The position numbers and the translations under genes are program-made. From assembly GCA_945883825.1 (NCBI GenBank), contig CAMCYF010000010.1, positions 1-64,000 on the forward strand: a stretch of 64,000 nt of DNA, read 5' to 3'. A model generated the notes under the pieces. It saw only the letters and a program-made list of their open reading frames with translations. It was not told the DNA's origin and ran no database searches. How positions within the stretch are numbered: the stretch's first letter is position 1; each line of letters begins with the position of its first letter. Source of the stretch: Chitinophaga pinensis. Lineage in GTDB: Bacteria > Bacteroidota > Bacteroidia > Flavobacteriales_D > Crocinitomicaceae. Below are positions 1 to 64,000 of this stretch, piece by piece.

Positions 1-1017
1 TTTGACGAAAATGTGTTTGAAGGAAAAACAATTCTGCTTCCTTGTGATGACCCCGAATGGAGTAATTTCACAAAGTTCTTTGCTCAAAATTTTGAGAAAT
101 TGAAATTAAAAAAGTTGATTAGCACAAGTTATGCCCCCGAAAGCAAAAACAATAAATCCAATTATCAGCCTACCTTATTTGAAACCAAAGACCCCCAATT
201 TGACAAAAAGAAAACTATTATAAATGGTAAAATATTCAAATTAACACAAGATAAAACAGGTGATGGAAAAATAGATGTAAATGATTTAGAATGGTCTTAT
301 TTGGAAGGTGATGGGGATTTTAGAAGCAAAGAAATAATCAAATTAAGGGATGAGGCCGATATTATCATTACAAATCCACCATTTTCTTTATTTAGGGAAT
401 TTTTAGCTTGGATTGTTGAAGTGGATAAGAAATTTGTAATAATAGGGAGTAAAAATACTATTACTTACAAAGAGATTTTTCCTCTCATAAAAGAAAATAA
501 ATTATGGGTAGGCTCAACAAGTTTTAGTAAAGACATCTTGTTCATTTCTCACGAATTTATTAATCCTAATGACAAACCAAGCACAGCAACGAGAATTGTT
601 GACGGGATTGTATACTTGCGTTCTCCATCTGTTTGGTTTACCAACCTCGATCACGGACGGCGTCATCAACCATTACCCTTAATGACAATGGCTGATAATA
701 TAAAATTCAGCAAACACAAAGACCTTAAAGGAAAAGAATACAAAAAGTACGATAATTATGATGCTATCGATGTGTCCTTTACAAGTGCTATTCCAAGTGA
801 TTATAAAGGTGCTATGGGTGTCCCCATTAGTTTTTTAGACAAATACAACCCTGAACAATTCGAGATAGTAAATGCACTAAATAGATACTCATTGTTGGCT
901 GACGATGAACTTATAATAAATAGAGATGAGAAAAGAATAGGTAAACATATGTGTTCTATTAACAATGGATCTGAATTTACCTACTTTCGAATAATTATAA
1001 AAAATAAAACTATATGA
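1..1017 (+). CDS. Adenine-specific DNA methyltransferase, EcoRI-methylase family (5' truncated by window edge)
   Basis: Motif [54 protein letters not shown] and [12 protein letters not shown] match M.EcoRI-type methylases; frame is open to base 1, so the GTG at 13 need not be the start. Confidence 0.85.
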
Positions 1018-2177
1018 TTACTACATTAAGAACAGAAATCACTGTTAAAGAAATTTGTGATGGTTTTGTTTACAATGAATTGGAAGGAAAAGGTCTTTTT
1101 GGTTTATCAGGAAAACTTACAATTCAACCCGAATATCAACGCAATTATATCTATGCAGATGGTGTTAGAGATGTTCGAGTAATTGAATCAATTTTGAAAG
1201 GTTATCCATTGGGGTTAATCTACTTCAATAAACCAAGTGCAGATGCTCTTGAAGTATTAGATGGACAGCAACGCATCACAAGTTTTGGTAGATATGTTAC
1301 AGGTAAATTTGCCATCAAAGACGAAAATGGAATGGAGCAATATTTCGCTGGCATTGCACAGGATAAACAAGAATTGATATTAAACACAAAACTACTCATT
1401 TACGAGTGTGAAGGAACAGAAAGCGAAATAAAGGAGTGGTTTAAAACAATTAACATTGCAGGTGTTCCACTAAACAATCAAGAACTTTTAAATGCAGTTT
1501 ATTCGGGGCAATTTGTGACTCTTGCTAAAGCAAAATTCAGTTATAGTCAAAACGCCAATGTTCAAAAATGGAAAGCCTATATTTCGGGGAGCGTTGACCG
1601 TCAAGCATATTTAGAACAAGCACTTGAATGGGTAAGTAAATGCACTATTGGTGACTACATGAGTAAACATCGTAAAGATGATAACATCAACGAATTAGAA
1701 ACATACTTTAATACGGTTATTGATTGGATATCAACCGTTTTCTTGGATGTTGAGAGTGAAATGTGTGGTCTTGAATGGGGGCGTTTGTATGAAGCTTATC
1801 ACAAGAATCCATATAGCCCAACAGTTGTTTCAGAAAAGATTAAATCGTTATATGCTGACCCCTATGTAAAAAGTAGAAGAGGAATTTTTGAGTATATTCT
1901 TGGTGGCTCAACCGATTCTAAACTTCTTGATGTTAGGGTATATGACGAAGCAACAAAAAAATCCATTTGTGCAAAGCAGACAGCTGAAGCCGAGAAAAAA
2001 GGAATTTCAAATTGTTCATATTGTGCAATAGGACACGATGCAAACAAAACAAAAATTTGGAAACTTGCCGAAATGGATGCCGACCATGTTTCTGCTTGGA
2101 GTAAAGGTGGTGCAACTGACATCAAGAACTGTGAAATGCTTTGTAAATCTCATAATAGAGCAAAGGGGAATAAATAG
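1014..2177 (+). CDS. DUF262 (ParB-like) domain protein with C-terminal HNH nuclease
   Basis: N-term [21 protein letters not shown]...[12 protein letters not shown] (DUF262 DGQQR motif); C-term CSYCAIGH...[31 protein letters not shown] (HNH). Start overlaps methylase stop (ATGA). Confidence 0.85.
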
Positions 2178-2184
2178 AAAAATT

Positions 2185-3957
2185 ATGGAAGATGTTTTTA
2201 GACCAAGTAGTTTAACAATTAAACAACTTTTCGGAAATACGGATAGTTTGTATCAAATACCAAGATATCAAAGGGCATATTCTTGGGGAGACGATCAACT
2301 TGATAAATTATGGGAAGACCTGATTGAGGCAAAACAAAATGATCCTAATTATTTTTTAGGATCCGTAATTACTGCAAAATCAGAAGATAGCACGACATAT
2401 TTGGACATTGTTGATGGTCAACAACGATTGACTACTTTAACAATTCTACTTTGTGTCTATAGAGATCTGTATCCCAATATAAATAATGAACTATTGGACA
2501 CTGATCCATTTGCGATTGACAACAAGGTGATTGATAGTTCCATTAGGTTTAATGATCGGTTTGAAAGATTACGATTAAGAACTCATTCCAACCACCAAAG
2601 TGATTTTGACAACATTGTATTAAATGGAAATACAACAATCTTAAAAAAACCAACAAAAAAGGATTTAAGGAATGATGAACCAAAACATAAATTCATTAAT
2701 TCAGCATATTTCTTCACTAATAAACTAAAGGAGATTGGTGAAGAAGAAGCTGGTAGTTTGATAAATTACTTGTTTAATAGTGTCAAGATTATTCGTATTG
2801 ATTGCCAATCAGTGGCATTTGCAATCAAACTTTTCCAAGTACTTAATGATAGAGGATTAGATTTGACAAATGCAGATTTAATCAAAAGTTTCTTGATCGG
2901 AAAAATTCAAAAAAAATATTCTTCAGATGATGAATTAAAGAAACAAAAGGAAGACCAATTTATGGATGATTGGAAGGTTTGTGAGAACTATTCCAATGAC
3001 ACAGAAACATCTTTAAATGATCTTTTCGTAATGTATGAGTATTACATACTCGCACAAAACCCAAAAAAATCGCTATACGACGAGCTTGTTGTTCAGTTCA
3101 CTGATAAAGATCCAAATCATATTATAATTAATGTAAAGTTGTTTATAGAAAATTATAAACGGGAGATTTACGATAGAGAAAACAAGTTAATATATTCATT
3201 CTTTTACATCAGTTGGGGAATGTATTGGCGTACAATATTGTTAACTGCGCTGACCGAGAAATATCCAAATTATGATGAGTTTGTAAAGTTGTTTAGACGA
3301 TATTATTATCTCAATTGGATTGCAGGATTCACCTTAACAAGGATTAAACAAACATCTTTCAATATAATTAAATGGTTGAAGGAAAATAGAAGTATAGATT
3401 TTATAAAAAATGAATTGGATCAAAATATGACCCAAAATGATACTTTGAAAAGAGCCACGGATAATCTTAAAGGAGACATCTATTATGATTCTTGGTGTAA
3501 ACCATTGTTGTTTATGATTGAATATCAACAAACAGATGATAGTAGTTTAAATTTCTTTGAAATGTCTGACACAAAAATTCAAGTTGAACACATTCTCCCG
3601 AGAGCTTATAAAAGTAATGTTGATTGGAATTCAAAATTTGTTGGTAATGATTCTGTTGACAAATGGATTAATTCGGGAGCAAACCTTACTCTATTAAGTG
3701 GAAAGAAAAATAGGGATGCCAGCAATTATAGTTTTGAGAAAAAAATTATTGCCTACAATGGTAAAGGTTATTATGCTGATGATAGTGAAGGTATCACGGC
3801 TTTTAGAATAACACAAAACATCGTTAACCAATACAATGAGAATACATATGCAAAACAATGGTCAGAACAATCATTAATTGATCGATGGAATTGGTTTTGT
3901 TCACAGGTTGAAGTGATATTGGAAATTGATTTAGCTAGTATTAAAGAATCTATTTGA
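2185..3957 (+). CDS. DUF262 + DUF1524 (GmrSD/SspE-like) HNH nuclease
   Basis: YQIPRYQRAYSWGDDQLDKLWEDL, DIVDGQQRLTTLTILL; C-term VEHILPRAY...NLTLLSGKKNRDASNYSFEKK (DUF1524). ATG at 2185 preferred over the ORF-track start at 2038, which overlaps the upstream gene. Confidence 0.85.
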   Translation: MEDVFRPSSLTIKQLFGNTDSLYQIPRYQRAYSWGDDQLDKLWEDLIEAKQNDPNYFLGSVITAKSEDSTTYLDIVDGQQRLTTLTILLCVYRDLYPNINNELLDTDPFAIDNKVIDSSIRFNDRFERLRLRTHSNHQSDFDNIVLNGNTTILKKPTKKDLRNDEPKHKFINSAYFFTNKLKEIGEEEAGSLINYLFNSVKIIRIDCQSVAFAIKLFQVLNDRGLDLTNADLIKSFLIGKIQKKYSSDDELKKQKEDQFMDDWKVCENYSNDTETSLNDLFVMYEYYILAQNPKKSLYDELVVQFTDKDPNHIIINVKLFIENYKREIYDRENKLIYSFFYISWGMYWRTILLTALTEKYPNYDEFVKLFRRYYYLNWIAGFTLTRIKQTSFNIIKWLKENRSIDFIKNELDQNMTQNDTLKRATDNLKGDIYYDSWCKPLLFMIEYQQTDDSSLNFFEMSDTKIQVEHILPRAYKSNVDWNSKFVGNDSVDKWINSGANLTLLSGKKNRDASNYSFEKKIIAYNGKGYYADDSEGITAFRITQNIVNQYNENTYAKQWSEQSLIDRWNWFCSQVEVILEIDLASIKESI

Positions 3958-3967
3958 GTAGTCAATC

Positions 3968-3991
3968 AAAAAAGCCCAAATGGACTTTTTT
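3968..3991 (+). terminator. Probable Rho-independent terminator after DUF262-DUF1524 gene
   Basis: AAAAAAGCCCAAATGGACTTTTTT: A-tract/short stem/T-tract 11 nt after the stop codon. Confidence 0.5.
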
Positions 3992-4006
3992 CAAAAACTT
4001 TGAAAT

Positions 4007-4375
4007 ATGTTATTATTATCAAATTTATTGGAGCAAGGTCTCCTTACAAATTTATCAGAAGCAGGTTATCTCCAATTAAAAAAGGATAGAGGTTCTGTTT
4101 CAGATAAAATCAAAGAACTTGAAAGTATCCAAAATCATTTTGATCTTGCTTTGGAATCTCTTGAAAGTATATACAATCCTCAAATTGATATTTACGAGGT
4201 TAACATTGAGTATTGGGGTAGAATGGTAATAAATCACCCTGACCTCAAAGAAGACAAGTCAGTTGAGTTTTTAATTGGTGATATTAAAACTATTTCAGAT
4301 CCTGAATACTTAATAACTTTATCTAAACAAAAAGCAAGGGGTGAGATCAAAAAATTGTACCCCCTTTATTTCTAA
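4007..4375 (+). CDS. Hypothetical protein, 122 aa
   Basis: Intact ORF between two defence-like genes; no motif recognised. Confidence 0.6.
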   Translation: MLLLSNLLEQGLLTNLSEAGYLQLKKDRGSVSDKIKELESIQNHFDLALESLESIYNPQIDIYEVNIEYWGRMVINHPDLKEDKSVEFLIGDIKTISDPEYLITLSKQKARGEIKKLYPLYF

Positions 4376-4379
4376 AACA

Positions 4380-5936
4380 ATGGATAAAGTTGATAAGATA
4401 AATAAACGGGAACTACGATTGAATCCATTGTCGTTGAAAATATATGGTCAATTTTCGTTTCTAAATGAATTAGACATTGCCTTATTAAGAAGTATTATTC
4501 TTGAAGGAATTAAAGAACCTTTAATTATTACCAAATCTAAATTGGTTATTTCGGGTAATCGGAGATTACAAGTGATTATTAATGATAATAACATTCAGGA
4601 AGTCCCCGTGATTTATAGTGATTTGAACGATGAACAGGTGGATGAATATCAATTCATTACCCACAACATTCAAAGGGTAAAAAATGAAGTGCAAATTGCT
4701 CGAGAATATGAATTAATCGGTCGCCATTACAAAAGTCGCCAGGGAGTTAAAAAGGATTTAGATGGGAAGTTTAAAACGAAATTAGAACGGGAAAACCTTC
4801 TTAAGAATAGTTCTTCATTAACAACAATAAAAAGAGTTCTTGCATCAAAAAAAATGTTGATGGAACTTAATGAATTCAATGAAGAACAATCTTGGGAATA
4901 TTTATCGGATCTCCGAGTAAATCAAAAGAAAGAGGTAAATACATTCTTTAAACAAATTGAAAGTGAATACCAATCCACAAAGAATGAAGAGAAATCATTA
5001 AAAGAAGAATTGTATAGGGATGAATATTTCCAAATCATTCACGGAAGCTCAACTGATTTATCAAAATACCTGAAGGATCAAACAATTGACTGTGTGCCTT
5101 CATCACCACCATATTTTAATGCGGTAAGGGATTATCAGGAAGATAGCATTCAGGATAATAATCAGGAAGATCATAATACAAAACAAATGGGGCACGAGGA
5201 GAAACCCGAACATTATATTGAGAGATTAATGAAGACCCTCCGAGAGAGTATTCGTGTATTAAAGGATACAGGTTCAATCTTTGTGAATGTTCAGGATCAT
5301 ACTCGTGATGGAGTATTAATGAATATGCCCTATCGTATAATTCAAGCGATGCAAAATGAAGGAATGATTAATGTTCAAAATATTATTTGGTATAAGGTCA
5401 ATCCATTATATCAGAACAGGAAGACATTTCAACCATCCAACGAATACATATTACATTTTGTTAAAGATGTGAAAAAATATAAATGGAGAAGTGATTGGTT
5501 TGGTTCTGAAGATCAATTTTTGGGAGATATAACTTATGGAGGTGAAGATAAAAAAAGATTAATAAGATCAGTTTTGATATACCCCACAAATAATATTAAA
5601 GATGGGATTAGTATTGCACAAGGATTAATTCAAACGAAGGTTATCAATAACCATTACCTCGTTAAAGTTTTGAAGCGTAAAGGATACACCCTTCAACATA
5701 ATGCGCTTTTCCCACTTGAAATTCCGATGATATGTATTCTATCAACGACTGATAGAGGGGATAGTGTATTGGATGTCTATTCAGGTATGTCCTCTACAGG
5801 TATCGTTGCATTTGCTCACGGGTGTAAATATTATGGTGTAGATAGTTCAAGGGTATACTCAGTTCAAGCAGGAATACGAATTCAGGATTTTTTAGAGAAT
5901 AACCAACATTTGGTTAAGAGAAATAAAAATAATTAA
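4380..5936 (+). CDS. ParB-like N-terminal domain fused to DNA methyltransferase (N6/N4 beta-class order)
   Basis: ParB-like LNELDIALLRSIILEGIKEPLIITKSKLVISGNRRLQVI; SSPPYFNAVRDY catalytic motif; VLDVYSGMSSTGIVAFAHGCKYYGVD SAM-binding motif near C-term. ATG at 4380 preferred. Confidence 0.8.
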   Translation: MDKVDKINKRELRLNPLSLKIYGQFSFLNELDIALLRSIILEGIKEPLIITKSKLVISGNRRLQVIINDNNIQEVPVIYSDLNDEQVDEYQFITHNIQRVKNEVQIAREYELIGRHYKSRQGVKKDLDGKFKTKLERENLLKNSSSLTTIKRVLASKKMLMELNEFNEEQSWEYLSDLRVNQKKEVNTFFKQIESEYQSTKNEEKSLKEELYRDEYFQIIHGSSTDLSKYLKDQTIDCVPSSPPYFNAVRDYQEDSIQDNNQEDHNTKQMGHEEKPEHYIERLMKTLRESIRVLKDTGSIFVNVQDHTRDGVLMNMPYRIIQAMQNEGMINVQNIIWYKVNPLYQNRKTFQPSNEYILHFVKDVKKYKWRSDWFGSEDQFLGDITYGGEDKKRLIRSVLIYPTNNIKDGISIAQGLIQTKVINNHYLVKVLKRKGYTLQHNALFPLEIPMICILSTTDRGDSVLDVYSGMSSTGIVAFAHGCKYYGVDSSRVYSVQAGIRIQDFLENNQHLVKRNKNN

Positions 5937-6596
5937 ACCAATAACTCACTTTTCTTTAAAGGAATAAAAGGTGCCAGTATACCCAAAATTGAGGTGGTCG
6001 TAATGACTTAATACATATGGGGTTTCATCTTTATCTTAACACCCCCCATTTTAAATTCAATGTTGAAGTATTTAACACCTGAAGAACCTGATGATATTTT
6101 TGAATCTCTTTGGGTTTAAAATAAACAATATGGCGACTTAGTTGTGAAGTAACGGAATAACCCCTAGCAAAGCCAGTAAATGATTAATTAAATATTTTTA
6201 AAATAAAGGATGAAAAAATTATTTATTTAATTTCCAAAAAAGATAAAAAAAATAATAATAAAGATAGTATGCTAGATGCTATAATGTATTTTAATAAAAG
6301 AAAAATAAAAGTAAATAGATAATTCTTCAACGAGAAAAAAATGGTTAAAGTAATTTGACTATTCAAGATTAAAAAGTAGATAAAAGGTATTCAAACGAGA
6401 ATACACAAGATAACCATCAGAAGGAACTTAGTGGCTTGTTATATGAAGAATTCGGAATTAAATAATATTGTTTTTCTTTTGAATCTATTGTTAGCATTCA
6501 GGATAATTTAAATTCAATATATGCTTATATTTAAATAATGTATTATTAATTAAAATTATTTAATAGTATTAATAAATTCCCTGTTGATGAGTTGGT

Positions 6597-6727
6597 TGCG
6601 TGAGTGACCCTACCTAAATCAATTGATTCAGGGGGACACTCACGCACTCAATTCTTGTTAGATTGAGAGGCTATATTGGTGTCAGTGAAAACCAATATCT
6701 GTCGACAACTTTGGAGTGGTCACTCAC
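6597..6727. repeat. Cluster of inverted repeats
   Basis: TGCGTGAGTG (6597-6606)/CACTCACGCA (6637-6646) flanking palindrome AATCAATTGATT; ATATTGGT (6673-6680)/ACCAATAT (6691-6698); GGTCACTCAC (6718-6727) is the reverse complement of 6600-6609. Confidence 0.75.
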
Positions 6728-7002
6728 CCCCAAACCACATCTTCCGGCTTTGTGCTGATGTTGAACTTTGGTTTGTTCCCGGAGTAGTTCATTTATTTCG
6801 AATCCCGCTCCCGTCTTTATTCTACCGTTCAGGATTCAATAATAAATATACCCCAACATTAAAAAAAGTAAATATAATTTGACTTTAAAAAAAAAAGATT
6901 TGAGATTTTAAACAACCTTAAATAAACAATTAAAATAAAGTATATTTGAATGATGTAAATCGTTAAACTATAATCGAAACATTAATTTAAAACTCAAGAT
7001 TT

Positions 7003-9183
7003 ATGAAAAATACTGTATTACTTTTTTGTTTTAAAAACTTAAATATTATGCAATCCTTTATATTTTCTATTTTGATAGTAATACCATTTTTGACTTTCAC
7101 TCAATCTGGCAGTTATTATGGCAACCCTTCAGATGCATCAGAACTCTGCGGAATAAGGGTTCAAGCCTCAAATTCATTTAGTTCTAATCAAGAGGCTCAA
7201 AAGGCATTAGATAAAATTATTGCTGTTACAGGTATTTCAAAACGATTTGCGCTTTATCAATGTAGTGGAATTAACAATTGTGAAGCAATTACATTTAGAG
7301 GAATAAGGTACATTTTTTATGATCAGAATTTCATGAAATCTATTACAACTGTAGCTGGTTCATGGACGAATCTCTCCATTTTAGCTCATGAGGTTGGTCA
7401 CCATGTTAATGCTCATAGTTTGGATTGGCTCGCATTAGCTAGTGGGGAAATACAAGGAATAACATTAGAACAAAAAAGGCAACAGGAAATTGAAGCTGAT
7501 GAATTTTCTGGCTTTGTATTGGCAAAATTAGGTGCCACACTTATTCAATCACAAGCAGCAGTTAAATTAGCCTCTGATGATGGTGACGATTCATACTCAA
7601 CCCATCCGTCCAGAAGTAAAAGATTGAGTGCTATTGAAAGAGGTTATAACCAAGCAAAGGGAATAACTACAAAACCATATTCCACGGTTTCTTTAACTGA
7701 AGAAGATTATTTTTATTTAGCATATAATTCTGATAAAAACGAAGTGAAAATCTCAAACTATACCAAATGCATTCAACTTGAATCAGGAAGTGTTTCCGCT
7801 TATTTAAATAGAGGATATGTTTTTAAAGATGAAAAGAGATTTACTGAGGCTCTCTCTGATTTTGATAAAGTTATTGAGTTAGCTAAAAATTCAAAAAGTC
7901 AAAGTTTTAAGAATTGCCTTGATGATGGATATCTAGGAAAAGGATGGTGTTATCGTCAGATGATTTATTCCAATGAAAATGATGCCGATTATTATCATCA
8001 GAAGGCAATAACAGAATTTACAAATGCTGTAAATACTGATCCAAATGCAATTAATTATTTAGCTCGGGCTGACATATATTCAGAGAGATTATATAAAACG
8101 GAAGAAAATTCTTACGAGCGATCTTCAATGGCAAATAAGGCATTAAATGATTATAATTCAGCCGCTCGTTTAGACCCAAACGATCCTGATATTTTTAGTC
8201 GAAGGGCTTTTCTTTATAACCATTATTTGAAAGATAAAAATGCGGCTCTGAGTGATTACAAAAAAGCATGTGAATTAAAACCAAATGATTTATTTTCTTT
8301 TGTATTTATGGGTAGAATTAATTACGATTTAAATAATTTCGAATCGGCAATTCAAAATTATTCAAAAGCAATTTCAATATATCCTGATGGAATGTCATAT
8401 TACGAAAGAGCAAAATCTTATATAGAATTAGAAAAATATAAAGAGGCAATAACTGATTTTACCAAGGCGATTTCTATTTCAAAGGATACAACTAATGAAA
8501 CTTGGGCAGTAGTTGATTATAATATTATCGACATTTATTGGGGAAGAGCGTATTGTTTTGAAAAATTAAATAATTACTCCTCGGCAATCTCTGACTATTC
8601 GAAAATAATTGAAATCACCAAGGATGACCCTGGTTCAGGAACTTATAAAAAAAGAGCTAAAAATTATGTGAAATTAAAAAGAAATGATTTGGCAGTTTTG
8701 GATTATAACAAAGCTATATTAATTGACCCAACAAATCCAGATTCGTATCACGCAAGAGGATATTTTTACCAATTTACATTAAAAAAAAATGACAAAGCAT
8801 TAGAAGATTATAATAAAGCAATTAGCATTGATAGTGATTATCTTCCGTCGTATTACAATAGGGGACTAATATTTGGTGCGTCTGGAAATCCTGAAAAGGC
8901 AATTTCTGATTTCACAAAATATATAGAAAACAGTGATGAACAAGATGCTGATGTATATTATGTCAGAGGACTTGCATATAATGATTTGGAAAATTATGCT
9001 ACAGCAATTGAAGACTTTAATAAGTCAATTGAATTAAATCCAAACTACGGTTTAGCATATTCTCGGCGAGGATCAGCAAAATTTAATCTAAATAATAAAA
9101 CTGGAGCTTGTGCAGATTGGAATAAAGCAGTAGAACTTGGATATGATAAAGCTCAGAGTTTAATAGATGAGAATTGTCAATAA
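7003..9183 (+). CDS. Secreted M48-like metalloprotease domain with TPR repeats
   Basis: Signal-like N-term; LAHEVGHHVNAHSLD (HExxH) and EADEFSGFVLAKLGA; many TPR-like units (e.g. AYNDLENYATAIEDFNKSIELNPNYGLAYSRRG). Confidence 0.8.
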   Translation: MKNTVLLFCFKNLNIMQSFIFSILIVIPFLTFTQSGSYYGNPSDASELCGIRVQASNSFSSNQEAQKALDKIIAVTGISKRFALYQCSGINNCEAITFRGIRYIFYDQNFMKSITTVAGSWTNLSILAHEVGHHVNAHSLDWLALASGEIQGITLEQKRQQEIEADEFSGFVLAKLGATLIQSQAAVKLASDDGDDSYSTHPSRSKRLSAIERGYNQAKGITTKPYSTVSLTEEDYFYLAYNSDKNEVKISNYTKCIQLESGSVSAYLNRGYVFKDEKRFTEALSDFDKVIELAKNSKSQSFKNCLDDGYLGKGWCYRQMIYSNENDADYYHQKAITEFTNAVNTDPNAINYLARADIYSERLYKTEENSYERSSMANKALNDYNSAARLDPNDPDIFSRRAFLYNHYLKDKNAALSDYKKACELKPNDLFSFVFMGRINYDLNNFESAIQNYSKAISIYPDGMSYYERAKSYIELEKYKEAITDFTKAISISKDTTNETWAVVDYNIIDIYWGRAYCFEKLNNYSSAISDYSKIIEITKDDPGSGTYKKRAKNYVKLKRNDLAVLDYNKAILIDPTNPDSYHARGYFYQFTLKKNDKALEDYNKAISIDSDYLPSYYNRGLIFGASGNPEKAISDFTKYIENSDEQDADVYYVRGLAYNDLENYATAIEDFNKSIELNPNYGLAYSRRGSAKFNLNNKTGACADWNKAVELGYDKAQSLIDENCQ

Positions 9184-9366
9184 AAATATAACAGAGCCGT
9201 TATTTCATCAGAAATACGGGAAAAACTCAATGCTTCGCAACACTTAATTTTGAAATGAATAATAAATAAATGCAAATTTATGACAATTCCATTCGTTCAT
9301 TCATGATAGAATACTTCATTGGAGTAAAAATGATGAAATTTAAATCAAAATTAGAAGGACTACACT

Positions 9367-9392
9367 AAAACCCCTTATTTAATGCGGGTTTT
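9367..9392 (+). terminator. Terminator-like hairpin
   Basis: AAAACCCC-ttatttaatgc-GGGTTTT inverted repeat. Confidence 0.4.
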
Positions 9393-9403
9393 GTTAGGCA
9401 CAC

Positions 9404-9456
9404 CGGTATATTGGCTATACTTTTATCCCTGAGATTAAAAGGAACACAATATACCG
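9404..9456. promoter_or_regulatory. 10-bp perfect inverted repeat immediately upstream of resolvase gene (candidate res site/operator)
   Basis: CGGTATATTG at 9404-9413 and CAATATACCG at 9447-9456; resolvase ATG at 9463. Confidence 0.6.
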
Positions 9457-9462
9457 TCTGTT

Positions 9463-10080
9463 ATGAAAGTAAAATACAATAGAATTTCATCCCTGAGTCA
9501 AACAGGAAATCGTTTTAGTGCCGATACTGAAAAATACGATTTAACCCTAATGGATAAAATTAGTGGTTCAATTTCTTTTTTTGATAGACCTCGAGCCTCA
9601 GAACTAAAAAAAATGATTGAAGATCATTCTAAGAACAACCAACAAGATCCTTTTATTATTGTAGTTGAAGAATTTAGTCGACTTGGGAGAAATACCAGCG
9701 ATTTAATTTTAACCTTAGAGTGGATGGAAAAAATGGAAGTTAATGTGGTTGTGAGGAATCTTGGTCTTCAATCCCGACCAAATGGAACTAAAAATCCGAT
9801 TTGGGGTATTGTGTCTACGATCTTGTCCGGGATTTATACTCTTGAGTCAGAGAGCATCCGCGAACGGACCAAAATCGGAAGAATGGTTTATGTAATGAAT
9901 GGGGGTAAGTTAGGACGACCAAAAAACTCAATCGAGGACCACAAAACATTTTTAAATAAACCACAAAACAAGAAGATTGTTGATTATTTAAATAAAGGTT
10001 GGTCAATGCGAGAAATTGCCAAACAATTGGATACTTCAACAAAGACAATATTGAAAGTTAAAAAAATATCAATTCAATAA
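9463..10080 (+). CDS. Small serine recombinase/resolvase-invertase family
   Basis: N-term KVKYNRISSLSQTGNR; IIVVEEFSRLGRNTSDLI; SESIRERTKIGR; C-term HTH KGWSMREIAKQLDTSTKTILKV. Confidence 0.8.
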   Translation: MKVKYNRISSLSQTGNRFSADTEKYDLTLMDKISGSISFFDRPRASELKKMIEDHSKNNQQDPFIIVVEEFSRLGRNTSDLILTLEWMEKMEVNVVVRNLGLQSRPNGTKNPIWGIVSTILSGIYTLESESIRERTKIGRMVYVMNGGKLGRPKNSIEDHKTFLNKPQNKKIVDYLNKGWSMREIAKQLDTSTKTILKVKKISIQ

Positions 10081-10175
10081 AAAAAGTAATCTCTTAAGAC
10101 TTGATTATTTGTCAAGAAAAAGAAGTTTAGATTCGTTTTTTATTAGGCTAAACAAATAGTTAAATTGTTAAATAG

Positions 10176-11222
10176 TTAAAGAGACCGAACAGCACGCACT
10201 TTGCCAGATGGGTAGTTCTTGTCGAAGATTCTCTGAGAATTATAGTAGAAAGTATGAGTCCACGCTTTGTCTTTACCGTCCTCCGTAGAAGTCCAATAGA
10301 TGACGGAATCAAAAAATTCAAAATTTGCGTATGTCAAAACAGGCCCACTTTTACCGTATTGCTCTATATAAGAGTTACGAGAATTAAATTCACTAATATA
10401 CAAAATATCAAGTTCTTTTTTAGTTGGAAGCCTCCAACCATTTCCTAAATCAGCACAAGCCGTTACTGCGTCATACCAACTCATATATCCTTTAAAATCA
10501 AACTGTGCAACCTCAATATTTCCCATTTTAATAGGTGAGTGGATTAGATATGAATTTGGCGCCTCTTCTTTAAGTTTTTCTGAAGAAATTAATGAGGATA
10601 ATGTCGATGGTGTATTTTTTTTAAAATCTAAGAGTATCTGAAGATAGGATTTTGGTATTGCAAAGTTTAAATTTTGTCCTTCTGTTAGTTGAGAAACAGA
10701 AATTCCAATTAATTCGCCATTTGAGTTTAAAACAGGTCCACCACTACTACCTGGCGATATGGAGGCTGTCATTTGGAGTAATTTGATTCCTTCAAAATCT
10801 CTCATTCCACTAATAATTCCATCGGAAATTGTCGCAGGAAGACCTTGTGGACTTCCTATAACATAAACTTTTTGCCCTATTGATGCAGTGGTCACAGCAA
10901 ATTTTATTGCTGGTTTGTTTAGCGTTGAAACTTTTAGTAAAATTAAATCCACAGATTCATCTACTCCTACATACCCATCAATTTTATATTCAATATCTGA
11001 ATTATTTAAAATACAACTTGCATTAGTAGCTCCCTCAACAACATGATAATTTGTTGCAATAATGTTTGGAGCAACAAAAAATCCTGATCCTTGCCCATCA
11101 TTCGTTAAAATTGTAACAGTTGAGTTTACTGTATTTTTATAGATTAGAGAAGCATCTTGAGAGAAAAAATGATTTAGAGAACTTAAAACAAAACTTAAAA
11201 TTAATAGATTTTTCATGTTCAA
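10176..11222 (-). CDS. Secreted trypsin-like (S1C) serine protease with C-terminal DUF1566/FGE-like domain
   Basis: GSGFFVAPNIIATNYHVVEGA, SISPGSSGGPVLNSNGELIGISV; C-term WYDAVTACADLGNGWRLPTKKELDILY...YWTSTE. Confidence 0.8.
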   Translation of the reverse strand: MNMKNLLILSFVLSSLNHFFSQDASLIYKNTVNSTVTILTNDGQGSGFFVAPNIIATNYHVVEGATNASCILNNSDIEYKIDGYVGVDESVDLILLKVSTLNKPAIKFAVTTASIGQKVYVIGSPQGLPATISDGIISGMRDFEGIKLLQMTASISPGSSGGPVLNSNGELIGISVSQLTEGQNLNFAIPKSYLQILLDFKKNTPSTLSSLISSEKLKEEAPNSYLIHSPIKMGNIEVAQFDFKGYMSWYDAVTACADLGNGWRLPTKKELDILYISEFNSRNSYIEQYGKSGPVLTYANFEFFDSVIYWTSTEDGKDKAWTHTFYYNSQRIFDKNYPSGKVRAVRSL

Positions 11223-11299
11223 GTTTTGTTTCTTATGACAAATTAGAAGAATTATAACAAACTTAAAAATTCTATACTATTAAAGCAAATATTTCATTG

Positions 11300-11764
11300 C
11301 TAAATAAGATCATTCTGATTTAAAGATCCCTTCAAGCCTTTGTATGTTTTTAGAACTTTTTGATATGCTGACATGCCACTTGGAGAGGACAACAACTTTA
11401 AATCAATATAATTCATAGAATTTAGGTCATTGATTTGGACATTGAAAGCCCCCAATTTTTTACATCGAATCAACAACTGGCGAGTTATAGAGTTTAGATT
11501 CTGAAATATAGATAATCGAAAAAAGAAATGATATTCAATGTTTCCCATTATTGTTATTGAAGATCGGTAAAAACCTTGATCAAATGAATTATTGAACCAT
11601 ATAAAATTAGAAATACCCAATAATTTATTGCCACCCGAAGATAAAGAACGATAGAAGCCATTTTTTTTATTCTTAAACCTAATTTGAAAAGCAAGTAGGT
11701 TTATTTTAAGTGTCAAACAGATCCATCGGTCTTGTTCTTTTTTCATTATTTCTAAAATGTTCAA
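11300..11764 (-). CDS. Hypothetical protein, 154 aa
   Basis: Intact ORF; start overlaps the stop of the upstream ORF (11761). Confidence 0.45.
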   Translation of the reverse strand: MNILEIMKKEQDRWICLTLKINLLAFQIRFKNKKNGFYRSLSSGGNKLLGISNFIWFNNSFDQGFYRSSITIMGNIEYHFFFRLSIFQNLNSITRQLLIRCKKLGAFNVQINDLNSMNYIDLKLLSSPSGMSAYQKVLKTYKGLKGSLNQNDLI

Positions 11765-12333
11765 AACCCCAGCAAATTATCACGGTTAAGGAACAGTTCA
11801 TCGGTGAGAAATATTCTTGGAAAAAAAAGTATCGAATCGTTTAAGACCAAATCCAATAGTTCATCATGGAATTGGTTTTTTTTTAACAAAGGATTATAAA
11901 ACTGTAGTGGAATTAAGTTGACCATTAGATCTATCTTTTCCATTTTATTAAACTTCATTGATACAAAACCATTAAAATTCCGTTCTGCATCAATCCGAAA
12001 CTTATTCCCAATGTCTTCAGCGTCTGATCTGTTTATTTTTCCAACGAATATATATCGTATGGTTAAAAGTTCTTCATCTTCGTTTTCAATCTCTATTGTA
12101 CGGACCACAAATTGAATTTCGCGGTAAAATTTTGCTGTGGGAATTTTAAAAACAATTCCTTGAAGCAAGTCAATTTTTGATTTACCCCACTCGAATAGCT
12201 CCTTAGACCCTATTTCAGTTATCAACTCTAAAACCATCGGATACATTTTTTTAGGTAGCATCGAGACTATAAAATGTGATTTTTCAATAGTTTTCTTTTT
12301 GGTTATTCTACTTTCCATTCTTATAAATATCAC
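11761..12333 (-). CDS. Hypothetical protein, 190 aa
   Basis: Intact ORF coupled to the following ORF; no recognised motif. Confidence 0.5.
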   Translation of the reverse strand: MIFIRMESRITKKKTIEKSHFIVSMLPKKMYPMVLELITEIGSKELFEWGKSKIDLLQGIVFKIPTAKFYREIQFVVRTIEIENEDEELLTIRYIFVGKINRSDAEDIGNKFRIDAERNFNGFVSMKFNKMEKIDLMVNLIPLQFYNPLLKKNQFHDELLDLVLNDSILFFPRIFLTDELFLNRDNLLGF

Positions 12334-12567
12334 TAAAGTTAGATTGTGCCTAACCTCATCATTAATTTATTGATCGAAGTTTAAGGAGGGGATCATATTT
12401 TATTGATTTTTTCGCCAAAATTTTTAAAACCAATTTTTCTGAAAAAACTATATTTAGGGGATCCTTGGGTCTTTTTTAGGAAATGACCCATATATGGTTT
12501 TGCATACGGGGGTAGGGATGGAAGGGAGCTATCCTAACCGTCAGTTGGGGGGTAGGCTTTGTTTTAC

Positions 12568-13995
12568 TTATTTATAAAAACTACTGATTAAATCAACCAT
12601 ACTATCATTTACATCATAAACTTCTTGATCTTCAAAAGTTCTTAAATATTGCTCTGTTATAGATAAAGAAGAATGCCCCAAACATTTACTAATCAAATAA
12701 ATATCTGTCTTATTTTGTCTTGATAAATAAGCGAAAGTATGTCTTGCAGAGTGAAATGAGAATTCACGAATTTCAAATATTTTTGCCACGCCTTTTAGAT
12801 CTAAATTAATGATTGCATTTAATGACCCTGCTCTATCATATATCTGCTGATAATTTAAATTATCGTCAAATTTGTTTGTGAAAATATAACCATTATTTGT
12901 TTTTGCAAATTGTTGGATTAAGAGAATCAAAAGAGAATCCCTATACTTAATAATTTTTTTAAGTTTTGATGATTCTAAGTGATTATATTTCCTTGAGCTA
13001 ATTGATTGCATAAGATTAAGTCTTATTTGTTTTCCTTTTAAATCATAATATTCAGATTCAAGTTCGTAAATCTGAATTGAAAGTGGATTGTTGAATTTTG
13101 GTTTTGATAATTTAAAATTAATAGATGGATTCATGTATAATTCAGACGGAAGGAAATACTTAAGAATATTCACAATGTTTCCATTTAATTTCACATTCAT
13201 ATCTCTATTGTTTTTAGACATCACATAACTTAAATCTCCTGACTTAATATTTCCCCACTTAAGAAATAAAACATCTTTAAATCTCATTCCCATTGTAGAA
13301 AAACTAAAAAGAAATAATTGTATTGCGAAGGTTTGTTTTTCCGAGGTGAATCTATAATTAGTTGAATCAAACATTTTATGAATTTCATTACTTGTCAATG
13401 AAACTTTAATTTTTGGTTTAAATTGAACCTTGTGATTGAAGTAAATATCATCTTTTGGTAATTGAAAGGAATTTGGCAGACCTTTAGCATAATTCAAAGT
13501 TGTTTTGATCGCTTTATGATAAGAGTGTCTTGTTGAAGGTTCAATTTTTAATTCACTGATAAAATAATTATCCAACCTTTGTCTATGAGCAATTGATAAT
13601 TCTTTTACTTGAATTTTATCAAAATTTAATGTTTTAAAATGTTTTAAGAGTGTATGGTATCTTCTAACCGCAGACATTCGTGATTGTGATTCAAAATCTT
13701 TGATTCGCATTTCAAAGAGTAATCCAAGAGTTCCATTTCCCTGAATAGAATCTTTTTTAATTAATTGTTCTCCACCAAAATATCGTGATAGAAAAGTTTC
13801 TATAAGATTATTGAAATATTCAGAATTAGGGTGACTTGTTTTTACCCTGTCTTTATATTCATTCCAATCACCCTTTTTAACTTTGATACCAACATTAATA
13901 TAGGTTGGTTTTCTGTTTTCGGTAATTCTAATTTTTATTTGATAGTGACCATCTGAAGTTGGTCTACTCCACAAAATAGGTTTTACTGATCTCAT
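12568..13995 (-). CDS. Tyrosine recombinase / phage-type integrase
   Basis: C-term FHSARHTFAYLSRQNKTDIYLISKCLGHSSLSITEQYLRTF (HxxR...Y catalytic motif); Arm-like N-term KIRITENRKPTYINVGIKVKKGDWN. Confidence 0.92.
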   Translation of the reverse strand: MRSVKPILWSRPTSDGHYQIKIRITENRKPTYINVGIKVKKGDWNEYKDRVKTSHPNSEYFNNLIETFLSRYFGGEQLIKKDSIQGNGTLGLLFEMRIKDFESQSRMSAVRRYHTLLKHFKTLNFDKIQVKELSIAHRQRLDNYFISELKIEPSTRHSYHKAIKTTLNYAKGLPNSFQLPKDDIYFNHKVQFKPKIKVSLTSNEIHKMFDSTNYRFTSEKQTFAIQLFLFSFSTMGMRFKDVLFLKWGNIKSGDLSYVMSKNNRDMNVKLNGNIVNILKYFLPSELYMNPSINFKLSKPKFNNPLSIQIYELESEYYDLKGKQIRLNLMQSISSRKYNHLESSKLKKIIKYRDSLLILLIQQFAKTNNGYIFTNKFDDNLNYQQIYDRAGSLNAIINLDLKGVAKIFEIREFSFHSARHTFAYLSRQNKTDIYLISKCLGHSSLSITEQYLRTFEDQEVYDVNDSMVDLISSFYK

Positions 13996-14050
13996 ATTGT
14001 TAAAACATTTGTTAAAACAAATATAGGGTTTTTATAGTTAAATACTAATT

Positions 14051-15700
14051 TTAAAACATTGTAAATCTATGTTTTATATGATTGATGTAATAAAATTTTA
14101 TTATTTGTGGTCCAAGTGGGACCACCCAAGTGGGGATTTTGGCTAAAAAGTCGAAATCCCCATTTTTATATACCTCTACAAGTCCCGTTAAATAAGGGAT
14201 TGCGGAAAAAAGTAAATTTATTCTTGTGGTTCGATAATCGTCATTTTTTCGATTATAATAAATCCCCTCTGGAAAGACTGCATTTTGGATTCTTTGCTTA
14301 CGGCTAAAATTTGCTTTTCTCCACAATGACGGTAGTTCTATGGCTATTTTAAGGCAGTTATCTACCGCGATTTCAAGGTTCGATAACTGATTTTGACTGT
14401 TATCTAATTCTAGCTCTATTTGGTGAATTTTTACTCGAAATTTATCTCTGAATTTCACATACAAGGCTTGGTCAATTTCGTTATTTACAAATCTTTCTTC
14501 TGCATTTTCAAGTTTTTTATTGAGACTTGCTAATTCAACTTGTAAGCCTTTTTTACTTTCTTCATTAACTTCTGTTCGTTGAGATAATAAGTGAAGAAAC
14601 ATCTTTTTAAAAATTGGAGTTAATTTTTTATCAAATGTAAATTTCTTAATGAGTTCTTCAAATTTTTTATGGAGCACTTTTTGGCTTCGATTGTTAGCAC
14701 ACCCTTTTAAATTACATTTGTAATAGTAAAGCCCTTTTTTTCTAACTAAATATCCAGTTATACTATTTCCACAGCAATCACATTTTATAAATTGCTTCAT
14801 TGGTAATTCTTCTGACTCTAATTCAATTTTGTAACCACCCCCATATTTCTCTAAATTCTGATGTACTTTTAAAAAAGTGCTTTTGGTGATCATAGGAGGA
14901 TGTTTCCCTTCAATCATTTCTCCAGGCAACATTTTAGAAACAATGAATCCACAATAAAAAGGATTCATAAAAAAATGTGAAAGTCTTTTAGATTCAACAT
15001 TCCATCCTCTAGCATTTAATCTTTTAGCAATTTCAGAAATGCTTAAATCTTCATTTGCCTTCCATTCAAATGCTTTTTTTAGAAGTTTTCCATGAGTATT
15101 AATTTCCAGTGTATGTTCATCGGCAGTTTTTCCTTGATTCGTATTTGTATAGCCTGTAGGGGGCATAAATGGCCAATATCCCTGTTTTAATTTTTCAATC
15201 ATTCCCGTCATAGATTTATCTCTACGCAACTGATTATCAAATTCACTGAATAAATGATAAATCCCTTCCATAAAATTCCCTGAAGGGTCACTATGATCTA
15301 CAGATTGTGTGATTGATACAACTTTAATACCTCGTTGTTTCAATTCATGTGAAATAAATGCACCGCTTGGACCACTTCTGCTGAATCGGTCGTATGAATA
15401 CACGATTACATAACCAATTGTTTTTTTACGTTTAACATAGTGAAGCATTTTTTGAAACTCCTTACGCTCATCATCTTTAGCACTTTCATAAGTGCCACCA
15501 AAAAATTCAATGACATCAAGTCCTTTCTCTTCTGCATATTTTAGGCAGTGCTTCATTTGAGTATTCAAACTCGCATTATTATCTGCTTGTTCTTTAGTAC
15601 TTACACGTGTGTATATAACAGCCTCAGTTTTGGCAGACTGAATTAATTCAGAACCTTTAGAAAATCGCTTAAATCTTTCGTCTATCTGCATATTGCTCAA
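14051..15700 (-). CDS. Large serine recombinase (resolvase + recombinase + zinc-ribbon)
   Basis: AVIYTRVSTKEQADNNASLNTQ, VIVYSYDRFSRSG, CDCCGNSITGYLVRKKGLYYYKC zinc ribbon. Confidence 0.92.
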   Translation of the reverse strand: MSNMQIDERFKRFSKGSELIQSAKTEAVIYTRVSTKEQADNNASLNTQMKHCLKYAEEKGLDVIEFFGGTYESAKDDERKEFQKMLHYVKRKKTIGYVIVYSYDRFSRSGPSGAFISHELKQRGIKVVSITQSVDHSDPSGNFMEGIYHLFSEFDNQLRRDKSMTGMIEKLKQGYWPFMPPTGYTNTNQGKTADEHTLEINTHGKLLKKAFEWKANEDLSISEIAKRLNARGWNVESKRLSHFFMNPFYCGFIVSKMLPGEMIEGKHPPMITKSTFLKVHQNLEKYGGGYKIELESEELPMKQFIKCDCCGNSITGYLVRKKGLYYYKCNLKGCANNRSQKVLHKKFEELIKKFTFDKKLTPIFKKMFLHLLSQRTEVNEESKKGLQVELASLNKKLENAEERFVNNEIDQALYVKFRDKFRVKIHQIELELDNSQNQLSNLEIAVDNCLKIAIELPSLWRKANFSRKQRIQNAVFPEGIYYNRKNDDYRTTRINLLFSAIPYLTGLVEVYKNGDFDFLAKIPTWVVPLGPQIIKFYYINHIKHRFTMF

Positions 15701-15830
15701 TAATTATCAAACAAAGTTCTTCAATTTGGTCTAACAGAAGTTGAGCGATTTCTTCTGAAATCTTTCCATCTGTTATTTCTTTTATGTCCTTTGTTGTTGG
15801 TTTCTCAAATTTTAATTTTTTATTATACAA
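15669..15830 (-). CDS. Possible small ORF (about 53 aa) overlapping the recombinase start; TTG start assumed
   Basis: Reads LYNKKLKFEKPTTKDIKEITDGKISEEIAQLLLDQIEELCLIIIEQYADRRKI*; amphipathic and plausible, but no ATG. Confidence 0.35.
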   Translation of the reverse strand: MYNKKLKFEKPTTKDIKEITDGKISEEIAQLLLDQIEELCLIIIEQYADRRKI

Positions 15831-15894
15831 TTTATTTTCCCATGTGTTTCATGACTGCTTATCAGTTCATTGATACGGGTTTTCATTCGCCCAT

Positions 15895-16833
15895 TTATTT
15901 GGTACGTTTATTTAATTTCATTTGAATTTTATTCTCAAAATGTACAATTTTACCATTTTGTGTAGTAATACTGATTTTCTGAAATCCGTTTTTTGTTATT
16001 ACATCTAAAAACCTTTGCTCTATGCTAACCTCTTGAAGATTATCAATTTCGATTAAGTATGGTTCTCCTTCTTTAAATCGAATATTAATTGAACTTACAT
16101 TTGGTTTTCTAATCGTCTCTAAAATACTTAATTCCGTTTTTGACAATAAAGGAGTCTTCTCAAAGGATGAGTGAGTGCTCCATTCATTGACTAAACTTTT
16201 GTATGCTTCTGATATACTAATACAAAAATGAGGTTTTGCAACAAATTCAGCAAATTCAACATAACTATTAACAAGCATTTCATACTTATTTGAATTTAAA
16301 AGTATAAATTCACCATCCTTATTCACTAAGCAAATTGTCGCTTCTCTAAAAATAATGGTAGCGATAACTGTAGTGATAAATAAAGTAGGTGAATTTTCCC
16401 TTAAACCTGAAATTAGTTCATCTACATTATCAGGAATATCAAATTTCGGTTGTAAGGTGGATATAATTTTCTTTAACTCTTCCTCAGTGCATATTGAAAA
16501 TATATCATCTCCAGGATCAAGCAAATTATTTTTTAATTTTTTAATAGTTGTTAAACCAATTCCAAGTGAACGCATTTGCTGAATTAGTTTAATCCATATG
16601 CTTTGAGGAATATCGTATTTCCTTCGCATTCCTGGACCTTTTACAGTAGGTAGTATTCCTTGCTTATCCCAGTAGGTAGCATCACGAGGAGAAATATTTA
16701 AATCGGCTATAGTGTAATTTGGCTTTTCCATTGATTCTGCAACTAAAGGAAATTCACTAGAATATTCAAGGTTTCTGAGTATTTCCATCTGCTCATCACT
16801 CAAGAAATTTCCTATTTTTTCTTTTTCTAACAT
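15895..16833 (-). CDS. MerR-like HTH transcriptional regulator
   Basis: YTIADLNISPRDATYWDKQGILPTVKGPGMRRKYDIPQSIWIKLIQQMRSLGIGLTTIKKLK; MLEKEKIGNF start at 16833 preferred over 16929. Confidence 0.65.
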   Translation of the reverse strand: MLEKEKIGNFLSDEQMEILRNLEYSSEFPLVAESMEKPNYTIADLNISPRDATYWDKQGILPTVKGPGMRRKYDIPQSIWIKLIQQMRSLGIGLTTIKKLKNNLLDPGDDIFSICTEEELKKIISTLQPKFDIPDNVDELISGLRENSPTLFITTVIATIIFREATICLVNKDGEFILLNSNKYEMLVNSYVEFAEFVAKPHFCISISEAYKSLVNEWSTHSSFEKTPLLSKTELSILETIRKPNVSSINIRFKEGEPYLIEIDNLQEVSIEQRFLDVITKNGFQKISITTQNGKIVHFENKIQMKLNKRTK

Positions 16834-16900
16834 ATGTTGTATTTGGTTAATTAATATTTTTGTTTTACATTTGCAAAGTAAAGAAAAATAATTCAATATT

Positions 16901-17329
16901 ATGTTAAAAAAGAAAATAAAAAATAACAATAGTGATTCATCTCCACTTGCAAAAAGAATTTGTAAATGTGGCTGTGAAAAAGAATTTCAACCGGGTAGGT
17001 CAGATCAATTTCATTTAAATTCAATACACTACGACTTTGCGTACAACCATGGTCCTCGTAAAGAAAAATACGCGGAAGAAAATCAAGCAATCAAGACAAT
17101 TCGTAAAAATGATAGAATCCTTGAGAAGTACTTTAAATATTGCAAAAAAATAAGAGGTGATTTGAATTTTATAACATTAAAGGCTGATGGTTTTAATGAA
17201 GAAATTTTTACACGCATTTTAACTTCTATTGAAGATGAAATTGAAATTAAGTACTTTACAATGTACAAGTATTGTTACAGAATAATTAATCAAGCAAATA
17301 ATAAATACATTAGAATCCATAAAATATGA
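16901..17329 (+). CDS. Hypothetical protein with N-terminal Cys motif (zinc-binding-like)
   Basis: ICKCGCEKEFQPGRSDQFHLNSIHYDFAYNHGPRKEK; divergent from MerR-like gene. Confidence 0.65.
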   Translation: MLKKKIKNNNSDSSPLAKRICKCGCEKEFQPGRSDQFHLNSIHYDFAYNHGPRKEKYAEENQAIKTIRKNDRILEKYFKYCKKIRGDLNFITLKADGFNEEIFTRILTSIEDEIEIKYFTMYKYCYRIINQANNKYIRIHKI

Positions 17330-17544
17330 ATAAAATATTTAGAAATATTTCGGCATCAGAGCTTTTTGCCACAAATATTGGTGTTAGTGGTGCACCAATC
17401 CCACCAAACGGTCCAGGAGAAAAATATCCACTAATTAAATATATTGTGATTGGCGTTATGTTCCTTTCATCATGTGTAATAGCATACAAGATACATAGAA
17501 ATTTAAAACAAAAAATAACAACTATAAATAAAAATGATGAATAA
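17326..17544 (+). CDS. Small single-pass membrane protein, 72 aa
   Basis: ATGA overlap with previous gene; TM segment YIVIGVMFLSSCVIAYKI. Confidence 0.55.
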   Translation: MNKIFRNISASELFATNIGVSGAPIPPNGPGEKYPLIKYIVIGVMFLSSCVIAYKIHRNLKQKITTINKNDE

Positions 17545-17704
17545 AGAAATAAAAAACGAAAGTAAACAAATCAATATGAAAGATTATCGAATTTCAAATG
17601 CAGTTAAAATGGGATCTACTACTATTTTATTAATGATTTTTTCAATGCTAATTATTAAGATTTGCAAGTATATGTTAAAAGATTTAGAGGGAATGGGGTT
17701 TTAG
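17534..17704 (+). CDS. Small single-pass membrane protein, 56 aa (absent from the ORF track)
   Basis: MMNKEIKNESKQINMKDYRISNAVKMGSTTILLMIFSMLIIKICKYMLKDLEGMGF*; overlaps the 3' end of the previous ORF. Confidence 0.5.
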   Translation: MMNKEIKNESKQINMKDYRISNAVKMGSTTILLMIFSMLIIKICKYMLKDLEGMGF

Positions 17705-17956
17705 AAAATGAAGCTTCAGTTAAGCTGAAAGATTTTTTAAGGTGATTCTAATTGTCCTAATTTGTGGGCAAATGATTTTCTATTATATAAAGTGTATAAG
17801 AATTGGAAGCATAGAAAGGATTTAGAAAAGTAAAATTTTAGTATTATCTCTATAAAACAGCCCTTATAAAATCTTTTAAGCTTAATTCAAGTCTAAAAAT
17901 TTGATTTTAGTTTTTTACTAAGTCATATAGACTAATACTGCTTCTATTTTCTCCAC

Positions 17957-18117
17957 TACAGAAATTAATTATATAGCAATAGCAATGGTTGTAGATGGTA
18001 ATATATAAATATGAAACACGGATTTTGCGGGTAAACTTACTTTCCAATACAGAAAGTAATTATTTAGCAATAGCAAGGGTTGTAGAGGGTTATAGACAAA
18101 TATGATACACGGATTTT
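17957..18117. repeat. Two imperfect 70-bp direct repeats, period 91 bp
   Basis: 17957-18026 and 18048-18117: TACAGAAAkTAATTATwTAGCAATAGCAAkGGTTGTAGAkGGT...ACACGGATTTT, 8 mismatches by eye. Confidence 0.85.
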
Positions 18118-18214
18118 TGGGGATGTTTTTTTTTGTGGTGGAGATTATTTTATCAAAACACGAAGGGCTTGACCTTGAATGAATGAATGTAGTGCCCTAA
18201 ATTTGCTTTTATTT

Positions 18215-18826
18215 TTATTGCTTTATCAAGGATTTAGATTCAGAATAAACTCCATTTGAAACAAGAACGAATAAATAATTACCATTATTCAACAACGAAG
18301 TATTTACTGAGAAATCAGTTAAGTTAGATATATCATATTCGTTAATTATATACCCTCCAGAATGAATTAGAAACAATTGTGAATTATTTGAACTTGAAGC
18401 AAATTTGAGATTTACAACATTAGATGCTGGATTGGGAAATACATTAGTTATTTTAATCAATGAGTTATTCACTCCAGCTGGAATTAGCCCAGCGGTAGTT
18501 CAAGGGTGATAAAAATACCAGGTATGAGTGAAGTAATACGGAGTATTGAACCCAAGTTGCATTGGACCATTTTCCGTCATTTTATATCCTAAATTAGTAA
18601 TACTATTGAAGATAATATTTAGTGAAGAATTATGATTTTTCAAGTTCATATTAATATGTGGGATTGTTTGAGTACTTGTTACTCCTGAAGGGTTTGTTAC
18701 AAAAACAGAATCATAAGTTGGGGCAGATATCATCCCGTCAAATTTCTCGGTAACAATATACATTCCTGTTTGAGAAAATGATTTGAATGAAATAATTAAA
18801 GAAAAAAGAATTAGATAATTTTTCAT
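18215..18826 (-). pseudogene. Secreted protein with type IX secretion C-terminal sorting domain, interrupted by one in-frame TGA
   Basis: ORFs 18500-18826 and 18215-18472 share a frame; junction reads ...WYFYHP(TGA)TTAGLIPAGVNNSLIKITNVFPNPASNVVNLKF. Confidence 0.75.
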
Positions 18827-18944
18827 GGGAAATGGTTAAAGTACAATTTATTGATCCTAAAAATAAGCAAAAAAAGCATTCATTGCAAACTCTGCAATAA
18901 ATTATTAGTTTTAGGGGTTGGGGTTTCGTACTTCTTTTCAGGCT

Positions 18945-21659
18945 TTAATTGCCCCATGTTTTACCTGTCAAATAAAAATGCTCCAATATAAAATTTAGGT
19001 CGTTATTTAGTTCTTCTTTAACAGTCAGTCCAAAGTAAAATGTCGCCCTTGATAAACCAACATATAGATATTTTAGAACCAAGTCAGTAGATAAGTTTTG
19101 GCTTTGAAGTTCGTCAAGATTATGGAAGAAAACAGCTTCAAATTCCAAACCTTTTATTTTGTCAATGGAAAATATTCTAACTGTGTTTTTGTCACCCAAA
19201 ACTTCGCCATTTCTGCATGCTTTAACAAGGATACCAACATCTGATAATGTATCAAGATTACCAAGTTGATTGGCGAACTCTTCAAGTTGACTTTCGTTAG
19301 GTAAGAAAATTGCGATTGAAGGAATCGAAGAACCATAAGCTTTGTAAATTTCAATTATTCTTTTAGCTATCCAATCAAGTTTATGATCGTCATCGTCAGA
19401 GACAAGAATTAATGGTTTAGGTTCAGCTTCGTCTTTTTCAATATAGGATTTATAATTAGCCTTATTGCCTGTTGATTTTTCATAAATGGATTGAGCTAAT
19501 GAAAGTAAAGTAGGACTTTGACGATAAGATACTTCCAAATCTTTTATTTCTGTACCCGAAACAACACTTGAAAAGTCGTTCCAAGAAGTCAAACCGTCAT
19601 TGGTCATTCTTTGCATAATATCACCTGATAGAGTCAAAGACGATAATTGAGGATGTCTAAAACTGTTTATTGCTAAAAGGTCAATCAAAGAAAAGTCTGT
19701 TGCTTCATCAATACCAATAACTGGTTTACAATGATTTTTATATGCCATTACATATGGGTGATTTATGCTGTTGAAATGTCTTTGAAAACCTTTTGACAAG
19801 CTGAAACAAACATTATTTGTAAAATGGAGAAGAAGAGCTTGTTCATCGGAATGTATTCTGCTATTCTTGTCTTTTTTTACCAATTCATTCAAAATTTCCA
19901 AATCCCAATTCTTGTTATTGATAGCTAATTGGTCACGTCTGTGTTTTTTGTAAGACATCGGTATTTCTCTCAAAACATTAGCTAAAACACCTTTGATTAA
20001 TCTTTCAAAGAATTTTTTAAAGAATGCTGTTTGACCAATTTGTTCATATTCGTTTTGTATCTCAATTTCAGGAATTAGCTTAAATAGTTCAAGGTCACGC
20101 TTACTGAATTTAGTGTTTTTATCAAATTTTTTCAAAGCTTGCTTTCGACAAAGAGATTTCAACTTAGTAAAAAGTTCTTGTTCGAAATCAAAAAATGTTT
20201 GTACTTCTTTTTCTTCAAAATATTCCAACTCTATTTCTGAATCATCGTCATCATTATCGTCTACTTCTTCTGTATCTTGGATGGTATTCTTCCACTGATT
20301 TAAAATATTAGAAAGTGAGGAAGCCCTTTCTGAATCTTTTGTAATTATTACTTGAATCCTTCCTGCGACTTGTTTGATAAGTTTAGAATATTCTTCCGCG
20401 ATTTTATCCGATTCAACTTGGTATGTTTCGTTAAGATTTAAGAATAGTCGGATTAATTCATCAATATTTTTGATATTCTTTTTGTCATTTAGATATTTTT
20501 TGATTGATAAGCCTGTATTCTTCCATTTGAATGGCGATACATCTATTTCGGTAACCTTATTTAGCTTATCCTTTTGAAAGTCTATATAAAATTTATTTAG
20601 CCCTGAAACAATCTCTTGAATATTCTTAGGCTTATTTACAAAAAGGCTTTTTCCATTTGACTTATTATAAATCAAGAAAGGTCTTTTTGTTGCTGTATCA
20701 ACAAGCTGATAGGCTTTTACAAGTTCATTTTTATGAGAGCCCCAAACCTTAACTCTTTCAGTGTCTGCTGTCAGTTCTTCCATTTTCATACTGTTCCGAA
20801 GGAAAAGTGCAAGCAATTCATTTGGAGAATAAAAAATCCAACTTGTATTTTGATTAAACAGAATGTCTTTCTGGCTTTGATTTAAGGATGTGTATTCTTC
20901 AATTGAGGGTGAAATAAGAAACTTAATTCTTTGAATAAGAGAAGTTGTTTTACCTGTCCCTGGGCCACCGTTTATAATTAGTGAGCCGTCAAATATTTTA
21001 GAACGTTTAATTGATTCTTGAATAGGGTCAAGAATTGGTTGATATCGTAATTCTGCATATTTCCTGATGAAGCCTTGGGCTTTATTAAGATATGTTTTCA
21101 TTTCTGCTTCTTTGTCGGCAATACGCTGAATTAATTGTTGAGCTTCTTGGTCTGTCGCATGTTCTAATTTTTCTTTATCATTTTCTATCTCAACTTGATA
21201 GAATAGAATTTTTGAGATGTTCTGGAATGAATGAGTTCTGCTGTCACCCGCAAGTTTGATTAGTATGTCGTTAGCATAAACTTCATGATCAATGTTCGGA
21301 GTATAGCTTGCGCGGTTGAATATTTCAATTGTAATTTCTCCTTGAGGCGTTTGATATTTGTGTTTGCCTTCGTGGAATTGAATCAATAATCCACCTAATT
21401 TAGAATCTCTGGGAACAGGGAATCCGTCACCTTTGTATGTTGTTGCTTCTGAAAAGCCAGTTTCAGGAACTATATTTCCGTGAAGGTCTTTTTGAAATTG
21501 AACTACTGTAGCTTGCTTGTTAATAAGCCAAAACTTTTGTTCTTCTTTGTGATACAATGTCATTGAACGACCAACTGCGTTGTTTGTCGCCAATACAGAA
21601 AATTCCAAATCTCTGTGACGTTTTATGCTATTCGCAATGTCTTCAATTTTTTCCTTCAT
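18945..21659 (-). CDS. UvrD/HelD-like superfamily 1 helicase
   Basis: Walker A GSLIINGGPGTGKTTSLIQRIKFL; Walker B-like VIGIDEATDFSLIDL; LEVSYRQSPTLLSLAQ; IDKIKGLEFEAVFFHN; YVGLSRA. Confidence 0.82.
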   Translation of the reverse strand: MKEKIEDIANSIKRHRDLEFSVLATNNAVGRSMTLYHKEEQKFWLINKQATVVQFQKDLHGNIVPETGFSEATTYKGDGFPVPRDSKLGGLLIQFHEGKHKYQTPQGEITIEIFNRASYTPNIDHEVYANDILIKLAGDSRTHSFQNISKILFYQVEIENDKEKLEHATDQEAQQLIQRIADKEAEMKTYLNKAQGFIRKYAELRYQPILDPIQESIKRSKIFDGSLIINGGPGTGKTTSLIQRIKFLISPSIEEYTSLNQSQKDILFNQNTSWIFYSPNELLALFLRNSMKMEELTADTERVKVWGSHKNELVKAYQLVDTATKRPFLIYNKSNGKSLFVNKPKNIQEIVSGLNKFYIDFQKDKLNKVTEIDVSPFKWKNTGLSIKKYLNDKKNIKNIDELIRLFLNLNETYQVESDKIAEEYSKLIKQVAGRIQVIITKDSERASSLSNILNQWKNTIQDTEEVDDNDDDDSEIELEYFEEKEVQTFFDFEQELFTKLKSLCRKQALKKFDKNTKFSKRDLELFKLIPEIEIQNEYEQIGQTAFFKKFFERLIKGVLANVLREIPMSYKKHRRDQLAINNKNWDLEILNELVKKDKNSRIHSDEQALLLHFTNNVCFSLSKGFQRHFNSINHPYVMAYKNHCKPVIGIDEATDFSLIDLLAINSFRHPQLSSLTLSGDIMQRMTNDGLTSWNDFSSVVSGTEIKDLEVSYRQSPTLLSLAQSIYEKSTGNKANYKSYIEKDEAEPKPLILVSDDDDHKLDWIAKRIIEIYKAYGSSIPSIAIFLPNESQLEEFANQLGNLDTLSDVGILVKACRNGEVLGDKNTVRIFSIDKIKGLEFEAVFFHNLDELQSQNLSTDLVLKYLYVGLSRATFYFGLTVKEELNNDLNFILEHFYLTGKTWGN

Positions 21660-22100
21660 CTACTCGATTTTTATTTTTGTTCTAGGTTGTGGAGCAGTCT
21701 TTTAGCATGATCGGTAACTTGTCCTAACCGCCATAAGACGAATTAGACTGTTAATACAAATATACATTAAAAACTAATCTATTAAAATGGGCAGACTAAT
21801 CTACCCACCAAAACGCCCCTTATGGAGGAGGAGACACCACTGCCAAAGATTGAAAAACAGAACCTGACGATTGGAGCCATCAGGTAATGAAAGAGACTGA
21901 GAATGAATGAAACGTGCATGACGATAAAACTCCTCTTTTGACATTGAGGAAAAAATGCCTCATCCATTGCTTTTAGTGCGGTAACATCAAGATTTTGGAT
22001 TTAGGTATATGGTATAAGAATAAAAAATATGGCAAAAAATAAATAATACTTATAAATTTGATTTTTTGGGGTATTATTTTGCTCATGGTTTTGTGAGAAA

Positions 22101-22922
22101 TTACAATGAGGAATCTTTATCTCTATTTAAGTACTCATTTTTTAAATAGTCAATTGATAACATGGGCTTTGTTCGATGAATCATTGAATGGCAGTTTGAA
22201 CACAATGGAACCAAGTCTTTTAAGGGCTTGACAATATAATCTGCTCCCATTTCTGAAACTTGTATAGTATGATGTACCTCAATATAATCTTTTCCGATAT
22301 TACCATAAGTTCGCTGAAAATCAAATCCGCAAATTTCGCAAACATATCCTTTTGCCATTAAACAAATTTTTCGATTCACTGGATTTCTCTCATATTTATT
22401 AATTTCTATTTTACTTAATTTACCTTCGCTAAAACCTTCTATTTCAAAATCAACAAGAGACAAGACCATAGTTATAATATCGTGGGTGAAATTTAAAACA
22501 GTTTCAGTAATAGAATCAGCACTGCCTTCCTCGCAAATCGGAGCCTTCGTGAATTTGATAAAAAAACTATTCCAATTTGTTCGTTTGTTTAAAAATGCTT
22601 CTTGATTAATTTGTTCATTATTGATGGTAAAATTTACAAACTTAGAACCTATTAAATTCCAAATAGAAATAAATTTTTCGCGTTGCTCAATTGAAGACTG
22701 AGAAAGTTGATTAACGAAATTTAATGAATATTTCTCTGGCTTCAGTAATATGGTTATGCGAACATCTCCTTTAAATTTTACTTCTAAGTTAAATAATTGC
22801 AAATTAGTACCGCTAAGACTAATAATGCATAATTCTGGAGATTTTACATCAACATCAATACCTAAATAGAAAGAATTTTCTAAATGATTTTTTAATTGTG
22901 AATGAAAATTATGGTCAATCAT
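22101..22922 (-). CDS. HNH endonuclease
   Basis: C-term CEICGFDFQRTYGNIGKDYIEVHHTIQVSEMG...DLVPLCSNCHSMIHR. Confidence 0.85.
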   Translation of the reverse strand: MIDHNFHSQLKNHLENSFYLGIDVDVKSPELCIISLSGTNLQLFNLEVKFKGDVRITILLKPEKYSLNFVNQLSQSSIEQREKFISIWNLIGSKFVNFTINNEQINQEAFLNKRTNWNSFFIKFTKAPICEEGSADSITETVLNFTHDIITMVLSLVDFEIEGFSEGKLSKIEINKYERNPVNRKICLMAKGYVCEICGFDFQRTYGNIGKDYIEVHHTIQVSEMGADYIVKPLKDLVPLCSNCHSMIHRTKPMLSIDYLKNEYLNRDKDSSL

Positions 22923-22931
22923 TGAAAATTA

Positions 22932-24527
22932 TTAATCAATATTTGTAAGAGCAGGCTCTGGTAAATCTTTGACTAAATTTTTTATTATTCTGGAAACTTG
23001 AATTCTCATTTCTTCATATTGCTCCTTAGTCTCCTCACTGTATGTTGACATTTCCGCCTCCGCCAATGCCCATAGTAAGGCATCTAATCCTTGAATCAAA
23101 ACTGGATTTTGTAAATTTGCCGCGTATATTTTCGAGTAATAGTCATGAGATTGGTTTATTGAAACTGCGTGATTTCCTTCGACGATTGTTGGTTCCCAGA
23201 GTAAGCCAGATTCAATAGATTCAACAGGAATCACCCTGCATTGTCCTTGCCTTTCAAGATTAAGAACTTTTATAGTGCCAACAAAAATGCCATGCGAATT
23301 GCTGATTTCAACAGTATTCAAATTTGGATTTGTAACAGTAATTTTGGACCCTTGTAAATTAGCAGCTTTTGAATTTATGTTAGTATTAGAAGCATCATGA
23401 TGGTTTGTGTTCGCAGCTAATATTGAAATTTGTCCCTTTCTATATTTTGTCTCAGCGTGCCTTCGCAAAGGTGGTAAGAACGAATCTTTTAGATAAGTAT
23501 AGATTACTTCGTTTAATGATATTTTTGATTTTTTAATGTCAACATTAAAAGCTTCATCAAGCTCATGATTAAATGAAAAATTTATACGCAATAGCGAAAA
23601 GTGCGGGTCTTTTGTAAAGACACCGATTGAACCTTGGTATATCAATCTGTTTTCACGGTACACAAAGAAACCTTGCATATCGTTATTGACTCTCGCATTG
23701 TCGTATGATTCTTTGCTTGAGAATTCTTCTTTTCTAGGCAGAACATGGGCTGTTAAGTAAAACTTGGAACTAGTTCCAGAGGATAACCCTTCAACATCCA
23801 TTTCTTCAATGGCCACTTTGTCAGTTTTTGATTCATGAATACAAAACGGGTCCCAAGGAAAGATCTTATCATCATTTATAAATAAATCTATTTTGTATTT
23901 TGATTCAATCGTAGGGTCCAAAAACCTTTGAAATACTAAAGAAAAGTGAAATTTTAAGTCCTTAATCAGTTTGTCGTAAGCGTTTTTTTTGTGAGGTTTA
24001 CTTGTATATCCTTTCATTAATCTATCAACTTTTTCCCAGACAACTAAGGTCCCAGGCCCGCCATTTGTAACATCATCCAGTAACTCAATCTCATCTTCGC
24101 TTGGTTCCAAGATAAATAATTGCCATAAATTGCTTTTGGAAATGGCATCTAAATCCCATTGCACTTTTGAATATTTTGAGATAGTTGGAGAGTTTTTTGA
24201 GACGACAGAAAGACAACGACAAAATGCTGTTGAAGCCGTTTTTAAGCCCATGCCAAATTTCCCCAAACTGCTTTTGTCGGACCTCTCTGCAGAGCCGTAT
24301 CTCATTGCATTCTTTAAGCCGTTGAGATCCATGCCATCACCATTGTCAATTATGAAGACTGAAAATTTACCTTCAAAATCTTCTTGTATTCGAACCTTGA
24401 TTGTCGTTGCATTTGCTGCTATTGAATTATCAACTAAATCGGCCATTGCCGTTTTAAAATCATAACCAGTATCTCTTAAACCTTCAATAACTCTTGAGGG
24501 GTCTGCTTCTAAAATAATTGTTTCCAT
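22932..24527 (-). CDS. GHKL (HATPase_c_3) ATPase, MORC/MutL-like
   Basis: AMADLVDNSIAANATTIKVRI, FIIDNGDGMDLNGLKNAMRYGSAERSDKSSLGKFGMGLKTAS (Bergerat fold motifs). Confidence 0.85.
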   Translation of the reverse strand: METIILEADPSRVIEGLRDTGYDFKTAMADLVDNSIAANATTIKVRIQEDFEGKFSVFIIDNGDGMDLNGLKNAMRYGSAERSDKSSLGKFGMGLKTASTAFCRCLSVVSKNSPTISKYSKVQWDLDAISKSNLWQLFILEPSEDEIELLDDVTNGGPGTLVVWEKVDRLMKGYTSKPHKKNAYDKLIKDLKFHFSLVFQRFLDPTIESKYKIDLFINDDKIFPWDPFCIHESKTDKVAIEEMDVEGLSSGTSSKFYLTAHVLPRKEEFSSKESYDNARVNNDMQGFFVYRENRLIYQGSIGVFTKDPHFSLLRINFSFNHELDEAFNVDIKKSKISLNEVIYTYLKDSFLPPLRRHAETKYRKGQISILAANTNHHDASNTNINSKAANLQGSKITVTNPNLNTVEISNSHGIFVGTIKVLNLERQGQCRVIPVESIESGLLWEPTIVEGNHAVSINQSHDYYSKIYAANLQNPVLIQGLDALLWALAEAEMSTYSEETKEQYEEMRIQVSRIIKNLVKDLPEPALTNID

Positions 24528-24542
24528 TTTGATTTTTGAGTA

Positions 24543-25007
24543 TTAATATTTAATAGTTTTCCAATTTTTATTCAATGTTATTACATTTTTCTTGATTTCT
24601 ATGTTATTTATATCAATTTTTAAATGTTCGGAGAACTCTTTTTTGACAAAACCGACTTTTCGTATACCAGAAATGTCTATGTAAAAGTAGATTTCATCTC
24701 CAGATTTTACTTCATGCTTTCTAATTAAATCGATCACTCGTGTCAATCGGTATTCGTTGTGGCATTTATTTTTTGGTTTCCCGAAATAATAGTCATTGTA
24801 ATATATGAATTGAAATGTCCAAAATGTGCCATCCTCTTCAAAGAAATCTAAGGTTCTTCTTGGGTTTAGTTCATCAGTTCCTAAATCTGGGAAAATCCCT
24901 AATTCCACAATATTTTTGGGTATCGAAATCCCTGATTGGTGCGAATTAGTTTCGCCGGTATCATTCCTAGAAAGTGTCTTAAATATTTTTTCCATAATTA
25001 CAATCAA
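24543..25007 (-). CDS. Stand-alone EcoRII-N/B3-like DNA-recognition domain protein (tentative)
   Basis: KTLSRNDTGETNSHQSGISIPK resembles the N-terminal motif of EcoRII-N/BfiI-C-type domains; ATGA-type overlap with SNF2 gene. Confidence 0.55.
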   Translation of the reverse strand: MIVIMEKIFKTLSRNDTGETNSHQSGISIPKNIVELGIFPDLGTDELNPRRTLDFFEEDGTFWTFQFIYYNDYYFGKPKNKCHNEYRLTRVIDLIRKHEVKSGDEIYFYIDISGIRKVGFVKKEFSEHLKIDINNIEIKKNVITLNKNWKTIKY

Positions 25008-26908
25008 ATTGGTGAAATTTTATAAGCTTTGATTAAATCGTATTCATCGGCATTACCATTGTTTCCGACAATTGACAAATTAGAAAGTTCTCTTTTACGT
25101 TCAATTTTCTCATTAATTATTTCTTCAATTGTATTAGAGTAAAATAACCTGTACACAAACACGGTTTTAGATTGGCCTCTTCGATATGCTCTAGCTGTTG
25201 CTTGGTCTTCTACAGCGGGATTCCATTCTAGGTTATAATGTATAATATGATTTGCTGCAGTGATATTTAAGCCTACGCCACCGGCTTTCGGGTTGATTAT
25301 CAAAACACTAAATCCCTCTTGATTACTGTATTCATCTATAATAAATTGTCTTTTAGATGCCGGTATTGTTCCATTGATATAATTCACATAACCACCAAAT
25401 CTACATTTAATATCTGATAAGAATAACTCGATCATTTTTGTAAATGATGTAAAAATAATTACTTTTTCTTTGTTAGTAAATATTTCACTCAGAATTTCAA
25501 TAGTTCTTTCATACTTTCTACTCACCATTAACGGATTCACGCTCGAATAAGATTCTTCATATACACAAGGATGCGTGCAAAACATACGTAATTTTTGAAT
25601 AGTAGCTAGATTGAATTTGCTAACCGTTACTAAATTTTCAACCGCACTCCGCTGCTTTTCATAAAGTCCAGCTTCTTTTTCTGTCATGATTATCGGCTGT
25701 GGAATTATAACTTTTTCAGGTAATTCTTTGGCGACTTCAAGGACTGTCCTTCTAATCATTATGGGTGATATCATTTTTTCAATTTGAACCGCCGAATCAT
25801 TGTCGTCTTGAAATTTATTTTCAAACTCCTCAAGGCTGCCTAAATAAGTCGGTAAAACAAAATCTGCGACTGACCAAACATCCGTAAAATGATTCTCGAA
25901 TAATGTCCCGGTTACGGCTATTCCAATTTTTCGTTGGATTTTCTTGACCATTTTTGTGCGTTTTGCATATGGGTTTTTAATGTTTTGTGCCTCATCTAAT
26001 ACAACCATGTCCCAATTAATCATATTTAACATTGCTTGATCTGATACAACCGATGAATATGCGGTTATTATTACATCATAATTTAAAAGTTGCTGATAGA
26101 ATCCTGTTCGATTAGATCCATAATGAAGCAATACGTTAAGCGAAGGTAAAAACTTACTTATTTCGCGAACCCAATTTTCCAACAAAGAAATTGGACATAC
26201 AATTAAACAATGGGTACTTTCATTTTTTTGCTGTTTTTGAAATCCAATGATTGAAATAATTTGTAAAGTTTTGCCTAAGCCCATCTCATCGCCTAAAATA
26301 GCCCCGCATTTTCTTTCTACCATGTAATTTAACCAGTTGCACCCCTCAGTTTGGTACTTGTACAATGGGAATTGAATACCCTCTACGTTAAAGTCAGTTT
26401 GAATTTTCTTCTTAAAATCTACAATATTTGCTAGAGAATTGTTATATGCAATGTTATTGTTTTTTAATTTTTTGATTAATAATACATAAGAGGGAAATGA
26501 TAAATCGTTTGGGTCTAGGATTGATTCAGATAATATTTCGTTAATTTCATTAATAGATGACTGTATGCAATAAAATACTTTATTTTCTATATAATAGTTT
26601 AGGAATTGGTTGTTAATATTTGATAAATTGTATTTGGTGTTGTTTTTTAAAACATATATTTTTAGAACAATATTTTCGCCTTCTAAATCTAAATCTACTT
26701 CATAATTTAAATTTATCTTAGAAATTCGAATTTTATTTTCTAAAAAAAAAGGGCCTAAACCGTTTAACGAATTGTTAGAAGTATTTGAAATTAACGAATT
26801 AAGTATCTCATGAGCGCCATTTTGGGGGCCTACTATTAATCCATTGTCAATATCCAATCGCCCATTTACAATTTTATAATTTTTCATTTCATGTACGTTT
26901 TCATGCAC
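25004..26908 (-). CDS. SNF2-family DNA translocase/helicase
   Basis: CGAILGDEMGLGKTLQIISIIGF, VVLDEAQNIKN, LIINPKAGGVGLNITAANHIIHYNLEWNPAVEDQATARAYRRGQ. Confidence 0.93.
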   Translation of the reverse strand: MHENVHEMKNYKIVNGRLDIDNGLIVGPQNGAHEILNSLISNTSNNSLNGLGPFFLENKIRISKINLNYEVDLDLEGENIVLKIYVLKNNTKYNLSNINNQFLNYYIENKVFYCIQSSINEINEILSESILDPNDLSFPSYVLLIKKLKNNNIAYNNSLANIVDFKKKIQTDFNVEGIQFPLYKYQTEGCNWLNYMVERKCGAILGDEMGLGKTLQIISIIGFQKQQKNESTHCLIVCPISLLENWVREISKFLPSLNVLLHYGSNRTGFYQQLLNYDVIITAYSSVVSDQAMLNMINWDMVVLDEAQNIKNPYAKRTKMVKKIQRKIGIAVTGTLFENHFTDVWSVADFVLPTYLGSLEEFENKFQDDNDSAVQIEKMISPIMIRRTVLEVAKELPEKVIIPQPIIMTEKEAGLYEKQRSAVENLVTVSKFNLATIQKLRMFCTHPCVYEESYSSVNPLMVSRKYERTIEILSEIFTNKEKVIIFTSFTKMIELFLSDIKCRFGGYVNYINGTIPASKRQFIIDEYSNQEGFSVLIINPKAGGVGLNITAANHIIHYNLEWNPAVEDQATARAYRRGQSKTVFVYRLFYSNTIEEIINEKIERKRELSNLSIVGNNGNADEYDLIKAYKISPI

Positions 26909-27864
26909 ATCATCAACTCCGAAGCAACTGCATATGATACATTTACAGTTACGGCATTACCAAACTGTTTGTATGCCTGTGTATCTGAAACTTCTTGAAT
27001 CCAATCATCGGGAAATCCTTGTAGTTTTCTACATTCATTAGGTGTTAACTTCCTAATTGGTATTCTGTTTTCATCAATAAATTCTGCCCAACTTTCTAAA
27101 TCTGTGAAATAATTATCTTGACTGGCTCGATGCATTTTGTGCATTGTAGCTGTTAATGGTTTAGAAATTGGTAAGTCAATTGTTGGTTTTACTTGGTATC
27201 CTTTTGTGCCATATCCTAGAATTGTTTTTTCCAATTTTTTTGAAAGAAAGTATTTTTTGTCTACGTGTTTGTCTAAAATGCTTTGAGTGTCCCCATTTAA
27301 TGTTTGTTTTTGGGGGAACGAAAAATCGGATGTCGGGAAATTTGTTCGATTTAGAGCAATTAAAAATACACGATTTCTTCTTTGAGGTACTCCGTAATCT
27401 TGACTATTTAAAACTTGATAAAAGCAATTATATCCGATCTCGTCTAATTCCTTCAGTATTTGATTGAATGTTGCACCTTTATTGTGGTTAATGATGTTTT
27501 TTACATTTTCAAGTACTACTACTTTAGTGTTTTTTTTTAATAAAATGTCTTTTATCTCAAAAAATAAGGTCCCTCTGCTTTCGTCTTCAAATCCTTTTAA
27601 TTTTCCGAGAGTACTAAATGGTTGACAAGGAAATCCCCCAATTAATACATCATGATCCGGGACATTTCCTTTAACGTCTCTGATATCTCCAAGTACTATA
27701 TTTTGATTTATATTTCTCTTGTAAGTTTCAACTGCATATTTATCAAAGTCATTGGCCCAAATGACGTCAAATCCCGCGTAGTCAAATCCTAAGTCCATTC
27801 CTCCAATTCCAGCAAATAAACTGACCACTTTATATTTTTTTTTCTTGATATTTTTTCGTTCCAC
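26884..27864 (-). CDS. DNA cytosine-5 methyltransferase
   Basis: VVSLFAGIGGMDLGFDYAGFDVIWANDFD, IGGFPCQPFSTLGK, VLENVKN, PQRRNRVFLIAL, QFGNAVTV. Confidence 0.95.
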   Translation of the reverse strand: MERKNIKKKKYKVVSLFAGIGGMDLGFDYAGFDVIWANDFDKYAVETYKRNINQNIVLGDIRDVKGNVPDHDVLIGGFPCQPFSTLGKLKGFEDESRGTLFFEIKDILLKKNTKVVVLENVKNIINHNKGATFNQILKELDEIGYNCFYQVLNSQDYGVPQRRNRVFLIALNRTNFPTSDFSFPQKQTLNGDTQSILDKHVDKKYFLSKKLEKTILGYGTKGYQVKPTIDLPISKPLTATMHKMHRASQDNYFTDLESWAEFIDENRIPIRKLTPNECRKLQGFPDDWIQEVSDTQAYKQFGNAVTVNVSYAVASELMMCMKTYMK

Positions 27865-29101
27865 CTTTATATATATTTAATAGAATACTAATTAAAACAT
27901 CTACAACAATTGAATTACCCGCTTGCTTATATGCTTGAGCTTTGGAAACTATGATTTTATAATCATCATCAAAGCCCATCAGGCGATGAACTTCTCGAAC
28001 TGTTAGTGCTCTTACTCTTTCATTGGTTGTTACGTAATTATTGACACTAGATCGATGTGAATTACCCATTGAGGACAGTAATGCACGAGCAATAGGCAAG
28101 TCTATTTTTGCATTGTGATGCATGAAGTTTTTAGTGCCTGGGGACAAACAATATTTCAATAATTTTGGAGATAAATAATATCTTTCTTCTACTATACCTA
28201 CTCTTTTATCTATGATTTTTAATTTTCCATTTACGGATAGTAAAGATCCTTGGGCTGTTGTATCTTCCAAAAAATCTTGCATAGAAAAATTCAATTCAGT
28301 AGTCTCAGGAAATCTAAATTTTATATTTTCATCTGAGTCACGAAAGCCGACAACAAAAAGCCTACGGCGACTTTGTGGAATACCATAATCTTTTGCATTT
28401 AGTATGTCCCATTTATAATGATAGCCCAATTCATCAAAAACATTACACATTGTATTCCACGTTCGTTTATTGTCATGACTTAATACACCATGTACATTTT
28501 CATAAATAAAAATCTTCGGCTTAATTTCCTTTATTAATCTTACATAGTCATAAAACAATGTTCCTCGTGTGTCTTCAAAACCGCCTCTGGAGCCGGCAAT
28601 TGAAAAACTCTGACAAGGACTTCCGCCTACAAATAAATCAATTTTATTTTCAAAATCCGTCCCATCTAACAATTTGATATCTTCAAAAAAGTGATCCTCA
28701 GATATTTTGTAATTTGCTAAATATGATTCTTTTACAAAATTCTTTTGCTTTGAATTTGTTTTGTATAAATCATCAACGTATTTTTTCTTTGATTCGGTAT
28801 TTTTTAATTTTCTAACATTTTGGAGTTCAATATCATAGTCGCAATTTATTGTTCTTCCTCCATTATCGCAAGCAAATGCAATTTCATGATCAATTCCTAA
28901 ACGAAGTATTGCTTGTTCAATTGCACCTATACCACTAAAACAAGTAGCTAAAACAATTTTATTTTTATTATTCATAAACACTGCTGTCTTAAACGGTTTA
29001 CAAGTATAGTAAATTTTGTTGATTTTATTGACTTCAACCGTTGTGAAAATTCTTTTTTTTGATTTACAAGTTAATGAAATTGATCCAATAGAAGAAAACA
29101 C
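27830..29101 (-). CDS. DNA cytosine-5 methyltransferase (second copy; translation may start at an internal ATG near 28976)
   Basis: VLATCFSGIGAIEQAILRLG, VGGSPCQSFSIAGSRGGFEDTRGTLFYDY, IYENVHG, PQSRRRLFVVGF, QAGNSIVVDV. Confidence 0.93.
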   Translation of the reverse strand: MFSSIGSISLTCKSKKRIFTTVEVNKINKIYYTCKPFKTAVFMNNKNKIVLATCFSGIGAIEQAILRLGIDHEIAFACDNGGRTINCDYDIELQNVRKLKNTESKKKYVDDLYKTNSKQKNFVKESYLANYKISEDHFFEDIKLLDGTDFENKIDLFVGGSPCQSFSIAGSRGGFEDTRGTLFYDYVRLIKEIKPKIFIYENVHGVLSHDNKRTWNTMCNVFDELGYHYKWDILNAKDYGIPQSRRRLFVVGFRDSDENIKFRFPETTELNFSMQDFLEDTTAQGSLLSVNGKLKIIDKRVGIVEERYYLSPKLLKYCLSPGTKNFMHHNAKIDLPIARALLSSMGNSHRSSVNNYVTTNERVRALTVREVHRLMGFDDDYKIIVSKAQAYKQAGNSIVVDVLISILLNIYKGGTKKYQEKKI

Positions 29102-29297
29102 AATGGCTAAAAGAAGTGGTACTATCTAAAGTTGTTTTGAAACCACGATTAATCTAACCTAATTCTACATTTACTTGTTGCTTAGTCTTTGCAATTTTGA
29201 CTTACCTTTCAATTAATGGATAAATGTTCCAAGTCAGGGTTAGCGGTTGCCATTCTTTCGATCAATGGTTCTTTGTGTGTGGGCCTTTACAGATTCA

Positions 29298-29852
29298 TCA
29301 CATCCATTGTTTGATTCTATGAAACACTTGCTCATGAGCATCCCATCTTTGCAAGTTTAAGCTTTTCACGTGGCCCGACAGCATCGATTTTGAGATGATA
29401 AAATGTAAATATCCATCAGGGATGGGGTCAAGCACCGAATACTTCGGGTAGATACCGATGTGTGATGCCCCTATAAATATCGGCAATCTGTGAGCTTCTT
29501 GCTCTCCAAACTCAGCCAGAGTTACCCTTTCCACCAAACCTTCGGGATAGTGGAAAGGGATTGCCGCTTCAACGCCGCCTTTCACAAGCCATTTCATCGT
29601 CAAATGTCCCCAAATGGGATCTTTCATCATCCGGTAAAAACACCCTTTGGCAGTTTCAATTCTATAGCACTGCAATGCTTCCTCACGAGATCTCATAACG
29701 AAACCAGATTGAGCCCAATAAATACCTGCATCCTTTGAATCTTCGGGCTTGGGGAAGTTAGGTTTGCCAAAATGTCCATAAATAGCCGTTGGCTGATTGA
29801 TGGGTCGCTTAAAACCAAATGTTTCATTTACTTGTTTCTTAGTCTTTGACAA
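29298..29852 (-). CDS. Hypothetical protein, 184 aa
   Basis: Intact ORF with balanced composition; no family recognised. Confidence 0.6.
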   Translation of the reverse strand: MSKTKKQVNETFGFKRPINQPTAIYGHFGKPNFPKPEDSKDAGIYWAQSGFVMRSREEALQCYRIETAKGCFYRMMKDPIWGHLTMKWLVKGGVEAAIPFHYPEGLVERVTLAEFGEQEAHRLPIFIGASHIGIYPKYSVLDPIPDGYLHFIISKSMLSGHVKSLNLQRWDAHEQVFHRIKQWM

Positions 29853-29859
29853 TCAAATA

Positions 29860-30123
29860 TTAATCTTTTAAAGTTATTCTCCCGTCTAAAATTTTAATTT
29901 TATTTGCGTAAGAAATTGACATCTCGTCACCTATTTCGCGGTAATCTAGTTCTCTTCGCTCAAGATCTTCACGCATAGCATTCATAAATCCTTGAATGGC
30001 AAAATTGAAATACCTAATTCCAACTTGACTATTAAATTTTTCTGCTAATTCCTTATCGGTCAAATATTTAAACTCTTTTAAATAGTGTTGCTTATATTTT
30101 ATTGAATTGAAAATGGTATTCAT
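29860..30123 (-). CDS. Hypothetical protein, 87 aa
   Basis: Intact ORF upstream of the 184-aa gene. Confidence 0.55.
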   Translation of the reverse strand: MNTIFNSIKYKQHYLKEFKYLTDKELAEKFNSQVGIRYFNFAIQGFMNAMREDLERRELDYREIGDEMSISYANKIKILDGRITLKD

Positions 30124-30199
30124 ATTAGAATTACTGCCAATAGAAGAATTAGTAGCACGAAAAGAATTGAGAAATTCTTGAGGTTAATCTCCCAGTATT

Positions 30200-30553
30200 T
30201 CATTGATGACCAACACTTAAATCCTCAAGTTCATTAGGAGAGAAGGTGAGGGGCCAGGGCATCATTAAGATAAATGTTGCTTGAGATTGAATCATAAATG
30301 ATCCCTCATTTCTGTTTTTACAAATTGTAGCTCCAGAAAATCTTCCATCTTTTTTAAATTGAAGAACCATGCAATCCGGTTGGTGACTCAAATTCAAAAG
30401 TGTTGTTAATCCCTGGTGGTTTACCTCAATAAAAAGGGGTAATTCAATTGAGTTTGTTGGAAGCATCGCTTGGTTAGTAGTGACCTCCATCTTTTTTGCC
30501 TCTACAGACAATGTTTTGCCATTTTTAAAATTTAAAACAACTGTTTTTTTCAT
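30200..30553 (-). CDS. Hypothetical protein, 117 aa
   Basis: Intact ORF MKKTVVLNFKNGKTLSVEAKKMEV...; preceded by leader hairpin copy A. Confidence 0.55.
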   Translation of the reverse strand: MKKTVVLNFKNGKTLSVEAKKMEVTTNQAMLPTNSIELPLFIEVNHQGLTTLLNLSHQPDCMVLQFKKDGRFSGATICKNRNEGSFMIQSQATFILMMPWPLTFSPNELEDLSVGHQ

Positions 30554-30647
30554 ACAAATAGTATTAATGAATAAATTAAATTAGTTGTATTTCGATTAAA
30601 ATTGGAAACCAACGTTAATTTTGACTTTAAAAGCCCGTATCGTTTTA

Positions 30648-30673
30648 CCACCGTGGTGTCTTCACTCGGTTGG
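30648..30673 (-). ncRNA. Leader hairpin motif, copy A
   Basis: Minus strand CCA-a-CCG-a-GTG-AAGA-CAC-ca-CGG-TGG, about 95 nt upstream of the 30553 start codon. Confidence 0.6.
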
Positions 30674-30819
30674 TACCATTTAAGGTTCGAAATACACGTC
30701 AAATTTAATTAAAATAACTAAAATGGTTACAAAAAATAAAAAAATTAAATTTTAGTGTAACGAATCTAAGACATGTTGTTATTAGGGTATAATCATCCAG
30801 ATTTCTGTGAAAGCAGATG

Positions 30820-30845
30820 CCAACCGACCCGGCAGGGCACGGTGG
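30820..30845 (+). ncRNA. Leader hairpin motif, copy B
   Basis: CCA-a-CCG-a-CCC-GGCA-GGG-ca-CGG-TGG, about 99 nt upstream of ATG 30944. Confidence 0.6.
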
Positions 30846-30943
30846 AAAAACGATGTGAGTCTTTGACTAAATAAATATGCTTGTCTCAGCTTTCTGTATG
30901 ATTTTTATTGTTTAACCAGCCGAAAGGCATAAACTAATTTATT

Positions 30944-31444
30944 ATGAAAAGTACAGAGAAAATGGCAATTTTGCCGAAATTAACGATCCAAAGAAGTATC
31001 TTCTTTAGTGCAGGATGTTTAAATCTAAATTACAGAAAACGTATTTGCTTAAAGCAGCTATTTTTTTTGTTCACATTTTTGTTTTCCTTTAATTTATTTT
31101 CACAGATGCTTGGACTAGAAAGGTTCAAGCGGTCAGAGGGCAACATGAAGTACATCTTGTTTGATAAACTAGAAGATGCTATTGGCGTGTACAAGTCAAT
31201 CATCGTTGACAATGGATTCTATATTGGTGACGTTGAAGCGGAGTTAAATAGTGACGAGGAGGTTGTGTTAGCATATACAATGATAAACAAGATAGATGCA
31301 TGTATGTTTTTTATTGCTAACCGTCCCAATGGTGGATATATCTTGGAGGTACATACGATACCAAACGATAAGGCTATCGATGTTAGGGACAGTAAAAGAA
31401 GTAACGGAGAGTATTTTACTTATTCCTTTGTGCCAGAAAAATGA
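30944..31444 (+). CDS. Hypothetical protein, 166 aa, hydrophobic N-terminal region
   Basis: Intact ORF; hydrophobic KQLFFLFTFLFSFNLFSQ segment; true start uncertain. Confidence 0.5.
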   Translation: MKSTEKMAILPKLTIQRSIFFSAGCLNLNYRKRICLKQLFFLFTFLFSFNLFSQMLGLERFKRSEGNMKYILFDKLEDAIGVYKSIIVDNGFYIGDVEAELNSDEEVVLAYTMINKIDACMFFIANRPNGGYILEVHTIPNDKAIDVRDSKRSNGEYFTYSFVPEK

Positions 31445-31552
31445 AAGCTTATAAGTTAAGAATGTAACCTTCATTCTTATTTAAACTCAAACCCTAAATT
31501 TTTTTGCAAGATTTTATCGTTAAACCAGCCGTAAGGCATAAAAATAAATGTT

Positions 31553-32650
31553 ATGAAATATTTTGAATTAATTGTAAGATATAGAAAATTTCTTACCCCG
31601 ATGCATAATGAAAAGATGGTAGGTATTATCTTAATTGGATTTATTTTGTTGCTATCTATGGAATGTAAAAGTCAAGAAAACCCCTTAGAACCACCAGTGT
31701 CCTATATAAAGATGAAACTCCCTGATGGCTCAAATTATTTTGGGCAAGTAGAATCAGGAGAATTAAATGGAATTGGATCTATAATTACTAAATCTGGTGC
31801 AGCAAATACAGGGTATTTTCAAGATGGGGAATACTTAGCAGACTTTATTGCAACTCCACCTTGGCATATGATTGCTATCGATTACCAGTTAGATACAAGC
31901 TATTTACTCGAGACATTCGAAATAGAACTTAAAATACATACAGAAATCTCGGATAGTCTTTATTTATACATCGCCCCAATCGGTGGAGGACAAATAAATG
32001 GTCAATCATATTATGGTGGTATTCAGACACACTCTGGAGGTTACAATTCCATAAGAAAGAATGAGAATTACGGGGAATTTTCAGAAATAGGTAGAGCAAT
32101 GATTTTCTCAAGGTGGGGAGATAGAAGAGGAGAAGCATTAAAACAAGCTGCCGGTGGAAAGTGTGAAAGTAGTGGGTACGAGGGAGATTTTATTTCTGTA
32201 CGAAATGGAATTAATTGGGGTAAGGGAACTTATACCATATCGTTAGTAAAAACTAAAGAAACGGTTGTCTTGGACAGTGTACTTCATACCTTTGTAGAAA
32301 TGCGGGTTTTTGATCATAAACAGAAAAAACTATTTGTTTGTGGCTCATTGGCATTTCCTGGTACAGACTTAATCCTCGATCCACGACAATTTATATTCTT
32401 TGAATTGTATTTAAAACGGGTGAATGTAAATAAGCTATCTTCTGCAAAATTTACATGTGGTAACATTCGAATTAATGGTAAACCTGTAAACATTCCTTTT
32501 GCAGCAACAAATTATGATAAAGGCTTCCCAAAGTTTGCCAGTGCGACTTATGAAGATGGTAATTTTTCAGTAGAAATAGGAAAACCAATCTATGGTGATG
32601 TTTTGGAATTAGAAGAAATTTTCTATGAAATATTAAAGGAAGAAGATTAG
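31553..32650 (+). CDS. Exported protein with MORN-like segment and DUF3472-like region (tentative)
   Basis: Signal/lipobox-like GIILIGFILLLSMECKSQ; MKLPDGSNYFGQVESGELNGIGSIITKSG; YYGGIQTHSGGYNSI...AMIFSRWGDR. Confidence 0.6.
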   Translation: MKYFELIVRYRKFLTPMHNEKMVGIILIGFILLLSMECKSQENPLEPPVSYIKMKLPDGSNYFGQVESGELNGIGSIITKSGAANTGYFQDGEYLADFIATPPWHMIAIDYQLDTSYLLETFEIELKIHTEISDSLYLYIAPIGGGQINGQSYYGGIQTHSGGYNSIRKNENYGEFSEIGRAMIFSRWGDRRGEALKQAAGGKCESSGYEGDFISVRNGINWGKGTYTISLVKTKETVVLDSVLHTFVEMRVFDHKQKKLFVCGSLAFPGTDLILDPRQFIFFELYLKRVNVNKLSSAKFTCGNIRINGKPVNIPFAATNYDKGFPKFASATYEDGNFSVEIGKPIYGDVLELEEIFYEILKEED

Positions 32651-32772
32651 CGATAAAAAAAGCTATGATTCTGAAAATAAAAAATTAATCTTTAGTTTCT
32701 TTTCTCTAAAAACTTGTTTTATAATATTATACTCTTAACTTTGTTGCATCATTAAGAATCCTTAAGTGGATG

Positions 32773-32798
32773 CCAACCGAGCCGAGAGGCCACGGTGG
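32773..32798 (+). ncRNA. Leader hairpin motif, copy C
   Basis: CCA-a-CCG-a-GCC-GAGA-GGC-ca-CGG-TGG, about 91 nt upstream of ATG 32889. Confidence 0.6.
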
Positions 32799-32888
32799 TA
32801 AAAAAGATGAGGACAGTTACAGTCAAAATAAATCGTAATTCCTCTTTAATTTTCTTGGTGTATTTTTTAACTTTTAAAATTATATGCA

Positions 32889-33101
32889 ATGAAAAAAAAT
32901 GAAAAATCAAAGAAGAAAGTCTTAATGCATTCAGACTTAGTAAGAATGGCGATGTTGTTCCCACCAGAGGAAAGTACAGAAAGTCAAGATTTGTCGACAA
33001 GGGAAGTCGGCAAGAAGTTTTTAGAGGAATTAAAAGAACAAGGCCCCACCTTGGATAGAGTGGGGAAGGTGTTCGTTAAATTCATAAAGAAAAGAGATTA
33101 A
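32889..33101 (+). CDS. Hypothetical protein, 70 aa
   Basis: Intact charged small ORF MKKNEKSKKKVLMHSDLVRMAMLFPPEES.... Confidence 0.45.
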   Translation: MKKNEKSKKKVLMHSDLVRMAMLFPPEESTESQDLSTREVGKKFLEELKEQGPTLDRVGKVFVKFIKKRD

Positions 33102-33285
33102 TAAGCCTATAAACATTCTATCATATTGCGTTTTTTTTGAATATGTCGAAAAGAACCTCGATGAATTATGTGCTTGAATTATCTGATTTGAACGATCTCA
33201 AACTCATCGTGAAGGATAAGCATGTCGCGAAAAGAACCAGAGCCTAAGATAGCTATATTCCCAACAAAATTTAATTTTAAAAGAT

Positions 33286-33456
33286 ATGAAACAGCAAGAA
33301 GAATCAGTGAACAAGAAGATATTAACTCAAGACCAAATCAAAGAGTTGATGACTTACCCGGATTATTGGAGAAATACTCTAAGAGAAGCAGCGGAACGAG
33401 GGGAGTCGATAAAAGAAACCTACAGGAAGTACGAAAAATTAGAGTATTTGATGTAA
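33286..33456 (+). CDS. Tandem paralogue 1: 56-aa protein MKQQEESVNKKILTQDQIKELMTYPDYWRNTLREAAERGESIKETYRKYEKLEYLM
   Basis: Same length and frame as copies 2 and 3; the ORF track lists a different frame (33222-33479). Confidence 0.65.
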   Translation: MKQQEESVNKKILTQDQIKELMTYPDYWRNTLREAAERGESIKETYRKYEKLEYLM

Positions 33457-33520
33457 ATGTAATCGTTGAATATATTTAGACAACAAGGTAGATTCTCAAC
33501 AAAATTTAATTTTAGAAGAT

Positions 33521-33691
33521 ATGAAACAGCAAGAAGAATCAGTGAACAAGAAGATATTAACTCAAGACCAAATCGCGGAGTTGATGACTTACCCGGATTA
33601 TTGGAGAGGTACTCTAAGGAAAGCAGCGGAACAAGGGGAGTCAATAAAAGAAGTTTACGAGGAACTAAAAGAATTGGAGCATTTGATTTAA
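33521..33691 (+). CDS. Tandem paralogue 2: 56-aa protein MKQQEESVNKKILTQDQIAELMTYPDYWRGTLRKAAEQGESIKEVYEELKELEHLI
   Basis: Repeat unit 235 bp after copy 1. Confidence 0.65.
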   Translation: MKQQEESVNKKILTQDQIAELMTYPDYWRGTLRKAAEQGESIKEVYEELKELEHLI

Positions 33692-33756
33692 ATGTAATCG
33701 CTGAATATACTCTTGATAGCAAGGTAGATTCCCAACAAAATTTAATTTCAGAAGAT

Positions 33757-33927
33757 ATGAAACAGCAAGAAGAATCAGTGAGCAAGAAGATATTAACTCA
33801 AGACCAAATCGCGGAGTTGATGACTTACCCAAATTATTGGAGAGGTACTCTAAGAGAAGCAGCGGAACGAGGGGAGTCGATAAAAGAAACGTACGAAGAA
33901 CTGAAAGACTTCGAGGCAATGATGTAA
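33757..33927 (+). CDS. Tandem paralogue 3: 56-aa protein MKQQEESVSKKILTQDQIAELMTYPNYWRGTLREAAERGESIKETYEELKDFEAMM
   Basis: Repeat unit 236 bp after copy 2. Confidence 0.65.
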   Translation: MKQQEESVSKKILTQDQIAELMTYPNYWRGTLREAAERGESIKETYEELKDFEAMM

Positions 33928-34038
33928 ATGTAATCGCTGAATATACTTTAGATGATGCTATTGATTAAGGCATATTAAAAAGTATGATTTATAATTTTGA
34001 ATATGTCGAAAAGAATCTCGATAAAAGTACTTGAAGAA

Positions 34039-35508
34039 TTATCTTTTTATAATTCTATTAATTCCTAACACTTGTTGGTCTTGAATAATTCGAATAAAAT
34101 AAGTACCTGCATATAAGTGACTTAAATCCAATAATGCACTCTCAGATAGAGTTTTGCTGAAAAGGATTTTACCGGATAAATCTAGAATCTCAACTTGATT
34201 ATTTTCAAAGTTTTTTGGAACTTGAATGGTAACAAAATCGTTTGTAGGATTCGGATATATTTTAATTTCAGAATTATTAAACTCTCCAATATTAGCCGAA
34301 TTTTCATAAATCACTTCAAATACAAAATTCTTGGTTGTTATGCCAACAGGTGTTCCATTGTCGGTAGCTGTTAGACTGACATGATAAATACCTGGTGTTA
34401 CGCTTGTAGCATTAAACGATGCTTGAATTTCATAATATTGATCACTAATCGGAGTCATGCTATAGCTGAATGCCCCTGCAGGTGCATCTGAATTAGTTGA
34501 GATTTGAATGTTTTGTCCAATTTCCGGCGTCATAATTCCAATAATGAAATCACTTGAATTCATGCTTTTTAGTAGGGTGTCTCCTGTTAGTACATTTATC
34601 GTATCACAAAGAGCACTACTAATTAATAATGGAGGGGTGTTTGTTGCAGAGATTCCAGCAACATTAAAATAAATCTCTTGGCCGTCGAGAAAATCTACGC
34701 CATCAAAATTATTTGTTGGACCATCAAATGATGTACCTGATTGTACAAATTGTCCCACTTGAAAATAATCGGTTCCATTTCCAACGTTTACTCCAACTGT
34801 TGCAGGAGTTCCGCCAAATCCTCCAGATCCACTGGAAGCATCACCGGTTGTCCATTGCATGTCTTCATAACAAAAAGAAACATTTCCTCCCGCTGAAACT
34901 AAAGAGTCTGAACCGTTTGAAATGATCAATTGAAAAGTAGAAACGAGGTCATTGTGCATGTTAAAATAGCCAACTTGATTCCAATTGATGATTAAGGCAG
35001 TTGGTGTTACCTTGTACCAAACATTTCCTCCATTTCCAAGTAAATTCCCTAAAGTATCAATTCCGCCACGTGTATCCACATCACCCCAGAATGGAGCAAT
35101 CATATTATAAGAAGAATCAGGGAAAGAGTTTGAAGTCCATGTAATATAAGGTGAAACAAATGAAATATTCCCGTTGTTGTTGATGTAAACTGAATTGTAT
35201 TGATTTCCGTAAAAATCAAACGTAAAAGGAAGATTTATTAATCCGGATGAACCATCATCATTGGGTAACATAGCCAAAGAAAAAGTTGAATCCAACGGAA
35301 CAATACAATCACAAGTACCATTTTTTTCTATTCCTCCATTATATTTGATGTTGGAAGGAAAAGAAAGATCAGAAAAACTATATTGCGTGTTTGGATCAAT
35401 TAAGCCTGCTTGTTTCATTTCTTGGTATTCTACCTGGGTTACAGTAACTGAGTTTTGACCGTATGCAACTGATGCAAAAAACAATACAATAGATAGGATT
35501 TTTTTCAT
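34039..35508 (-). CDS. Secreted nidogen-like domain protein with T9SS C-terminal sorting domain
   Basis: LPFTFDFYGNQYNSVYINNNGNISF...NMIAPFWGDVDTRG; C-term IKIYPNPTNDFVTIQVPK...YAGTYFIRIIQDQQVLGINRIIKR. Confidence 0.85.
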   Translation of the reverse strand: MKKILSIVLFFASVAYGQNSVTVTQVEYQEMKQAGLIDPNTQYSFSDLSFPSNIKYNGGIEKNGTCDCIVPLDSTFSLAMLPNDDGSSGLINLPFTFDFYGNQYNSVYINNNGNISFVSPYITWTSNSFPDSSYNMIAPFWGDVDTRGGIDTLGNLLGNGGNVWYKVTPTALIINWNQVGYFNMHNDLVSTFQLIISNGSDSLVSAGGNVSFCYEDMQWTTGDASSGSGGFGGTPATVGVNVGNGTDYFQVGQFVQSGTSFDGPTNNFDGVDFLDGQEIYFNVAGISATNTPPLLISSALCDTINVLTGDTLLKSMNSSDFIIGIMTPEIGQNIQISTNSDAPAGAFSYSMTPISDQYYEIQASFNATSVTPGIYHVSLTATDNGTPVGITTKNFVFEVIYENSANIGEFNNSEIKIYPNPTNDFVTIQVPKNFENNQVEILDLSGKILFSKTLSESALLDLSHLYAGTYFIRIIQDQQVLGINRIIKR

Positions 35509-36197
35509 GAGATATTAGTTTAGTTTTTATTAGACATGTATAATTTCCCCCTTATTTAGGACCGGGATAATTCAAATATAGGTTTATTTTTAATAATCAG
35601 ATTAATTGGATTAAAATATTTTTCAGGGGTGTTATTATTTAGGCTCTTAAGCCTTATTTCTGTTTTATAGTTTTTTATTTTATAAAATAAAAGTCCTTAA
35701 TAAAAATTATAAATTCTGATATTAAAAAGGATGATTTATATTGTTTATTTTAACCGTAATTTTTTTATTATTGTAATCTATTAAACGATTAATGATAAAA
35801 GGCAATCTGTTCGTGCGGAACAAGTTCGTCAAGATATCTTTGATGGGCGGTATAGAACAAAAAAAATACCTTCAAAAAAGGTATATAATAGAAGTAAAAT
35901 TAAACGTAAAAAGGTGTAAAATTCCGTTTAACCCCGTTAAAAACTGTTAAACGCCGTATTACATAATTATTTTATTCCGTTAATAAATTGAAAATCGTTA
36001 GTGTAAAATAGTCAAAAAACTTTCCAGTTTTTTTCTTTTCTTTCGTTAATAAGTTTATTGAATTTTGAGGGATTTAATTTTGAAATTATTTGAGAAAACA
36101 AGATTATATTTACACTTAAATGGATGGTTTGTTGTTCAACTAAGTTACTTTAGCAAAAGAGATTTTTCGTTTTTAATTTTTTGTAAATTCTTTTAAG

Positions 36198-36890
36198 ATG
36201 CAATTAAAAACAGTTAATTTATATATTCTATTGTGTTTGATCTTGTGTTCTTGCAATTCAAAGAATGAGGATATGAAATATAATATAAAACCAATAGAAA
36301 CTGAATCATCAAAGAACATTGAAGATACAAATAAATTAGATTACTATCTCAAAGGTGATTCTATTATGTGTAAAGCAATTAAAGGCCTTCCTCAATTAAG
36401 TTTTAAGTTCAATCTTGATTCAACAGGTTATTTTCTTAAAACCATACTCGTCTATTCTAATTTTATTAAAATTCAAGAAATTAGTGCAAATAAATATATT
36501 GAAAGAAAAGAATTTCGTCTTGTTGATTGGAATTTTGATGGGTATAAGGATATTTCTATTTTGTATAATTCTGGCTCAGGAGGTAGTTCATACTGGATAT
36601 GGAATTACTCCCCAAAAACCAGAAAATATTATTTTAACAAGGAATTATCAGAAGTATTAGGTCTGGAAATTGATACTGAAGAGAAAGCTATTATATTTCA
36701 TTACAGTGAAGGATATTCAAGAGAATATTGGGATACCTTACAATATAAAAACAATAAATTAACTTTTGTAAAAGGCTTATTACAAGAAAGGTGGAATGAT
36801 AAATTAGGTAACTCCTGGATTAAGCACTCTTATGCAAAAAAAACAAAGAATAAATTAATTGTAATGGTGGACAGTTCAATTATTAAATAA
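36198..36890 (+). CDS. Putative lipoprotein, VCBS/XAC2610-like (DWNFDGYKDIS)
   Basis: Lipobox LCLILCSCNSK; RLVDWNFDGYKDISILYNSGSGGSSYWIWNY. Confidence 0.65.
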   Translation: MQLKTVNLYILLCLILCSCNSKNEDMKYNIKPIETESSKNIEDTNKLDYYLKGDSIMCKAIKGLPQLSFKFNLDSTGYFLKTILVYSNFIKIQEISANKYIERKEFRLVDWNFDGYKDISILYNSGSGGSSYWIWNYSPKTRKYYFNKELSEVLGLEIDTEEKAIIFHYSEGYSREYWDTLQYKNNKLTFVKGLLQERWNDKLGNSWIKHSYAKKTKNKLIVMVDSSIIK

Positions 36891-37019
36891 AATTAACAAC
36901 TCTTTTCTTATTAAGTAGCGTGTATAAAAAAGCTTTAATTTATAAGATCTCTGGTCTAGAATTGTAGAGAAATATACAAAACGTAAATAAAATAGTATGA
37001 ATAACTTTAGATAAACAAT

Positions 37020-37406
37020 ATGCAACTTTCAAAAACAACTCTTGCTATATTTTTGATTTTAATATCAACTTTTGGCTTCATGCTAAAGCTACCCTCTGTG
37101 TTTAGAGATTTTGATACTGAATTACACTTCTTATTTTACTTTTGTGCATCTCTAGTACTAAACCTGCTTTGGAAAAAAGAAAAGTTTATTTTTCATGTTT
37201 TAATTTCCTTAGGCCTGTTCGCCTTTGGTGTTGCAATTGAAATAGCACAAGACTTATCAAACCTTTTTTTTACTAAAAAAATACATGGTAACTTTGATCC
37301 AATAGACATTATTTATAATACATTAGGTCTCATTTTTGCATCTGTTTTTTGGGTAGCTTATATTATTCTAAAAAAAATACTGGGAGATTCTACTAAAGTG
37401 AATTAA
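37020..37406 (+). CDS. VanZ-like integral membrane protein
   Basis: Four hydrophobic segments; IEIAQDLSNLFFTKKIHGNFDPIDIIYNTLGLIFA resembles VanZ C-term. Confidence 0.65.
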   Translation: MQLSKTTLAIFLILISTFGFMLKLPSVFRDFDTELHFLFYFCASLVLNLLWKKEKFIFHVLISLGLFAFGVAIEIAQDLSNLFFTKKIHGNFDPIDIIYNTLGLIFASVFWVAYIILKKILGDSTKVN

Positions 37407-37477
37407 TCTAAAAATTAAAAATAATTTACCATCATTTATAAACGACTATTTTAAACCATATTTTCATACATTTTCAC

Positions 37478-37972
37478 ATGGTAAATCTATCTAATAACTT
37501 TAGTAAAATAGCATTTATTTTATGTTTTATGCAGCTATCAGCTTGTACTAACAAGAATAACAATAAAAATGCTTTAAGTCCTTCTCAAAAAGTTAGCCCT
37601 GTAAAAGAGCAGTCGTATGATGCAGAAAAAAGTCAAACAGATATTAATTTCGACGAAGATAATAGTTTAACTTTATTGACTAGTAAATTAGATAGCATGT
37701 ATAGTGCAGTAATTGTAGAATACCAAGATCAGAAAATCTTTATCAATAATTTTAAGAAGTCTCAAGTAGCATGGAAGCAATATATGGAATCTCAATTACT
37801 AGCTAGGTTTCCAGAAGATGAAGAATATAGAGGTGGGAGTTCTTTCGGAATGTGTTATGCACTATACAAACAACAATTGATTAAAGAAAGAATTTCTTCT
37901 GTTAATGATTGGTTAATTGGTTTTCCTGAGGGAGAAATATGTGGTGGAAGTGTGAAAGTTAAAGGGTATTGA
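37478..37972 (+). CDS. Lipoprotein, DUF1311/LprI-like
   Basis: Lipobox-like MQLSACTNKN; FKKSQVAWKQYMESQLLARF...GMCYALYKQQLIKERI. Confidence 0.6.
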   Translation: MVNLSNNFSKIAFILCFMQLSACTNKNNNKNALSPSQKVSPVKEQSYDAEKSQTDINFDEDNSLTLLTSKLDSMYSAVIVEYQDQKIFINNFKKSQVAWKQYMESQLLARFPEDEEYRGGSSFGMCYALYKQQLIKERISSVNDWLIGFPEGEICGGSVKVKGY

Positions 37973-38047
37973 TTTATAGCCAAAACCTGATTAATTTAAC
38001 ATGATCTTTTTTTTAGATAAAGAAATAACTGGATTACCATTTTAATA

Positions 38048-39790
38048 ATGAATAAGCATCAAAAAATTCTTTTAACATTATTCGCTAGGCATCCAGATTA
38101 CCTACTTAGGTTGTTTTTCACATATTATCCACTTTCAAATGAACAAATAGTAAAATTTAAAGGGGAAATTAAATGGGGGCATTTGTCTTCGAACTCAGTA
38201 AGAATATGGGATCAATCTTTTATAGAAAAATTTGCAGATAAATTGAATTGGGATGCATTATCTGCTAATCCTTCGCTACCTTGGTGTATTTCTTTTTTAA
38301 AAGCATTTCCTGATAGATTTAATGGATTCATTCAAAGTTCAAATCCATCATTGCCTTGGTCATATGATTTTATCACGAAATACGAGCAATTTTGGAATTT
38401 TCACGCTCTTACTTTCAATAAGGGAATAACTTGGACTCAAGAACTTATATTGCACCCAAAAATCGTAGATAAAAATCTTTCAGAAGTGAACGGTGAAAAC
38501 CTTTGGACGGAAGAATTTTTAATTCAAAATGCTAAAATACTTCCTTGGGAGTTTTTATGTGCTAATCGGTATATTAAGTGGTCAGAAAAATTAATAGATA
38601 CCTTAACACCTTTTTGGAAAAAAGCAGAGAAAAAAACCATTGAGTATACGGTTTCACCTTGGAAAGGCCTTAGTTCAAACCCCTTAGTTCCATGGACAAC
38701 GAAATTGATCAAAAAATATCAAAAGTCTTTTTTTAGACCATATGGAGTAAATTGGAATGAATTAAGTAGAAATTCAAATTTGCCTTGGCAAGAGGAGGGA
38801 CTGTTAGAACTATTCAAAAATAAATGGAATTGGGAACTACTTTCTGTAAACAAAGGAATTAGTTACACAGAAGAGCAAATTGAAAAATACAAAGACTTAT
38901 TTACTTGGGATTCAGGTAGTCGAAGCAATCAAAATATTTCATCTAACACTAATCTTCCTTGGAGCGTCGAATTTATTAAAAAGTACGAGCAGAAATGGAA
39001 TTGGTGGACTTTATCTCAAAATCTTGGCATAAACTGGACAGAAGAAATGATTTCCGAATTTGAAGAAAAAATTATTTGGCAGTCAATGGCACATAATCTC
39101 AATCTACCATGGTCTTTTGATTTTATATTAAAGCATGAAGAAAAGCTGTTCAAAAGTTGGGCAATAACAAATAGTGAATTTGATTTCCACATATGGAATG
39201 AAGTATTTAAACCAATAATTACAGATGATCTCGCCAAACAGATTTTGTATAATTCATCCAATCCATTTCAAGCAATCAAAAGTTATATACCAGAAGTTGA
39301 TAATGCTAATATTGCTCACAAGAACCTTGAAATACTGACCAATTTAATTTTAAAAATAGATTCGCAAACCAATCCATACATTATTAATTTAACTAAAATT
39401 GATTTGTTTCTCTCTTCCATTCAAACGGCAATGACACAAATTCTGATGGTAGATGAAAACGAGTTAAAAATTGATCTAAATTTATTAACTGAGTTACACC
39501 AAGAATCCGATGAGTCAACAAAACATCATCTCAACGCTCTTTGCTCCCAGGTTTACGACGAAATAAGGGTGCTTTTTGTAGAATATGGAATCCAAAAAAT
39601 AGCACAAGAAGTAGTTTTGAAACAAAATGAAATGAACGAAAATTATATGGAATTTTCACGACAAGGTGGACATCTCTCTCAAGATTATTCATTCCTTCAT
39701 TCTTTCATAAGAAAGTATGGCAAAAGACATCTTGAGTTAGCTAGGTTATGGGTTCTTTTGGAAAAGATGCAACTTAATAAATTAACATAA
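38048..39790 (+). CDS. Trp-rich repeat protein, 580 aa (WNWxxLSxN..xxWTxExI units)
   Basis: About 12-13 repeats such as KWNWELLSVNKGISYTEEQIEKYKDL, LPWSVEFIKKYEQKWNWWTLSQNLGINWTEEMI. Confidence 0.75.
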   Translation: MNKHQKILLTLFARHPDYLLRLFFTYYPLSNEQIVKFKGEIKWGHLSSNSVRIWDQSFIEKFADKLNWDALSANPSLPWCISFLKAFPDRFNGFIQSSNPSLPWSYDFITKYEQFWNFHALTFNKGITWTQELILHPKIVDKNLSEVNGENLWTEEFLIQNAKILPWEFLCANRYIKWSEKLIDTLTPFWKKAEKKTIEYTVSPWKGLSSNPLVPWTTKLIKKYQKSFFRPYGVNWNELSRNSNLPWQEEGLLELFKNKWNWELLSVNKGISYTEEQIEKYKDLFTWDSGSRSNQNISSNTNLPWSVEFIKKYEQKWNWWTLSQNLGINWTEEMISEFEEKIIWQSMAHNLNLPWSFDFILKHEEKLFKSWAITNSEFDFHIWNEVFKPIITDDLAKQILYNSSNPFQAIKSYIPEVDNANIAHKNLEILTNLILKIDSQTNPYIINLTKIDLFLSSIQTAMTQILMVDENELKIDLNLLTELHQESDESTKHHLNALCSQVYDEIRVLFVEYGIQKIAQEVVLKQNEMNENYMEFSRQGGHLSQDYSFLHSFIRKYGKRHLELARLWVLLEKMQLNKLT

Positions 39791-39820
39791 TTAAGAAATT
39801 CTTCTACCATTCCTTTTTAT

Positions 39821-40246
39821 TTAAGGAGCATAGTAAAAATCTCCAATAATGTTTGTTTCACTGTTAAAAAGTAAAATAATCCAATTTGGATTCCAAGCAT
39901 CTGTTTTTTTTTCTTTCAGTCCAAATGTCAGAGTCATAGAATAAGCAATATTAGTTTCATTATTGAAAGTTTTCAGCCATTTAAAAGCTTCCTTATTTTT
40001 TTTAATTTCCTCTGATTCGTCACTAAAAATAGTAGGTATTTCAAAGTCTTTAATTAATTGATTTAAGTCAAATACTTTCTTTTCTCCAAATTCAATTGAA
40101 TGGTAGTATTTAGGATTCGTTTTGTCAATTATATAATTTTCAATTTTCTTTTCTGTGTCTGACTTTCCGCTTTTCTCTATTGGTTGTCCTTGTGAGTACA
40201 AGGAAAGGACTAATAGAATAAATGTGAAAAATATTTTTATTTTCAT
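39821..40246 (-). CDS. Hypothetical secreted protein, 141 aa
   Basis: Signal-peptide-like N-term MKIKIFFTFILLVLSLYSQGQ. Confidence 0.55.
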   Translation of the reverse strand: MKIKIFFTFILLVLSLYSQGQPIEKSGKSDTEKKIENYIIDKTNPKYYHSIEFGEKKVFDLNQLIKDFEIPTIFSDESEEIKKNKEAFKWLKTFNNETNIAYSMTLTFGLKEKKTDAWNPNWIILLFNSETNIIGDFYYAP

Positions 40247-40290
40247 ATTTGAATTTTATTCATTTCGTTTACCAATAAACCCCTAATTTC

Positions 40291-40314
40291 TTGCAGGTGC
40301 TTGTTACCTGCAGG
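40291..40314. terminator. Hairpin, possible terminator
   Basis: TGCAGGT (40292-40298) gcttgtt ACCTGCA (40306-40312). Confidence 0.4.
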
Positions 40315-40436
40315 CTTTATTGCTTAATTAATTTATATACTTGTTTATTAATGCTAAATATATAAATTCCGTTCTATTAAATTGGTATAGCAAACTACAA
40401 ATCAAAAATGTATTCAAAGGAATTTATATCGTCTCT

Positions 40437-40505
40437 TATAAGGTTCTATACTTCAGACCTTTTGCCCAGGAATATTTTAAAGCTAAATTACTGTTTTTTT
40501 ATATT
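40437..40505 (+). repeat. Degenerate third copy (3' part) of the R1/R2 intergenic element
   Basis: GGTTCTATACTTCAGACCTTTTGCCCAGGAATATTTTAAAGCTAAATTACTGTTTTTTTA versus R1 GCTCGATAATTCAGACCTGTTGCCCA...TTTACTGGGTTTTTTTA. Confidence 0.5.
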
Positions 40506-40535
40506 GTTAAGATTGATTGTTAAGTAAGTCTTAAT

Positions 40536-40868
40536 TTAATCAACGAGTAATATTAAAAGTTTTACGTTCCATTTAGTTTTATTATGAAATAATTGAAGAG
40601 AGAAGTAAATAAAAAATGCATCAATTACTGTTTCTCCTTGTAAATCATAAAAAATATCTCTCTCTGTAAACTCTTCTCTATCAAAATCTCCTTCAATAAA
40701 TTTTTCAGAGGATTCAATTAGCTTAAAATGATTATCTAAATAAAGTTGTAAGTACCCATTTTTACTCTCAAATTTTAGCGAAAGATCGGTTATTTCATCT
40801 ATGTTATCATTTATAATTTTTAATTGCTTTTTAGATACTTTTGTATGTATTTGACTTTTTTCTTGCAT
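40536..40868 (-). CDS. Hypothetical protein, 110 aa
   Basis: Intact ORF, no recognised motif. Confidence 0.5.
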   Translation of the reverse strand: MQEKSQIHTKVSKKQLKIINDNIDEITDLSLKFESKNGYLQLYLDNHFKLIESSEKFIEGDFDREEFTERDIFYDLQGETVIDAFFIYFSLQLFHNKTKWNVKLLILLVD

Positions 40869-40904
40869 ATTTTTATAAATAAAAGCGATTTTGAAAGCAT
40901 CTGT

Positions 40905-41172
40905 TATATTCCCCCATTAATTAGGGCAGCGATGTTGTAAAGCTAAGTTAATGTTTTCTGGATCTAATACCACAACTTTTTTTATTAGGTTTATAGTATT
41001 TTTAATACTTATTAATCCTCTCCACATCCTCCCTCTAAAAGCTCGATAATTCAGACCTGTTGCCCATAAGGACTCAGTCCAGTATAGCATTAGCTTTACT
41101 GGGTTTTTTTATGAGTTTTAGTTTTGGGTGAAAACTACTAAAAAGTGATTAAAAAGTACTAAAAAGCACTAA
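40905..41172 (+). ncRNA. Intergenic element R1: repeated block ending in terminator-like hairpin (candidate ncRNA)
   Basis: Aligns with 50592-50862; CTCTCCACATCCTCCC, TCGATAATTCAGACCT, then CCAGTA(41079-84)...TACTGG(41097-102)+T7 on the + strand. Confidence 0.5.
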
Positions 41173-41620
41173 ATAAAAAATGTTGGAAGAAATGGTGGTT
41201 GTGCTATTTATCAGCAAAGTTTAAATACTATTTCCCAAGAAATTAATCTCAAAATTCCTTTTCCTAAACTAAGTTACCGGGATATTTAGACGTGCTTTTT
41301 TTGTTTTGTTTAACCCTCACAATACTCCTCCATATCCTAGTAGGCTTGTTCGATCATCAAAATTACCCCAATATATTTTTGGGTATCGTTCAAATTAGAA
41401 GTGTTCACTTTTCAAATATACTTTATCTGAGACTCTACGAAGTAAATCCAATTCAAATGGATTAAACCGATAAGGATGCATTTTTACCATTTAATATGTT
41501 TAAGAATTATGATAATATTAATTTTAATTCACCAGTGAGTCTAATTTCAATCTTTGTTAAAAAAAATGGTCCTATGACGGCTTGTGTGGTTTTTAAATGT
41601 GCTTGTAAAATGCATTGGCT

Positions 41621-42301
41621 TCACATTTTGTGAATGTTTAGAATATAGTTAAAAGCTTTTTCTAATGTTTTCTCCCCAATACCGTCATAATTAGCTAATG
41701 TAATCATTGAGTTTATTTCTCCGTTTTGAACTATCTCGGAAATTTTCCTTGCATATTGCGGTTGTATTCCAGTTTCTTCTTTGATTACTTTCTCGTCTAA
41801 TGACAACCATTTTGCTTTGAAGGATGCAAATAAATCATCTGTTGCATTTGGGTCGTAATCGTATATTTCAATGTCTATTGCACATTTATTTAAATACTCA
41901 TCCATAAGTCTTTTCACTACGTTAGTATCTAATCCTCCATTGTGTGTACCCAATAGAGGAAAAGCTATTGAAGTAATCCCTTTCATTTCGTAGGTTTCTA
42001 CAAACTTTTGTAAACCTTGTTCAATCCATTCTATTTTGCTTGGGTATTTCCAATGAAACTTAGTTGGGAAACTTAAAATCCAAGGTGCATTTTCTTGTTT
42101 TGTGTAAAGCCATAATGATCCTGTTTTTATCAATCTATTTTTGCAATGCTCTTTATACTCTAAATACATTTGTGGATATCTAAGTTTATGGACCAAGGCG
42201 ATCCCCTTGCCCATTACACCAACACAATTCACTGTATTCACAATAGTTTGACACTTACTATTAAATATATTTCCTTTAAAATGTTTAATCGCCATTTTCA
42301 A
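41621..42301 (-). CDS. DarG-like macrodomain protein (putative ADP-ribosyl hydrolase antitoxin)
   Basis: IVNTVNCVGVMGKGIALVHKLRYPQMYLEYKEHC, SFPTKFHWKYPSKIEWIEQGLQKF, IAFPLLGTHNGGLD; overlaps the end of the upstream gene. Confidence 0.88.
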   Translation of the reverse strand: MKMAIKHFKGNIFNSKCQTIVNTVNCVGVMGKGIALVHKLRYPQMYLEYKEHCKNRLIKTGSLWLYTKQENAPWILSFPTKFHWKYPSKIEWIEQGLQKFVETYEMKGITSIAFPLLGTHNGGLDTNVVKRLMDEYLNKCAIDIEIYDYDPNATDDLFASFKAKWLSLDEKVIKEETGIQPQYARKISEIVQNGEINSMITLANYDGIGEKTLEKAFNYILNIHKM

Positions 42302-45300
42302 TTATGCTTTTTAAGTGTTTATACATTTCCCAATATTTTGAGGACATCTTTATCAATCCTTCACTTTCATCAAAAACCTTGCTGCCATTATCATATTCAA
42401 ATAAATGCTCTAAGAATTTAACTCCTCCTGAATCGGTGGTATATGAAGCAACATCACACTGATAATAAATCATATAAATTGTAAAGAATGAATTTACATC
42501 TATTCCGCAAGTCTCTGACAAACTATACAGTTTATCTTTTACTTGTATTGTATTTAGTTTGTTTTGAAAATATTCTCCTAGGTAATCTTCTTCTAATAAT
42601 GCTAATACAACAATTAGTTCCTTATCAGAATAAGGTAAGTTTTTCCATAAATCATTTATTATTTGTCTGGTGTATTCATATTGATTGTCTTTATTCCCTT
42701 CTATAAACGCTCTTGTTTTTCCAATGTCGTGAAGAATTAATAAGGTTCTAAACAACTCCAACGATATTTTATTGGAATATTTGGCTATAAAATGTTTCTC
42801 AAATACATTACAAACCAAAACCGTATGAAATTCTAATATATAATGTCTTATTTTGTATGAAAACGTATCACTATATCCGTTTTTCTTAAGAAGGTTTATT
42901 GTTTCGGAAGGATTATAATTTTCATTGCTAATAGCTTCTTTCCAACGATTTGAAAAAGTTAAATTATCCGCTTTTTTATTAACCGGCCCTTTACCATATA
43001 AAAACCAATTTCTACCTGATTCATCTATAAAGTTTAAGCGTATATTTTGTTTTATGTTACCAAGAGAAATAAAAGAGTTGAAAATAATTTTGTCTTTGTC
43101 TATTTTGCTGACATCGCCCGAAAGAATTTCTATTTCTTTCGATGTTCCACTTAAAACAAAATAACCTTGACCACTAAATTCTGTTTTGATGTGTAATTCA
43201 AATTCTTCCTCTTCAATTCGAACTCTTGGATTTTCATTGTTATAGTAACTTCTGTCAACTAAAATTTTTGAGAAAATGTCTCTATTCTCTTGTCCCAATA
43301 AATTTATCAGTAATGTTCTGTCAACATCGGAAGGACAAATAATTTCAAAATCAGTTAAGTCTTCAAACGAAAATTCATCTTTAACTAAAAACTCTTGCTG
43401 AGCATAGTTTCTATATCTGTTGTAATCTTCTTTTGTCGCATATTGCTCGGGTGTATAATACAAATCATCAAATCCGAATTTATTTATCATTTTTTCTACG
43501 CTTCCAAATTGTGTTGACCCCGTTTGCATATTCCCATTACTGATACAACATTGTTTTTCATTTTTAAACAAAACGTCTTGAATTGAAAACTTGAAAAAAA
43601 TTGGAATAGGGCATTTTGGAAACCCTAAACCTCTTGCTTTCTCATACCATGATACCCAACCAAAATCACTGCTGTTATAACCATCAGTTGTGTTCTTACC
43701 TAAAAATTCATTGTAAAACTGTGTCGGTGTATGCGGTCTGAAATAAAAACGAGCGTAATCGTGAGCTTCATCTCTAAGATGAACTACGTTTCCTGCTGCA
43801 TCACTTTTAATGGTTGCTTTATTTCTGCTTTGAATTTTCCTATTTTTGATAATCTCAACAGCATTGTCTATGTGTGAAAAGTGATAAATACTTCCCTTCC
43901 ATTTTGAGTATTGTTGCTCTATTTTATTAATGAACTTAAGGTTTGAGGATTTACTTATTTCATCAGCAACATAACTACCAAGTAGTTCTTCAACTCGTTT
44001 GTTTCCTTTGAGTGCAGTCCAATTCCAATACTGTTTGAACTCTTGAATAATCTCTTTTGTGAAATTTATATTTGTATTTGCTGAAATTAAATCCCACTTT
44101 AAAAACTCTTTGAATTGGTTTAAAATCTGATTGTTCAATACCAGCTTTCCTGATTCACATATAAAACGCCAATTCCATTTTTCAGCAAAACGTTCAATAA
44201 AATCAATATCTAAAAAATTGATTTGTGAATTTTCAGTAATACTATACCAATTCCATTTTGTTTCGAATTTTACAAGTATTTCTATAGTTGGGTTTAAATT
44301 TGATTTTTGGGATAAATATTCCCAATCTAAATCAAAATCATTGGTAAGCGTTAGTATATCAATAGTTGGCAAAAATGTTTTGTGTTGTGAAACCGATTGC
44401 CAATTCCAAGGTTTTGCTTTAGTTTCCTCAATAAATTCAGTATTAAATTCAAGATTTGGGTTATTAGATAAATAATTAAAATCCCAATCTTTATCTAATA
44501 ATTGTAATATCGTATCGTTGTTAAAAGTTAAATTCTTCCTTTTTGAAATCGCTTTCCAATCCCAATCTTTATCTTTTAATTCAAGAATAAATTCGTTAGA
44601 AATTTCAACTTTTACATTCTCTGACAAAATTTGCCAATCCCATTTTTTGTCTTTTGTTGCAAGTATTAAACCACTGTCAATGTTTATATCTTTTCGTTTT
44701 GAAAGAAATTCAAATTTTATGTATAACTGGAATTGTTTTACAACCTGTTCTAAATATTTCTCCTTATCTCTCTTCTGTTTCGTCAGAAAACCTCCAAATT
44801 CAGTAAGATACTCCCAATCCCATTTTTCGCCTTTGTATTTCGTTAGGATAAACCTATTGTAAGTAACGTTCTTATTTTTTGATAAAACAACCCAATCCCA
44901 GTTCTCTGCAAATTTGGATAGATACTGATCAGTATTATTTAGCCATTCTTTGTGAGTAGCCCAACTACTTGGATTAAACTTCTGATGAATCGCATTGCTT
45001 TCGGAAAAAACACTCCAATTTATTTTTTGCTTGAATCTATAAAGCGTTCTTGTATCAGTTGGAAAATGTTTATGATTAGAAATAAAATTCCAATCCCATT
45101 CAAATACATCTAATTGAAATGTTTCTTCAACAATGGGGAATAAAATTTCAAAAGAAAATTTAGCCGTTAACTCTTTCCAAAAGTCTTTTCGTTTTTCGCT
45201 ATTTACAACCGACAAACAATCCGCAATTCTTGGAAGTTGATTGTCCATGGAAAGCTCTTTTTCTATTGTGAAAACTTCGTTTATCAGAAATTTCCAATCA

Positions 45301-47411
45301 ATGAAACGTGCTAATTCTTCTAATTTGTCTAGGATTGTTTCTTTGTCAAGTTTTCTTGTAGCAATTTCCCAATCCCATTTCTCAAACAATTCATCATCCT
45401 CAAAACTATCAAGAATTGTTTCTTCTGTAGTATTTTCTGTAATGAAACTCCAATCCCATGGGAAGTGACTATTTTCTAAAATATAGCCTTGGTTTTCTTT
45501 TTGAGTTAATGATTTCCAAAAGAGATATTGTTTATCGCTGTCTGTTCTGCTGTGAAATGCTTCTAAGTTCTTGTTCCAAAATGCAATATCAAAAGTCGAT
45601 TGTAATAAAATTCCGTCCCAAAGTAGATTATTTGAAAAAGAAAACTCACCAACAAAAGCCTTTTCAATAAATGTATTGTTGATCAAAAGTTTATTATTCT
45701 GCGATATTCCTTCCCAATTCCAAACAAAAGCAGGGTATTCTTCTAACAAACTGTAATCTGAAATGTGTTGGCTTATATTTAAAAATCCTTGCTCAGTTGA
45801 AATTCGACTATAATAATTTTGAAAAATGGTTTTATTCCATTCTACATTTTCATTTGTATCAAAACCATTAATATAATTTTTACTTTCCCATTGTATCAGA
45901 TTTTGCTGTTCAAAAAAATCAATTAGGTTTGGTGTCCAGAGATATTTTTGATGAGCCACTACAAAGTTGTCGGGCAAATGGTTTTTTAAAAGTGATTTGA
46001 ACGATTCCTCCTTCAAACATTTAGCAGTTATTTCTTCATTATTGAAGAAGCGATTTAAAACCGTGTACCAATCTAATTTACTTGCAAGTCCAGAAATGTT
46101 TTTGTGAAGAAAATTGAGATTTATTTCTTCCGAAATGAAATTCCAATTCCAGGCCTTTGAAATTAGTGTTTCAAGTTTATCTCGGTATTTGATGAAAGTA
46201 TTTTTGAAAACATCATTTTTACTTACGGTTATTTCGTGAAAATCCCAATTGAAATTCTCAATATTTTCTTCAATAAACTTATCAGATAAGTTTTTTGATA
46301 AGTAGTTCCAATCCCAATCAAAGTCTTTGAATGCAGAGTTTGAAAGTAAGGAAATTACAAATTCTGGCTCTTTGTAAGATAGTTCTTCAAAATCCCAATT
46401 GAATTTTTCAATTTGTTCTTTGATAAAGTCGTTGTCAAATCTTTTTGTTATTGTAGTCCAGTTCCAATACTCAGCATATTCTTGAATTATGGATTTTATA
46501 CTGTCAATTGATGCTTTTTCGGATATTACATTCCAAACACTTCCATCGCCATTGTTTCGAAATAACTCAAAAATAGTTTTGTTACTCCAATCAATTTTCG
46601 GATTTTCTGCAAGTTCTTTCCATATCCATAAGTCAATATACATTTCAATATCTTCGATGGTTATGGAATGTTTTTGAGCAAGAACATGATGATACATTCC
46701 AATTCTAATCAACCTACTTTTTAATTCTTTGTTTTCAGGTAAGTCAATTAAAAATATAAGGTCGGGTTTGTTTAAATTTGATTTGACAATGGAAAGTTGA
46801 AAGGGGGTTTCAGATACGTTTATTACACATTGTAAAGAAACGCTCCTGTATTTTATAGTTGGAATGCTTTCATATAGTTCAATAATTTCACCTTTGTAAA
46901 TGTCATTATCGAAAATTTGAAATTGAAGTTTTTGTTTTAATTCAGCATTTTCAATATGTGGCTTTTCAATTCGATTTTCATGAGATAACTCATTTTCAAT
47001 ATCAAATACATTCTTGAATGAAAAATCAAACATTTCGCCTATAGCTGTTTGATTCTCTAACAATTCAGTTTTGCCGAAGCAATATTTATATTTCAATTTG
47101 CTTTGCAATGCTTCTTGTCCAAATTCGGTAAGTTGAATTTTTTCTTTGTTTATTGAAACCAAACTGAATTCAGTAAGTCCATTCAAGTAGATGTTTAAAA
47201 CATCCATTTCAGCCAAGTCGTCAATGTTAAAACCTAATAAATTACTTAATTCTGAAAATACAATTAGATTTCCATTTGCATTGATGATGGAACAAAATAT
47301 TTCGTCAATTTCATTGATGTTAAAGGCTTTTCTGTACAGAATTTGGTGAGAAGTAGATTTAACTGTCCATTCAAGTGGAAATGATTCATATGTCGTTTTA
47401 GTGCTATCCAT
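42285..47411 (-). CDS. 1708-aa protein: Trp-rich repeats + DarT-like (DUF4433) ADP-ribosyltransferase + C-terminal HD domain
   Basis: About 25 WxW/WNWxxLS repeats; KGSIYHFSHIDNAVEIIKNRKIQSRN...VHLRDEAHDYARFYFRPHTPTQFYNEF...QQEFLVKDEFSFEDLTDFEI (about 43270-43890); HD motif LLILHDIGKTRAF with CDVASY (near 42730). Confidence 0.8.
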   Translation of the reverse strand: MDSTKTTYESFPLEWTVKSTSHQILYRKAFNINEIDEIFCSIINANGNLIVFSELSNLLGFNIDDLAEMDVLNIYLNGLTEFSLVSINKEKIQLTEFGQEALQSKLKYKYCFGKTELLENQTAIGEMFDFSFKNVFDIENELSHENRIEKPHIENAELKQKLQFQIFDNDIYKGEIIELYESIPTIKYRSVSLQCVINVSETPFQLSIVKSNLNKPDLIFLIDLPENKELKSRLIRIGMYHHVLAQKHSITIEDIEMYIDLWIWKELAENPKIDWSNKTIFELFRNNGDGSVWNVISEKASIDSIKSIIQEYAEYWNWTTITKRFDNDFIKEQIEKFNWDFEELSYKEPEFVISLLSNSAFKDFDWDWNYLSKNLSDKFIEENIENFNWDFHEITVSKNDVFKNTFIKYRDKLETLISKAWNWNFISEEINLNFLHKNISGLASKLDWYTVLNRFFNNEEITAKCLKEESFKSLLKNHLPDNFVVAHQKYLWTPNLIDFFEQQNLIQWESKNYINGFDTNENVEWNKTIFQNYYSRISTEQGFLNISQHISDYSLLEEYPAFVWNWEGISQNNKLLINNTFIEKAFVGEFSFSNNLLWDGILLQSTFDIAFWNKNLEAFHSRTDSDKQYLFWKSLTQKENQGYILENSHFPWDWSFITENTTEETILDSFEDDELFEKWDWEIATRKLDKETILDKLEELARFIDWKFLINEVFTIEKELSMDNQLPRIADCLSVVNSEKRKDFWKELTAKFSFEILFPIVEETFQLDVFEWDWNFISNHKHFPTDTRTLYRFKQKINWSVFSESNAIHQKFNPSSWATHKEWLNNTDQYLSKFAENWDWVVLSKNKNVTYNRFILTKYKGEKWDWEYLTEFGGFLTKQKRDKEKYLEQVVKQFQLYIKFEFLSKRKDINIDSGLILATKDKKWDWQILSENVKVEISNEFILELKDKDWDWKAISKRKNLTFNNDTILQLLDKDWDFNYLSNNPNLEFNTEFIEETKAKPWNWQSVSQHKTFLPTIDILTLTNDFDLDWEYLSQKSNLNPTIEILVKFETKWNWYSITENSQINFLDIDFIERFAEKWNWRFICESGKLVLNNQILNQFKEFLKWDLISANTNINFTKEIIQEFKQYWNWTALKGNKRVEELLGSYVADEISKSSNLKFINKIEQQYSKWKGSIYHFSHIDNAVEIIKNRKIQSRNKATIKSDAAGNVVHLRDEAHDYARFYFRPHTPTQFYNEFLGKNTTDGYNSSDFGWVSWYEKARGLGFPKCPIPIFFKFSIQDVLFKNEKQCCISNGNMQTGSTQFGSVEKMINKFGFDDLYYTPEQYATKEDYNRYRNYAQQEFLVKDEFSFEDLTDFEIICPSDVDRTLLINLLGQENRDIFSKILVDRSYYNNENPRVRIEEEEFELHIKTEFSGQGYFVLSGTSKEIEILSGDVSKIDKDKIIFNSFISLGNIKQNIRLNFIDESGRNWFLYGKGPVNKKADNLTFSNRWKEAISNENYNPSETINLLKKNGYSDTFSYKIRHYILEFHTVLVCNVFEKHFIAKYSNKISLELFRTLLILHDIGKTRAFIEGNKDNQYEYTRQIINDLWKNLPYSDKELIVVLALLEEDYLGEYFQNKLNTIQVKDKLYSLSETCGIDVNSFFTIYMIYYQCDVASYTTDSGGVKFLEHLFEYDNGSKVFDESEGLIKMSSKYWEMYKHLKSIIENGD

Positions 47412-50400
47412 TTTGTTCTGTTTCGTATTTTAATTCTTCTGCACTAATTATTTTTCCGTTTTGTTTAATGGTGTTAAATACGTTTTTGTAAATGGGTTTT
47501 TGACAAAAATGATCACCATTACCTACAACAATTAGCAGTCTTCTTGCTCTTGACAAGGCAACGTTTAATCGGTTTGGTGATTCTGCAAAACCTAAACTTT
47601 CTTGCTTTTGATAACCCATTTCACCGTATAATTCATAGTTAGGTTGTTGATCTTGTGAAACTGCAATTCTATTGCTCCTAACCATTGAAACAATTATTAT
47701 ATTTCTTTCCATTCCCTGAAATCTATCTACAGTACTTAACCTAACAAAATTTCTTTTGTCATTATCTTTTCCTTTCCCTTTGTATAAGTCATTATGGCTT
47801 TGTAAGAGCATTCTTTCTAAATAACTAATTTGTTTACCATAAAAGCTAATAAGTCCTATTTGTTTTTCTTCTTGAGATTGATTTGTCAACCAATTATCAA
47901 ATTCGCTTTTTCCTTCACAATTTTTAATAATGCTAAGAATGTTTTCGACTGCTTCAATTTCTCCGTAATTAACTCTTGAAGTACCTTCCTTAATTTCAGG
48001 CGTTGTAACGTTTATCCAAATAGTATGAGTTTCGGGGGTAATGAGGTTTTTGAAATTTAAACCATGATACCTAGAATCCCATTTCTCAAATGAATTATGA
48101 TAAACTTCTTCTAAAGGCAATCCACATTGCAAACCTTTTTCACCATCATTTTTATAAAACTGACTTATTACCTCATTGATGGCGGGGTGCATCCTATATT
48201 GCGTATCAAAAGTTCCCTTAATGCTTTCATCAATATCATTAAACAAACGCTCAAACTGTGATATTTCAAATTCTTTATGCGAAAGTGTCTTTGCTAATTC
48301 TTTTTCCCCTATTGAAATAAGTAAATCTTTAATTTCTTCACCGTCAATCATTGGTGGTAATTGTCTATGATCCCCTACGATAATAGATTTTTTGCCAAAT
48401 AAAACAGGTAAAGCAAGTTCAGGGGGTGTTGCTTTACTGGCTTCGTCCATTATTATTGTGTCAAACGTTATTTCTGTTTTTTCTAAGGTTGACTTCAAAG
48501 TACTAAACTCCCGTTTTATTTTTTTTAATTCATCTTCAAATAAATCATCATTGCCATTTTTCAAAACTTTAATTTGGTTACTTTTTTCTAACAATGTTTT
48601 GTAATTTGAATACTCAAAAACATTCAAATACGAACGAAAAAATGAAGTCCAATTATTTTCAGAATTTAGTTTCCCAATAGAGCTTCCAGTTGCACCAATA
48701 AGATTGACATATTCAAAGTATTTATTAACAAATAAATTCTTTGTTTCGCTATTTGGAATTTGTAAATGATTTTTCCACTTCTCTAAAGCTGAATTAATTT
48801 GTTCATGGTTTTGTATTGTTATTCTGTTAGCGATGTTGTTTATCCAATGAGAAACAGTATTAAATAAATTTCCATTACCTTTTTGCCAATCAACAATAGC
48901 TTCTATAGAATAAAAATACCCTTCTGATTCTAAATTTTCTGCTTTACCAAACCGAATTGGTTTTACAACATTGTTTTGTTGATTTTTTAATTTATCAATA
49001 GCATTATCAACTGCAAGGTTGGTTTCAGAAGTTAAAAGTATTATTTGCTTTTGTGCTTTTCTGATATGTTGCCAAATTATTTCTGCTATTGCTGTTGATT
49101 TGCCAGTGCCGGGTGGGCCTTGGATCAAAGCCAATTCTTCGGCATAAAGCGACTTGTATATAGCTTGTCTTTGTGACACGTTTAGTGATTTTGAAAAAAG
49201 ATTTTTCTCAAATTCTTGCCATTCCGAGCATGTCTTGTTTAATAAATATTCAATATTTCTAATGCTTTTAGCTTTAGAGGAATCGTATAAAAATTCTTTT
49301 GCGTTATCATTTGGAAGTTTTTCCTTGGAATTAAGTTTGAGAATTGTATCTTCCAAACGTTTTATCTTATCCTTTTCACCTTTTAAGTCTGGGAATATAG
49401 CTTTTATGGTTTCTTTAACTATGTTTTCTTTTACTTTTTCAAGTTTATCTTCATCAACTACGAAATACAATTCAGGATAATCTACCTTTATTAATTTACC
49501 TAAATAGAATTTTTCTTTTGTGTTGCCGAAATAGAAATCTTCTCTTAAAAGTTTTGAAAGTTTTTCTTCTTCTTGCTCAACTTTTAATTCAAAATTTTCT
49601 TCGCATAGATATTTTTCATAAAATGTGTCATTTATTATGTAACTAAATAATTCTGAATTAATTAAGTCTTCCAATTGATTTTGTAAACGTGCTAGAATTT
49701 CTGTTTTGCTTCCAGTTTGATAAAATTGTTGGAATATTAATTTTTCTCCATTTGCAATAAGTTTTGTTTTAAGATTTGGCATTTTTATTCCCAAGCTTTC
49801 TTGTAACTTCTGTAAACCGGAACCAAAAGAATACTCAGTTGTATAGTAATATTCAAAATGATTATTCGGAAAATAAAGTTCTAGTGTTCGTTTTAGACGA
49901 AAAATCTCAAAATTTAGATCTGATTCGTGCTTATTATAAAAATGATTGTCATAATTAAAACAAAGACAGTTTTCTTTTGGCTTCGGAAGTATAATTCCTT
50001 TACTTTCTAGTCTTTTAATTTCACGATTTAAATCTTCAGAATTTTCAAACTTAAAAATCAAACTATTCCCAATGCACAGCAATCCAAAATTTCTTTGAAA
50101 TAACTCATATATGTTTTTTTGTAAAACACCTGTAACAGTTAATGTATTATTATTTTGATATATTTCTATATTTCTATAAAACGCAGAAATAAGAGATGAA
50201 ATAGATGGGGTGTTCTGTCTTTCTATTATTCCATCCACTAAGGGATTTTCATTAAAGTCAATATAACAGATTTCTGCAAGTTCTTTTAACTTGGAAAGTT
50301 TTTCAGTTGTGATATTTGCAGTGTTTTCAATACTTGTCTGAATATATCCACTGTTAAAGTCAAAATCTTTGATATTGAAAGTTTGCGCAACCTCTTTCTT

Positions 50401-50559
50401 GAATACTTGTTTGAATATTTCTTGGTCAATAGAAAGATGCAATTTTAAACCGTCAAGAGGAATTTCTTTTGAAGTTTCAATTCCAATGGGTTTAGATTTG
50501 TGTTCTAAGATTTTGGATTGTGCTAAAATATATTTCTTCCAAACTTCCTTCTGGCTCAT
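47404..50559 (-). CDS. UPF1/DNA2-like SF1 helicase (AAA_11/AAA_12), 1051 aa
   Basis: LALIQGPPGTGKSTAIAEIIWQ, IIMDEASKATPPELALPVL, IIVGDHRQLPPMI, FDTQYRMHPAINEVISQFY, NVALSRARRLLIVVGN. Confidence 0.92.
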   Translation of the reverse strand: MSQKEVWKKYILAQSKILEHKSKPIGIETSKEIPLDGLKLHLSIDQEIFKQVFKKEVAQTFNIKDFDFNSGYIQTSIENTANITTEKLSKLKELAEICYIDFNENPLVDGIIERQNTPSISSLISAFYRNIEIYQNNNTLTVTGVLQKNIYELFQRNFGLLCIGNSLIFKFENSEDLNREIKRLESKGIILPKPKENCLCFNYDNHFYNKHESDLNFEIFRLKRTLELYFPNNHFEYYYTTEYSFGSGLQKLQESLGIKMPNLKTKLIANGEKLIFQQFYQTGSKTEILARLQNQLEDLINSELFSYIINDTFYEKYLCEENFELKVEQEEEKLSKLLREDFYFGNTKEKFYLGKLIKVDYPELYFVVDEDKLEKVKENIVKETIKAIFPDLKGEKDKIKRLEDTILKLNSKEKLPNDNAKEFLYDSSKAKSIRNIEYLLNKTCSEWQEFEKNLFSKSLNVSQRQAIYKSLYAEELALIQGPPGTGKSTAIAEIIWQHIRKAQKQIILLTSETNLAVDNAIDKLKNQQNNVVKPIRFGKAENLESEGYFYSIEAIVDWQKGNGNLFNTVSHWINNIANRITIQNHEQINSALEKWKNHLQIPNSETKNLFVNKYFEYVNLIGATGSSIGKLNSENNWTSFFRSYLNVFEYSNYKTLLEKSNQIKVLKNGNDDLFEDELKKIKREFSTLKSTLEKTEITFDTIIMDEASKATPPELALPVLFGKKSIIVGDHRQLPPMIDGEEIKDLLISIGEKELAKTLSHKEFEISQFERLFNDIDESIKGTFDTQYRMHPAINEVISQFYKNDGEKGLQCGLPLEEVYHNSFEKWDSRYHGLNFKNLITPETHTIWINVTTPEIKEGTSRVNYGEIEAVENILSIIKNCEGKSEFDNWLTNQSQEEKQIGLISFYGKQISYLERMLLQSHNDLYKGKGKDNDKRNFVRLSTVDRFQGMERNIIIVSMVRSNRIAVSQDQQPNYELYGEMGYQKQESLGFAESPNRLNVALSRARRLLIVVGNGDHFCQKPIYKNVFNTIKQNGKIISAEELKYETEQNG

Positions 50560-50591
50560 ATTCTAATTTCAGTTTGGTTCCGTGTGTTGGT

Positions 50592-50862
50592 ATATAATAC
50601 TCCCCTAATCCAGACAATCGATTTTGCAAAGCTAAGTTAATACTTTTTCAAGCCAATACCACGCCTCTTTTAAATTAGTAGGTTTAAGGCATGTTTTACA
50701 ACCTATTAAGCCTCTCCACATCCTCCCTTAAAAAGTTCGATAATTCAGACCTATGGCCCACGGCCTAAGCCCAGTATAGATAATACTTTACTGGTTTTTT
50801 TTATCATTTTTACTTTTGTATAAAAACGACCATAAAGTCCTAAAAAGTTACTATAGCACTAA
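50592..50862 (+). ncRNA. Intergenic element R2: second copy of R1 block with terminator-like hairpin (candidate ncRNA)
   Basis: CTCTCCACATCCTCCC, TTCGATAATTCAGACCTATGGCCCA, CCAGTA(50771-76)...TACTGG(50789-94)+T8. Confidence 0.5.
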
Positions 50863-50988
50863 TTCACATAAACAAAAGATTCGGTAATTTCAAAGTCGAT
50901 AAATTAGAAATTAGGATTTATACTTAATTGAACTTTTTACTTTTGCATATTTAATGCGACAGAACCATTATTTTAAATTTCCTTAACT

Positions 50989-51789
50989 TTGTCGATGTCT
51001 TTATTAAATAAATCAATGATTCGTTATAAAACTGCTTCAGAAATTGAAATTATGCGGGAGGCTGCACAAATTGTAAGTCGCACGCTAGGTTTAGTTGCTA
51101 AGTTTATGAAGCCCGGAACAACGCCTCGAGAATTGGATAAAATGGCTGAAGCATACATTCGCTCTCAAGATGCACTTCCAGGATTTCTAGGCTTGTATGG
51201 TTGTCCCAGTACTTTACTAATATCTATTAACGAACAAGTTGTTCATGGTTTACCAACGGATATTCCATTTAAAGATGGCGATATCGTTTCTGTTGATTGC
51301 GGATCTCTTTATAAAGGTTATTATGGTGATCATGCATATACTTTTGAAATTGGAGAGGTTTCAGAGGAAGTAAAGAAATTATTGCAGGTTACAAAAGAAT
51401 GCTTGTATTTGGGAATAGAACAATGCACCACTTCCAATCGAATTGAAGATATTGGTTGGGCAATACAAACTCATGCTGAGAAACATTCTTATGGTGTTGT
51501 GCGCGATTTAGTGGGACATGGATTAGGAAAACAACTTCACGAGGAGCCTCAGGTTCCAAATTATGGTAGAAGAGGACGTGGAAAGCAAATTCAGAATGGT
51601 TTAACTCTTGCAATTGAGCCAATGATAAACATGGGGACAGAAAAAGTAAAAACCTTAGATGACAAGTGGACTATCGTAACGGCAGACGGACAGCCAAGTG
51701 CACATTTTGAACACAACATCGCGGTTGTAGATGGAGAACCTGTTATTCTCTCTACTTTTGATTATATCTATGAAGTTTTAGGGAATTAG
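50989..51789 (+). CDS. map: Type I methionyl aminopeptidase
   Basis: MIRYKTASEIEIMREAAQIVSRTL, VSVDCGSLYKGYYGDHAYTF, VVRDLVGHGLGKQLHEEPQVPNYG, LAIEPMINMG. Confidence 0.95.
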   Translation: MSMSLLNKSMIRYKTASEIEIMREAAQIVSRTLGLVAKFMKPGTTPRELDKMAEAYIRSQDALPGFLGLYGCPSTLLISINEQVVHGLPTDIPFKDGDIVSVDCGSLYKGYYGDHAYTFEIGEVSEEVKKLLQVTKECLYLGIEQCTTSNRIEDIGWAIQTHAEKHSYGVVRDLVGHGLGKQLHEEPQVPNYGRRGRGKQIQNGLTLAIEPMINMGTEKVKTLDDKWTIVTADGQPSAHFEHNIAVVDGEPVILSTFDYIYEVLGN

Positions 51790-52365
51790 ATGTCACGGGA
51801 AAAAAGAACGGTTTTTATTGTAATATTAACCCTTTTCGTTTATGCACTAACTCAATTTTTAGAGTCTGGAGTATTTCTTTTTCCCTTTCCTCTTTTTGAT
51901 GCCATTCTTCTTCTTATTTCTTTTCAATTTATATACTGGAATAGAAAAATCATATTTGAAAAAAAGAATCTGTATTTCCTTTTCTATTTATTAGCATTGA
52001 TTTTTAAAGTTATTTCTAGTCAATTATTCTTGGCGCTAATCTATAAGGACCAAGATTTAGAGCAGCTTAATTCAGGAATTTTCCTAGATGTAATATTGAT
52101 ATTTAGTGCTTTTTTCTTGGTTTTATTTTTTATTCTATGGAAATTAAAACAAGATAAAACAGTGAGTTGGGTTCTTACACTACTTTTTATTGCGCTAAGT
52201 TTTTCTGTTTTCTTTGAAAGTATAATTCTTTTGTCATTTTTTACAATGCCTGTGTTCGCATGTTATTTATTTTTTAAGAAAGTGCAAACTGAGTTTACAT
52301 ATTTGTTCTTTCTTCATGCTTTTCTCAGCATTATGACTTTTTTAATGGTTTTACAGCTAAACTAG
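51790..52365 (+). CDS. Polytopic membrane protein
   Basis: Multiple hydrophobic helices; abuts map stop. Confidence 0.65.
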   Translation: MSREKRTVFIVILTLFVYALTQFLESGVFLFPFPLFDAILLLISFQFIYWNRKIIFEKKNLYFLFYLLALIFKVISSQLFLALIYKDQDLEQLNSGIFLDVILIFSAFFLVLFFILWKLKQDKTVSWVLTLLFIALSFSVFFESIILLSFFTMPVFACYLFFKKVQTEFTYLFFLHAFLSIMTFLMVLQLN

Positions 52366-53507
52366 CGGCTAATTACGCGAATCAATCCTTTGATTTTATC
52401 ACTTTTAGCTTTCAATTCATCTATGTTCTTTCCAGTGATAGTAATATGCCCCATTTTTCTAAAGGGTTTAGTTGTTTCTTTTCCATAGAGATGTGGAAAA
52501 ACCCCAGGTATTGCTAAAAGATCTTCTAATCCAGCATAAAAAACAGGTCCATTGAATTCTTTTTCGCCTACAAGATTTATCATTGCTCCAGCTTGAATTA
52601 AGGATGTATCGCCAAGTGGTAGATTTAAAATAGCTCGAAGATGTTGAGAGAATTGGGAAGTTGTACAACATTCAATTGTGTGGTGACCGCTGTTATGAGG
52701 TCTTGGGGCAATTTCATTTACAAGTAATTCATTTGATTTTGTTAGGAAAAGTTCAACTGCTAACAAGCCAACCATGTTGAGTTTTTCTATAAGTTGGCTA
52801 GCAATTTCTTTTGCTTTTAGCTCAATTTCAGGACTTACATCAGCTGGTGAAAACAAGAATTCAACAAGATTTGCTTCTGGATTAAATTCACATTCAACTA
52901 GTGGAAAAGTTTTAATTTCTCCCTTTTCATTCCGAGCTACCAAAACAGATAATTCTTTTTGGAAGTCGATTTTTTCTTCAATAACAGAAGGTGCGTCAAA
53001 TGATTGCTCAGCTTCAGATAAATTGGAGATAATTTTTACTCCTTTCCCATCATAACCACCTGTTCGAAGTTTATGAACGAAGGGAAAATCGGTTTTTAAA
53101 AGTAATTCAGCTTTGGATGAAATTAGTTCAAAGGCTGCTGTAGGAATATTGTTTTTTAGATAAAATTCTTTTTGTAAACCCTTGTCTTGTATTAATTTAA
53201 GTACATTTGGTTGAGGAAATACTTTAACTCCTTTTTTTTCTAATTCTATAAGTGCTTCAACGTTTACATTTTCAATTTCAACAGTAATTAGATGTTTATC
53301 ACTTCCGAAATTAAGAACTGTATTAAAATCTGTTAGACTTCCACACGAAAAAGAATGTGCAATTTCTGAACAGGGTGCATTTGGATCCGGATCAAGGCAA
53401 TGTATATGAATATTCAAATCGTTTGCTGCTTGAATGAGCATTCTTCCTAGTTGTCCTCCACCAAGAACTCCTAAGCGCAAATCTTTACCATACCATTTTG
53501 AAATCAT
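52362..53507 (-). CDS. purK: 5-(carboxyamino)imidazole ribonucleotide synthase
   Basis: LRLGVLGGGQLGRMLIQAANDLNIHIHCLDPD, ATP-grasp FVHKLRTGGYDGKGVKII, NEIAPRPHNSGHHTIECC. Confidence 0.95.
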   Translation of the reverse strand: MISKWYGKDLRLGVLGGGQLGRMLIQAANDLNIHIHCLDPDPNAPCSEIAHSFSCGSLTDFNTVLNFGSDKHLITVEIENVNVEALIELEKKGVKVFPQPNVLKLIQDKGLQKEFYLKNNIPTAAFELISSKAELLLKTDFPFVHKLRTGGYDGKGVKIISNLSEAEQSFDAPSVIEEKIDFQKELSVLVARNEKGEIKTFPLVECEFNPEANLVEFLFSPADVSPEIELKAKEIASQLIEKLNMVGLLAVELFLTKSNELLVNEIAPRPHNSGHHTIECCTTSQFSQHLRAILNLPLGDTSLIQAGAMINLVGEKEFNGPVFYAGLEDLLAIPGVFPHLYGKETTKPFRKMGHITITGKNIDELKAKSDKIKGLIRVISR

Positions 53508-53597
53508 GCAACAAAGATAAGGGAAGTGAACTTCTTACAAAGGAAACTACTAAAATTTTAGATTTCCGGCTTTAAATTGTAAATTTGTAAAATCAAA

Positions 53598-54140
53598 ATG
53601 CAATTAGATCGCCAAATTCACGATAAGGTTTTTTGTCCTTTTATTTCTAAGGATGAAATAGCACACAAGGTTAAAAATCTGTCTTCCGAAATTCAGAAAG
53701 ATTATATTGGAGAAGAAATCTTATTTATCGCTATTTTGAATGGTGCTTTTATGTTTGCCTCTGATTTATTAAAGGAAATCCCTGGTAATATCCAAATATC
53801 ATTTGTAAAAGTTAGTTCTTACATTGGTGCTCAATCGAGTGGTCGCGTAGATGAATTAATTGGTTTAAATACAGATTTAAAGGGCAAGCATGTTGTTATT
53901 TTAGAGGATATTGTGGATACAGGCATTACAATCGATAAAGTGATTTCCTTGTTAAAAAGTCAAAATCCAGCTTCAGTTGAAGTTTGCACACTACTTTTTA
54001 AACCAGAAGCTTTTTTAGGAAAACAACTACCGAAGTATATTGGATTTGAAATCCCCAATAAATTTGTTGTAGGTTATGGCCTAGATTATGATGAATTGGG
54101 AAGAAATTTAAATGAAATATATCAATTAAAAGAAGAATAA
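53598..54140 (+). CDS. hpt: Hypoxanthine phosphoribosyltransferase
   Basis: LFIAILNGAFMFASDLLKEI, GKHVVILEDIVDTGITIDKVISLL, PNKFVVGYGLDYDELGRNL. Confidence 0.92.
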   Translation: MQLDRQIHDKVFCPFISKDEIAHKVKNLSSEIQKDYIGEEILFIAILNGAFMFASDLLKEIPGNIQISFVKVSSYIGAQSSGRVDELIGLNTDLKGKHVVILEDIVDTGITIDKVISLLKSQNPASVEVCTLLFKPEAFLGKQLPKYIGFEIPNKFVVGYGLDYDELGRNLNEIYQLKEE

Positions 54141-54141
54141 T

Positions 54142-54720
54142 ATGTTGAATATTGTATTGTTTGGACCTCCAGGAGCAGGAAAAGGAACACAATCTGAGCG
54201 CTTGATTGAAAAATATAATCTGGTGCATTTATCTACCGGTGATATTTTCCGTGCAAATATAAAAATGGAGAGTGAACTGGGAGTTTTAGCAAAAAGTTAT
54301 ATGGATCAAGGTTTGTTGGTGCCTGATTCTGTTACAATTGAAATGCTACGTTCTGAAGTGAGCAAAAAACAAGAAGCGTTAGGTTTTATTTTTGATGGTT
54401 TTCCGAGGACAAATGCTCAGGCAGCTGCACTTGACGAAGTCTTATTAACCTTTAATACCTCTATTACGATGATGGCGGCTTTGGAAGTTGAAGAAGAGGA
54501 ATTAAAAAGACGCTTGTTAAATAGAGCAACTACAAGTGGTAGAGCAGATGACGGTGATATCAGTATTATTGAAAATAGAATTTCAGTATACAACAAGGAA
54601 ACTGCTCCCGTAAAAATGTTTTATCAAAATCAAAATAAATTTATTTCCATAAATGGTCTTGGAACAATCGACGAAATAACAACTCGTTTGTTTTCTGCCA
54701 TTGACACTAAATTAGCCTAA
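54142..54720 (+). CDS. adk: Adenylate kinase
   Basis: [56 protein letters not shown]. Confidence 0.96.
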
Positions 54721-54721
54721 G

Positions 54722-55723
54722 ATGGCTTCAGATAATTTTGTTGACTACGTAAAAATTCATTGTGCATCTGGAAAAGGTGGCGCTGGATCTACGCATTTTA
54801 GACGTGAAAAATACATTCCAAAAGGCGGTCCGGATGGTGGAGATGGAGGTCGTGGAGGCCATATCATTTTACGTGGAAACAAGCAATTGTGGACTTTACT
54901 CCATTTAAAGTTTAAAAAACACATCAAAGCAGAGCATGGAGCCCACGGAGCAGGAAATTTAAAAACAGGTTCTCAAGGATCGGATGTTTACATTGATGTC
55001 CCACTTGGAACGCTTGCTCGAGATGCTGAAACCAATGAAATAGAGTTTGAAATAACTGAAGAAGGTGAGGAGCGAATCATACAACCAGGCGGCCGAGGAG
55101 GTTTGGGAAACAATCAATTTAAATCGCCAACAAATCAAGCTCCGAGATATGCACAGCCGGGTGAGGATGCCAAAGAAGGTTGGAAAATATTAGAATTAAA
55201 AATTTTAGCAGATGTTGGATTAGTTGGTTTTCCAAATGCAGGAAAAAGCACTTTGCTATCTGTTATCTCTGCTGCAAAACCCGAAATTGGCGCTTACCCA
55301 TTTACTACAATTCGGCCGAATTTAGGAATTGTATCCTATCGCGATCACCGTTCTTTTGTTATGGCAGATATTCCAGGAATTATTGAAGGTGCTCATACAG
55401 GAAAAGGACTTGGATTACGTTTCTTACGCCATATTGAAAGAAATTCACTTTTGCTCTTTATGATTCCTGCAGATAGCGATGACATTAAGAAAGAGTTTAA
55501 TATTCTTTTGAATGAGTTAAAACAATTTAATCCAGAATTAGTGCATAAAGAACGCTTACTGGCGATAACAAAATCTGATATGCTCGATGAGGAATTAACA
55601 GCAGCATTAAAAAAAGATCTTCCAAAAATCCCCTATATCTTTATTTCTTCTGTTGCTCAAAAAGGAATAACAGAATTAAAAGATATGATTTGGAAACATT
55701 TGAACAATGATGAATTGGCTTGA
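54722..55723 (+). CDS. obgE: GTPase ObgE/CgtA
   Basis: [85 protein letters not shown]. Confidence 0.97.
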
Positions 55724-56303
55724 AACCTTAGACCGTGATTTTGTTCTTTTTGTGAATGGCTTTCATTCTCAAACAATGGATGAAGTTATGTGGTTTTTCT
55801 CACAAACCTTTTCGCTTTTTCCACTCTATTTATTGGTGATTTATTTTCTTTTTAAAGAGTATTCTCTAAAGGTTTTCTTTGGACTAATAATTTTCTTGGT
55901 GCTCACAATTTTTTTAACAGACTTTTTATCTGTTCATTTATTTAAAGAAGTTTTTCAGCGCCTAAGACCTTCTCATAATCCATTGATAGAAGATTATTTA
56001 CATTATTATAAACAAGCTGACGGAACCTTTTATAGAGGTGGTGAATACGGATTTATTTCGTCACACAGCGCAAATTATTTTGGTATGCTTTCCTTTCTCT
56101 TTCCACTTTTTTATAAGAGAAAAAATTGGCTTTTACTTCTTTTATTTACTGTTGGTCTAGTAGTTGTTTTTAGTAGAATTTATTTGGGTGTTCATTATCT
56201 AAGTGATGTTGCAGCAGGTGCATCTTTCGGAATACTTATTGGAAGCTTAATCTATTATTTTTTGTTCCGTAAAATCTTTTTTAAGAAAGAAGAAATACTA
56301 TGA
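55707..56303 (+). CDS. PAP2-family phosphatase
   Basis: [44 protein letters not shown]. Confidence 0.9.
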
Positions 56304-57052
56304 AAAAGTTAATTATATCGATATTCCTCTTGCTATTTTTAATAGGAGGAAGCTATGCACAAAAATTGATTTCAAATCAAAGTCATGCCTGGGTTTTGTA
56401 TACCGGAAATCATAAAATAAGTGAGAAATTTGGAATTCATACAGAGTATCAATGGCGTAGGGCAGATTTATTTAATGATTGGCAACAATCACTTGCTAGG
56501 GTTGGTTTAGAATATTATTATAATCCAAATATATCCTTCACTGCTGGATATGCTTCCATTATTTCATATCAATACGGAGAACAGCCTATCAGTCATCAAA
56601 CACATGAAAATCGTATTTGGGAACAGGTCAATTTAAAGGCTAAATATGGTCGTATTGATATGCAGCATCGTTATCGAATGGAGCAACGATTGATTGATAA
56701 TTGGATTAATTCTTCAGGAGAATTTATTAAAGGGAAAGATGATTATCGAAATCGTATGAGGTATCGAATGATGGTAAATCTCCCTTTGAGTCGAAAAGAA
56801 ATGGCGAATAACACCCTTTTCTTGAATGTAAATGATGAGGTATTCTTAGGTTTTGGAAAAGGAATTTCAAAAAATATTTTGGATCAAAATAGATTTATCA
56901 CAGCTTTGGGTTGGAGGTTTAATCCTAATTTTAATATTCAAGTAGGTTATTTAAATCAAATGGTTTTTAAAACTGATGGAATTAAAGTGGAGCGCAATCA
57001 TACACTTTGGCTGTCAACAAGCTATAATATTGATTTTAGAAAGAAAAAGTGA
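56300..57052 (+). CDS. DUF2490 family outer-membrane-like protein
   Basis: Signal peptide; HAWVLYTGNHKISEKFGIHTEYQWRRADL; YRMEQRLID; RMRYRMMVNLPL. Confidence 0.8.
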   Translation: MKKLIISIFLLLFLIGGSYAQKLISNQSHAWVLYTGNHKISEKFGIHTEYQWRRADLFNDWQQSLARVGLEYYYNPNISFTAGYASIISYQYGEQPISHQTHENRIWEQVNLKAKYGRIDMQHRYRMEQRLIDNWINSSGEFIKGKDDYRNRMRYRMMVNLPLSRKEMANNTLFLNVNDEVFLGFGKGISKNILDQNRFITALGWRFNPNFNIQVGYLNQMVFKTDGIKVERNHTLWLSTSYNIDFRKKK

Positions 57053-57067
57053 ACTAATTTCTTTTAG

Positions 57068-59041
57068 TTATAAATCATATAAAATACTCCCATTTTTTAA
57101 ACTTCTTTCTCCTTCAATCCATGGCATTTTAACGCTATTTTTTTCTATGAAAATTGTTTTATTAGAATAAATAAAAGGGATTTCCCGACCGTTAATTTCT
57201 AATAATTTGCCACTTGCTGTTTTTGTTACTTTTATTTTATCAGAACCAAATTGAGTACTTATGTTTTTTTTGTTGATGGAAATATAGTTAATTTCTCCTG
57301 GATAGCATTTTAGATAAGACGCCAACATAAATTCTACTTTATGCTTTTCATTTACTTCAGAATCATAAAAACAAACTATTTGCGCCCCTTTTTTTAGAGT
57401 GAAAACTAAATCATTGTTGTTAAAGATGCACACGTGTTTACTGTTTAAATTATCCCATCTTGTATAAATAAGGTTTGATAGTGCTAGAAAAAAAAGAAAT
57501 CCAAAGGCAAACCAAGTCTTTTTAGTGATTTGTATTTTTAATAAGAAGTAAATACAGACGCTTAAAATTAGCACCATCGAAAAAGGAACGGTAAAACCGT
57601 AAGCAACAGAGCCAGGAAGTTTTTCAACCCATTGAATAAAGCCAAACATCAACCAAATAGAAATAAATAGTAGTAAGCCGTTTATTTGTCCAATAAAGGG
57701 AATAAAATTTAGTAAAAATAGAAAGACACCTAAGCCAAGTATTATTCCAGAAAAAAGCATGAGCCCAAGATTGCTGAGTATGAAATAATTTGGAAATTGA
57801 TGAAAGTAATACAAAGTTAGCGGAGTTGTCATGGCTTGTGCTGCTAAACCAATTGCAGTTCCTTGCCAAAAATAACGCAGAATTTTATTTTTTGTAGGAA
57901 ACCAACTTTCAATTTTCTTGTAAAAAAGAAATATTCCTAGCATTGCTAAATACGACAATTGAAAGCCCACATCAAACAAATAAAGTGGTTGAAATAAAAG
58001 AATCACAAAAGCTGTAAAAAATAAGGTGTTGATTGGATTGTATGTCCTGCCACTCAGTTGTGAAAGAGCTAATACTGAAAACATAAACACCGCTCGTATA
58101 ACGCTTGGCGAAAACCCAGTGATTAAAGCATAAATCCAAAGGAGTAGAACAATTAAAATCACTGCTATTTTCTTTGTAATGATCCTTGAAAATAGTTTTG
58201 CAACACCTAAAAGCAGTTGTAAAATTAGTCCAATGTGAAGTCCAGAAACAGCTAAAACATGCATTGCTCCGGTAGCGGTAAAAGAATTTCGGGTTTCACT
58301 ATCTAAAAGGGATTTATCTCCTAAAATTAGTGCTTTGGCAATCGAAAGTTCTCCATCTTGAAGGTGGTTTTCCAATATTGAGTTAAAGGTTTTTTGAATT
58401 CCACGAATAAATTGTTGAAAATAACTGGCTTTTTGTTTGTCGACTAACTGGTAATTTTCAAATTGGATAAAAGAAATGTGTTGAATTCCTTTAGTTTGCC
58501 AATAACGCTTCATGTCAAATTCTCCAGGATTATTTTTATTCTCAATTCTCGAAAGACTTGAATTAACTAATAGTATGTCGTCAATTTCTCCTTTAAATTT
58601 TTCATCTGTAAAAAACAATATTTTAATTGGATTTTTAAGTGCTTCCCCAGTTTTTGGAAAGGATGTAATACTTGCTATTCCTTTTGACCAGCCCTGATCT
58701 TTTTTTTGGAATTCAATTATTTTAGCTTCAAAAACTTCGGAATTAGAAATTTCTTGCTCGGACAAATTACTTTTTTGAAATTCTCCCATACTCGTATTTC
58801 CAATTAGCACAAAAGAAATAGCTAGAAGTAAGATGAATGTTGTTCGCTCGAGGTACTTATTGTTTGCTGCCCAATTTACAAGAAAGATTGGAAATATAAA
58901 AAGAATAAAAGGTGTGAGATTATAGTTAGGAAAGGAAAGATAGGAAAGAATTCCAAAGGAATAAAAAAAGAATAAATAGGAGAATGATTGCTTATAAAAT
59001 GGTGGTAAAATTAAGGTCGTTTCTTCCAAAGCTTGCTTCAT
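57068..59041 (-). CDS. comEC: ComEC/Rec2 family competence membrane protein
   Basis: MHVLAVSGLHIGLILQLLLG; GFSPSVIRAVFMFSVLALSQLSGRTYNPINTLFFTAF; polytopic. Confidence 0.9.
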   Translation of the reverse strand: MKQALEETTLILPPFYKQSFSYLFFFYSFGILSYLSFPNYNLTPFILFIFPIFLVNWAANNKYLERTTFILLLAISFVLIGNTSMGEFQKSNLSEQEISNSEVFEAKIIEFQKKDQGWSKGIASITSFPKTGEALKNPIKILFFTDEKFKGEIDDILLVNSSLSRIENKNNPGEFDMKRYWQTKGIQHISFIQFENYQLVDKQKASYFQQFIRGIQKTFNSILENHLQDGELSIAKALILGDKSLLDSETRNSFTATGAMHVLAVSGLHIGLILQLLLGVAKLFSRIITKKIAVILIVLLLWIYALITGFSPSVIRAVFMFSVLALSQLSGRTYNPINTLFFTAFVILLFQPLYLFDVGFQLSYLAMLGIFLFYKKIESWFPTKNKILRYFWQGTAIGLAAQAMTTPLTLYYFHQFPNYFILSNLGLMLFSGIILGLGVFLFLLNFIPFIGQINGLLLFISIWLMFGFIQWVEKLPGSVAYGFTVPFSMVLILSVCIYFLLKIQITKKTWFAFGFLFFLALSNLIYTRWDNLNSKHVCIFNNNDLVFTLKKGAQIVCFYDSEVNEKHKVEFMLASYLKCYPGEINYISINKKNISTQFGSDKIKVTKTASGKLLEINGREIPFIYSNKTIFIEKNSVKMPWIEGERSLKNGSILYDL

Positions 59042-60955
59042 TTACCGAAGATAATATTTTCCATTTTTAAAGCTAATTTTTTCTTTAATAAGTAAGGGGC
59101 GAAGGAGGGTGTTTATTTCATTCTCCGAACAAGAAAAATACTCAGCGCAAATACCAATTGTTCTTTCTTCTCTGAGGAATTCCTGTAAAGATTTCTCACT
59201 TAATTTTACCTTAGACTCATTTTTTTTACACCAATCACAGATTCCGCAATTACTTGTTTCTTGACCGAAATAGTTGATTATTTGCTTTGCTCTACACACT
59301 TCACTTTCTACTAATTCAAGAACTTTTTCAACTCTATTTACTGCATTTTTTTTTCGGTCGTGGTAAATTGTTGCAGCGAGTTGAAAATTAAGATCGTTTA
59401 CTCTTTCTTGAATAAAAGTAACGGTTGGAAGACTGCTTCTAAAATTTACGTCGATTATTTCATTCAGCTTTAATGCTTCAAGATAGTTCTTTAATTCAGG
59501 CTCAGAAATACCAATTCTTTTTGCTATTTCTGCTTCGAAAATATTCTGCTTAATGTCAAAAATCCCTGAATATGAGCGTGACAATAAGGTTGTTAATGCT
59601 CGGTATTTTTCGTGCTTAACTTGAAAATTATATAATTCTGCATGGTCAACGAGAAACTTGACTTTTGTTGGTTGGAAAAACCCTTCTGAAAATTGAATAT
59701 TTTCGTTTAATTCAAGAATTTTTAATGAATTATAAGTCTGCGCGTAATCCAATTTAAAAGTTTCACACATACTTTTTAAATCGATGGGATAAGTTTCGTC
59801 TTTTCCTGAACCGAATGCTACATTTAAATAATTACACAAGACTTTGTAGGTATTGAAAACAACTTCTTTCTCTGGGAATTTTTGTGCGACATTTTGCATT
59901 AACTCTTTTGTATCATTGGGTTCAACAAAAGCAATAGCTCGCGCTAATTCTCCATCTCTACCGCAGCGACCTGCTTCCTGGAAGTAAGCTTCCAAGGATT
60001 GTGGAAGTTCGTAATGCAAAACAAAACGCACATTTGACTTGTCTATTCCCATTCCAAAAGCATTTGTTGCCACCATGATTTTAATATCTTCTTTCAACCA
60101 ACTTTGTAGCATTTTTTGACGTTCATTGTTTTCGAGTCCACCATGGTAAAAACCTGAAGATATTGAATTAGCCAATAAAATTCGTGCAATTTCTTTTACG
60201 CTTTTTCGCGTTTGACAGTAGATTATTCCAGTTGCAGAATTCGCTTTGCAAAAGTCAATCATGCGAGCAATTTTATTCTCGGTTTTTAAAATTTCGTAAC
60301 TGACATTTTTTCTTTCAAAAGAAGCTTCGTGAATTATAGCCTTTTTTAGTGCTAACTGTTCTATAATGTCTTTTCTGACTTTTTCAGTTGCAGTAGCCGT
60401 TAAGGCAAGAATTGGCGTATTCGGATGATATTCGCGTAAATTCTTTATTTTCATGAAAGATGGTCGGAAATCATGTCCCCATTCTGAAATACAATGCGCT
60501 TCGTCAACTACAATTAATCCAACTTTCATACTTTTGAATCGTTCTATAAACAAAGAGGATTGAATGCGCTCTGGAGAGGTATATAAAAAATCGACACCTC
60601 CAAAACGTGTATTGTCTAATAAAATGTCAATTTCACGATATGACAATCCGCTTGTAAGAGCTTTTGCACGAATTCCTATTTTCTGAAGATTTGCAACTTG
60701 ATCTTGCATTAAAGCAATTAAAGGAGAAATAACAAGGGTAATACCTTCGCGCGCAATACCAGGAACTTGAAAGCAAATTGATTTTCCGCCTCCTGTTGGT
60801 AAAAGAGCAAGTACATCAGATCCATTGATTGCATCATCCACAATTTCTTCTTGTTGCGGACGGAAAGAATCATAGTTCCAATACTTTAATAATATTTCTC
60901 GGCTTTGCTTCAATTTTTTTCTTAATTTGGTAAAGTTAAGGAAAACAAAAAGCAA
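59042..60955 (-). CDS. recQ: ATP-dependent DNA helicase RecQ
   Basis: YWNYDSFRPQQEEIVDDAINGSDVLALLPTGGGKSICFQVPG; VDEAHCISEWGHDFRPSF; LHYELPQSLEAYFQEAGRCGRDG; zinc-binding CRAKQIINYFGQETSNCGICDWC. Confidence 0.95.
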   Translation of the reverse strand: MLFVFLNFTKLRKKLKQSREILLKYWNYDSFRPQQEEIVDDAINGSDVLALLPTGGGKSICFQVPGIAREGITLVISPLIALMQDQVANLQKIGIRAKALTSGLSYREIDILLDNTRFGGVDFLYTSPERIQSSLFIERFKSMKVGLIVVDEAHCISEWGHDFRPSFMKIKNLREYHPNTPILALTATATEKVRKDIIEQLALKKAIIHEASFERKNVSYEILKTENKIARMIDFCKANSATGIIYCQTRKSVKEIARILLANSISSGFYHGGLENNERQKMLQSWLKEDIKIMVATNAFGMGIDKSNVRFVLHYELPQSLEAYFQEAGRCGRDGELARAIAFVEPNDTKELMQNVAQKFPEKEVVFNTYKVLCNYLNVAFGSGKDETYPIDLKSMCETFKLDYAQTYNSLKILELNENIQFSEGFFQPTKVKFLVDHAELYNFQVKHEKYRALTTLLSRSYSGIFDIKQNIFEAEIAKRIGISEPELKNYLEALKLNEIIDVNFRSSLPTVTFIQERVNDLNFQLAATIYHDRKKNAVNRVEKVLELVESEVCRAKQIINYFGQETSNCGICDWCKKNESKVKLSEKSLQEFLREERTIGICAEYFSCSENEINTLLRPLLIKEKISFKNGKYYLR

Positions 60956-61013
60956 TAAAAATTAGTTTGAAAGCTTAATTAGAAATAGTATATTCGCAAT
61001 CAATTTTTTAACT

Positions 61014-62084
61014 ATGTCCGTGAGCACAATTTCATTTTCTGTAGAAAAAACACAGAATTCCACAATATCGCAAGTTGATTTTGATAATTTAGCTTTCGGA
61101 AAGATTCTTTCAGATCACATGTTCATTATGGAATATGAAAATGGCGAATGGGGAGAAGGCAAGATTGTTCCTTTTGCTCCAATTCCAATGCATCCTGCAC
61201 TTTCAGCTTTACATTACGGTCAATCAATATTCGAGGGACTCAAAGCTTACCGCACTGAATCCAATGAGATTAATATTTTTCGTCCACAAATGAATGCAAA
61301 ACGTTTTGCGGAATCAGCAGAACGAATGTGTATGCCACCAGTTCCAGAAGATATTTTTCTGGAAGCCATCCGAAAATTGGTAGAAGTTGACCAAGATTGG
61401 GTTCCAAGCAATGAAGGTTATTCGCTTTATATTCGTCCCTTTTTATTTGCTACAGACGAAGGAGTTGGAATTAAGCCCTCTGATACGTATAAGTTTATGA
61501 TTATCACTGCTCCTGTTGGCGTTTATTATTCTGAGCCCGTTCGTGTTAAAATCGAAGAATATTATACGCGTGCTGCAATTGGTGGAGTAGGTAGAGCAAA
61601 AGCCGCAGGAAATTACGGTGCTTCTTTGTATCCTGCAAAGCAATGTCAGTTGCAAGGGTTTCACCAATTAATTTGGACAGATGCCGCAGAACACAAATAC
61701 ATCGAAGAATCAGGAACCATGAATATTATTTTTCAGATCGGTGGTAAGTTGATTTCACCTTCCGAAGATGCTGATACGATTTTGCGCGGTGTAACGAAAA
61801 AAACAGTTTTTGACATTGCAAGAAGTTGGGGTGTAGAAATTGAAGAACGAAAGATTACTGTTGAAGAAATTGTTACAGCAGCAAGAAATGGAACGTTAGA
61901 AGATGCTTTTGGAGCTGGAACTGCTGCAACTATTGCTCAAATCTTAATAATTGGTTACCGTGATGAGCGTTTAGAGTTACCACCTTTAGAAGGACGAACT
62001 TTATCTAATAAAATAAAGAATTACCTCAGTGATATTAAAACTGGAAAGGCAGAAGATATCCATTCTTGGAATTTTAAAGTATAG
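61014..62084 (+). CDS. ilvE: Branched-chain amino acid aminotransferase
   Basis: HYGQSIFEGLKAYRT, NYGASLYPAKQCQLQGFHQLIWTDAAEHKYIEESGTMNIIF, EDAFGAGTAATIAQI. Confidence 0.95.
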   Translation: MSVSTISFSVEKTQNSTISQVDFDNLAFGKILSDHMFIMEYENGEWGEGKIVPFAPIPMHPALSALHYGQSIFEGLKAYRTESNEINIFRPQMNAKRFAESAERMCMPPVPEDIFLEAIRKLVEVDQDWVPSNEGYSLYIRPFLFATDEGVGIKPSDTYKFMIITAPVGVYYSEPVRVKIEEYYTRAAIGGVGRAKAAGNYGASLYPAKQCQLQGFHQLIWTDAAEHKYIEESGTMNIIFQIGGKLISPSEDADTILRGVTKKTVFDIARSWGVEIEERKITVEEIVTAARNGTLEDAFGAGTAATIAQILIIGYRDERLELPPLEGRTLSNKIKNYLSDIKTGKAEDIHSWNFKV

Positions 62085-62145
62085 ACTAAAGCTAGCTGAA
62101 AAATCTGCTGTCAGCATTCAAATTTGGAGGGGATTTATGATCGAG

Positions 62146-64000
62146 TTATCTCGACAAGTTTAAAAATCCATTTATTTGATGATCTATAAATTCGTCATCT
62201 GTGTACCTTACAATCCAAAAATAGGTTCCTTCCGTACAATTTTTGCCCGCTGAAGTACCATCCCATCCTGTGTTTTTGTTTTTTTCCTCAAACACAACTA
62301 CACCCCAACGATTGAGTATTTGAATAGAATAATTCTTGATATTATATGTTTCAATTGGTAAATACACATCGTTTACGCCATCACCATTGGGGGTAAAAAC
62401 ATTTGGCATCGAAATTATTGATGAGCCACATTCTATCATGTTTACTGAAAAAACATCCGTTTTTGTGCATTTTCCTGTAGTGGAAGTAACCCAGTATTCT
62501 CCTGATTCAAAGGTCAAAAACAACGAATCAGTTGAGCCATCTTGCCATAGGTAATTTGATGCAGCAACGGTTGCCACCAAGAACGCTGTATCGGCATCGC
62601 AGATATTTAGTTCGGTATATGTATTTGCCCAATCTCCTGAATATTTAGCGAAGTATGAATTCCAACCAATTCCGCCCATTGTTAACCAATATTCCTTGTT
62701 ATCATCTGGATCAAAATCTCCTGACTGTTTAAATGCACCGAAAATATACTGCGAACCATTTTTAACATGAATGCCCGACTGAATAACCCCACTCCCATAA
62801 CCATTGTTACCTATACGCTTAACCCAATTAAAATTGCCTTGATCATCATACTGAGCAAAGAAGTTCATGCCTGCGACAGGTGCAGAACTTTGAAGTAAAT
62901 AAGTTCCTGATCCGGTGTCAAAATCTGCCTGCTTAAAAAAACCAGTTAGATTGATATTGCCTGCACAATCTAATTCAATGTCATTGGCTACACAAAATCC
63001 GTTGGTAATCATTTTAGCCCAAAGGAAAAGTCCATTAGAGTCATATTTACAGATATAGGTTGAAGCATGATAAGGAGGAGCTGGTAACTGATAAATCCCT
63101 ACACCTGGGTCAAAATCAACATTTCCTCTGAAATTTCCTGTAATAAATAGGTTTTCCTGCTCGTCAACTGCCATTTCAATACTTCTTTCAGCTTCCAAAG
63201 CGAATTCGGCATTTACATCAATTCTATTCGCCCAAATAAATTCACCATCGTTAGTATACTTCGCAAAATATCTATCGGTTGCAGTAGTTGCAACAAGGTT
63301 GTATGTTCCGGCACCTGTATCAAAATCAAGTGTATTTCCAAAATAACCAGAAATGTAAATATTGCCATCAGCCGTCAAATCGATATCTGTTGCTTCACCT
63401 AGGTTTGTACAATTCGGGATATTTCGAGCCCATAGAAGGTTTCCGTTCTCAGTATACTTCGAAAAAAATAAAGCCAGACCTGTACTCGTAAGCATGTTTT
63501 CATTGCTACTCGGGTCAATATCCAATGATTGATAATACGATCCTGTCACATAAATTTCTCCATTCTCATCTGTTTCCAAATCACTTCCAGAAGTCGCAAA
63601 TGCGCCACCAACCGCTTTTACCCATAGAAAACTTCCATTTGCATCGTATTTTGCAATAAACATTTTGTTTGCCATTCCAAAAGGAACTTGCACTAATTCA
63701 GTTGCTGAACTTGGATCAAAATCTACATCCCCTCCAATACTTCCAATGATCAAAATGTTTCCGGCATAATCCAACTTTACACCTTTCACTTTATTCATCG
63801 ATTGGCTAATTAACACGACTTTCCAAACTAAATTTCCTTCTGGTGAGTATTTGGCAAGATAGATATCGTTTTTTCCGGCAACAACGTAAGAAGTATTAGG
63901 TCCTGGGTCAAAATCTACAGAGTCATTGCATATTCCGGTAATGTATACATACTCATTGTCATCCACTACAAGACCAAAACATTCGGAAGCTCCTTCTGTA
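62146..64000 (-). CDS. Secreted SBBP-like repeat protein with gliding-motility/CHU_C C-terminal domain (5' end beyond window)
   Basis: Repeats such as TGDFDPGxGTYxL...FFAKYxxxGxFxWA; C-term PNVFTPNGDGVNDVYLP...YSIQILNRWGVVVFEEKNKNTGWDG; frame open to the window edge. Confidence 0.85.
   Translation of the reverse strand, partial: TEGASECFGLVVDDNEYVYITGICNDSVDFDPGPNTSYVVAGKNDIYLAKYSPEGNLVWKVVLISQSMNKVKGVKLDYAGNILIIGSIGGDVDFDPSSATELVQVPFGMANKMFIAKYDANGSFLWVKAVGGAFATSGSDLETDENGEIYVTGSYYQSLDIDPSSNENMLTSTGLALFFSKYTENGNLLWARNIPNCTNLGEATDIDLTADGNIYISGYFGNTLDFDTGAGTYNLVATTATDRYFAKYTNDGEFIWANRIDVNAEFALEAERSIEMAVDEQENLFITGNFRGNVDFDPGVGIYQLPAPPYHASTYICKYDSNGLFLWAKMITNGFCVANDIELDCAGNINLTGFFKQADFDTGSGTYLLQSSAPVAGMNFFAQYDDQGNFNWVKRIGNNGYGSGVIQSGIHVKNGSQYIFGAFKQSGDFDPDDNKEYWLTMGGIGWNSYFAKYSGDWANTYTELNICDADTAFLVATVAASNYLWQDGSTDSLFLTFESGEYWVTSTTGKCTKTDVFSVNMIECGSSIISMPNVFTPNGDGVNDVYLPIETYNIKNYSIQILNRWGVVVFEEKNKNTGWDGTSAGKNCTEGTYFWIVRYTDDEFIDHQINGFLNLSR

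Follow-up and report, generated by a model that had tools for sequence, protein, structure and literature searches.

The locus raises the question of what kind of system is encoded by three minus-strand genes that overlap end to end, and whether they form, as the original prediction had it, an expanded DarTG-like anti-phage system. The genes lie in a 64,000-nt stretch of contig CAMCYF010000010.1 (here called the window) as ORFs at 47404-50559 (1051 aa), 42285-47411 (1708 aa) and 41621-42301 (226 aa). The overlapping arrangement was borne out by these coordinates, and all sequence motifs listed at the outset are present. Homologues of the macrodomain protein begin with MAIKHIKGN, so that the likely start of its gene is the ATG at 42295 and not the TTG at 42301; the overlap with the giant gene would then be about 11 nt. 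The link of the helicase to MkoA, the winged-helix N-terminal domain of the giant protein and the helix-hairpin-helix (HhH) tail of the macrodomain protein had all been overlooked. Our reading, to which we assign a probability of about 0.68, is that the operon is a Mokosh-type-I-like helicase/effector defence system, whose anti-phage activity we infer, with a DarT-type ADP-ribosyltransferase as effector and an eraser or antidote as the product of the third gene.

The first gene (47404-50559, minus strand) encodes an SF1 helicase with its core at about residues 451-1045 (47425-49209), a Walker A motif (GPPGTGKST) at 481 and DEASKA at 705. Pfam matches to AAA_11 and AAA_12 (e-36 and e-38) and PDB matches to UPF1, SMUBP2 and DNA2 place it in the UPF1/SMUBP2/DNA2 group, in line with the UPF1-like assignment made earlier. 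Its best match among defence models is PADLOC MkoA (9e-92), limited to the helicase core. The 16 helicases from loci of this kind form one group (100/99) in a tree that also took in other SF1 proteins, IGHMBP2-type ones among them; the group adjoins cyanobacterial helicases and nests in an MkoA-type clade (98/97) that excludes both the IGHMBP2-type and the other SF1 proteins. The MkoA helicase expected of Mokosh type I is thus found both by the core match and by position in the tree. The helicase also has an NCBIfam match named "PLuB system", for which a literature search of open-licence papers found no paper.

The giant protein (42285-47411, minus strand) begins with an N-terminal domain (residues 1-246, 46674-47411) containing a winged helix at about residues 14-107. 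Profile comparison by hhalign matched this domain with the N-terminal domain of MkoB at 94.1% probability (E 1.3e-7, score 58.6), while 40 column-shuffled profiles reached at most 0.2% probability, and the full set of controls (the 40 shuffled, one reversed and two unrelated profiles) stayed below 1% with scores of at most 18.5. The second element expected of Mokosh type I, an MkoB-type N-terminal domain, is accordingly present, and both here and in Mokosh it opens the gene directly downstream of the helicase. The PADLOC MkoB full-length model gave no match to the giant protein at E<=1, so that the link needed profile comparison. It spans only about 90 residues of winged helix, which is a common fold; position and partner gene agree with it. 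No PLD effector domain was detected in the giant protein by Pfam or PADLOC, and the effector position is filled by DarT. The PADLOC MkoB model was also considered as a gauge of Mokosh frequency across the phylum and was rejected, its matches being mostly to PLD domains.

Residues 247-1145 (43977-46673) form a Trp-rich alpha-solenoid, a putative sensor or scaffold. These 899 residues hold 51 Trp against 8 in the other 809, and the 16 WxW and 19 W..[LIVAF][ST] motifs compare with 2.8 and 2.1 expected by shuffling (maximum 9 and 7), and their spacings concentrate around 25-27 and 50-55; the Trp-rich repeats noted from the sequence are therefore far above shuffled expectation. The AlphaFold2 model of residues 1-1169 (mean pLDDT 87.8) is confident and mostly helical, with short helices building up a solenoid. 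Searched by fold against the PDB, the solenoid gave no specific counterpart, only generic alpha-solenoids with TM below 0.2, and the region is covered by no Pfam model.

The solenoid is followed by the DarT domain (residues 1170-1385, 43257-43904). The resemblance to DarT seen by eye was upheld by Pfam (PF14487, 7.2e-17 over residues 1176-1375), by PADLOC DarT (9e-9) and by a fold search of the PDB with residues 1170-1708 (AlphaFold2 model, mean pLDDT 83.8), in which the top seven matches were all DarT, from 7omw at 3.2e-8 down to 8baq (DarT1) at 1.9e-3, with 7yk3 among them. A profile of 19 relatives and HMM alignment to 7omv and 7yk3 set E1340, in the QQEFLV motif, on the catalytic-Glu position of 7omv, which we take to be the Glu replaced by Ala in the DarT crystal structures from Thermus and M. 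tuberculosis; Glu is invariant there in the 19-row alignment. The DarT fold with catalytic Glu that is expected of DarTG is thus found. R1196 and R1221 are invariant among relatives, and the DarT loop is of low confidence in the model. A catalytic Arg was also sought by alignment with R51 of Thermus DarT and the candidate rejected, the aligned Arg not being kept in all relatives. The equivalog-level NCBIfam toxin_DarT model gave 13.7 bits, below its cut-off of 150. In the DarT tree the giant DarTs form one group (100/99), to be read with the fact that the scan patterns were derived from two of them.

The third gene (41621-42295, minus strand) encodes the DarG-type macrodomain that had been proposed, as judged by Pfam Macro (1.4e-14), PADLOC DarG (6e-55) and PDB matches to 5m3i, 5m31 and 7omu. 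The catalytic-position Lys (Lys81, in FPTK) is kept in nearly all alignment rows and appears as FAIK in a divergent subtype; the catalytic Lys of the DarG macrodomain is K80 in T. aquaticus. The second element expected of DarTG, a DarG macrodomain with catalytic Lys, is thereby present. The C-terminal DarT-binding domain of DarG is not, as the match to NCBIfam antitoxin_DarG is confined to positions 1-151 of a 338-position model and reaches 181 bits, short of the cut-off of 250, and the tail is instead an HhH (GIGEKTLEKAF; HHH_3, 5e-5).

A scan of 85,462 species gave 59 DarT loci, of which L008-L038 resemble the window and the rest are mostly plain DarT-macrodomain pairs. All three genes are kept in at least 21 further loci, namely L091 and 20 of L008-L038 (counting L017, where the contig end cuts the helicase gene), and the linkage thus extends beyond this genome, a check that had been proposed at the start. 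Nearly all carriers are Bacteroidota, the others being Clostridia/Desulfosporosinus bins. Among loci with fewer genes, two Hymenobacter copies (L005, L035) have helicase and DarT with no adjacent macrodomain gene, so that the antidote is not strictly required; L024, L033 and L092 have another N-terminal part and no helicase, and the remaining ones are cut by contig ends. The L015 copy is broken by several stops or frameshifts, with its macrodomain gene intact. An independent survey found the system in 3 of 395 other Bacteroidota genomes, with open frames in all (1566-1959 aa), and the same-genus genomes searched held no copy. DarT and helicase distances are tightly correlated (r=0.905), and macrodomain distances correlate with those of DarT or helicase at about 0.49 (0 of 2000 permutations in each case).

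The flanking genes vary between loci and include integrases, and one operon copy is on a Hymenobacter plasmid. On viral contigs, neither the first alignment nor the helicase found anything; a wider DarT alignment turned up several plain DarTs and two relatives, of which one (L136) is a complete operon on a predicted viral contig. The DarT-HD part had no relative in the phage records searched. Defence genes near the operon at other loci, listed without a background rate, are pAgo (L016, L020), BrxL (L015, L028), type I RM (L033, L035, L037), a reverse transcriptase (L026) and Schlafen-like genes. In the window itself the nearest flanking genes were not recognised as defence genes, and comparison with same-genus genomes gave no clean empty site, the gene order upstream of the flanking map gene not being conserved.

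Compared with Mokosh type I, the operon shares an MkoA-clade helicase, an overlapping partner gene directly downstream and the MkoB-type winged-helix N-terminal domain of its product. It differs in having a 900-residue solenoid with DarT (and HD) as effector in place of the PLD domain, which is listed for Mokosh types I and II (PMC10952713), in the added eraser gene and in the lack of full-length MkoA or MkoB matches. We read it as a system that has a nucleic-acid ADP-ribosyltransferase, together with its eraser, where Mokosh I has a nuclease. Close relatives of these helicases pair with MkoB-PLD or PIN partners (the PIN pair in Leisingera), and the effector slot is therefore swappable. No other observation speaks as strongly for the proposed split of roles between DarT writer and eraser as a trio on the Nostoc sp. 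C052 plasmid NZ_CP040275, where an MkoA-type helicase is followed, inside a BREX operon, by a 531-aa protein in which the MkoB N-terminal domain (1.6e-9) is fused to a C-terminal DarT domain (Pfam 9.2e-16) and then by an ADP-ribose hydrolase. Unlike the operon in the window, the Nostoc system is short, without solenoid or HD, and its eraser is an ADP-ribosylglycohydrolase (Pfam 3.9e-42); its DarT is far from the Bacteroidota DarTs in the tree, on a long branch. On at least two occasions, then, a Mokosh-type helicase seems to have been combined with both a DarT writer and an ADP-ribose eraser, and the erasers are unrelated.

Known systems offer a plausible way for such an operon to work. DarT modifies DNA bases and DarG-type macrodomains reverse the modification (PMC11543638), and a sensor helicase can restrain and then release its effector, as in Hachiman (HamAB), where activation occurs on aberrant DNA (PMC12278908); Hachiman is an analogy of working only, with another helicase and a nuclease as effector. 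By this scheme the helicase and the giant protein would bind each other in a complex that keeps DarT inactive, and engagement of abnormal nucleic acid of an infecting phage by the helicase would release it. DarT could then ADP-ribosylate bases of the exposed single strand and block phage replication or transcription, and the macrodomain-HhH protein would strip ADP-ribose off host nucleic acid, making the system tolerable. It is tempting to go further, with a speculation that may well be wrong, and suppose that the UPF1-like helicase senses RNA or RNA:DNA structures of the phage. DarT, tethered by the solenoid, would then be let loose to mark the strand that the helicase has engaged with ADP-ribose; this strand could be RNA or lie in an R-loop instead of being plain ssDNA, and marks on host nucleic acid would be erased by a macrodomain-HhH cassette (with or without HD). 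Such a system would be a new class of immunity by reversible nucleic-acid modification. For Mokosh-type helicases, phage recognition and the roles of the partners are poorly worked out. The product of the partner is here detectable, as ADP-ribose on nucleic acid, with a matching eraser adjoining, and the target of the helicase could therefore be read directly as the mark. The operon offers a way to test Mokosh-type helicase systems through an effector that is known and comes with its antidote, and it connects Mokosh with DarTG by way of an effector slot that can be filled by PLD, PIN or DarT and an eraser that can be a macrodomain or an ADP-ribosylglycohydrolase.

The original proposal can still be maintained in the form of an expanded DarTG toxin-antitoxin, in which the DarT toxin is neutralised mainly by the neighbouring DarG-like protein and the helicase and repeats are add-ons. 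It would explain the DarT and DarG-type domains in adjacent, overlapping genes, as well as a small plasmid of Klebsiella on which a close relative with macrodomain and HhH accompanies a plain DarT, with no helicase. Like DarTG2 (DarT2 with macrodomain DarG), the operon has adjacent genes for a DarT fold with catalytic-position Glu and a macrodomain with catalytic-position Lys, whereas DarT is here the C-terminal part of a 1708-aa protein, the macrodomain carries HhH rather than a DarT-binding domain, the toxin gene precedes the eraser gene and most loci have a helicase partner. We consider this alternative unlikely, because DarT coevolves tightly with the helicase and the macrodomain follows less closely, and because Hymenobacter retains helicase and DarT without the adjacent macrodomain. 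The DarT-type transferase, DarG-type macrodomain, SF1 helicase, linkage and defence neighbours at several other loci thus stand, but the helicase and N-terminal domain go with Mokosh I, the toxin-binding domain of DarG is missing and both NCBIfam models fall below their cut-offs. Judged by sequence, the operon resembles Mokosh in its helicase and N-terminal domain and DarTG in its effector and eraser, and by full definitions would belong to neither. That such an architecture had not been described agrees with our literature search, limited to open-licence papers and so not proof of absence, in which no published description of the helicase/DarT/macrodomain combination was found.

A housekeeping module for nucleic-acid repair or quality control (e.g. 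DNA damage or RNA surveillance) rather than defence appears quite improbable. The UPF1/DNA2-like helicase would suit it, and reversible DNA ADP-ribosylation serves growth control according to a report on M. tuberculosis DarTG (PMC12170906), but the sporadic distribution, the locus-dependent flanks with integrases, the plasmid and predicted-viral-contig copies and the defence neighbours all argue against it.

A related question concerns the HD domain (about residues 1510-1705, 42297-42884) at the C-terminus of the giant protein, which the original prediction offered as a second effector. The motif was confirmed as LHDIGK at residues 1560-1565 (H1561-D1562), with H1529 upstream and D1653 downstream, by a motif alignment covering 17 sequences; Pfam HD is below cut-off (0.15 in the window protein, 0.0016-0.03 in free or macrodomain-fused relatives) and the fold search gave weak HD-phosphohydrolase matches. 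A two-hit toxin, in which an HD nuclease or phosphohydrolase acts together with DarT, is possible but doubtful. The kept metal motif is in its favour, as are the separate HD-PIN_4 gene after the macrodomain gene at two loci (L009, L020; L014 is cut) and a second HD type (HDLGK; Pfam HD 9e-8 in L026) at the same C-terminal position in Bacteroidales copies (L022, L026, L032, L034, L037). Against it, HD is fused to DarT in the window, L010, L011, L012, L016, L019, L033 and others but about half of the loci lack it, L021 and L038 have it fused ahead of the macrodomain, and every HDLGK locus with a visible macrodomain gene (4 of 4) has a divergent subtype of macrodomain, which points to the eraser side. 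That subtype has 43-46% identity to the macrodomain of the window and elsewhere among the loci examined occurs only in L136, a close relative of L037. Rather than a second toxin, the HD domain is more likely an optional, swappable accessory connected with the eraser or with end processing. From these few loci, HD and macrodomain look like a cassette that is exchanged as a unit, and HD is therefore probably tied to the eraser: the HDLGK loci fall in two places of the DarT tree, and L027, adjoining L026, has neither the HDLGK domain nor the divergent macrodomain.

A minimal pairing of DarT, the ADP-ribosyltransferase domain proposed as effector, and a macrodomain-HhH protein, its proposed eraser, was found on the 8.6 kb plasmid NZ_AP021957 of Klebsiella quasipneumoniae (L099), where a small gene lies upstream of the pair and the macrodomain-HhH protein is 50% identical to that of the window over 95%. 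DarT was also observed with N-terminal parts other than the Trp-repeat solenoid. In an Ignavibacteriota locus (L033:5675-11512) and in L092:5029-10851, a sacsin-type Hsp90-like ATPase replaces the solenoid and is fused to DarT-HD; both loci have the macrodomain gene and lack the helicase, and the macrodomain frame of L092 continues into HsdM-like sequence. A fusion of Sel1 repeats to DarT, followed by a macrodomain gene, is found at L024:8363-10861.

Trp repeats also occur outside the DarT operon. Besides the giant protein itself, this genome encodes a single relative of it, a shorter Trp-repeat protein of 580 aa without DarT (window 38048-39790, + strand), and large proteins with similar Trp repeats are encoded by Acinetobacter lwoffii pALWED3.6 and Salinibacter pSR116; the Trp-repeat solenoid family may serve other effectors.

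Additional genes adjoin some copies of the operon. An Argonaute (Piwi) gene is located immediately upstream of the helicase gene at L016:559-2658, where the two overlap, and at L020:537-2636. Directly 3' of the macrodomain gene, a separate gene encodes an HD-PIN_4 fusion protein (L009:11341-12498 and L020:11624-12796). The copy in a Chitinophagaceae bin (L015:3055-11644) is disrupted by several stops or frameshifts while its macrodomain gene is intact, which reflects either decay of the toxin or sequencing errors.

Elsewhere in the window, genes for a UvrD-like helicase (18945-21659, - strand) and a C5 cytosine methylase (27830-29101, - strand) may belong to a distinct locus for restriction or defence. 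The type IX secretion C-terminal sorting domain of a nidogen-like protein (34039-35508, - strand) fits a Bacteroidota host.
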